A DNA stretch of 32,351 bases from Planctomycetota bacterium (lineage in GTDB: Bacteria; Planctomycetota; UBA1135; GCA-002686595), in NCBI GenBank assembly GCA_029248265.1, contig JAQWJQ010000062.1:1-32351 (forward strand), read 5' to 3'. This document shows positions 1 to 32,351 of this stretch, piece after piece. How positions within the stretch are numbered: position 1 is the stretch's first letter; each line of letters starts with the position of its first letter. The translations under genes and the position numbers were made by a program. Below the pieces are notes generated by a model. It was not told the DNA's origin and did no database searches. It saw nothing but the letters and a program-made list of their open reading frames with translations.

Positions 1-1
1 G

Positions 2-718
2 CTCCGGCTGGAGGAGCGCCAACGCAGGGACCGCGCCCTCGCACGGGTGGAGTCACCGGTCCCCCCCGAGGGGCCCCGCGAGGGAGAGGATTACTCTGGG
101 TGGCGCGGTGAGGTGCATGTGACCACGGTCGCCACCCTCTACAAGAAGATCCGCTTCTACACGCGGGAGAATGTCGGGGCTGGCGACATCCATCTTCCGC
201 CGGAGGAGCTGGACACCGAGGCCTTCGTGATGACCCTGTCCGAGCACACGGCCGATGAGCTGGGGCTCGCGGGGGGCAACCGCGGCGCCGCCTGGCGCGC
301 GCTTGGCGACCTCCTGCGCCGCGTGGCGCCGCTCTTCATTCGGTGCCAGCCCTCGGACCTCGGGCTCTCGAGCCACGTGAAGTCACCCCACTTCGGGCGG
401 CCGACGCTCTTCCTCTATGACAAGGTCCAAGGCGGGGTGGGGCTCGGGGAGCTGCTCTTCAACGCGCACCGGGACTTGCTCGGTGCGGCCCTCGATGTGG
501 TGACGCGCTGCTCCTGCCCTGCGGGTTGTCCGGCCTGCGTGGGGCCGACGGCTGAGGTGGGGCCCCTCGGGAAGGAGACGGTGGAGCGCCTCCTCCAGCA
601 CCTCGCCGGGGGGCCTGCGCCGGTGGATGCCGACGCCGGAGACCTCGAGGCGCCGGACGAGGAGGAGGCGGCGGACTTCGGCCCCCTGCCCCGCGGCGCG
701 GCGACGGAGGGGCTCTGA
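2..718 (+). CDS. mrfA: MrfA-type DEAD/DEAH-box helicase, C-terminal part (5' truncated by window edge)
   Basis: The reading frame is open from the first complete codon of the window, so only about the last 238 residues are present and the helicase motor lies upstream. What is visible is the C-terminal DUF1998-type region of MrfA (YprA) helicases. A YKKIRFYTRENVG segment is followed by IHLPPEEL, then LFLYDKVQGGVGLGE, and then a four-cysteine cluster (Cys codons at 509, 515, 527 and 536) in the order C-x-C-x3-C-x2-C before VGP. That cluster is the expected zinc site. In Bacillus subtilis MrfA works with the exonuclease MrfB to repair mitomycin C lesions independently of UvrA. Here an MrfB-like gene follows after 23 nt, which strongly supports the assignment. 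The last 40 residues are acidic and probably disordered. The family call is firm; the DNA substrate here is inferred. Confidence 0.85.
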   Translation, partial: LRLEERQRRDRALARVESPVPPEGPREGEDYSGWRGEVHVTTVATLYKKIRFYTRENVGAGDIHLPPEELDTEAFVMTLSEHTADELGLAGGNRGAAWRALGDLLRRVAPLFIRCQPSDLGLSSHVKSPHFGRPTLFLYDKVQGGVGLGELLFNAHRDLLGAALDVVTRCSCPAGCPACVGPTAEVGPLGKETVERLLQHLAGGPAPVDADAGDLEAPDEEEAADFGPLPRGAATEGL

Positions 719-728
719 GCCGAGGCTC

Positions 729-733
729 GGAGG
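729..733 (+). promoter_or_regulatory. Shine-Dalgarno sequence of mrfB
   Basis: GGAGG lies 8 nt before the ATG at 742, within a purine-rich run (GGAGGAAGGAGG, 729-740). It supports this start. It is the only strong, well-spaced Shine-Dalgarno sequence I found in the window; most other genes here lack one. Confidence 0.6.
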
Positions 734-741
734 AAGGAGGC

Positions 742-2271
742 ATGCAGGACGCGTTCCGTTCCAAGCTCGCGCGGCTCAGGCGTGAGGGCGATCGACTCCG
801 GGGGGCCTCTGGCGGCGCACCCGGCTCGGAGCCGGAGAAAGGACCCGGCGAGAAGGGACCCGGCGAGAAGGGACCCGGCGAGGAGACTGCGGCAGGGCTC
901 CTCGGAGGCGGGCTCGGGGAGGCGGGGCTGGCGGCAGAGGTGCGCAGCCCAGTCCGCGGGGCCCCCTCCGCCGGAATGCCCGCCAGCCTGAAGGCGCGTC
1001 TTCGCGGAGGCATGGGGTCCGGGCCTGCCGCTGGCGACAGCGGGGGCCGCCCCTCCAGGCCGGCTCCGCTCGGTGGCCCTCTCACCCAGGGCGGCGCCGA
1101 CGGTCTGCGCGCGGCGTCCGCGGCGCCCCCCGCGGCGCTCGTGGAGGTGCGCCGGGCGGAGGGCGCGTTCGCGGTCCGGGAGACACGGGTCGACGTGGCC
1201 ACGTGGAGGCACGGGGGGTGGCGCCTCGATGAGGTCGACGCCGCGGTCCCGTCCGCCATCGCGAGGCTCTCGAAGGACGCGGCGCTGGGGTCCATGCCCC
1301 TGCGGGAGGCCGTGTACCTGGACACGGAGACCAGCGGCCTCTCAGGGGGCGCAGGGGTCTACGTCTACATGGTCGGACTCGGCTGGTTCGAGGGAGGCGA
1401 GTTCGTCAGCTGGCAGGGCTTCCTGCGCGAGCCGGGCGAGGAGCGCGCCATGCTCGCCGCCGTGGCCGAGCGACTCCGGGCGGCGTCGGGAATGGTCTCG
1501 TTCTTCGGCAAGTCCTTCGACCGTCACCGCCTCGAGGACAAGATGCGAATCGCCGGGGTCGAGGCGCCCTTCGAGGGGCTCGCGCACCTTGACCTTTACC
1601 ACCCGTTCCGTCGCTTGACCCAGGGGTCCCTTCCCGATGGGCGGCTCCAGACGATGGAGCGTGAGCTGCTCGACTTCCACAGGACCGACGATCTGCCCGG
1701 GAGCTTCGCGCCTGCGGCCTGGTTTGACTACCTGGCGGGCCGCGCCCACAGGCTCGAGGGGGTCTTCGAGCACAACCACCATGACGTGCTCTCGCTCGCT
1801 GCGCTCGCGGCGTACCTGGGGCGCTCGGTGCTCGAGTGCCGCGCCGACGGTGCCCCGCTGAGCGGGGCCGCCGGTCAGCGAGCCGTGGCGCTCGCTGAGA
1901 CCGCGGTCGATGAGGAAGATGAGCTCCGCTGGATCGGGACGGCTTTTGAGCGCGGCGCAGCGGGTGAAGCTCGCCGCCGGCTGCAGGTGCGTCAGGCGCA
2001 TCTGCACCGACGAGCCGGGAGGGTCGACCTCGCTCGGCAGGCCTACAGGGGGGCGCTCGAGGAGTGCTCGGAAGACCGGTACGCCGTGGAGTTGTTGACC
2101 GGCGGGTCCATGCTCCTCGAGCGTCAGCTCGGAGACCCGACGAGCGCCCACCGCTTGGCGGAGCGTGCGGTCGAGGCGGGGGTCCGCCTCGGGCTGACGG
2201 CGCGGCAGCAGGCGCGGCTCAGGGACCGAGCCAGACGCCTTGCCCGGCTAGCGGCGCCAGAAGCGCCGTAG
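742..2271 (+). CDS. mrfB: MrfB-type DEDDh exonuclease with TPR-like C-terminus
   Basis: This 509-residue protein carries the YprB/MrfB RNase H-like exonuclease domain at about residues 185-365. Visible acidic motifs are LDTETSG (D194, E196), FGKSFDRHRL (D260) and EHNHHDVLSL (H344 and D348). The H-x3-D spacing in the last motif is that of a DEDDh 3'-5' exonuclease. The region after about residue 380 is Arg/Ala/Leu-rich and helical, resembling the TPR tail of Bacillus MrfB. The first 130 residues are Gly/Pro/Ala-rich and contain three copies of a GPGEK unit; they look disordered and make the protein longer than I recall for the Bacillus version. It lies 23 nt after mrfA with its own Shine-Dalgarno sequence, so the two are probably co-transcribed for DNA-lesion repair. 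Its 3' end overlaps the convergent purN by 24 bp. Confidence 0.85.
   Translation: MQDAFRSKLARLRREGDRLRGASGGAPGSEPEKGPGEKGPGEKGPGEETAAGLLGGGLGEAGLAAEVRSPVRGAPSAGMPASLKARLRGGMGSGPAAGDSGGRPSRPAPLGGPLTQGGADGLRAASAAPPAALVEVRRAEGAFAVRETRVDVATWRHGGWRLDEVDAAVPSAIARLSKDAALGSMPLREAVYLDTETSGLSGGAGVYVYMVGLGWFEGGEFVSWQGFLREPGEERAMLAAVAERLRAASGMVSFFGKSFDRHRLEDKMRIAGVEAPFEGLAHLDLYHPFRRLTQGSLPDGRLQTMERELLDFHRTDDLPGSFAPAAWFDYLAGRAHRLEGVFEHNHHDVLSLAALAAYLGRSVLECRADGAPLSGAAGQRAVALAETAVDEEDELRWIGTAFERGAAGEARRRLQVRQAHLHRRAGRVDLARQAYRGALEECSEDRYAVELLTGGSMLLERQLGDPTSAHRLAERAVEAGVRLGLTARQQARLRDRARRLARLAAPEAP
841..885 (+). repeat. 15-bp in-frame tandem repeat within mrfB
   Basis: Three head-to-tail copies of GGACCCGGCGAGAAG occur at 841-855, 856-870 and 871-885, the last with one mismatch. 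They encode GPGEK-GPGEK-GPGEE starting at residue 34. The unit length is a multiple of three, so copy-number change would keep the frame. It lies in the disordered N-terminal extension and probably varies between strains. Confidence 0.85.
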
Positions 2272-2832
2272 GGCCTCGGGGAGGGCCAGCAGCTCCTCCT
2301 GGAAGACGCGGGCCGCGAGGTCCTCGGCCGAATCCTCAGGTTCGACCGCGCACCACCGCTGGAGGAGAATCGGTCCGTTGTCGTAGACCTCGTCCACGAG
2401 GTGCACGGTGCAACCTGAGACCTGACAGCCTCGCTCGAGGACGGCGCGGTGCACGTTCATGCCGAAGTACCCCTTGCCGCCGAAGGCGGGCAGCAAGGAG
2501 GGGTGGATGTTGATGACCCGACCGGCGAAGTCGGCCGGGATCCAGAGCTTCTTCAGGAAGCCAGCGAGGACGACGGTGTCCGCGCCTGCGTCCCGTACCA
2601 CGTCGAACACTCGGCGCCCATAGGACTCAACGGATTCACCCTCCGCGCCCTCGAGCACCTCAGCGCGCAAGCCGAAGCGCGCGGCGCGGTCGAGGGCGGC
2701 GACGCCGGTCCGGTTCGAGAGGACCACGCTCACCTCGGCATCGAAGTCAGCCTGCTCGTCCAGGGCGAGGTCCGCGAGGTTCTCGAGGTGCCGCCCGGTG
2801 CCAGACACCAGGACAGCCAGCGAGTGCGTCAC
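2248..2832 (-). CDS. purN: phosphoribosylglycinamide formyltransferase
   Basis: This enzyme transfers a formyl group from 10-formyl-tetrahydrofolate to GAR in cytoplasmic de novo purine synthesis. The 194-residue length is normal for PurN. The N-terminal segment LAVLVSGTGRHLENL matches the phosphate-binding start of the family. The catalytic set is complete: N108 and H110 in INIHPSLLPAF, and D151 in the VDEVYDNGPI motif. The start is GTG (2832-2830), and those bases overlap the TGA of the upstream PNP-like gene in GTGA, so translation is probably coupled. It is the last gene of the tilS-yggS-kinase-PNP-purN run and overlaps the convergent mrfB end by 24 bp. No other purine-synthesis gene is nearby. 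Confidence 0.93.
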   Translation of the reverse strand: MTHSLAVLVSGTGRHLENLADLALDEQADFDAEVSVVLSNRTGVAALDRAARFGLRAEVLEGAEGESVESYGRRVFDVVRDAGADTVVLAGFLKKLWIPADFAGRVINIHPSLLPAFGGKGYFGMNVHRAVLERGCQVSGCTVHLVDEVYDNGPILLQRWCAVEPEDSAEDLAARVFQEELLALPEALRRFWRR

Positions 2833-3716
2833 GCCTCCACCTCGGCGGCGCGCTCACGCGCGAGCGGCCCCAGGCCCTTGGCTACGGTCTCGACCAGTTG
2901 ATCAAGCACGGGGGCTGTCTCCTGGGCACGGGCCACGATGGTGGCGACGTCGAGGTCGTGCTCGCCGGCGACGTCCGTGACGGCCACGAGGGCGAGGCTC
3001 CCCATCCCCGCGTGGGCCGCGGCGATCAGCGGGTCTCCGAGGCGTTGGACGGAGACGTCGCAGCCGGCGGTCCGGTGCCACGCGAGCTCGGCCGGGGTGC
3101 AGAGCGCGGGGCCGGAGGTGCATGCCGCGACCCCGGTCCGCAACTGGACGCTCAGTGCAGCCGCTGCGGTCGACACGACCTCAGCCAGTCGGCGATCGTG
3201 GACTCTCGTCTGGTCGGGGAAGAGCGGGCCCACGCGGCTCTCGCCGAGGCCGCGCAACGGGGAGCGGCCGGAGAGGTTGAGGTGGTCGACCAGGCGCACC
3301 ACGTCACCAGCGGCCATGGGAGGGCTCCCGTCGCCTTGGAGGGCGGTGCCAGCCGAGGTATGGATCATCAGCTGCGCGCCAGCCGCCCCGGCCAACCACA
3401 CGGGGAAGGCGCGGCTCCAGTCCGGAGCGGCGCTGTTCTCGAGGGTGGGGTCGTCTTCGATGAGCCAGACGCGGGTCTCGCCGAGGTTGCCCGCCCGCAG
3501 CGTGACGCCGTGCCAGGGCTCAGGGACCCCTGGGACCTCCCGGAGAGGAACGACCACGGCGGCGTCCATGCGGGCGGGGAGATCGCCGGGGCCAGTCGCG
3601 AGGAGCAGGAGCGCCTCGGGGGCACCGACCTCTGTGGTTCGCAGCCCGTCCATCGCCTCCGCGACGGCTCGATCGAGGGGATTCCAGTCACCACGGGGAT
3701 CTTCAGTGGAGCTCAT
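2829..3716 (-). CDS. purine nucleoside phosphorylase-like protein with degraded active site
   Basis: This 295-residue protein aligns along its length with trimeric purine nucleoside phosphorylases (PunA/MTAP class). Fold markers are the N-terminal ATGPGDL loop, DHLNLSGRSPLRG (around residue 150) and SGPALCTPAE (201-210). By alignment to remembered human PNP, nearly every active-site residue is replaced. Phosphate ligands Ser33, Arg84, His86 and Ser220 become T41, D88, P90 and R225. Base ligands Glu201 and Asn243 become C206 and D248, and Met219 becomes Q224. Normal phosphorolysis is therefore unlikely. The ATG at 3716 shares one base with the kinase stop (TAATG), and its TGA overlaps the purN start. 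A longer frame reaching 3908 was not used, because it would lie inside the kinase. The role is unknown; binding of a purine or scaffolding is possible. Confidence 0.8.
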   Translation of the reverse strand: MSSTEDPRGDWNPLDRAVAEAMDGLRTTEVGAPEALLLLATGPGDLPARMDAAVVVPLREVPGVPEPWHGVTLRAGNLGETRVWLIEDDPTLENSAAPDWSRAFPVWLAGAAGAQLMIHTSAGTALQGDGSPPMAAGDVVRLVDHLNLSGRSPLRGLGESRVGPLFPDQTRVHDRRLAEVVSTAAAALSVQLRTGVAACTSGPALCTPAELAWHRTAGCDVSVQRLGDPLIAAAHAGMGSLALVAVTDVAGEHDLDVATIVARAQETAPVLDQLVETVAKGLGPLARERAAEVEA

Positions 3717-6700
3717 TACTTGGTGCCTCCGTCGGACAGCAGCATCACGACCCAGGTGCCGCGGTTCTCGTTCACGAGCCGTTGGAGGAGTGAAGCGGAG
3801 AGGGTCCAGTCGCCCTCCTGGCGGGCGATCAATGCGTCGGCGAGGAGCCGCGCAGCGGTCTGTTGGCGCGCCGCGCCTGCCACGCCGGCTGGCGCGCGCT
3901 CCGACCAATCCTGCGCCCGCGCGAACGCGGACAGGGCGCCCACGATGGCGCTCGCGCTGAGGCGTCGAGCGTCCTTCTGCAGGGCCGGTTCGGAGGCGTC
4001 GAGGAGCTCGAGCGTGGCGCTCAGGGTCATCAACGCGAGGATCCCTTCCTCCTCAGGCTCGGTCCAGCTGCGGTCAAGGCGGCCCTTGAACAGGTTGTCG
4101 AGAGCCTGGGTCTTGCCCGCCCAGGTGGCGAGGGAGACCTGCTGTGGTGCGCCTGGCGCCTCGACCACCAGCGCGCCGGGTGCCGTGCCGAGGACGCTCA
4201 CCGTGCCGTTGGCAGAGGGGCGCGGGTCGATGACTCCCTGGCGTCGCCACCCCGGGTCGGTCCAGCCAGCGAGGAGTGCGTCGAGCGCGGCCTGCGCCTT
4301 GAGGAGGTCGGCGGCGAGGCCGCGGAGCTGCTCGGCCAGGTCGGCGTCACCGGTGAGCCCGGCGGCTCTCGAGACGCGGGTGCTCGCGCTGGCGAGGTCG
4401 AACTGGCGGAGGTCGGCCTCCAGGGCTGAGCCGAGGCTCTCGGCCACGGCGGCGCGCTCTCGGCCACTGCGGATCGCCTTGAACTCGTCCTCGCGCCCGC
4501 GGAGGCCATCCAGTCGCCCACGCACCTTGGCGGCGAGATCGGTGAACTCCTTGACCGAGGGCGGCGCGGAGGCGCCCACGAGCAGCGGGGCCTCCTCTTC
4601 CGTGGGGAGGTCCGTGAGAGCGATGAAGCCGCGCAGGGGCTGTTGGGTCCCGAGCAGGTCGCCCGTCGCCTCGGACTGATCAGCGGCCGCCATGGCCTCC
4701 TGCCCTCGGGCGAGCCCGATCTTCATCGCGCGGTCCACGAGCCCCGCTCGGCCGGCGATGAACTCGAGGTCGGTCGCGAGGTTGCCAGGCGCCACGATGA
4801 GGTTCATGGCTCGCAGCGCTTGTCCGGGGTGGAAAGGGCTCTGCTCGAAGTCGGCGGCCGTGCTCAGCGCAGCGAGCGCCGCAGCGAGGCCAGCAGATCG
4901 GGCCTCGGCGACCTGGGACGCGGCGGTGGCGCCAGACTCGATCAGCGCCGCCTCCTCCAGGGCCCGGGAGGCGGCGTCGGTGCCGGCGAACTGCTCAGCC
5001 AGGGTTCGCAGGCGAGCGGTCCGCTTTTCAGGCGACAGAAGCTCCTCCCCGAGGGCGAGGAACGCGCGCTCTGCCTGGTACTCGAACTCCGCCTCGGCGG
5101 CAGGGGCGGCCTGCGTCACGGAAGCCGCGCCGCTGCTCCCGACAGAGGGTTCCTCATTCACGCTCACACCACCATCGGCTTGGCCGCTCGACGCGGCGGC
5201 AGAGCCCTCGCTGGCCCCTTGGTCAGCGATGGCCCCTTGATCGGCGACGGTCTGGCTGCTGGCGCCGCTGCTCCCGCCTTGAACGCCGCCACCGGACGGG
5301 GGATCGCCCTGGCCGACGTCCGCCCCGCTGCCTCGGAAGGGCTCCGGCTCTGGAGCGGGGGCTTCGCCGCCGCTCAGCGCGAGGTAGCCAGCCACAGCGG
5401 CCACGAGGACCGCGACTGCCAATAGCCCGACCTTCGACTTGGGGGCCGCCGGGGCTCCGGTGGGCGCGCCCGTGGCGCCGCCTGAGCGGATCGCCTCCAG
5501 CTCATTGAGGAGGATGGACGCGGAGGGCGGCCGCTGGTCGGGGTCCTTCTCGAGGAGCCGGTGGATGACGGCCTCCAGCCTCGCCGGCAGGCCGGGGACG
5601 AGCGCGCCCAGCTTGGCCGGTTCCTCGGTCATCGCGGCGCGGAGGATGTCGCGGGACGTGGGGCCCTCAAAGGGCGTCTTCCCGGACAGCACGCGGTACG
5701 CCGTGACGCCGAGGGCGTAGAGGTCACCGCGTGAGTCGGCGGGCTTGCCCTGGGCGATCTCCGGAGCGATGAAGTGGGGCGTGCCGAAGATCTTGCCCCC
5801 GCTGGAGTCGACGGTCTCTTGCTCCACCTGCACGGCCAGGCCGAGGTCCGCGATCTTTGTGACGCCGTCCTGATTGCGCATCAGGTTCTCGGGCTTGATG
5901 TCGCGGTGGACGATGCCACGGGACTCGGCGTACACGAGACCGGCGGCCGCGTCTCGGAGCACGTCGAGCGCCTCCCGCCAGGGCAGCGGGCCGAGCTCCT
6001 CGAGGCGAGCCTCGATGGACCCGCCGGCCATGAACTCCATGGAGAGGAAGTGTCGCTCCCCGGACTGGCCCACGTCGAAGACCGTGACGATGTTCGGGTG
6101 ATTGAGCCGCGCCGCCGCGCGAGCTTCATCCTTGAAGCGCTGCACGAAGACCTGGTCACGCGCGAGCTTCGGCTTCAGGACCTTGAGGGCGACCCGCCGG
6201 TCGAGGCTCTCCTGGGTGCTCAGGTAGACGTCGCCCATGGCGCCGCGACCGAGTTGGCGGTCCACGAGGTACCCCGGGATCGCCGGCAGGCCCTTGGCCG
6301 CGGCGCGCGCCGGGGTCCCAGGCTCGGCGCTGGAGACGGAGGGGGGCGCATCGGGGAGCGTCAGCTCGTCGGGTGCGGGGCTTGTCCTCGCGGGCTCCGC
6401 GCTCTTGGGCGCGGGAGGCGGGGGCGCGGACGTCGCCGGTGCTCGTTGGCCGTCGCTCCGCTGAGCGCTGTTGGTGAGCGAGAAGATGCGGAGCTTCTTC
6501 GACCCCAGGAGGATCTCGTCCCCCTCATTCAGGCGTGCGGCTTCAACGGGCTCTCCGTTGAGGAGCGTGCCGAACTCGGAGCCCAGGTCCTGGAGGGCCC
6601 AGCCGCCACCCTTGATGCGCCCAATGGCGCAGTGCACGGCGGCCACGCCCTGGCCGGCGACGACGAAAGAGGCCCTCTCGTCTGACGCTCCGATCACGAG

Positions 6701-6769
6701 CTTGCCCTGGCGCGGGAGCTCGGCGGGCGCCTCAGCGGCGCCCACGACTTCGATGTACAGCGGATCCAT
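3716..6769 (-). CDS. membrane-anchored Hanks-type Ser/Thr protein kinase with N-terminal FHA domain
   Basis: This 1017-residue protein has an FHA-like domain (about 20-100), a Pro/Ala linker, a protein kinase domain (about 167-427), one membrane helix (about 446-465) and a long extracytoplasmic part. Kinase residues are intact: GRGAMGDV glycine loop (174-181), K196 in VALKV, HRDIKPEN with D290, K292 and N295, DLG at 308-310 in place of DFG, and GTPHFIAPE. The FHA domain keeps N71-G72 and H46, but the Arg of the GR motif is A28 and the Ser of SxxH is A43, so classical phosphothreonine binding is doubtful. After the helix come a low-complexity Gly/Ser/Ala stretch and a mostly helical Ala-rich region with no motif I recognise. 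Both ends overlap neighbours: TGATG with yggS and TAATG with the PNP-like gene. The operon suggests a link to nucleotide or vitamin B6 status (inference). Confidence 0.88.
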   Translation of the reverse strand: MDPLYIEVVGAAEAPAELPRQGKLVIGASDERASFVVAGQGVAAVHCAIGRIKGGGWALQDLGSEFGTLLNGEPVEAARLNEGDEILLGSKKLRIFSLTNSAQRSDGQRAPATSAPPPPAPKSAEPARTSPAPDELTLPDAPPSVSSAEPGTPARAAAKGLPAIPGYLVDRQLGRGAMGDVYLSTQESLDRRVALKVLKPKLARDQVFVQRFKDEARAAARLNHPNIVTVFDVGQSGERHFLSMEFMAGGSIEARLEELGPLPWREALDVLRDAAAGLVYAESRGIVHRDIKPENLMRNQDGVTKIADLGLAVQVEQETVDSSGGKIFGTPHFIAPEIAQGKPADSRGDLYALGVTAYRVLSGKTPFEGPTSRDILRAAMTEEPAKLGALVPGLPARLEAVIHRLLEKDPDQRPPSASILLNELEAIRSGGATGAPTGAPAAPKSKVGLLAVAVLVAAVAGYLALSGGEAPAPEPEPFRGSGADVGQGDPPSGGGVQGGSSGASSQTVADQGAIADQGASEGSAAASSGQADGGVSVNEEPSVGSSGAASVTQAAPAAEAEFEYQAERAFLALGEELLSPEKRTARLRTLAEQFAGTDAASRALEEAALIESGATAASQVAEARSAGLAAALAALSTAADFEQSPFHPGQALRAMNLIVAPGNLATDLEFIAGRAGLVDRAMKIGLARGQEAMAAADQSEATGDLLGTQQPLRGFIALTDLPTEEEAPLLVGASAPPSVKEFTDLAAKVRGRLDGLRGREDEFKAIRSGRERAAVAESLGSALEADLRQFDLASASTRVSRAAGLTGDADLAEQLRGLAADLLKAQAALDALLAGWTDPGWRRQGVIDPRPSANGTVSVLGTAPGALVVEAPGAPQQVSLATWAGKTQALDNLFKGRLDRSWTEPEEEGILALMTLSATLELLDASEPALQKDARRLSASAIVGALSAFARAQDWSERAPAGVAGAARQQTAARLLADALIARQEGDWTLSASLLQRLVNENRGTWVVMLLSDGGTK

Positions 6770-7629
6770 CAGTCAGCCTGGGGCCCGTTCACGGGATCAG
6801 TGGTTGCGGGGTCCTGGGCCAGGACTCCTCGCGTCGATTCTTCGCGCTCGGGTACATTCCGGTAGAGGGCGGTCCCCACGCGGACGAGGTCAGAGCCGAG
6901 CTCCACGGCGAGGGGCGCGTCGCCGCTCATTCCCATGGAGAGCTCGCACCGGTCCGCGGCGAAAGCCTCCCCGACCTCTCGCTCCAGAGTACGCGCGAGC
7001 TCGCGCGCATGTTGAAAGACCTCGCGGGGCGTGCGGTGTTCCCGCAGCGGGCCCATGGCCATGAGGCCTCGGACCTTGATGTGCTCTGAGCCAGCGAGCA
7101 TGCGCACGGCGTCGGCGGCTTGTTCAGCAGCGAAGCCGTGCTTCTCTTCTTCGCCAGTGAGGTTGACCTGCACGAAGACGTCGAGCGGACGCCCGAGCTC
7201 CTCGGTGATGCGGACGACGGCCTCTGCGAGGCGGGGCGAGTCCACGGAGTGAAGCACGTGGGCCTGTTCGAGGACGCGCCTGACCTTGTTGCGCTGGAGG
7301 TGCCCGATGTAGTGCCACCGAGGGGTGAGGCCTTCCGACGCGAAGAGCTTCGCCCGTCGGCAGAAGGCGTCCGCCCGGTTCTCGCCCAGGTCTTGGCAGC
7401 CCGCGTCGAGGACCATCCGAGCCACCTCGTCGTCGACGGCCTTGGTCACGGCGACGAGGGTCGGGGCAGCGCGCCCGGCGGCGGCGGCGGTCGCGGAGAG
7501 TCCCTCGCGGAGGCCCGCGAGATTCCGTCGGACGGCGTCCCTACGGGGGTCCACAGGCGGAGGACCGCTCACGGGGCTCCCATCACAGGAATGGATGGCG
7601 GCGGGGTTCGGGCGAATGGAGACGGGCAC
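6769..7629 (-). CDS. yggS: YggS/PLPBP-family pyridoxal-phosphate homeostasis protein
   Basis: This is a single-domain TIM-barrel PLP-binding protein of the YggS/YBL036C family, which buffers intracellular PLP and has no known catalytic reaction. The PLP lysine is K63 in LVAVTKAV. Other family motifs are LGENRADAF, WHYIGHLQRNKVR, HSVDSPRLAEAV, VNLTGEEEKHGF, GLMAMGPL and LSMGMSGDAPLAVELGSDLVRVGTALY. The length of 286 exceeds the usual 230 or so, with about 25 extra residues at the start and a short acidic tail. The start used is GTG at 7629; GTG at 7554 would give a standard-length N-terminus and cannot be excluded. It follows tilS by 33 nt and its TGA overlaps the kinase ATG (TGATG). Confidence 0.9.
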   Translation of the reverse strand: MPVSIRPNPAAIHSCDGSPVSGPPPVDPRRDAVRRNLAGLREGLSATAAAAGRAAPTLVAVTKAVDDEVARMVLDAGCQDLGENRADAFCRRAKLFASEGLTPRWHYIGHLQRNKVRRVLEQAHVLHSVDSPRLAEAVVRITEELGRPLDVFVQVNLTGEEEKHGFAAEQAADAVRMLAGSEHIKVRGLMAMGPLREHRTPREVFQHARELARTLEREVGEAFAADRCELSMGMSGDAPLAVELGSDLVRVGTALYRNVPEREESTRGVLAQDPATTDPVNGPQAD

Positions 7630-7638
7630 GGAGAGGGA

Positions 7639-7644
7639 GCATAG
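7639..7644 (-). promoter_or_regulatory. candidate -10 box for yggS operon
   Basis: TATGCT on the minus strand, 9 nt before the GTG at 7629 and inside the short tilS-yggS spacer. It fits TANNNT and would place the transcript start almost at the start codon. No -35 is evident. Confidence 0.3.
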
Positions 7645-7662
7645 CCCCCGTTCGCGCTGGAG

Positions 7663-9405
7663 TCACCGGCCTGAACCACCTCGAGCGCCGTCCAGGGACA
7701 GGCGGATTCGTCGGTCGGTGGCGCCAGTGACCTTGCGGCTCTCCGATACGGCTATCCCAGCCACCCAGACCACCTCCTCGTCCGCGAGGACGATCGGCAC
7801 CAGGCCTCGCTCCTCGCGCGGCACGCCGGCCTCCCCGAGGAAACGTCGGAGCGGCTTGTGCCCAGGGGCTCCAGGGGCGCGGAAGCGGTCTCCAGGCCTC
7901 GCGAATCGGACCCTGAACTGGGTGATGCCGGCGCCGTCCAGCTCGATCACGGTCGGATCCTGCGGGTCGACGGGGGCTCCGAGCGGGCCCGTTTCGGCGC
8001 TGATGGACCGCCCGTCGGCGAGCTGCACTGCCCCGGGGAGCCCCAGTACGAGCCCAGGGCCGGCAATGGGCGCCGAGGAGGAGTCGCCGGGCTCGTCGCT
8101 GCTCGTGGGGAGCAGGCTCTCTGTGGGCGGAGTGAGGTGCAGCGCGTCCGAGCGGAGCTGCACGGTCCAGCCCTCGTGGACCTCCATGCGGCATGTGCGG
8201 CCCTCTTCGACCGCCTCGCCGAGCCTCGAGAGGAACGCTCGGGTCGGCCTGCGGCCGGTGCCCTCGCCGATCAGTCGCCCCAGCGCTCGCCGCAAAAGCG
8301 GTGCGCTGAGGGCCTCGAGGTCCGCGCGTGGGATGGTGCCGCCGAGTTCCGGCATGGCCGCAGAGCGGCGGGCCGGCTCGTGGGTCACCGCCTGCCACTG
8401 GACGTGCCCGGTCCGGTCCGCGAGCTCGTCCTCGAAGGACTCAATGGCCTTGGCGAAGTCGAAGAAGTTCTCCACGCCCTCTTCCCCGCAGCTGTCCTGG
8501 ATCTGAGGGAGGACCTCGTTCCGGACGCGGTTGCGGCTGAACTGCGAGCCGCCATTGGAGCTGTCCTCACGCCACTCGAGCTGCTCGCGCCTCAGGGCGC
8601 TCCGGACCTCTTCCCGGCGCATGCCCATCAGCGGGCGCAGGACACGCATCCCCGTCGGGGCGTCCTTGCTGGCACCGTGGCCCTTCCCGAGGACCGCCTC
8701 GCGACGAAGGCCGGCGAGGCCGCCGAGGTCTGACCCCCTCATCCAGCGCATCAGAAGGGTCTCGACCGCGTCGTCTTCGTGATGCCCCGTGAGCAGCACA
8801 GAGATGCCGGCGGCGGAGGCTTCGGAGGCCAGGGCCTTGTAGCGGCCCTCTCGAGCGCGGGCCTCGACATCCCCGCCACGGGGGTCGACTTCGGCCACAC
8901 GGCGAGCAAACGGGATCCCGAGCTTGGCGCAGAGCCGCGCGCAGAAGGCCGCGTCGTCATGGGACTCGTCGCCCCTCAGGCGGTGATCCACGTGGACGGC
9001 AAGCACCTTCGGGCGCGACTCGGCGCGGGCCAGAATGTGGAGGAGGTAGACACTATCTGCGCCTCCGCTCAGGGCCACAGCGACGGGGGTTTGCGGAGCG
9101 AGGCCGAGCCCGTGGGCGAGGCGGCTCCATCGAGAGGCCCAGGGGCCGGCCGCGGGCGCAGCGGGGGACAGGGGCTCCGGCCGGGCCTCGGGGGCGCGTT
9201 CCGGCGCTTGCCGCTCGTCCGCCCCGGCAGGAGCCGCGGGGTCGGACCGCCTTCCGCTGGCGAGGTCCAGCTCTCGCGCCCGGTCGAGGGCCCCATCAGG
9301 GCCCCGGTCCAGCTCGCGGGCAGGTTCATTCCGACGGGCCTGAGCCTCGTCGGCCAGGGTGTCGTCGGTCCGGGCGGGTTGGGTGTTCTTGGCGCTTCCA
9401 GTCAC
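7663..9405 (-). CDS. tilS: tRNA(Ile)-lysidine synthetase
   Basis: TilS converts the wobble cytidine of the CAU-anticodon tRNA(Ile) to lysidine, an essential ATP-dependent step. The PP-loop ATP site is SGGADS (113-118), followed by VDHRLRGDES, TGHHEDDAVETLLMRWMRG and the downstream RNRVRNEVLP segment. The C-terminal third has the TilS substrate-binding domain, including RFRAPGAPGHKPLRRFLGEAGVP and VWVAGIAVSES. The encoded length from the GTG at 9405 is 580 residues. About 100 residues before the ATP loop are Ala/Pro/Arg/Glu-rich and unlike other TilS proteins. There is no ATG between this start and the loop, so the true start may be a downstream GTG or TTG. It heads the minus-strand run that includes yggS. 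Confidence 0.92.
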   Translation of the reverse strand: MTGSAKNTQPARTDDTLADEAQARRNEPARELDRGPDGALDRARELDLASGRRSDPAAPAGADERQAPERAPEARPEPLSPAAPAAGPWASRWSRLAHGLGLAPQTPVAVALSGGADSVYLLHILARAESRPKVLAVHVDHRLRGDESHDDAAFCARLCAKLGIPFARRVAEVDPRGGDVEARAREGRYKALASEASAAGISVLLTGHHEDDAVETLLMRWMRGSDLGGLAGLRREAVLGKGHGASKDAPTGMRVLRPLMGMRREEVRSALRREQLEWREDSSNGGSQFSRNRVRNEVLPQIQDSCGEEGVENFFDFAKAIESFEDELADRTGHVQWQAVTHEPARRSAAMPELGGTIPRADLEALSAPLLRRALGRLIGEGTGRRPTRAFLSRLGEAVEEGRTCRMEVHEGWTVQLRSDALHLTPPTESLLPTSSDEPGDSSSAPIAGPGLVLGLPGAVQLADGRSISAETGPLGAPVDPQDPTVIELDGAGITQFRVRFARPGDRFRAPGAPGHKPLRRFLGEAGVPREERGLVPIVLADEEVVWVAGIAVSESRKVTGATDRRIRLSLDGARGGSGR

Positions 9406-9411
9406 TTTGCA

Positions 9412-9427
9412 GACGGCCCGAGCCGTC
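9412..9427 (-). promoter_or_regulatory. hairpin next to annotated tilS start
   Basis: GACGGC and GCCGTC pair perfectly around a 4-nt loop, ending 6 nt before the GTG at 9405. If that start is correct the hairpin would sit where a ribosome binds. It could modulate tilS, or show that the real start lies downstream. Confidence 0.25.
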
Positions 9428-9625
9428 GGGGCATGGGGTGGGACGGAGCCGCAGTCTCAATCACCAGTTCCAGGTGCGCCAGTGGGCACTTGGGCGGAAG
9501 TGAGAAGCGGTCGTCAGGGGCGCATGGCTGGTCCCCGGGGCCTGGGAGGGCGTCCTGGAACCTGCCAGAGCAGGGTTGGGGGAGATGGAATCGGAGCGAC
9601 ATGGGGGGAGTGCGGCCCGCTTCCG

Positions 9626-9654
9626 TTGATCCATTCGGTAGGCGTGCGTACTCT
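9626..9654 (+). promoter_or_regulatory. weak sigma70-like promoter candidate for gap operon
   Basis: TTGATC (9626-9631), 17 bp, then TACTCT (9649-9654). The match is only partial, but the spacing is ideal. It would give gap a leader of about 200 nt that includes the GGCCCT/AGGGCC inverted repeat. Confidence 0.25.
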
Positions 9655-9861
9655 CTGGCCGCCAATTTGGTCGGAAATCGTTCTCCCCATCCGATCCGGC
9701 CTCTTGTGGCAGCCTGGGCGGTCATGCCCGGTTCGCCAACCCGATGGGGTGGCGGCCGCGGAAGCGCTCGCCACACGATCTCCATAGCTCAACTCTGGCC
9801 CTCGTCCTGGAGGCCAGGGCCCCTCTTGGTCCGGGTAGAGGACCTCTCCAAACCACTCATC

Positions 9862-10902
9862 ATGCGCATCGCGATCAACGGCTTCGGCCGCATCGGAAGG
9901 AACGTCTTCCGAATCATTCAGAACACCCCCGGCATGGAGGTTGTGTCCATCAACGACCTCACGGACGCGGCGACTCTGGCTCACCTCCTGGCCTACGACT
10001 CGGTCCACGGCCGCTACGACGGCAAGGTCCGCGCCGGCAAGGGCGCCATCACCGTCGATGGGCAGAAGATCACCATCACGGCCGAGCGTGACCCGGCGAA
10101 CCTGCCCCACGCCGCCAACAAGATCGACTTTGTCGTCGAGGCCACAGGCGTCTTCGCGACCCGCGAGGCCTGCTCGAAGCACCTCGAGGCCGGGGCCAAG
10201 AAGGTCCTCCTGACCGTCCCGCCCAAGGACGCGATCGACGCCATGATCGTCATGGGGGTCAACGAGGAGACCCTCAAGGCCAGCGACCAGATCATCTCCA
10301 ACGCCAGTTGCACCACGAACTGCCTGGCCCCGGTGGCCAAGGTCCTCGACGAGGCCTTCGGTATCGAGCACGGGCTGATGACCACGGTGCACGCCTACAC
10401 CAACGATCAGAAGATCCTCGATCTCCCGCACAAGGACCTGCGTCGCGCGCGCGCCGCGGCGACGAACATCATTCCCACGTCGACGGGGGCAGCCCGCGCC
10501 GTCGGCAAGGTGCTGCCGAAGTTGAGCGGCAAGCTCGACGGCATGGCCATGCGCGTGCCCGTCCCGGACGGCTCGGTGGTGGACCTGGTCGCGCGTCTCA
10601 AGAAGAAGGCGACCGCTGAGGAAGTCAACGCGGCCCTCGCGGCCGCGGCCAAGACCAAGGGGTTCAAGAACGTGCTGAAGTTCAGCATGGATCCGCTGGT
10701 CTCCACCGACATCATCGGCGACCCGCACAGCTCGGTCATCGACGGTCTCTCCACCATGGCGATCGGCGGCCGCACCGTGAAGGTGGTCTCGTGGTACGAC
10801 AACGAGTGGGGGTACTCCAACCGGGTGGTCCAGCTCATGAAGTTCTCCCACAAGCTGCGCGGCAAGAAGCCCGCAGCAAAGAAGGCCTCCAAGAAGTCCT
10901 GA
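9862..10902 (+). CDS. gap: glyceraldehyde-3-phosphate dehydrogenase, type I
   Basis: This enzyme catalyses the reversible oxidation and phosphorylation of glyceraldehyde 3-phosphate in glycolysis. The 346-residue protein starts with the textbook MRIAINGFGRIGRN dinucleotide fold. The catalytic cysteine is C150 in SNASCTTNCLAP and the partner is H177 in TVHAYTNDQ. D32 in INDLTD favours NAD over NADP. The C-terminus has the usual SWYDNEWGYSNR. The frame stays open far upstream (to 8779), but homology begins exactly at this ATG. After the normal end there is an extra lysine-rich tail (KKPAAKKASKKS) that resembles histone H1 tails and is not typical of GapA. It is first in gap-pgk-rpe-accD; pgk follows after 16 nt. 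Confidence 0.97.
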   Translation: MRIAINGFGRIGRNVFRIIQNTPGMEVVSINDLTDAATLAHLLAYDSVHGRYDGKVRAGKGAITVDGQKITITAERDPANLPHAANKIDFVVEATGVFATREACSKHLEAGAKKVLLTVPPKDAIDAMIVMGVNEETLKASDQIISNASCTTNCLAPVAKVLDEAFGIEHGLMTTVHAYTNDQKILDLPHKDLRRARAAATNIIPTSTGAARAVGKVLPKLSGKLDGMAMRVPVPDGSVVDLVARLKKKATAEEVNAALAAAAKTKGFKNVLKFSMDPLVSTDIIGDPHSSVIDGLSTMAIGGRTVKVVSWYDNEWGYSNRVVQLMKFSHKLRGKKPAAKKASKKS

Positions 10903-10918
10903 GCGGCGCCCTCCTTCG

Positions 10919-12106
10919 ATGAATCTCGACGTCCCTGGCCTCGAAAGCCTCGGCGACCTCACCGGCAAGCGGGTGGTCGTTCGGGCCGACTTCAATGTTC
11001 CGGTCAACGAGGCCGGGGAGATCACCGACGACACGCGCATCCGCGCTGCGCTGCCGACCCTGCGTGACATCCTCGCGCGGGGCGGGCGGCCGGTCGTCTT
11101 GGTGCACTTTGGTCGCCCGAAGGGGCAGATCGTCGAGAGCCTGCGCGTCGGGCCCATCGGTGTCCGGCTCGCCGCGCTCCTCGGGTCGGAGGTCCTCACG
11201 CTCAAGGAGAGCGTGGGGGCGGCCGTCGAGGAGGCCGTGGCCGCTGCGCCCGCGGGTTCGGTGGTGCTCTGTGAGAACGTCCGGTTCCACCCGGGGGAGA
11301 CGAAGGGGGACCCCGAGCTGGCCGCGGGCTTCGCGCGGCTCGGGGACCTCTTCGTGGGGGACGCCTTCGGTGCCGCGCACCGCGCCCACGCCTCGGTCTC
11401 GGGGGTCGCTGGGCTGCTGCACTCCGCGGCCGGCTCGCTGCTCCGGAGCGAGTGCGCCGCCTTCGAGCAGGTCTTGAATGCCCCCAAGAAGCCTCTGGTG
11501 GCCATCCTCGGCGGCGCCAAGGTGAGCGACAAGCTGACGGTCATCGACAGCCTGCTGGATCGCTGCGACGCCATCCTCGTTGGGGGCGGCATGGCCTACA
11601 CGTTCCTCAAGGTTCAAGGGCACTCGGTCGGGTCCTCGCTGGTCGAGGATGACCGGCTTGACATGTGCCGCGCGGCGCTTGACAAGGCCGCGGAGCGCGG
11701 CGTGGACCTCCTCTTGCCTGTGGACCACGTGATTGCCGATCGCTTCGCAGCCGACGCGGAGGCCCGTGACGTCGGCGTGGACATTCCGGAGGGCTGGATG
11801 GGCCTCGATATTGGACCCAAGACGCGCAGCCTCTACGGCGAGCGCGTCAGGACAGCCCGGACCGTGGTCTGGAACGGCCCGATGGGGGTGTTTGAGATGG
11901 AGCGCTTCCGCAAGGGGACCGAGACCATCGGGGAGGCGATGGCGGCTTGTGAGGGCACCACGGTGGTGGGCGGCGGCGATTCGGTCGCCGCGATCCACCT
12001 CCTGGGGCTCGCAGACGCCGTGGATCACGTGTCCACGGGGGGCGGCGCCTCCCTCGAATTGCTGGAAGGGAAGGTACTCCCAGGAATCCAGGCCCTCCGC
12101 GCCTAG
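10919..12106 (+). CDS. pgk: phosphoglycerate kinase
   Basis: PGK makes ATP from 1,3-bisphosphoglycerate, directly after the GAPDH step encoded upstream. The 395-residue length is standard. Motifs are VVVRADFNVPV (residues 19-29), VHFGRPKG, the ENVRFHPGE segment, ILGGAKVSDK, the WNGPMGVFE hinge region and VVGGGDSVAAI followed by STGGGASLE at the nucleotide site. It lies 16 nt after gap with no visible Shine-Dalgarno sequence. Its TAG stop forms part of a TAGGAT hexamer that may serve as a -10 box for rpe. Confidence 0.97.
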   Translation: MNLDVPGLESLGDLTGKRVVVRADFNVPVNEAGEITDDTRIRAALPTLRDILARGGRPVVLVHFGRPKGQIVESLRVGPIGVRLAALLGSEVLTLKESVGAAVEEAVAAAPAGSVVLCENVRFHPGETKGDPELAAGFARLGDLFVGDAFGAAHRAHASVSGVAGLLHSAAGSLLRSECAAFEQVLNAPKKPLVAILGGAKVSDKLTVIDSLLDRCDAILVGGGMAYTFLKVQGHSVGSSLVEDDRLDMCRAALDKAAERGVDLLLPVDHVIADRFAADAEARDVGVDIPEGWMGLDIGPKTRSLYGERVRTARTVVWNGPMGVFEMERFRKGTETIGEAMAACEGTTVVGGGDSVAAIHLLGLADAVDHVSTGGGASLELLEGKVLPGIQALRA

Positions 12107-12109
12107 GAT
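12104..12109 (+). promoter_or_regulatory. candidate -10 box for rpe
   Basis: TAGGAT, 7 nt before the rpe ATG at 12117 and overlapping the pgk stop codon. It fits TANNNT and would give a leaderless rpe-accD transcript inside the operon. No -35 is evident. Confidence 0.3.
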
Positions 12110-12116
12110 AGACGGC

Positions 12117-12842
12117 ATGGGTTCTCCTTCCCCCGAAGCGCTGGCCGGCGCCGGCCCGATCATCGCCCCCTCGCTCCTCTCCTGCGACTTCGCTCGCATC
12201 GGAGAGGAGATGGCTGCCATCGAGTCCGAAGGGGCCGACTGGCACCACGTGGATGTCATGGACGGCCACTTCGTGCCGAACATGACCTTCGGCCCGCCCA
12301 TCGTCGCGGCGATGGGCCGGGCAGCCAAGCGACCGCTCGACGTGCACCTCATGGTCTCCAACCCCATGGAGTACGCGACCGAGTACGCCGCGGCGGGGGC
12401 TCACGTGCTCACGTACCACTGGGAGACCGTCGGATCCGGCACGGTGCGCGGCGCCCGCCTGGCGAATCGCGCCTTCCGGGAGGCAGGGGTGCCCAAGGTC
12501 GGCGTCTCCATCAATCCCAACACCCCGGTCGAGCCGCTCGGTGAGATCCTAGACGAGGTGGACCTCGTGCTCGTCATGAGCGTGTTTCCCGGCTTCGGCG
12601 GACAGTGCTTCATGGAGCACGTGCTCGAGAAGACGCGCTGGCTGCGGGCGCAGGGGTTCCAGGGGCACATTGAGATGGACGGCGGGCTCAACGCTGAAAC
12701 GATCCCGCTCTGCGCCGAGGCTGGCGCGGACGTGTTCGTCGCGGGCTCAGCCATCTTCGGTGCGCCCGACCGTAAGGCGGCGATCGACGGCTTCCGAGCC
12801 AGCGCGATCGCGGCGTCCAATTCAGAGGCCAGGGTCGGATGA
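12117..12842 (+). CDS. rpe: ribulose-phosphate 3-epimerase
   Basis: This enzyme interconverts ribulose 5-phosphate and xylulose 5-phosphate. The 241-residue TIM-barrel protein carries IAPSLLSCDFARIGEE, the metal/substrate motif HHVDVMDGHFVPNMTFGP, DVHLMVSNP, GVSINPNTPVE and a C-terminal EMDGGLNAETIPLCAEAGAD. One deviation is VFPGFGGQ where the family normally has VNPGFGGQ. About ten polar residues precede the conserved start. It begins 10 nt after pgk and ends in an ATGA overlap with accD, so accD translation probably depends on it. Confidence 0.95.
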   Translation: MGSPSPEALAGAGPIIAPSLLSCDFARIGEEMAAIESEGADWHHVDVMDGHFVPNMTFGPPIVAAMGRAAKRPLDVHLMVSNPMEYATEYAAAGAHVLTYHWETVGSGTVRGARLANRAFREAGVPKVGVSINPNTPVEPLGEILDEVDLVLVMSVFPGFGGQCFMEHVLEKTRWLRAQGFQGHIEMDGGLNAETIPLCAEAGADVFVAGSAIFGAPDRKAAIDGFRASAIAASNSEARVG

Positions 12843-13840
12843 GCGATACGAGCATGTCAAAAGACGCACCCAATTCAGGGGAGAGCGAGGTCGGCGGTGA
12901 CGGACGGATGAACCGGCTCCGGTTCCGCAAGAAGGACATGCCCGGCGGGCTCTGGCTCAAGTGCGAGAGCTGTAGCGGCACGATCTACCGGAAGGAGGTG
13001 GTCGAGAAGGCCTACACCTGCCCCGCATGCGGCTTCCACTTCACGATGCCGGGCGCCGATCGCGTCCGTCACACGCTCGACGAGGGGACCTGGGAAGAGC
13101 TCTTCCCGGAGATCGAGGCCATGGACCGGCTCGGGTTCGTGGACTCTGGCCCCTACGGAGACAAGATCGAGCGGACCGTCCAGCGCACCGGGCAGAAGGA
13201 GGCGCTCATCGCGGGCCGCGGCGAGGTGCTCGGCCGGCCGGTGATCCTCGGCGTCCTCGACTTCAAGTTCTTGGGCGGCTCAATGGGCGAGGTGGTCGGC
13301 GAGAAGATCGCCCTCTGCTGTGACGTGGCGCGGCAGGAGGGGAAGCCGCTCATTCTGTTCACCGCTTCAGGTGGCGCGCGGATGCATGAAGGGATGCTCT
13401 CCCTCATGCAGATGGCCAAGACCTGTTCGGCGCTCTCCAAGCTCAACGAGGACGGCGGCTTCTCGATCTGTGTGCTCACACACCCGACCACCGGAGGCGT
13501 GACGGCCTCGTTCGCGATGGTCTGTGATCTCACCCTCGCCGAGCCCGGCGCGCTGATCGGCTTCGCGGGGCCGCGAGTGATCGCGAGCACCATCAAGCAG
13601 GAGCTCCCCGAGGGGTTCCAACGCGCCGAGTTCCTGGTGGAGAAGGGGCAGGTGGACGTGATCGTCGCGCGCGATGAGATGCGCAGCATGCTCGCTCGTT
13701 TGCTCGACTTTGGTGCTTGTCGGCCTGCAGCCAAGGCGGCGCCTGGCCCCGCGCCAGCGGCCGGGGAAGCCGCCGCGTCGCCCGCCGCGTCGCCCGCCGC
13801 CGAGTCCGCCGCCGAGTCCGGCGCCGCGCCTCCGAGCTAG
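12839..13840 (+). CDS. accD: acetyl-CoA carboxylase carboxyltransferase subunit beta
   Basis: AccD pairs with AccA to move the carboxyl group from carboxybiotin to acetyl-CoA, giving malonyl-CoA for fatty-acid synthesis. The zinc ribbon is intact (C42, C45, C61, C64). It is followed by the crotonase-fold carboxyltransferase motifs DFKFLGGSMGEVVGEK, FTASGGARMHEGMLSLMQMAK, HPTTGGVTASFAM and GFAGPRVIASTIKQELPEGFQ. Length is 333 residues. The last 40 or so are an Ala/Pro/Ser/Glu tail built partly from 12-bp repeats and probably disordered. The ATG overlaps the rpe stop (ATGA). accA is not in the window. Confidence 0.96.
   Translation: MSDTSMSKDAPNSGESEVGGDGRMNRLRFRKKDMPGGLWLKCESCSGTIYRKEVVEKAYTCPACGFHFTMPGADRVRHTLDEGTWEELFPEIEAMDRLGFVDSGPYGDKIERTVQRTGQKEALIAGRGEVLGRPVILGVLDFKFLGGSMGEVVGEKIALCCDVARQEGKPLILFTASGGARMHEGMLSLMQMAKTCSALSKLNEDGGFSICVLTHPTTGGVTASFAMVCDLTLAEPGALIGFAGPRVIASTIKQELPEGFQRAEFLVEKGQVDVIVARDEMRSMLARLLDFGACRPAAKAAPGPAPAAGEAAASPAASPAAESAAESGAAPPS
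13772..13819 (+). repeat. 12-bp in-frame tandem repeats in accD tail
   Basis: Two copies of GCCGCGTCGCCC (13772-13783 and 13784-13795) are followed by two copies of GCCGCCGAGTCC (13796-13807 and 13808-13819). They encode AASP-AASP-AAES-AAES in the disordered AccD tail and probably arose by slippage. Confidence 0.8.
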
Positions 13841-13841
13841 T

Positions 13842-13880
13842 GAGCGGCCCGGCGCGCTGAGGCGCACCCTGTGGCCGCTC
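13842..13880. terminator. hairpin between convergent accD and methyltransferase genes
   Basis: GAGCGGCC (13842-13849) pairs with GGCCGCTC (13873-13880) in an 8-bp GC stem around a 23-nt loop that contains inner GCGC pairs. It starts 2 nt after the accD stop, between convergent genes. There is no U-tract, so bidirectional termination is plausible but unproven. Confidence 0.4.
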
Positions 13881-13917
13881 CGCGCTCACCCCGAGCGGGC
13901 CCTGCGCCAGTCGGGGC

Positions 13918-15174
13918 TCAGCCGGTCGTGGGCCGGCGGAGGTGCATGACCCAGGAGTCGAAGTGGTCCTGCATGGGAGAGCCGAAGGACGCGTCGATGA
14001 ACGTCGCGGCCCGGTTGGCGAGCAGCAAGGGCTGGGTCAGGACGCCGCCGAGTCGGGTCTCATTGACGTGCATGGCCTCGGGGACCGGGCGGGAGAGCTG
14101 GTAGGCGCCGCTGCGTAGGTGGACCAGACCGCGAGCCTCGAGCTCGCGACGGATCTCTTCGCGGGGGCGCGCGTTCATCTCGCGCACGGGCAGCAGGGGC
14201 TTGCGGCGCCGCCGGCGCTCGAAGCCCCGCGAGTGCGGGTTGATGTCTCCGATGATCAGGTCTGCGCCCGGCGCTAGGGTGCTCGCCAGGCCGTCGAGCC
14301 AGCGGCTGACGTCGGGCGAGAAGCTGACGACGCCGGAGCTGATCACCAGGTCGAAGGGGTCCTCACCTTCCGCAGGAAACGGCGGGTCCTCCCCGAAGCC
14401 AGGGCGCCCTTGGAAGTGTTCGATGCCGACCCGCGCTGCGTTCTCGGTGGTGATGCGCACCATCTCGGGGCTCGGATCGAATGCTGACAGGTGCGCCCCG
14501 GGGGAGGCTTTCGCCGCCTCAAGTCCGGTCCAGCCGGCGCCGCATCCGAAGTCAAGGATCCGAAGCCTCTGGTCGCCGCTCTGCCGCACCTTACGCGGCG
14601 CGATGAAGCGCCCAACGTGCCGCCGCATCCACCTGAAGTGCGGGTAGCCCGGACTGCCCGGGCTCCCATCCCAGCCCGTGGCGTTCTGGTCGAACTTGGT
14701 GACGGTCTCGCCCGCCGACATGACGTGCGTACGCCGTCTGGCCACGAGGACCGATGCCTCCAGGTCCGAGGGGAAGGCCGCTTGCCGTTGGTGTCCGATT
14801 GTTCTGACCGTGGCGGTCCCCCCCCCAGTGGTGGCGATCTGGTTGACGTGGAGGAGGGGCCAGAGCGCGTTCCGCCAGAGGGAGATCCGCCCGTGCTCGG
14901 GGGCGCCCATGAGGATGAGGTAGAGCGCGTCGGACTCGCCAAGCTCCGCATCGAGTGTCTGCAGGCGCTTTCCCACGAGCAGCTCGTCAGGTCCGACGAC
15001 ATGGAACCTGGGCCCCCCCGGGCTGGGGGTGCCGAGGGCAGGGACCTTGGAGGCCTCTGCCCCTACCAGCTCGAGGACCGGGCCAAGCTCAGCCTGGGTC
15101 GGGAGCGGGCCCATGATGGAGTGGGGGCCACGGATCGGCGCCTGCGGGGGCGATTGTTCGATGGAGTCGACCAT
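13918..15174 (-). CDS. class I SAM-dependent methyltransferase with uncharacterised N-terminal region
   Basis: Of 418 residues, about 160-330 form a class I methyltransferase domain. Motif I is LDFGCGAGW (207-215), the ribose-binding acidic residue is D233 in AFDPSPEM, and the motif IV region is DLVISSGVVSF. The segment FDQNATGWD just before is a common lead-in to such domains. The first 150 residues contain LYLILMGAPEHGRISLWRN and match no family I know; they could be a degenerate second Rossmann fold. The C-terminal part after the domain is rich in Arg, then variable. The substrate cannot be read from the sequence. It lies 69 nt after the oxygenase-like gene on the same strand, so its substrate may be linked to that protein. 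Confidence 0.8.
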   Translation of the reverse strand: MVDSIEQSPPQAPIRGPHSIMGPLPTQAELGPVLELVGAEASKVPALGTPSPGGPRFHVVGPDELLVGKRLQTLDAELGESDALYLILMGAPEHGRISLWRNALWPLLHVNQIATTGGGTATVRTIGHQRQAAFPSDLEASVLVARRRTHVMSAGETVTKFDQNATGWDGSPGSPGYPHFRWMRRHVGRFIAPRKVRQSGDQRLRILDFGCGAGWTGLEAAKASPGAHLSAFDPSPEMVRITTENAARVGIEHFQGRPGFGEDPPFPAEGEDPFDLVISSGVVSFSPDVSRWLDGLASTLAPGADLIIGDINPHSRGFERRRRRKPLLPVREMNARPREEIRRELEARGLVHLRSGAYQLSRPVPEAMHVNETRLGGVLTQPLLLANRAATFIDASFGSPMQDHFDSWVMHLRRPTTG

Positions 15175-15185
15175 GCTTCGTGGAG

Positions 15186-15191
15186 AGGATA
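15186..15191 (-). promoter_or_regulatory. candidate -10 box for methyltransferase gene
   Basis: TATCCT on the minus strand, 11 nt before the ATG at 15174, in the 69-nt spacer after the oxygenase gene. It would give a leader of only a few nucleotides. No -35 is evident. Confidence 0.25.
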
Positions 15192-15243
15192 CTCCCTGAA
15201 GAGATCGGCCGTTCGCTGGCGTGGAGTCGAGCCTCGATCTAGT

Positions 15244-16686
15244 TCATCGGCGCCGGCTCGATCCGGGACGCCCGCGGCCTCTGCGAGAGGCTCCGCGGCG
15301 GCGGGCTCCGCCGCCGCGCCGTGTCGCCCCTCGGCGGCGCGCTCCTGCGCCCCGAGACCCGCCGGCCGAGCCGGCCTTTTCCTGATCCCTGATCGCCAGC
15401 GAGAGGCTGAAGCCTTCCTCGTCCCCGGCGCAGAACACCGAGTGCATGCAGGTCAGGTTCAGGCCCTGGTTCGGAAGGAGCATGACGTCTCCGGCGGAGA
15501 CCACGTAACCGTGTCCCGCGTCTGCGAGGAGGGAGGTGAACTCCGGGCCTTGGTCGATCAAGCGGGCGAGGGCCCCTCCCCCCGGGGCGCTCAGTGAGGC
15601 TCTCGCTTGGTCGGGATCCTGGAGGAGCCTGAGCCAGGCGCTGAGGTCCCCGGCAGCTGGGGCGATCTGCGCTCGGACCCACGGGAATTCTCCCTCCTCC
15701 AGGAGCTCGACAAATTCCCGCGCCCGTCGAATCAGGTCCTCCGTTGAGAGGGCCAGCCAGGCCGTTGCGCCGGTCAGCTGAGCGTACAGGACACCTCGCT
15801 GGCGCCCCTTGAAGGGCTCATCGAAGGCGTCGTGGTGGAAGCAAGCGCCACCGTTGGGCGCGTTCCAGTACGCGATCGCCTGGGTGAGGAGCGGGCGCGC
15901 ACGGGTCCACTCTCCGATGAGGCCCATGAGCTCACGGTCGGCGTTGAGCGCCGCCACCTCGGGGAGGACCCGGTTCGCGAGCTCGCTGAGTACGCGATGG
16001 CGGGCCATGTCGCGGCTGGCGTCCTCATTGACCTCGTCCCCGAAGGAAAAGCGTAGGCGGAGAGACCGGTCCTCCGCGTGCGTCGAGAGGCGCTGAGTCT
16101 TGAGCCAGAGGTCGTCGATGGCCCCTGGCCCGCGGGTCGGCCGTCCCTTTGGGGCGCGCCAGGAGAGGCCGACGCCCTCCATGTCGCGCTCGTCGGGCAC
16201 TGCAGGCTCACGAGGGCCTAGCACCCTGTACTCGGGTGCGAGCTCCCCGGCCCGCTCATGTAGGAGGCGCTCCAGTCCGCCGGGGCCCCTCAGGTCGTCG
16301 GCCCAGCGGTCCGTGGAGACATGGTCGAGGAGGTCCTCGTCCAAGGCGTCGTGCAGGACCACCGGGCGGGCTTGCTCCCACCGCTCCGCCATCGCGGGGA
16401 GCGGGTCCCGCGGGAAGAAGCCGTCCGTGTCATGGAGCTCGGCCCAGTCACCGTGGAAGGCGCCGCGGCGTTCGAGGCTCGGCGCGGAGACGCAGCGGCC
16501 GTTGACCTCGGCGATGAAGGCTGGATCGTCCTCGGGGTGGACCGAGACGACCGGGCGAGCTCCGGGGCAGCGGTCACGGTCTGGGGCGTCGAGGAGCGCG
16601 CGAAGCTGCCCCTTCGAGGCCAGCTCTGGGAGGTCGACGCCCTCAGCCTCGCCATCCTCCGTTCCCTCATGCTTGTCGGCGCTCAT
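15244..16686 (-). CDS. putative JmjC/cupin-like Fe(II) oxygenase with Arg/Gly-rich tail
   Basis: I do not recognise a named family for this 480-residue protein. The centre and C-terminal part look like a double-stranded beta-helix oxygenase. An H284-x-D286 pair lies in GGACFHHDAFDE, followed by a hydrophobic strand (VLYAQLTGATAWLAL). About 130 residues later comes GDVMLLPNQGLNLTCMHSVF with H415, and R433 lies 18 residues beyond. An HxD...H...R order of this kind is what Fe(II)/2-oxoglutarate enzymes show. About 40 residues at the C-terminus are almost only Gly, Arg, Ala and Ser, an RGG-like tail typical of nucleic-acid or ribosome contact. No signal peptide is seen. The ATG overlaps the lipoprotein TGA (ATGA) and the methyltransferase gene follows. 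The fold call is an inference from motif order. Confidence 0.55.
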   Translation of the reverse strand: MSADKHEGTEDGEAEGVDLPELASKGQLRALLDAPDRDRCPGARPVVSVHPEDDPAFIAEVNGRCVSAPSLERRGAFHGDWAELHDTDGFFPRDPLPAMAERWEQARPVVLHDALDEDLLDHVSTDRWADDLRGPGGLERLLHERAGELAPEYRVLGPREPAVPDERDMEGVGLSWRAPKGRPTRGPGAIDDLWLKTQRLSTHAEDRSLRLRFSFGDEVNEDASRDMARHRVLSELANRVLPEVAALNADRELMGLIGEWTRARPLLTQAIAYWNAPNGGACFHHDAFDEPFKGRQRGVLYAQLTGATAWLALSTEDLIRRAREFVELLEEGEFPWVRAQIAPAAGDLSAWLRLLQDPDQARASLSAPGGGALARLIDQGPEFTSLLADAGHGYVVSAGDVMLLPNQGLNLTCMHSVFCAGDEEGFSLSLAIRDQEKAGSAGGSRGAGARRRGATRRGGGARRRGASRRGRGRPGSSRRR

Positions 16687-17219
16687 GGGGTCTGCGGCGC
16701 CCAGGCCGAGAGGGCTTTGATGCCCTCGGTGAGGTTGTTCCGGACGGCCTTCTCTATCACCAGTTGCGGGCGGACCGTCGAGTCCATCTCCTCAAAGGAG
16801 GTGATGGTGGCGCCGGTCTTGATGGACCTGGTCCAGGAGGTCGAGGCTCCATCACTGCTCTTGAGGGTCCAGCGCGTCGTGACCTCGCAGGTGGAGTCAA
16901 AGCCGAGCTCTGGCTCCACGAACTCCTCCACGGTCACCACGAGGAGGTGCTGGTTGGGGGGGGACTCGGTGACCTCGTCGAACATGCCGCAGGCCAGGAG
17001 AGCTTCGGTGATGGCCGCCTGGAGGCTCTCCCCTCCGATCACGCTCGGGCCGAGGAGCGCCTGCCGGCTGGAGCCGCTCGCGATGACCCGTGCGCTGCCT
17101 CCGATGGTTCGGGTGACCGAGACCTCCTTGGGGACCATGAGCGACGCAGAGACGCTGTGGCAGCCGGTGAAGGTCGGGCCGAGTAAGACGAGCATGGCAG
17201 CTTGGAGTGCGAACTTCAT
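16683..17219 (-). CDS. putative lipoprotein of unknown function
   Basis: The 178-residue product from the ATG at 17219 begins with a short lipoprotein signal: MKFALQAAMLVLLGP leading to FTGC, with C20 as the lipidated cysteine. That pattern fixes the start; frames open to ATG 17288 or TTG 17318 would bury the signal behind Arg/Pro-rich sequence. The mature part is a single soluble domain of alternating strands and helices. It includes GESLQAAITEALLACGMFDEV, a pattern loosely like YajG-type or other envelope lipoproteins that bind partners through a helix. I assign no function. Its stop overlaps the start of the oxygenase-like gene (ATGA), so it heads the cassette. Confidence 0.6.
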   Translation of the reverse strand: MKFALQAAMLVLLGPTFTGCHSVSASLMVPKEVSVTRTIGGSARVIASGSSRQALLGPSVIGGESLQAAITEALLACGMFDEVTESPPNQHLLVVTVEEFVEPELGFDSTCEVTTRWTLKSSDGASTSWTRSIKTGATITSFEEMDSTVRPQLVIEKAVRNNLTEGIKALSAWAPQTP

Positions 17220-17357
17220 GGGGAGGCGGTGTGCTGGGCCTTGAGGCGGCTCGCGCGGGCTGCGCGCCGCCCGCGTCAGCCTGAGCATCGGCCACGGGGG
17301 TGGGGCGCAGGACCTCAAACGGAGCGAACTGGCCTCCGGATCGGGCGGCGTCGACCT

Positions 17358-17363
17358 TAGACT
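17358..17363 (+). promoter_or_regulatory. candidate -10 box for flavoprotein gene
   Basis: TAGACT, 11 nt before the ATG at 17375. It matches four of six consensus -10 bases, with no -35. The 155-bp divergent spacer contains no better candidate on this strand. Confidence 0.25.
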
Positions 17364-17374
17364 CCTGTCGACGA

Positions 17375-19045
17375 ATGGGCATGGCTAGCGGCGCAGAACA
17401 GGGGGAGCGGGGATGGGCTGCGTGGAGGGTCTCAGGCCTCCGGCAGGAGCTCCAGGAGCCGGACCGCGAGGTGTTCGCGAAGGCGGCGAAGGCCGTGGGC
17501 GCCCACCCCGCGGCCGTGAAGAGCCAGCGCTTCGCCCGTCGGTCGATCGACGCCCGGGGCCGCGGTCGCGACCTCCACTTCGTGTGTCAGGTGGACCTCG
17601 TCGTGCCGGCTGGCCCCACGCCGCCGCGACTCCGGCGGTTGATCCGCTCGGGCAAGGTCTTGTCGACGCCGGTTCCGGAGTCGCTGGAGGTGCGGGGGCA
17701 GGCCGGGCGGCGACTGGTCGTCGTGGGCGCCGGGCCGGGAGGGCTCTTCGCGGCCCTCGCAGGCGCGCTGTCCGGCGCCGAGGTGACCCTCGTCGAGCGG
17801 GGCGAGGCGATTGAGCATCGGGGGCGGAAGGTGGTGGCGTTCCATCGCGGGGGGGCTCCGGACCCAGATAACAACCTGCTCTTCGGAGATGGCGGAGCGG
17901 GCACCTACTCGGACGGCAAGCTGTATACGAGGGTCTCAGACCCTCTCGAGACCGCCGTGATCGACGAGCTTGTTCGGGCGGGGGCGCCGGCGGACATCGC
18001 GTTTGATGCCCGCGCGCACATCGGAACGGACGTGCTGCACCGCATGTTGCCCCGGCTGCGAGCCCGGCTTGAGGACCTCGGCGTGCGCTTTCAGTACGGA
18101 GTCCGGGCGACGGGAATGGCCTGCCGTGACGGCGCCGACGGGCGGCGGGTGCGGGCGCTCCTCACGGACGGCGGAGAGCTGGAGCTCGACGCCCTGGTGC
18201 TCTGCATCGGTCACAGCGCGCGGGACACGTGGGATTGGCTGGCGGCTGGCGGCGTGGCCATGGAGGCGAAGCCCTTCCAGGTCGGCGTTCGCGTGGAGCA
18301 CCCGCAGGAGCTCATCACCCGCGGCCGGTACGGCCCGGACCCTCTCGCAGGAGTCCTGGGCCCGGCCTCGTACAACCTCCAGAGTCGCGGGGAGGTGCCC
18401 GCGCACTCCTTTTGCATGTGCCCTGGCGGCCGCATCGTCGCGAGCGTGAGCGAGGCGGGGGGGCTCTGCACCAACGGGATGAGCAACTCACGGCACTCCT
18501 CGCGGTGGGCGAATGCCGCCCTCGTCACGACCCTGGACCCCGCGGCGGTCGGGGCCCTTGGGCACACCGGGCCCATGGCCGGGGTCGGGCTCCAGCGCGA
18601 GCTCGAGCGACGGTTCTTTGACGCGGGCGGCGGGACCTACGCCGCTCCGGCGCAGCGGGCCTCTGACTTCCTGCGGGGAGAGCGGTCGTCAGGCGACCTG
18701 CGGACGAGCTACGGGTTCGGCGCCTCGCCGGCGCGCGTGGATCAGTTACTCCCCGAGCGGGTGCGTGACGCCATCGCCGGCGCGCTGAGTCGGTTTGACC
18801 GTGCGATCCCCGGGTTCGCCGGGGAGGACGGCCTGCTCGTCGGGATCGAGACCCGGAGTTCGGGACCAGTGCGCCTCCCGAGGGACCGGGGCTCCTTCCA
18901 GGCGCAGGGCTTCGCCAACCTCTTCCCTGCGGGCGAGGGGGCCGGATACGCCGGCGGGATCATGAGCGCGGCCATCGACGGGGCTCGCGCGGCGCGTGCC
19001 GCTGTTGCCGGTGCGGACCGATCCGAGACCTCTCCTGAGGGCTGA
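17375..19045 (+). CDS. FAD-dependent oxidoreductase of the COG2509 type
   Basis: This 556-residue flavoprotein has a small N-terminal domain containing KSQRFARRSIDARGRGRDLHFV, the SIDAR motif of the family. The FAD-binding Rossmann fold follows with VVVGAGPGGLFAALAG (115-130) and the acidic ribose ligand in LVERGE. The family-specific NNLLFGDGGAGTYSDGKLYTR comes next, then AHSFCMCPGGRIV, and near the end GEGAGYAGGIMSAAIDGARAA, which closes the FAD site. The reaction of this widespread family is not known to me. Two in-frame ATGs (17375 and 17381) are equally good starts; the frame upstream of them is not conserved. It stands alone, divergent from the lipoprotein operon, with panB 48 nt downstream. 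Confidence 0.82.
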   Translation: MGMASGAEQGERGWAAWRVSGLRQELQEPDREVFAKAAKAVGAHPAAVKSQRFARRSIDARGRGRDLHFVCQVDLVVPAGPTPPRLRRLIRSGKVLSTPVPESLEVRGQAGRRLVVVGAGPGGLFAALAGALSGAEVTLVERGEAIEHRGRKVVAFHRGGAPDPDNNLLFGDGGAGTYSDGKLYTRVSDPLETAVIDELVRAGAPADIAFDARAHIGTDVLHRMLPRLRARLEDLGVRFQYGVRATGMACRDGADGRRVRALLTDGGELELDALVLCIGHSARDTWDWLAAGGVAMEAKPFQVGVRVEHPQELITRGRYGPDPLAGVLGPASYNLQSRGEVPAHSFCMCPGGRIVASVSEAGGLCTNGMSNSRHSSRWANAALVTTLDPAAVGALGHTGPMAGVGLQRELERRFFDAGGGTYAAPAQRASDFLRGERSSGDLRTSYGFGASPARVDQLLPERVRDAIAGALSRFDRAIPGFAGEDGLLVGIETRSSGPVRLPRDRGSFQAQGFANLFPAGEGAGYAGGIMSAAIDGARAARAAVAGADRSETSPEG

Positions 19046-19081
19046 GGGCAAGGCGCTGGGCCCCTCCGTTCGCGGAGTTGG

Positions 19082-19087
19082 TACAAC
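19082..19087 (+). promoter_or_regulatory. candidate -10 box for panB
   Basis: TACAAC, 6 nt before the panB ATG. It matches four of six consensus positions but lacks the final T. The position would give a leaderless mRNA. No -35 is evident. Confidence 0.3.
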
Positions 19088-19093
19088 CTCGTC

Positions 19094-19939
19094 ATGTCCC
19101 AGCACCCGGAGCAAGGAAACGCCGATTCGACGGTGTTCAGCGACCGAAAGGTCACGACGAACCTCCTCACCCAGATGAAGGAGGCGGGCACGCCCATCGC
19201 GGCCCTCACGGCCTACGACTACACCATGGCCCAGCTGCTGGACCAGGCGGGGGTGGACCTGATCCTCGTCGGGGACTCGGTGTCCACGGTGATGCAGGGG
19301 CTCGAGACCACCGTGACGGTGACCATGGAGCACATGGTCTATCACGCCTCACTGGTCCGGCGCGGCGTCGAGCGAGCCCTTGTGGTCGCCGACCTGCCGT
19401 TCATGTCGTACCAGGTGAACTCGGACGAGGCGCTGCGGAACGCGGGGCGCATGGTCAAGGAGGCCGGGGCCGAGGCGGTCAAGCTCGGGGGCGGCCGGGT
19501 TGTTGCTGAGACTGTCGGCCGGATCGTGGACGTCGGGATCCCTGTCATGGGGCACCTCGGGCTGACCCCGCAGTCGATTCACAAGTTCGGCACCTACCAG
19601 GTCCGAGCGACCGACGAGAAGGAGGCGGACGAGCTGCGCCGTGACGCCAAGCTCCTCGAGCAGGCGGGGGTGTTCTCCATCGTCCTCGAGAAGGTCCCGG
19701 CTGCGCTCGCCCGCGAGGTGACCGAGAGCGTCAGCGTCCCGGTGATCGGGATCGGTGCCGGCGGCGGCTGTGACGGCCAGATCCTCGTGAGCCACGACAT
19801 GCTTGGGATCTGTACGCGCTTCAACCCCCGCTTCGTGCGGAAGTACGGCAACTTCGCGGACGAGATGCGCGGCGCGTTCGAGCGCTTCACTGAGGACGTC
19901 CGCGGGCGTGACTTCCCAAGCGAAGACGAGTCTTACTGA
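19094..19939 (+). CDS. panB: 3-methyl-2-oxobutanoate hydroxymethyltransferase
   Basis: PanB makes ketopantoate from 2-oxoisovalerate and methylene-tetrahydrofolate, the first committed step of pantothenate and coenzyme A synthesis. The 281-residue protein is full length. Motifs are ALTAYDYTMAQLLDQAGVD, LVGDSVSTVMQG (metal-binding aspartate), ADLPFMSY, EAVKLGGG, VMGHLGLTPQS, VLEKVP and VIGIGAGGGCDGQILVSHDMLG. The first 18 residues are polar and not conserved. There is no Shine-Dalgarno sequence. panC and panD are absent, so pantothenate genes are not clustered here. The next gene starts 2 nt after the stop. Confidence 0.96.
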   Translation: MSQHPEQGNADSTVFSDRKVTTNLLTQMKEAGTPIAALTAYDYTMAQLLDQAGVDLILVGDSVSTVMQGLETTVTVTMEHMVYHASLVRRGVERALVVADLPFMSYQVNSDEALRNAGRMVKEAGAEAVKLGGGRVVAETVGRIVDVGIPVMGHLGLTPQSIHKFGTYQVRATDEKEADELRRDAKLLEQAGVFSIVLEKVPAALAREVTESVSVPVIGIGAGGGCDGQILVSHDMLGICTRFNPRFVRKYGNFADEMRGAFERFTEDVRGRDFPSEDESY

Positions 19940-19941
19940 GC

Positions 19942-20625
19942 GTGGCGGCCCCGTCGCCGGGGTTGGGTGATCCAGCCCGGGACGCATCGAGCTGCTTTCT
20001 GAGGGGGGAGACGGGGAGCTTCAGGTCCTCTGCTCGAGGCGCCGATCACCCCAGGGTGTTGATCAAGAATTCAGGCGAGCAGGGCCCGGTCGTGGCGGCG
20101 CTGTTCCAGCGCATCGCCGACGACCTCACGATGATCAGCGGCAGCGCGGTCGAGGTGAGCGGCGTCACGCTGGAGGAGCGGTTCGACCGCCCTGCTGGCG
20201 GTGGAGGAGTCCATGTCTCCTTCAGGTTCGACGTGGACTCCGGGGGCTCCGCCAGCCAGGGGGCACTCTTGCTCCCCGTGGCCGAGGCCATCGCCCTGGG
20301 GTCAAAGCTCATGATGGCCGACGACGCGCAGGTCGCCGAACTCCAGCGGGCCGCCCGAATCGATGGCCGGCTCCGTGAGGCGGTGTTGGAGGTCGGCGCC
20401 TTTGTGAGCGGGGCGCTGCAATCCGCCCTCACCCACTGCGGCGCCAGGGCCGTCAGCGTGAGCTCTGGGGGGTGCCAGGGTGTCCCCGCGGCGGTGCGGC
20501 CAAAGCTCCGGTATGAAGAGGGCGCGCCTCTGCTTGTGAGCCGCGCCGCCTTCAGCGTCGGATCGGCCAAGGCCGTCGAGGCGATCCTCGTCCTGCCTGC
20601 CGCTGCAGTGCTGACGCCAGCCTGA
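19942..20625 (+). CDS. CheC/CheX/FliN-like protein (tentative)
   Basis: This 227-residue protein has no firm match. The centre resembles CheC/CheX and FliM/FliN-type domains: a strand with LLLPVAEAIALGSKLMM, then a long helix containing LREAVLEVGAFVSGALQSALTHCG, then AVSVSSGG. In that superfamily this layout marks phosphatases or switch proteins, but the E-x2-N catalytic pair of CheC is not evident (EVGAF in its place). The GTG at 19942, 2 nt after panB, is used as the start. GTG 20056 would drop 38 low-complexity residues and may be the true start. No chemotaxis or flagellar gene is in the window. Its stop and that of the convergent S1 gene share a short palindrome (20622-20632). Confidence 0.5.
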   Translation: MAAPSPGLGDPARDASSCFLRGETGSFRSSARGADHPRVLIKNSGEQGPVVAALFQRIADDLTMISGSAVEVSGVTLEERFDRPAGGGGVHVSFRFDVDSGGSASQGALLLPVAEAIALGSKLMMADDAQVAELQRAARIDGRLREAVLEVGAFVSGALQSALTHCGARAVSVSSGGCQGVPAAVRPKLRYEEGAPLLVSRAAFSVGSAKAVEAILVLPAAAVLTPA

Positions 20626-20628
20626 GGC

Positions 20629-21831
20629 TCAGCCGTCTCCGAGGGCCTTCTTGAAGAGGTCCCCGAGGTTCGTGCCGAGGTTCCCGCGGGAGCTGTTGAG
20701 CGCCTGCTGGATGGTGGAGGTGTCTACCGAGTCCTCGGAGCCGATCTGCGCGCCGCGCGGGTCGAGCCGGGAGAGGCTGATCCGCTGGGCGCCCGGGTCG
20801 ATCGCTGTGATTCGAACGGTGACCTCCTCGTCCACCGAGAGGACCTTCTGGAGGTTGACCACTCGCTCGGTCGAGATCTGAGAGATGTGGAGCAGCCCTT
20901 CAACGCCGGGGAGCACCTCGACGAAGGCGCCGAAGTCCATCAGGCGGGTCACCTTGCCTGTCACCTGGCCGTCGATGTTGAGCTTGTGGGGGACCTCGTC
21001 CCAGGGATCCGGCTCGAGCTGCTTCATGCCGAGGGCGATCTTCTTTCCGCCCTCCTTCAACTCCAGGATCATCACGTCGACCTGCTGGCCCACCTTCAGG
21101 AACTCTTCGACCTTCTCGACCCGCTTGCGGGAGATCTGGCTCACGTGCACCAGGCCCTCCACGCCGCCAATGTCGACGAAGGCACCGAAGGGTTCGATTC
21201 GCATCACCTTGCCCTTCATCTTCGCGCCCGGCTCGAGGCCGCCGACCTTCTCGGCGATGGCCTCGAGGCGCTCGCCCTCCTCGACGCGACGGCGGGAGAG
21301 CAGCACACGGTTCCGCGAGCGGTCAATCTCCATGACCTCGCAGATCAGGGTCTGCCCGAGCATCTCCGAGCCCTCAACGTCACGGCGAATGGAGACCTGG
21401 CTCATGGGCATGAAGGCCTCGTGAGCGCCGATCTTCAGGGTGAGACCACCTTGATTCTGGCCCGTGACGCGGGCCTTGGTCCGCGAGCCGACCTGGAGCT
21501 GTTCCCAGGCCTCCAGTTCCTTGGCGGCGCGCATGGAGAGCAACCACAGGTCATCCTCCCTGCCACGGAGCATGAACCGAAACTTGGCTCCCACGCTGGG
21601 CGCCTCGTCGAACTCGACCAGCGGGCAGACGCCTTGCATGCGGGGGCCGAGGTCCACGATCACGTCGTCGCCGCTGATGCCAGCGACCGTGCCAGGCATG
21701 AGGTCGTCCTTGCCTCTGCCAGCCTTGCTGCCAGAGTCCATGCCATCCTCCTCGGGGCTGTTTCCGAGGGCCTGGAGGTCGACGCCATCGAGGGCGGCCT
21801 GGATTTCCTTGTCGAGCGAGTCTTGGGACAT
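20629..21831 (-). CDS. rpsA: S1 RNA-binding domain protein (ribosomal protein S1-like)
   Basis: This 400-residue protein has four S1-type OB folds at about 43-101, 116-182, 204-271 and 288-356. The third and fourth are the most canonical (GKVMRIEPFGAFVDIGGVEGLVHVSQIS and GKVTRLMDFGAFVEV...GLLHISQIS). The first two are more diverged. E. coli S1 has six domains, so this is closer to the shorter S1 homologues of other phyla. It may be the true ribosomal S1 or a paralogue. The ATG at 21831 is chosen because upstream codons to 21924 encode an unrelated Pro/Thr/Arg stretch. A purine-rich GAAGAAGAAGAA lies 8 nt before the start. It follows an SDR gene by 28 nt on the same strand. Confidence 0.85.
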   Translation of the reverse strand: MSQDSLDKEIQAALDGVDLQALGNSPEEDGMDSGSKAGRGKDDLMPGTVAGISGDDVIVDLGPRMQGVCPLVEFDEAPSVGAKFRFMLRGREDDLWLLSMRAAKELEAWEQLQVGSRTKARVTGQNQGGLTLKIGAHEAFMPMSQVSIRRDVEGSEMLGQTLICEVMEIDRSRNRVLLSRRRVEEGERLEAIAEKVGGLEPGAKMKGKVMRIEPFGAFVDIGGVEGLVHVSQISRKRVEKVEEFLKVGQQVDVMILELKEGGKKIALGMKQLEPDPWDEVPHKLNIDGQVTGKVTRLMDFGAFVEVLPGVEGLLHISQISTERVVNLQKVLSVDEEVTVRITAIDPGAQRISLSRLDPRGAQIGSEDSVDTSTIQQALNSSRGNLGTNLGDLFKKALGDG

Positions 21832-21839
21832 GTCTGGGG

Positions 21840-21851
21840 TTCTTCTTCTTC
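21840..21851 (-). promoter_or_regulatory. purine-rich GAA repeat upstream of S1-like gene
   Basis: GAAGAAGAAGAA on the minus strand, 8 nt before the ATG at 21831. It is not a true anti-Shine-Dalgarno match, but it occupies that position and is A/G-rich. It could act as a translation enhancer or as a site for autogenous control by the S1 protein. Confidence 0.35.
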
Positions 21852-21859
21852 GGATCGGC

Positions 21860-22624
21860 TCAGTGGCCGTTGCGGTGGACGTCTCGGGTGCTGGCCTGTT
21901 CCGTGGGCCAGAGGACGATCTCACCGATGTTCACGTGGGGCGGGCGAGTGACGGCGTAGCGGATCGCGTCCGCCACGTCTTCGGGGGTGAGCGGGGTCAT
22001 TCCATCGTAGACGCGGTCGGCGGCGTCCTGGTCGCCGAGGCGTACCAGGCTGAACTCGGTCTCCACGAGCCCTGGGTCCACGGTGGTGAACCGAATGCCG
22101 GAGCCGAACTCGTCGAGGCGCAGGGCCTCGTAGATGGCGCGGACCGCGTGCTTGGAGGCGTTGTAGACGTTGCCGCCGGGATAGACCTGGCGACCCGCCA
22201 CGCTGCCGAGCAAGACCAGGTCGCCGTGGCCCGCGGCGCGCAGGGCAGGGAGCGCGGCCCGGGCGGTGTGTAGGACCCCTTTGACGTTGGTGTCGATCAT
22301 GTCCGCCCAGTCGTCGGTGTCGCCCTCGTGAAGGGGCGCGACGCCCTTGCCGAGGCCCGCGTTGGCCACCACCAAGTCGTAGGACTGGCCATCGAAGATC
22401 TCGGACACCGCCTCCGCGTCGCGGACGTCCGCGGCGGAGCAGGAGGCGCATGCCCCGAGCTCCTCAACGAGCTCGAGGAGCCGCTCTTTGCGCCGCGCCA
22501 CGAGGTGCACGTTGGCGCCGGCGGCGGCTAGGGCGCGGGCCGTGGCGCGTCCGATGCCGGACGAGGCGCCGGTGACCACGGCGCGGCGCCCCGAGAGCGG
22601 AAGCTGGTCCTGCTGAGCGTTCAT
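21860..22624 (-). CDS. short-chain dehydrogenase/reductase (YdfG-like)
   Basis: This classical SDR of 254 residues is cytoplasmic. The cofactor motif is TGASSGIG (18-25), and the basic stretch ARRKERL after the second strand favours NADP(H). VVANAG stands where NNAG is usual. The catalytic set is complete: N113, S141, Y154 and K158 in YNASK. The C-terminal TPEDVADAIRYAVTRPPHVNIGEIVLWPTEQAS is the hallmark of the YdfG group, which oxidises 3-hydroxy acids and serine-like substrates. The substrate cannot be fixed from sequence. It is followed 28 nt later by the S1-like gene, with no obvious functional link. Confidence 0.9.
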   Translation of the reverse strand: MNAQQDQLPLSGRRAVVTGASSGIGRATARALAAAGANVHLVARRKERLLELVEELGACASCSAADVRDAEAVSEIFDGQSYDLVVANAGLGKGVAPLHEGDTDDWADMIDTNVKGVLHTARAALPALRAAGHGDLVLLGSVAGRQVYPGGNVYNASKHAVRAIYEALRLDEFGSGIRFTTVDPGLVETEFSLVRLGDQDAADRVYDGMTPLTPEDVADAIRYAVTRPPHVNIGEIVLWPTEQASTRDVHRNGH

Positions 22625-22631
22625 GGGGAGG

Positions 22632-22637
22632 AGTGTA
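22632..22637 (-). promoter_or_regulatory. candidate -10 box for SDR gene
   Basis: TACACT on the minus strand, 7 nt before the ATG at 22624. It matches four of six consensus bases, and its position predicts a leaderless transcript. The -35 region shows no TTGACA-like sequence. Confidence 0.4.
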
Positions 22638-22760
22638 GCCTCCAGCGGGCCCTCGATGGGGGGGCCACAGCCGCGCAGACCTTGCGCTCCGGGATGTTGC
22701 CGGGGCACGATGTCCGCATCCTGGAGCGTCTCGCTCCGCAGTCTGGACCGGATTCTCTAC

Positions 22761-24491
22761 ATGCGACAACGGCTCCGGCTTCCCTCACGACTCCTCCTCA
22801 TCCTCCTCGGGGCGATGGCGGTCAGCGCCCAGGGGGAAGCCAGGGGGCGGGGGGCGCAGGAGGCGGGGACGCTCTTCACGGGCGAGAGGGTCTTCGCGGG
22901 CTTTGACGGGCGCCGACGGGAGGCGCTGGCGCGCCAGCGGGCGCCCTCGGCGATCCTCGTTGTGGGCGGGCGAGTCGTCGCGATCGGCGCGGTGGCCGAG
23001 CTTGCCTCCACCGAGGCGGGTCGACGGGCTCGAAGGGTGGACCTCCCCGGGGGCTTCATCTACCCGGGGTTCCAGGACGCCCATGGTGGGCTCGAACGTC
23101 TTGGGCGGGACCTCGAGCACGTGGACCTCGCGCAGTGCGAGAGCGTGGGGGACTTGATCCAGCGCCTTCAAGCGGGCGCCGCGGCGCTCCCCGCGGGCCG
23201 CTGGGTGCAGGCCAGCGGGTGGGACTCCGCGCAACTCAGCGGCGCCTCGGAGGAGGGCCGAGCGGCGCTCGCGGCCGCGGTGTCCAGGGCCATGCCGGAC
23301 CACCCTGTGTTGCTCCGGGAGGTGTCCGGCGACGGACTTCTTCTCAACGTTGCCGGCTGGGCACAGTGCGGACTCGTGAGGGGAGGCGCGGGCGCAAAGG
23401 ACGCCACCCCATCAGGCGGATGGCTCAGGGGAGAAGCGGCGCAGCGGGCGCTCGCGACGCTCCAAGCGCCGACCATGAAGGAGCGGGCTCGGCGAGTCCT
23501 CCGCGGTCAAGAGGTACTCCTCCGGGCAGGCTTCACCTGCGTCCATGTCTCGGACCTCGACGCGGACATGGCCCGGACGCTGGCTGCGCTGCGCGCGGAC
23601 GGCCGGCTCCGGATCCGGGTCGTGGGATACCTCGACGCCAAGATCGAGGCCTCGCCCGAGGACTGGAGTCGCTGGGAGCGGGACCCGTCTGGAGCGGACC
23701 GCTTCGAGCTGGTCGGGGTCTCCCTCGGCCTCGATGGATCCCTGGCGACGCGGGGGGCGGCGCTGGAGAGGGCCTATGCGGATGACCCTGGGGGGCGCGG
23801 GGCCGTCTCCGTCGGCTTCGCCACCGCGAGCGACCTCGTCACCCAGGCGGCGAGGCTCGGGCGTCAGCCGGCGCTCCGCTGCTCCGGGGATCGCGCCGTG
23901 AGCCTCGCGCTGGACATCTATGCCCGCACAAGCGCCGACTTCCCCGCCTTGATTGGCCTGCGACCTCGCCTTGAGGGGCTCGACCTGGGGAGCCGGACGG
24001 AGCGCGGGCGCCTGCGTTCGCTCGGGGTCGTTTCGTCTGTGCAGCCCGCTCGGCTCGGCCGTCAGACGGGGTGGGCTGCCGAGCGCCTGGGGGAGGGTCG
24101 GGTCCTGGGGCTCCAGCCTTGGAGGAGCTTGCTCGCCGCGGGGTCTCAGCCCCTCGCGCTCGGGAGCGGGAGCCCCGCGGTCGAGGCGGACCCCAGGGTG
24201 ACGTTCTTTACAGCCGTGAGCCGCCGAGCGGTCGCCGCCCCGAAGACCTCGGGTTTCCTCCCGGGGCAGAGCCTGACGGCGAACGAGGCCCTCGGCGGGA
24301 TGACCTCGGGGGCGGCCTTCGCGGCGACCCAGGAGGATCGTCGCGGCTTGCTCGCCAGGGGCTATGGTGGCGACCTCACAGTCCTGGACATGGACCTCAC
24401 CCAGCTCGGGTCGGGTGACGCGGGCAGGGCATTGAAGGCCACGGTCCTCATGACCGTGGTGAACGGAGAGATCCTCCACGACGCGCGCTGA
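22761..24491 (+). CDS. secreted YtcJ-like amidohydrolase-fold protein lacking most metal ligands
   Basis: The 576-residue protein starts with a Sec signal peptide (RLRLPSRLLLILLGAMAVSAQGEA), which fixes the ATG at 22761. The rest aligns with the YtcJ/amidohydrolase_3 family: ILVVGGRVVAIG, GFIYPGFQDAHGG, LGLDGSLATRGAALERAY, SGDRAVSLALD, QPLALGSGSP and a final GDLTVLDMDL. The metal site is nearly gone. The second His of HxH is G110, the K of the GVKL-type strand is S321, the His before xxGD is R373, the His of the EH pair is G406, and the Asp of SD is G470. Only H108 remains. It is therefore probably not a hydrolase and may bind a ligand in the periplasm. The frame is intact, with no frameshift. 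OsmC follows after 12 nt. Confidence 0.82.
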   Translation: MRQRLRLPSRLLLILLGAMAVSAQGEARGRGAQEAGTLFTGERVFAGFDGRRREALARQRAPSAILVVGGRVVAIGAVAELASTEAGRRARRVDLPGGFIYPGFQDAHGGLERLGRDLEHVDLAQCESVGDLIQRLQAGAAALPAGRWVQASGWDSAQLSGASEEGRAALAAAVSRAMPDHPVLLREVSGDGLLLNVAGWAQCGLVRGGAGAKDATPSGGWLRGEAAQRALATLQAPTMKERARRVLRGQEVLLRAGFTCVHVSDLDADMARTLAALRADGRLRIRVVGYLDAKIEASPEDWSRWERDPSGADRFELVGVSLGLDGSLATRGAALERAYADDPGGRGAVSVGFATASDLVTQAARLGRQPALRCSGDRAVSLALDIYARTSADFPALIGLRPRLEGLDLGSRTERGRLRSLGVVSSVQPARLGRQTGWAAERLGEGRVLGLQPWRSLLAAGSQPLALGSGSPAVEADPRVTFFTAVSRRAVAAPKTSGFLPGQSLTANEALGGMTSGAAFAATQEDRRGLLARGYGGDLTVLDMDLTQLGSGDAGRALKATVLMTVVNGEILHDAR

Positions 24492-24503
24492 GCGCCCACC
24501 TTC

Positions 24504-24917
24504 ATGACGACGATCAAGAGCAGCTATCGCGGTGAGCTTCGGACCGAGGCGAGCCATCTCCAATCCGATACGACCCTGGTCACCGACGCGCCGGTGGATA
24601 ACCAGGGACGGGGCGAGTCCTTCTCACCCACGGACCTCGTCGCCACCGGGCTCGCCTCCTGCATGCTCACGATCATGGGCATCGTCGCGGAGCGGCACGG
24701 CTGGGACCTCACGCGGGCGACGGCCTCCGCCACGAAGGTCATGGCGGCGGACCCCGTGCGACGTATCGCCCGTATCGAGGTGACGATCGAGATCCCCGGC
24801 GCGTTCGACGGCCAGGCCCGCGCGGCGCTGGAGAAGGCCGCGCTTGGTTGCCCGGTGCATGCGACTCTCGGTGGGAAGGTCGAGATGCCGGTGCGCTTCG
24901 TCTGGGACGAAGCCTGA
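24504..24917 (+). CDS. OsmC family protein
   Basis: OsmC/Ohr-fold proteins reduce organic hydroperoxides through two cysteines. This 137-residue version has both, C53 in LASCMLTIMG and C116 in ALGCPVHATL, with the family lead-in GESFSPTDLVATGLASC. The sequence fits the general OsmC/YhfA group better than Ohr, so the physiological substrate is open. It is cytoplasmic. It follows the amidohydrolase-like gene by 12 nt with no Shine-Dalgarno sequence and probably shares its transcript. A hairpin lies 7 nt beyond its stop. Confidence 0.92.
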   Translation: MTTIKSSYRGELRTEASHLQSDTTLVTDAPVDNQGRGESFSPTDLVATGLASCMLTIMGIVAERHGWDLTRATASATKVMAADPVRRIARIEVTIEIPGAFDGQARAALEKAALGCPVHATLGGKVEMPVRFVWDEA

Positions 24918-24923
24918 AGCGGA

Positions 24924-24938
24924 GCGCTCCCCGAGCGC
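24924..24938 (+). terminator. short GC hairpin after OsmC gene
   Basis: GCGCTC (24924-24929), CCC loop, GAGCGC (24933-24938), 6 nt after the OsmC stop. There is no following U-tract, so terminator function is only suggested by position. Confidence 0.3.
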
Positions 24939-25142
24939 GAGGTGGCACCGCGGCGCTGCGGGGGCGCCGGGCGGGGTCTCCGGGCGAGGCACGGGGGCAG
25001 CGGAGCCCTGGGTCAGGGCGCGCGGCAGCCCCCTGGGGCGTCAGTGAGTGGAGAAACGCGCCCTGGCGGGTCGTCTCACGGTCGCCGCATTGGCTATCCT
25101 GCTCGCCCGTTTTCCGGATCCTCGAGCCCCCTCTGAACTCTC

Positions 25143-26300
25143 ATGTCCAACCGTCCGACCATCTTCATCGCCGGTTCTGGCGGCATCGGCCGTGCCCTCG
25201 CCCTCATGCTCCGTAACGACGCGGGGCTGGCGGCCGAGGTCGTCCTCGGGGACCTCTCTCAGGAAGCGGCCGACGAGGCGTGTGCCTTCGCCAACGTGGA
25301 CCTCCCCACGGACGCGCCTGCAGCCCGCGGCGTCGTGATGCCGGCGAGTGGCAGCAATGACGAGCTCGGCGTGATCTTGGACGGCGCGGCGGCCATCCTC
25401 GACTGCCTCCCGGGAGCTCAGGCGCCCCGCATGGCCCGCCTCGCGAAGGCGCACGGGTGCCACTACCTGAACCTCACGGAGTATGTTGCCGAGACCAATG
25501 AGGTGCTCGGGATCGCGGAGGGCGCCGACACCTGCTTCGCCCTGCAGTGCGGCCTTGCGCCCGGCTACATCAACATCCTCGGGAACGACCTCTTCCGGAA
25601 GGCCACGGCCGCCTGGGGGGTCGACACGGTGGACAAGCTCGAGATGCGGGTCGGGGCGATCACCCGACACGCGACCGAGCCCCACTTCTATGGCTGGACG
25701 TGGAGCCCTGTCGGTGTCGCGACGGAGTACGTCAAGGACGCCATCGCGGTCCGTGACTTCAAGACGGTGGAGTTGCCGTCGCTGACCGAGTGCAAGACGG
25801 TCCTGTTGCACGGCTTCCCCTTCGAGGAGGCGCTGACCTCCGGCGGCGCGGCGGACCTGCCCGAGGCCCTGGCGGGGAAGGTCCGAGACCTGGACTACAA
25901 GACCCTGCGCCACCCCGGTCACTACGAGTGGGTCGAGGGCGTGCTCGCGGCGATTCCGGACGGGGACGACCGGCCCGCTCGCCTGCAGGAGGCGATGGAG
26001 GCCCAGATCCCACACGTCGAGGATGACCTCGTCGTGGTTTATGCCTCCGTCGAGGGACGTGACAAGGACGGGGCGCTGCGCGCGGAGCGAGCCGCCCTCT
26101 TCTGCCCGAGCATCGAGGTCGGCGGTCGACGCCTGCGGGCCATCCAGTCCACCACCGCGGCGGGGATCGCGGAGGTCCTGCGGATCGTGCTCGCTGGCGG
26201 GCACAAGGGCGCCTTGCTGCAGTCCCAGGTGCCGACCGAGACCTTCCTGAACGGGCCCTTCGTCTCGCTCGCCTACGTGGACGAGCAGGCGCGCGGATGA
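25143..26300 (+). CDS. saccharopine dehydrogenase family protein
   Basis: This 385-residue NAD(P)-dependent oxidoreductase starts with a Rossmann motif, IFIAGSGGIGRALA (GSGGIG near residues 11-16), and an acidic strand end VVLGDLS. The central part has the family signature: ILDCLPGAQAPRMARLAKAHGCHYLNLTEY, QCGLAPGYINILG, and TLRHPGHYEWVEG, the counterpart of the TLRYPGH motif in saccharopine and lysine 6-dehydrogenases. The exact substrate (saccharopine, a related opine or lysine) is not decided, and no lysine-pathway gene is adjacent. A TATCCT hexamer at 25095-25100, about 43 nt upstream, is a possible -10. There is no Shine-Dalgarno sequence. It converges on the cytochrome gene, with a 28-bp spacer. 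Confidence 0.85.
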   Translation: MSNRPTIFIAGSGGIGRALALMLRNDAGLAAEVVLGDLSQEAADEACAFANVDLPTDAPAARGVVMPASGSNDELGVILDGAAAILDCLPGAQAPRMARLAKAHGCHYLNLTEYVAETNEVLGIAEGADTCFALQCGLAPGYINILGNDLFRKATAAWGVDTVDKLEMRVGAITRHATEPHFYGWTWSPVGVATEYVKDAIAVRDFKTVELPSLTECKTVLLHGFPFEEALTSGGAADLPEALAGKVRDLDYKTLRHPGHYEWVEGVLAAIPDGDDRPARLQEAMEAQIPHVEDDLVVVYASVEGRDKDGALRAERAALFCPSIEVGGRRLRAIQSTTAAGIAEVLRIVLAGGHKGALLQSQVPTETFLNGPFVSLAYVDEQARG

Positions 26301-26314
26301 GCCTCGCGCTGGGT

Positions 26315-26327
26315 CCCCGAGGAGGGG
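26315..26327. terminator. hairpin between convergent genes
   Basis: CCCC-GAGGA-GGGG with weaker flanking pairs, filling most of the 28-bp spacer between two convergent stop codons. The position suggests a bidirectional terminator; the stem is short and there is no U-tract. Confidence 0.3.
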
Positions 26328-26328
26328 C

Positions 26329-26718
26329 TCAGCGGCGGGCCGCCTCGAGCGTGTCCATAAGCCCGAGCACGTGATCCGCGACCCGCAGGCGCGCGGCCTC
26401 GGGGACGTTGCGGTTGATGGGCGGCATGTACTTGGACTTCGACAGATGCGGGGCCTTGCGCTTGTAGGCCTGCGGGTCGTCGAGGTACTCCAGGAGGCTC
26501 TCGCGGGTCCAGTACTTCCGCTTCCCCAGGTAAGTGCCGCCCCGGCCCTGGAGCGCGCGTCCCGAGTCGCCGTGGCAGTGAGCGCACAGCCGTGTGTAGA
26601 TCTCCTCGCCTGAACGGTCGGCATAGGCTGAGGCTCCGTCGCACCCCGCCGCAGAGAGGCCGACCCAGAGTGAGAGCGCCGCGATGACGGCGCCTCTTTG
26701 TTGCTTGGGACGGCTCAT
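26329..26718 (-). CDS. mono-haem cytochrome c lipoprotein
   Basis: This small (129-residue) class I cytochrome c acts outside the cytoplasmic membrane. A hydrophobic signal ends in LSAAGC with C26 as the probable lipidated cysteine. The haem site is CAHCH (C45, C48, H49), and the likely distal ligand is M98 in KYMPPINRNV. In between are GRALQGRGGTYLGKRKYW and the FLRDP-like LEYLDDPQAYK common in this class. It would carry electrons at the membrane surface. The ATG at 26718 is preferred because it precedes the signal peptide directly; a frame continues upstream without homology. It is downstream of the TMTC-like gene (77-nt gap) and has its own -10 candidate. Confidence 0.88.
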   Translation of the reverse strand: MSRPKQQRGAVIAALSLWVGLSAAGCDGASAYADRSGEEIYTRLCAHCHGDSGRALQGRGGTYLGKRKYWTRESLLEYLDDPQAYKRKAPHLSKSKYMPPINRNVPEAARLRVADHVLGLMDTLEAARR

Positions 26719-26725
26719 GGGCAGA

Positions 26726-26731
26726 GATGTA
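26726..26731 (-). promoter_or_regulatory. candidate -10 box for cytochrome gene
   Basis: TACATC on the minus strand, 7 nt before the ATG at 26718. The consensus match is only partial, but the spacing equals that of the better examples in this window. Confidence 0.25.
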
Positions 26732-26795
26732 GGCCCCCGGCGGGACGGCGACAAGGAGAACCCGCATCGATTCGGCGCTTGACCCGCCCTGGAGC

Positions 26796-28607
26796 TCATC
26801 GCCGGCTCCTCGCCTGCTCGAGGGCTGCTCTGGCGCGGTCGTCCCCGGGGTCGAGAGCCAACGCTTGTTCGAGGGCGGCGCACGCGCCAGCGGAGTCTCC
26901 TGACTCGAGGAGCGAGCGGCCGAGACCCCGGTGGAAGGCCCCGCGCCCGGGCGCGAGCCCGACGGCGCGCCGGTACTCTGCTGCGGCCTCTTCGTGGGCC
27001 CCTGCGCGCAGGAGGACGTTACCGAGGTTGGCCCGCGCCACGGGGTTGTTGGGACCCGCGGCCACGGCGGCCCTCAGCTGAAGTTCGGCCTCGAGGAGGT
27101 CCCCCTCCGAGAGGGCAAGGGTGCCCAGGTTCGTCCGGGGGCGGCTGTAGTCCGGGTCGAGCTCGATCGCGTGCTCGAAGGCCGCGCGGGCGGCGAGGAG
27201 GTCCCCGCTCTCGCGCGCGGCGTTGCCGAGGTCGTTCCACACCCGAGGGTCCTCCTCGTGGGCGGGCAGGTGGGCGCGCCAGAAGGAGGCGCGGCTGTCA
27301 TAGGTCGAGGCCGCGTCAGGGATCGAGGCGACGCAGACGCCGAGGATCGCCAGGCGCGCCGCCGCCCGGAGCCACGTCGAGGGGAGGCGGCAGAGGCCTG
27401 CCTCGAGCAGCGCCGACGACGCGTAGCAGCCGAGGAGCATGGGCTGGTAGAGGAAGCGCGGTGCGAAGAGTTCGCCGGCTGGAACGATCTGCACCAGCGG
27501 GAGGAGCGCGAGGGCCACCGCCCCCAGGCTCACAAGGCCGGCGCAGGCCGCGGCGCCCGCGGGCCCGGTCCGCGCCGAGCCGCGGACGGCAAGCGTCACC
27601 GCGGCGGCGAAGCCAGCGGCGAGCAGGGCCGCGGCGCGGAGCCAGGGGCCGGGGCGCGCCTCCAGATCAGCGAGGTGAATCGACGGCGGCCACGCCCGCC
27701 ACGGGGAGAGGAACTCGCAGGCCCCAGACCACCACGCGGCGAGCCCGAGCGGGAGCCTCTCGAGGAGGGGCAGGGCAGCCAGCGGGGCGGTGGGAGACGA
27801 GGGGATGGGGGAGCCGAGGGCATGCTGCCTGAGGGCGGCCACGGCGAGGAGCGCTGCGGCGCCGCCGAGGACCCCGCCGATGGCTGCTCGGCGTCCCGAG
27901 CAGCGCGCCAAGAGGAGGGGAAGGAGCGGGATCAGCACCACGCCGTCCTCCTTGCCGAGGAGCGCAATGAGGCAGGCCGCGAAGGCGACGGCAGCACCGC
28001 GCAGGCCGCGGCCCCGGCTGGTGGGCGAGAGGGAGGCCGCGCCGAGGAGCCCGATGGCGGCGCCCATGGCGGAGACGAGTGAGGTGCGGCCGGAGATCCA
28101 GGCCACCACGTCCGCGGCGGCGGGATGTAAGGCGAAGAGGCCGAGGCCGAGCCAGGGAAGCGGGAGGCCATGGGACCGATCGAGCCGGATCAACGCGGCG
28201 CCGGCAAGCAGCACGATCAGGGCGTGGAGGACCACGTTGGTGCGTCGAAAGCGGATCCAGTCCGGCTCGGTGCCTCGTCCCTCCGGGCTGGCGCTGCGAT
28301 CCCAGCGCAGCAGGAGGGCGGCCAGCGGGCGGTAGTGGCCGGCGTCCTCGATGTGGTGCCAGTAGTCGCGCTGGAATGCCGAGCGCGCGGGCAGGGATCC
28401 GTCCACCACCGGATTCCCGACGACGGCCTCCCGGTCGTCGTACGAGGGGCCGACCGTGGTCGGGATCGACGCGGGGCCCCAGGCTGCCAGCGTGACCAGG
28501 AGCAGGCCCAGGAGCCACGGCCAGGGGGAGCCGCCGCGGGGGGGCGGGGTCGGGGGCCGGCTGGGGGGCCGGCTGGGGACCTGGACGGGGTGGATGGGCT
28601 CGGGCAC
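26796..28607 (-). CDS. TMTC-like multi-pass membrane protein with C-terminal TPR repeats
   Basis: The 603-residue protein has a Pro-rich cytoplasmic start, then roughly nine or ten membrane helices (about 30-445) and four TPR units (about 455-603). The first loop reads YDDREAVVGNPVV and DYWHHIEDAGHYRPLAAL. The third region has LFALHPAAADVVAWISGRTSLV. These are the signatures of the TMTC/PMT-like GT-C proteins that transfer mannose in eukaryotes and are common as uncharacterised bacterial homologues. A role in surface protein glycosylation is therefore an inference. The TPRs keep the usual W-LG-A-A-P pattern (WNDLGNAARESGDLLAARAAFEHAIELDP). The start is GTG at 28607, with a TACCAT hexamer 9 nt upstream. 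It is divergent from another large membrane protein with only 56 bp between them. Confidence 0.8.
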   Translation of the reverse strand: MPEPIHPVQVPSRPPSRPPTPPPRGGSPWPWLLGLLLVTLAAWGPASIPTTVGPSYDDREAVVGNPVVDGSLPARSAFQRDYWHHIEDAGHYRPLAALLLRWDRSASPEGRGTEPDWIRFRRTNVVLHALIVLLAGAALIRLDRSHGLPLPWLGLGLFALHPAAADVVAWISGRTSLVSAMGAAIGLLGAASLSPTSRGRGLRGAAVAFAACLIALLGKEDGVVLIPLLPLLLARCSGRRAAIGGVLGGAAALLAVAALRQHALGSPIPSSPTAPLAALPLLERLPLGLAAWWSGACEFLSPWRAWPPSIHLADLEARPGPWLRAAALLAAGFAAAVTLAVRGSARTGPAGAAACAGLVSLGAVALALLPLVQIVPAGELFAPRFLYQPMLLGCYASSALLEAGLCRLPSTWLRAAARLAILGVCVASIPDAASTYDSRASFWRAHLPAHEEDPRVWNDLGNAARESGDLLAARAAFEHAIELDPDYSRPRTNLGTLALSEGDLLEAELQLRAAVAAGPNNPVARANLGNVLLRAGAHEEAAAEYRRAVGLAPGRGAFHRGLGRSLLESGDSAGACAALEQALALDPGDDRARAALEQARSRR

Positions 28608-28616
28608 GCGGAGTGG

Positions 28617-28622
28617 ATGGTA
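28617..28622 (-). promoter_or_regulatory. candidate -10 box for TMTC-like gene
   Basis: TACCAT on the minus strand, 9 nt before the GTG at 28607. It lies in the 56-bp divergent spacer and faces away from the TAGGCT of the opposite gene. Confidence 0.35.
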
Positions 28623-28650
28623 GCGACGGGAACGGGCGGGGCCGATTCCG

Positions 28651-28656
28651 TAGGCT
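28651..28656 (+). promoter_or_regulatory. candidate -10 box for membrane protein gene
   Basis: TAGGCT, 7 nt before the ATG at 28664. It supports this ATG over an in-frame ATG at 28613, and it pairs with the divergent TACCAT at 28617-28622. Confidence 0.35.
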
Positions 28657-28663
28657 CGGGAGC

Positions 28664-30502
28664 ATGGTTCGCATCCTCGTTGTCCTCCTCCTGGCCTATC
28701 TGGGCGTTCGGGCCCTGATGGTGCTCGCGCTCGGGGACGTGTTCTTCTACGGGGAGGAGTTGGAGAAGGGGACGGTGTCCCTCGGGCTGCTCGGGGGCAG
28801 CGGGGTCCCCCTCTTCAGGTGGCCGTACCATCCCTACGAGGGGGGCGGCTTCGTGGCGAGCTGGTTCAAGCTCCCCTTCTTCTGGCTGCTCGGCCCGTGC
28901 GTCCTGGCCCACAAGGCGGCGGCGATCACCTGGGGCCTCTTGCTGCTCACGGCGACGGTGGGCTTCGTGGGGCGCCACGCCGGCAGGGGCGCCGCAGCGC
29001 TCGCGGGGGCGCTCCTGATCTTCGGCCCCGCCCACTTCCAGCGGGAGTCACTGCTCCACGTCGGCATTCACTTCGAGAGTCTGTTGTGGATCGCGGTGAT
29101 CTTTGACCTCGGCCTGCGGGTCGCCGCGACGCCCGCGGATGAGCGCCCCGCCCGGAGCCTGCTGGTCGGCCTCGGGCTCGCCGCAGGGTTCGGCTCCTAC
29201 TTCAGCTACCAGGTGCCCCTCGCGGTCCTGGCCGTGATCGCCCTGCTCGCCCGCTCCGGGTGGCGACGCATTTTCTCTCCGGCGCTCATGGTCTCCACGG
29301 TGGTGGGGCTCCTCCCGCTCCTCTGGATGGCACTCTCTGTCGGGATCGAGGTGGTGGACATTCACGGCGCCGAGGTCGGCGAGGAGGGCGGCACCACGCG
29401 GCTGTTCGGCGCCCTGCGAGTCGGGTTGAGCTCAACAGCGGCACGCGTCGGGGTCGGTCTTGGAATCGTCAGCTCCGTGGCGGGGCTGCTCGCGGTGCCG
29501 CCAGGGCCTGAGCGAGCGCGTGCGCTCGGGCTTGTGTCCGGGTTCTGCGGGCTCTGGCTGGTCTTGGCGGCGGTGTCCGGGATGGTGCCCCCCGCCTCAG
29601 CAGAGGGGCACTGGATCCAGCTGGTTCGTTTCGCCCCCCTGGTCTTTGGCGGGCTCCTCCTCGTGGCGATGGCGGCCGGTCCGGCCCTTCGCATCGGGCT
29701 CAGCGACGGGGCGACGCACCAGGTGGCGCGCCTCGCGTCGGCCGGGTTGCTCGCTCTCGGCGCCGTGCACGCCACGAAGAACATCTCCGCTGGCGACCTC
29801 GGAAGCGCCCGGGCGAACCTCGGCGTCCTGAGGCAGACCAGCGGCGTGGAATTGCGCGGCGCCTTCGTCAAGCTCGCCCCGCGCCTGGAGAACCCCAGCG
29901 TCCTTGACCCGGCCGTGCGCGCGGCGCGGTCGGTGGCCAGGCTTGGCCAGCTCGAGGAGCCCCGCAGGAACCTCCTCACCTCGGAGCTCGCGGCGGCGGC
30001 GGCCCAGCACGCAGTGGGCGCCACCGCGGTCGAGCTCCTCGAGGCGCTCGCCGTCGAGTTGGGGGAGGGCCACGCCCGTGATTCGGTCTCTCTCGGGCTT
30101 GGGCCTGCGGTGTACCGTGATCATGGTGGTGACGTGCGGGGGGCCCTGGGGACCGCGGACCTGACCCCGACCCTGGCCGAGGCGCTCGGTCGCTACGGCA
30201 GCGGGTGGGTCAGCTACCCGGGCTTCGTCTCGGTCGAACTCGAGCAGGCCGCAGGGACGAAGTGGGAGGTGCCGTTCCTTCGCGGCCTCGGGAGGCGCGT
30301 CTACCGCTCGTCTGTGCTGCAACCGTACTGGGGGGGCTTGCTGGGCGTTCCCCTCATGCTCCGTCCGGAGACGTCGAGGCTCAGGCTTGCCGAGGTGCTG
30401 GACAGCGCCGGCGCGTCGGAGCTGGCTCGGGCGGCGGTCCTCGCCGGGTTCGACGGCGCCGAGGGAGACTTCCGCGCCCCGGGGACTACACTGCTCCCAT
30501 GA
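28664..30502 (+). CDS. large multi-pass membrane protein of unknown function
   Basis: This 612-residue protein belongs to no family I recognise. The first 390 residues or so hold about nine hydrophobic helices, starting at the N-terminus (VRILVVLLLAYLGVRALMVLAL). A loop between the first helices has RWPYHPYEGGGFVASWFKLPFFWLLGP. Between helices are HVGIHFESLLWIAV and GSYFSYQVPLAVLAV. The last 220 residues are soluble, Ala/Leu-rich and without membrane segments. The topology resembles GT-C glycosyltransferases or other polytopic envelope proteins, but no DxD or other catalytic motif is clear. It starts in the short divergent spacer with the TMTC-like gene and its stop overlaps the xseB start (ATGA), so it is first in the operon with xseB-ispA. 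Confidence 0.7.
   Translation: MVRILVVLLLAYLGVRALMVLALGDVFFYGEELEKGTVSLGLLGGSGVPLFRWPYHPYEGGGFVASWFKLPFFWLLGPCVLAHKAAAITWGLLLLTATVGFVGRHAGRGAAALAGALLIFGPAHFQRESLLHVGIHFESLLWIAVIFDLGLRVAATPADERPARSLLVGLGLAAGFGSYFSYQVPLAVLAVIALLARSGWRRIFSPALMVSTVVGLLPLLWMALSVGIEVVDIHGAEVGEEGGTTRLFGALRVGLSSTAARVGVGLGIVSSVAGLLAVPPGPERARALGLVSGFCGLWLVLAAVSGMVPPASAEGHWIQLVRFAPLVFGGLLLVAMAAGPALRIGLSDGATHQVARLASAGLLALGAVHATKNISAGDLGSARANLGVLRQTSGVELRGAFVKLAPRLENPSVLDPAVRAARSVARLGQLEEPRRNLLTSELAAAAAQHAVGATAVELLEALAVELGEGHARDSVSLGLGPAVYRDHGGDVRGALGTADLTPTLAEALGRYGSGWVSYPGFVSVELEQAAGTKWEVPFLRGLGRRVYRSSVLQPYWGGLLGVPLMLRPETSRLRLAEVLDSAGASELARAAVLAGFDGAEGDFRAPGTTLLP
30487..30492 (+). promoter_or_regulatory. candidate -10 box for xseB-ispA
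   Basis: TACACT, 6 nt before the xseB ATG and inside the last codons of the membrane protein gene. It is identical to the hexamer before the SDR gene. It could drive xseB-ispA separately from the upstream gene. Confidence 0.35.
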
Positions 30503-30822
30503 GCGCGAAGCGTGGCACCAAAGGGTCGGACGAAGCTCCGGCGATGTTCGACGAGAGTCTCGGCCGCCTCGAAGAGGTCGTCGCGGAGCTGGAGGAGGGT
30601 GGCCTCGGCCTCGAGGAGTCACTTGAGCGCTACAAGGAAGGCGTGGGGCTCCTCAAGGGCTGCCGTGAGCGTCTCTCGAGCTTCCGTGCCCAGGTCGAGG
30701 AGCTCACGGCGGAGGGCGTCATCGACCACGACGGGGACCCCGATGCCGCTGGTGGTGAGGGCGGCGGCGCCACGCCTCCCTCCGGGCCGGTGGGCATGGA
30801 CGGGCTGGACACGCCCTTCTGA
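30499..30822 (+). CDS. xseB: exodeoxyribonuclease VII small subunit
   Basis: XseB is the small helical subunit that binds several copies to XseA in exonuclease VII, which degrades single-stranded DNA. The core FDESLGRLEEVVAELEEGGLGLEESLERYKEGVGLLKGCRERL is the whole family domain (about residues 17-60). The 107-residue length includes a Gly/Pro-rich, probably disordered tail of about 35 residues. The ATG overlaps the upstream stop (ATGA). xseA is not in the window. The order xseB-ispA-dxs is the same as in E. coli. Confidence 0.93.
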   Translation: MSAKRGTKGSDEAPAMFDESLGRLEEVVAELEEGGLGLEESLERYKEGVGLLKGCRERLSSFRAQVEELTAEGVIDHDGDPDAAGGEGGGATPPSGPVGMDGLDTPF

Positions 30823-30835
30823 TCGCGGAGCCCCA

Positions 30836-31729
30836 TTGGAACTCAGCTCGAAGCTCGGAGACGTGGAGGACGCTCGCCTCTGGCTGGAGGGCTCTCGGCA
30901 GTGGTTCGAGACGTCGCTCGAGCGCTTCTTGGCTCGGACCGACCTCGGCCCCGCTGCCCTGTCGGGTGCCGTGGAGTACGCGCTGCTCGGCGGAGGCAAG
31001 CGCGTGCGCCCCGCGATCGTGCGCCTGATCGGCGGCGACTGTGCGGCGGCCTCCACGCTCGAGGCCGCGGCGATCGCCGTGGAGTGCATTCACACCTACA
31101 GCCTCGTCCACGATGACCTCCCCTGCATGGACGACGACGACCTCCGTCGCGGCCGGCCGACGGTTCACCGTGTCTACGGCGAGGCGACGGCGGTCCTCGT
31201 TGGGGATGCCCTGCAGGCCCTGGCCTTCGAAGCGGCCGGTGGGGCGGGCCGCAGCGCGGCAGCGATGACGGTGGCTCTCGCGCAGGCGAGCGGGCCCGCG
31301 GGCATGGTGGGCGGGCAGGGGCTGGACCTTGCGGGAGAGGGGCAGGACCTCGACGTGGCCGCGGTCCAGGACGTTCACCGCACCAAGACCGCAGCGCTCC
31401 TGGGGGCGAGCGCCGAGCTGGGCGCGTTGGCTGGGGGGGCTGACGATGACCGAGTTCGGGCGGCGCGAGAATTCGGCCGGTCGCTCGGGATGTGCTTCCA
31501 GGCCACCGATGACGTCCTCGACGTCACCGGGGACGCCCTGACGCTTGGGAAGACCCCAGGGAAGGATCGGGGGGCTGCCAAGGGCACCCTGGTGGCCGCT
31601 CTGGGTCTCGAGGGCGCCCGGGTCGAGGCCAGCCGGCGTGCGTCCGAGGCCCGTGACCACGCGAATCTCCTCGGGCTCGGCCCGCTGGGACTCGGTCTCA
31701 TCGAGCTGCTGCTCCGCCGGAAGTCGTGA
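30836..31729 (+). CDS. ispA: farnesyl/geranylgeranyl diphosphate synthase
   Basis: This is an all-helical prenyltransferase that condenses isopentenyl diphosphate with allylic diphosphates. The 297-residue protein contains GGGKRVRP (IPP binding), the first Asp-rich motif DDLPCMDDDDLRRG (D93, D94, D99) with the two-residue insertion of bacterial farnesyl synthases, and the second motif QATDDVLD. Tyr88 five residues before the first Asp motif suggests a C15 product, but geranylgeranyl cannot be ruled out. The start is TTG at 30836, preceded by GGAG (30827-30830) at 5-nt spacing; GTG 30863 is an alternative. It lies 13 nt after xseB and 70 nt before dxs. Confidence 0.93.
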   Translation: MELSSKLGDVEDARLWLEGSRQWFETSLERFLARTDLGPAALSGAVEYALLGGGKRVRPAIVRLIGGDCAAASTLEAAAIAVECIHTYSLVHDDLPCMDDDDLRRGRPTVHRVYGEATAVLVGDALQALAFEAAGGAGRSAAAMTVALAQASGPAGMVGGQGLDLAGEGQDLDVAAVQDVHRTKTAALLGASAELGALAGGADDDRVRAAREFGRSLGMCFQATDDVLDVTGDALTLGKTPGKDRGAAKGTLVAALGLEGARVEASRRASEARDHANLLGLGPLGLGLIELLLRRKS

Positions 31730-31759
31730 TGCTGGCTGCATCTACGGCTCGGTGCGGCC

Positions 31760-31765
31760 TAGGCT
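31760..31765 (+). promoter_or_regulatory. weak -10 candidate upstream of dxs
   Basis: TAGGCT in the ispA-dxs spacer, 34 nt before the dxs ATG. It is the same hexamer as the one before the membrane protein gene. It would leave a short leader rather than a leaderless mRNA. Confidence 0.2.
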
Positions 31766-31799
31766 ATGAACTCGAGACCTGCTCACCGCGGAACCGGAC

Positions 31800-32351
31800 A
31801 TGACGAACCAGGACGGAATCACCGACGAGACCCGCTCAGACGCCTCCGAGGCGGCGCCGCTCCTCCCCGGGATCGACGGCCCCGCCGACGTGAAGGCCCT
31901 CGGGCGGGAGCAGCTCCCGCAACTCTGTGAGGAGGTGAGGGAGTTCCTGCTCGAGAGCGTCCAGCGGACCGGCGGCCACCTCGGGTCGAACCTGGGGGTG
32001 GTGGAGCTGACGACGGCCCTGCATCGGGTCTTTGACTTCAAGCGGGACCGGGTGGTGTGGGACGTCTCGCACCAGGCCTACCCGCACAAGATCCTCACGG
32101 GCCGTCGGGACCGCTTCGACACCCTCCGGCGGACGGACGGGCTCTGCGGCTTCACCCACCCTGACGAGTCTCCGTACGACCTCTTTCACACCGGGCACGC
32201 GGGCACGAGCATCAGCCTCGGCGCTGGTCTCGCGGCGGGCATGGCGCTCGAGCAAGACCCGCCTCATGTGGTCAGCGTCATCGGAGACGCGTCCCTCGGC
32301 GCAGGGGTGGCCTTCGAGGCGCTCAACCACGCGGGCGCCAGTCGCCCGAAG
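31800..32351 (+). CDS. dxs: 1-deoxy-D-xylulose-5-phosphate synthase, N-terminal part (cut by window end)
   Basis: DXS condenses pyruvate and glyceraldehyde 3-phosphate with thiamine diphosphate, the entry step of the MEP isoprenoid pathway that feeds ispA. Only 184 codons are present. They contain GGHLGSNLGVVELTTALHRVFD, the DRVVWDVSHQAYPHKILTGR motif, FTHPDESPYDLFHTGHAGTSISLGAGLA and the ThDP/Mg site VIGDASLGAGVAFEALNHAG, where Dxs proteins usually have GDGALTGGMAYEALN. The first 25 residues are polar and acidic, longer than usual. The ATG at 31800 is the only good start that keeps the conserved region. It is the last gene of the isoprenoid cluster visible here. Confidence 0.95.
   Translation, partial: MTNQDGITDETRSDASEAAPLLPGIDGPADVKALGREQLPQLCEEVREFLLESVQRTGGHLGSNLGVVELTTALHRVFDFKRDRVVWDVSHQAYPHKILTGRRDRFDTLRRTDGLCGFTHPDESPYDLFHTGHAGTSISLGAGLAAGMALEQDPPHVVSVIGDASLGAGVAFEALNHAGASRPK

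Follow-up and report, generated by a model that had tools for sequence, protein, structure and literature searches.

The stretch of DNA analysed here (contig JAQWJQ010000062.1, 32,351 nucleotides; hereafter the window), which comes from a member of the Planctomycetota, carries between a gene for a protein kinase and purN a gene whose product resembles a purine-nucleoside phosphorylase (PNP) and has lost most of the residues that serve catalysis in that enzyme. What does such a protein do, and with which partner does it act? An earlier note on this locus had described it as a pseudoenzyme or a protein with a new ligand and had favoured a role as a purine sensor or as a partner of the kinase. 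The reading favoured by our analyses, to which we assign a probability of roughly 0.45, is that this protein (hereafter pseudo-PNP) is a non-phosphorolytic partner subunit, from which the canonical PNP of the same cell would receive a subunit-interface loop.

The pseudo-PNP gene is a real open reading frame of 295 amino acids (aa) on the minus strand (2829–3716; protein P0002); the earlier note had not stated the strand, and the plus-strand reading of the same interval is not a PNP. P0002 scores 66.5 bits against the Pfam family PNP_UDP_1 (PF01048), above the cut-off of 25.1, and trimeric PNPs in the PDB match it by sequence with an E value of 3e-21. An AlphaFold model built with 34 orthologues (mean pLDDT 92) superposes on trimeric PNPs in the PDB with Z scores of 30–33 over residues 11–288, and on the planctomycete PNP 4m1e with a Z score of 32.2 and an rmsd of 2.0 over 262 residues. 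P0002 thus belongs to the PF01048 phosphorylase superfamily and has the trimeric PNP fold without the catalytic ligands; the earlier assignment to this fold is borne out, and the PNP motifs quoted in its favour are all present. The NCBIfam models for PNP also match P0002, well under their cut-offs (PRK08202, 111 against 218; TIGR01697, 94.8 against 197.1). Its named relatives are Planctomycetota; they include strains with complete genomes, Poly30 (CP036434) and Pla163 (CP036290), which we take to be Saltatorellus ferox and Rohdeia mirabilis, respectively, both names existing in the taxonomy. A search of viral contigs with A1 returned no relatives.

The active-site residues were mapped by a MAFFT alignment with human PNP and approximately 100 relatives, together with predicted secondary structure; the landmark residues of the human reference sequence were checked. 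In the phosphate and ribose sites, S33, R84, H86 and Y88 of human PNP correspond to T41, D88/D89, P90/T91 and approximately N94 of P0002, and the H64 loop is shorter than in human PNP, while the remaining ligands N115, E201, M219, S220, N243 and H257 correspond to S121, C206, Q224, R225, D248 and V257. None of the phosphate and ribose ligands expected as R84-x-H86-x-Y88 is present in residues 88–94 (3435–3455, minus strand). The motif ATGPG (residues 40–44; 3585–3599, minus strand) is a remnant of the GSG/GTG phosphate loop, the segment GPALCTPAE (residues 202–210; 3087–3113, minus strand) spans the old base site, with E201 changed to C206, and the acceptor half of the subunit interface (PMC9916683), and Q224-R225 (3042–3047, minus strand) takes the place of M219-S220, its Gln being near-invariant in the full-length family and its Arg position variable. 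The residues replaced in P0002 are hence R84, H86, Y88, N115, E201, M219, S220 and H257. T41 and D248 are ancestral and not replacements, because Thr33 and Asp243 are already present in 26 of 26 sequences of the ‘D-type’, the intact PNPs nearest to P0002 within the phylum. The earlier claim that six ligands had all been replaced accordingly stands for R84, H86, E201 and S220 and has to be withdrawn for Ser33 and Asn243.

The gene is under purifying selection, with dN/dS values of 0.09–0.18 between close relatives, and pseudo-PNP is found in 74 of the 81 genomes of its GTDB family (65 full-length, 7 shortened, all in the genus g54, and 2 with the C-terminus at a contig end). Nine genomes lacking a pseudo-PNP match were considered as counter-examples and set aside: two of them have the C-terminus cut at a contig end, and in the other seven the absence is best read as missing sequence, because the entire purN locus is missing there. 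Within this family, pseudo-PNP is present wherever the locus has been assembled. The shortened proteins of g54 (L194, L195, L196, L197, L215, L217 and L219) are approximately 224 aa long, lack the GTG loop and the TPAE motif, and still occupy the operon slot before purN.

Across these orthologues the loss of R84, H86 and Y88 is universal (absent from 37/37 aligned full-length sequences, and 100% kept in both intact clades), and R84, H86, S220 and the H64 loop are absent from P0002 and the aligned orthologues apart from an occasional Ser at position 220. Conservation of the changes does not extend to E201, which is lost in the window's genus and kept in approximately 41% of pseudo-PNP orthologues; Asp243 is kept in 83% of them. 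Neither a conserved replacement for Arg84, His86, His64 or Ser220 nor an alternative conserved Arg or His at the phosphate site was found among the aligned orthologues. The proposal of a pseudoenzyme is supported by this combination of lost catalytic residues and purifying selection: pseudo-PNP is very probably non-catalytic in function and, to judge from the alignments, likely to be non-phosphorolytic.

The pseudo-PNP gene overlaps both of its neighbours. A GTGA overlap (2829–2832, minus strand) joins its stop to the start of purN, which encodes phosphoribosylglycinamide formyltransferase (2248–2832, minus strand; Formyl_trans_N 123 bits; TIGR00639 139 bits, just under the cut-off of 150), and a TAATG overlap (3714–3718, minus strand) joins its start to the stop of the gene for an FHA and Ser/Thr protein kinase (3716–6769, minus strand) with one predicted membrane span (447–466) and a long C-terminal region. 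Approximately 550 residues of this C-terminal region have no Pfam match. Beyond the kinase lie genes for a yggS-type PLP-binding protein (6769–7629, minus strand) and a tilS-type protein (7663–9405, minus strand; SGGADS motif), both recognised by sequence inspection and both conserved in operon position. The gene order tilS-yggS-kinase-yggU-PNP-purN is found, whole or in part, across the phylum, and the kinase shares the operon with pseudo-PNP throughout the family. In many relatives a yggU/DUF167-like gene, identified by inspection, separates kinase and PNP (L066, L068, L069, L070, L072, L073, L078, L158, L160, L163, L174, L175 and L192); the window's genome gave no DUF167 match. The direct kinase overlap accompanies the loss of the intervening yggU and is not general in the family, and it is regarded as secondary because so many relatives have yggU in between. 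Of the coupling to kinase and purN reported previously, both overlaps are real and the tight purN spacing holds in nearly all family relatives, whereas coupling to the kinase is limited to some genomes. The coupling was considered as the main argument for a kinase partner and rejected as such, since it accompanies the loss of yggU and the order kinase-PNP-purN is older than the loss of the active site; the earlier suggestion of a kinase partner is weakened and, on balance, unsupported.

Outside the order, the PNP slot of this operon is occupied by an intact D-type PNP (L097, L174, L175, L178 and L192); inside it, the slot contains an altered form, ‘psi-2’, in the families f3, f6 and f7 and another, ‘psi-1’, in the family of the window. 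The operon-slot PNPs (intact D-type, psi-1 and psi-2) all form one clade (support 0.976). Since other lineages of the phylum carry an intact PNP in this operon, the active site was lost in place. Pseudo-PNP was not found in a genome of family f8 (G043) or in any of the genomes examined from f2 and f5, and those of their canonical PNPs that were read keep Phe159; in the f8 genome (L297) yggU lies directly before purN, the intervening PNP gene being gone. One f3 genome (G038, L160; fragmented assembly) has an altered operon PNP and no canonical PNP match at an E value of 1e-30, so that the loss in this genome may have a cause other than redundancy.

The part of pseudo-PNP that has been most strictly kept is a subunit interface. 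In calf PNP the interface consists mainly of loop 141–168 of one subunit packed against segments 87–91 and 196–205 of its neighbour, to whose active site the first subunit contributes a single residue, Phe159 (PMC9916683). The corresponding Phe159-bearing loop of pseudo-PNP (residues 144–168, DHLNLSGRSPLRGLGESRVGPLFPD; 3213–3287, minus strand) is the most conserved segment of the family: this donor block ranks first of 271 windows in conservation, and the same loop window ranks 17 in intact D-type PNPs and 57–100 in other groups. F166, at the Phe159 position, is retained in P0002, a feature absent from the earlier note, and is invariant in 43 of 43 pseudo-PNPs. The acceptor surface has fared differently. 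Segment 87–91 is gone in pseudo-PNP, and the pocket into which the loop would fit in a homo-oligomer has drifted, with an entropy of 3.7 bits at the Y88 position, while 75% of the ancestral residues of segment 196–205 are kept in the full-length orthologues; the proteins of g54 have lost both acceptor segments and retain the loop. On their sequences, a PNP-like homotrimer in g54 looks impossible.

A complementary loss is seen in the canonical PNP of the same cells. The window's genome contains a separate canonical PNP (L002) with an intact catalytic set and without the Phe159 loop; at L002 (1480–3632) this gene directly follows an open reading frame that by inspection resembles a concentrative nucleoside transporter. 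Among 68 distinct canonical PNP sequences read in the window's GTDB family, all have the complete set S33-H64-R84-H86-Y88-N115-E201-M219-S220-N243-H257, and 67 lack Phe159 and the loop (66 by deletion and 1 through an unrelated insert). The one sequence that keeps them is a second, additional PNP of a genome (G362) whose other copy is loop-less. In other families of the order, Phe159 is kept in 25/25 canonical PNPs. The family's canonical PNP has kept 100% and 90% of the ancestral residues in the acceptor segments 87–91 and 196–205, and 30% of the donor residues.

On this evidence the pseudo-PNP gene descends, without change of position, from a PNP of the kinase-yggU-PNP-purN operon that looked active, and its product has lost the phosphate, ribose and base ligands and kept the long interface loop (human 141–168, with Phe159). 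The history may have been stepwise: an intact operon PNP would have been followed by loss of the phosphate site across the order and then by loss of the loop from the catalytic copy of one family. Pseudo-PNP may now lend its loop to the canonical PNP in trans; the loop would cover the 87–91 and 196–205 surface of that enzyme and close its active site, and pseudo-PNP would act as a prozyme-like subunit that associates physically with the canonical enzyme and activates or stabilises it. As in prozyme systems, the same genome holds a paralogue (L002) with an intact active site and a complementary loss of the loop. The canonical PNP, which is without exactly the loop that pseudo-PNP conserves, appears to be the better-supported partner than the kinase; from a correlation confined to a single lineage, we place its identification as the partner at or slightly under the probability of the whole reading. 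That the active enzyme is a heteromer, a bacterial ‘split’ PNP made of a catalytic subunit and a dead loop-bearing paralogue, is a more tentative proposition.

Several observations count against the canonical PNP as a partner. Its gene sits outside the pseudo-PNP operon, and the loss of the loop and the remodelling of pseudo-PNP each map to one lineage, a single and unrepeated coincidence. A mirror-tree comparison of distance matrices gave a partial r of 0.28 between pseudo-PNP and PNP, no stronger than the controls with unrelated neighbours. In human PNP the F159A replacement leaves the trimer intact and reportedly changes activity little (PMC9916683); a PNP without the loop may thus need no partner at all.

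Most of the 196–205 acceptor is kept in full-length orthologues, so pseudo-PNP may also form a homo-oligomer. The loop would then serve self-assembly only, and the protein would regulate or scaffold a different partner in the cytoplasm, for instance PurN or the kinase encoded next to it. We consider this unlikely. In nearly all members the gene is closely coupled to purN, the operon includes the kinase throughout the family, and full-length members have both loop and 196–205 acceptor, all of which agrees with it; however, the gene order was in place before the loss and is hence silent on any new partner, yggU separates kinase and PNP in many genomes, and g54 retains the loop without either acceptor segment.

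A new small-molecule ligand, or another non-phosphorolytic chemistry, is an improbable function in the window's family. Residues newly fixed in pseudo-PNP (W84, D88, W100, W107, Q224, H173 and others) could form such a site, since those named exceed 90% conservation among full-length orthologues and do not occur in intact PNPs, and the sister group psi-2 has a rigidly conserved altered pocket (R84P, H86A, E201P and N243Q near-invariant, M219/S220 kept; L088, L089, L092-L094, L154, L156, L160, L161, L163, L165, L166 and L173), which perhaps binds a new ligand. In the window's family, however, the old pocket drifts, with a mean entropy of 1.53 bits over 20 columns against 0.35 and 0.15 in the intact clades, and the entropy of the pocket columns is not significantly lower than that of the rest of the protein; g54 has lost Q224 and largely retains the Trp cluster and the loop, which fits packing better than catalysis. 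The same drift of the old ligand positions, where conservation would be expected, leaves the purine sensor suggested earlier unsupported. That pseudo-PNP is a weak or altered PNP still cleaving purine nucleosides with other residues is very improbable: the fold is intact, E201 persists in part of the family and Thr33 and Asp243 are as in intact relatives, but Arg84, His86, His64 and Ser220 have gone unreplaced and the 84–90 loop is among the most variable stretches of the protein. Decay of a functionless gene, for which the shortened form in g54 might be cited, is ruled out for practical purposes by the low dN/dS values, the long open frames and the family-wide presence.

Stable non-catalytic paralogues are common, and their partners are seldom predictable. 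Here each of two paralogues has lost the half of an interface that the other retains, so that the loss itself names a candidate partner, and the prediction can be tested with two small soluble proteins. If it is correct, prozyme-type activation would extend to bacterial purine salvage, and the operon-slot proteins would provide a series of intermediates (intact, with a fixed altered pocket, with an open pocket, and truncated) in the conversion of an enzyme into a subunit. For most of an order of Planctomycetota, the annotation ‘purine-nucleoside phosphorylase’ at this operon slot is probably wrong.

Nothing relevant to this operon, to a pseudoenzyme of the PNP type or to heteromers of PNP was found in a search of the open-access literature. 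The closest comparison is with the trimeric (class I) PNPs, viz. 4m1e from Planctomyces limnophilus, 8swu and human PNP, with which pseudo-PNP shares the fold and the interface loop with Phe159, and from which it differs by the absence of R84, H86, Y88, M219, S220, H257 and the H64 loop and by an E201 that is not conserved; D243 and T33 are common to it and the planctomycete D-type PNPs. Poplar bark and vegetative storage proteins are likewise nucleoside-phosphorylase-like with a non-salvage role (PMC3751785), but this role is nitrogen storage in a plant, with neither an operon nor a complementary loss in a paralogue. Activation by a dead paralogue is known for the deoxyhypusine synthase (PMC3663545) and AdoMetDC (PMC5201418) of trypanosomes, and the trypanosomatid prozymes resemble the present case in that a dead paralogue stands beside an active enzyme that has a loss of its own. 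The present system, for which a complex and activation are predicted, differs in being bacterial and in that its active copy has lost an interface loop.
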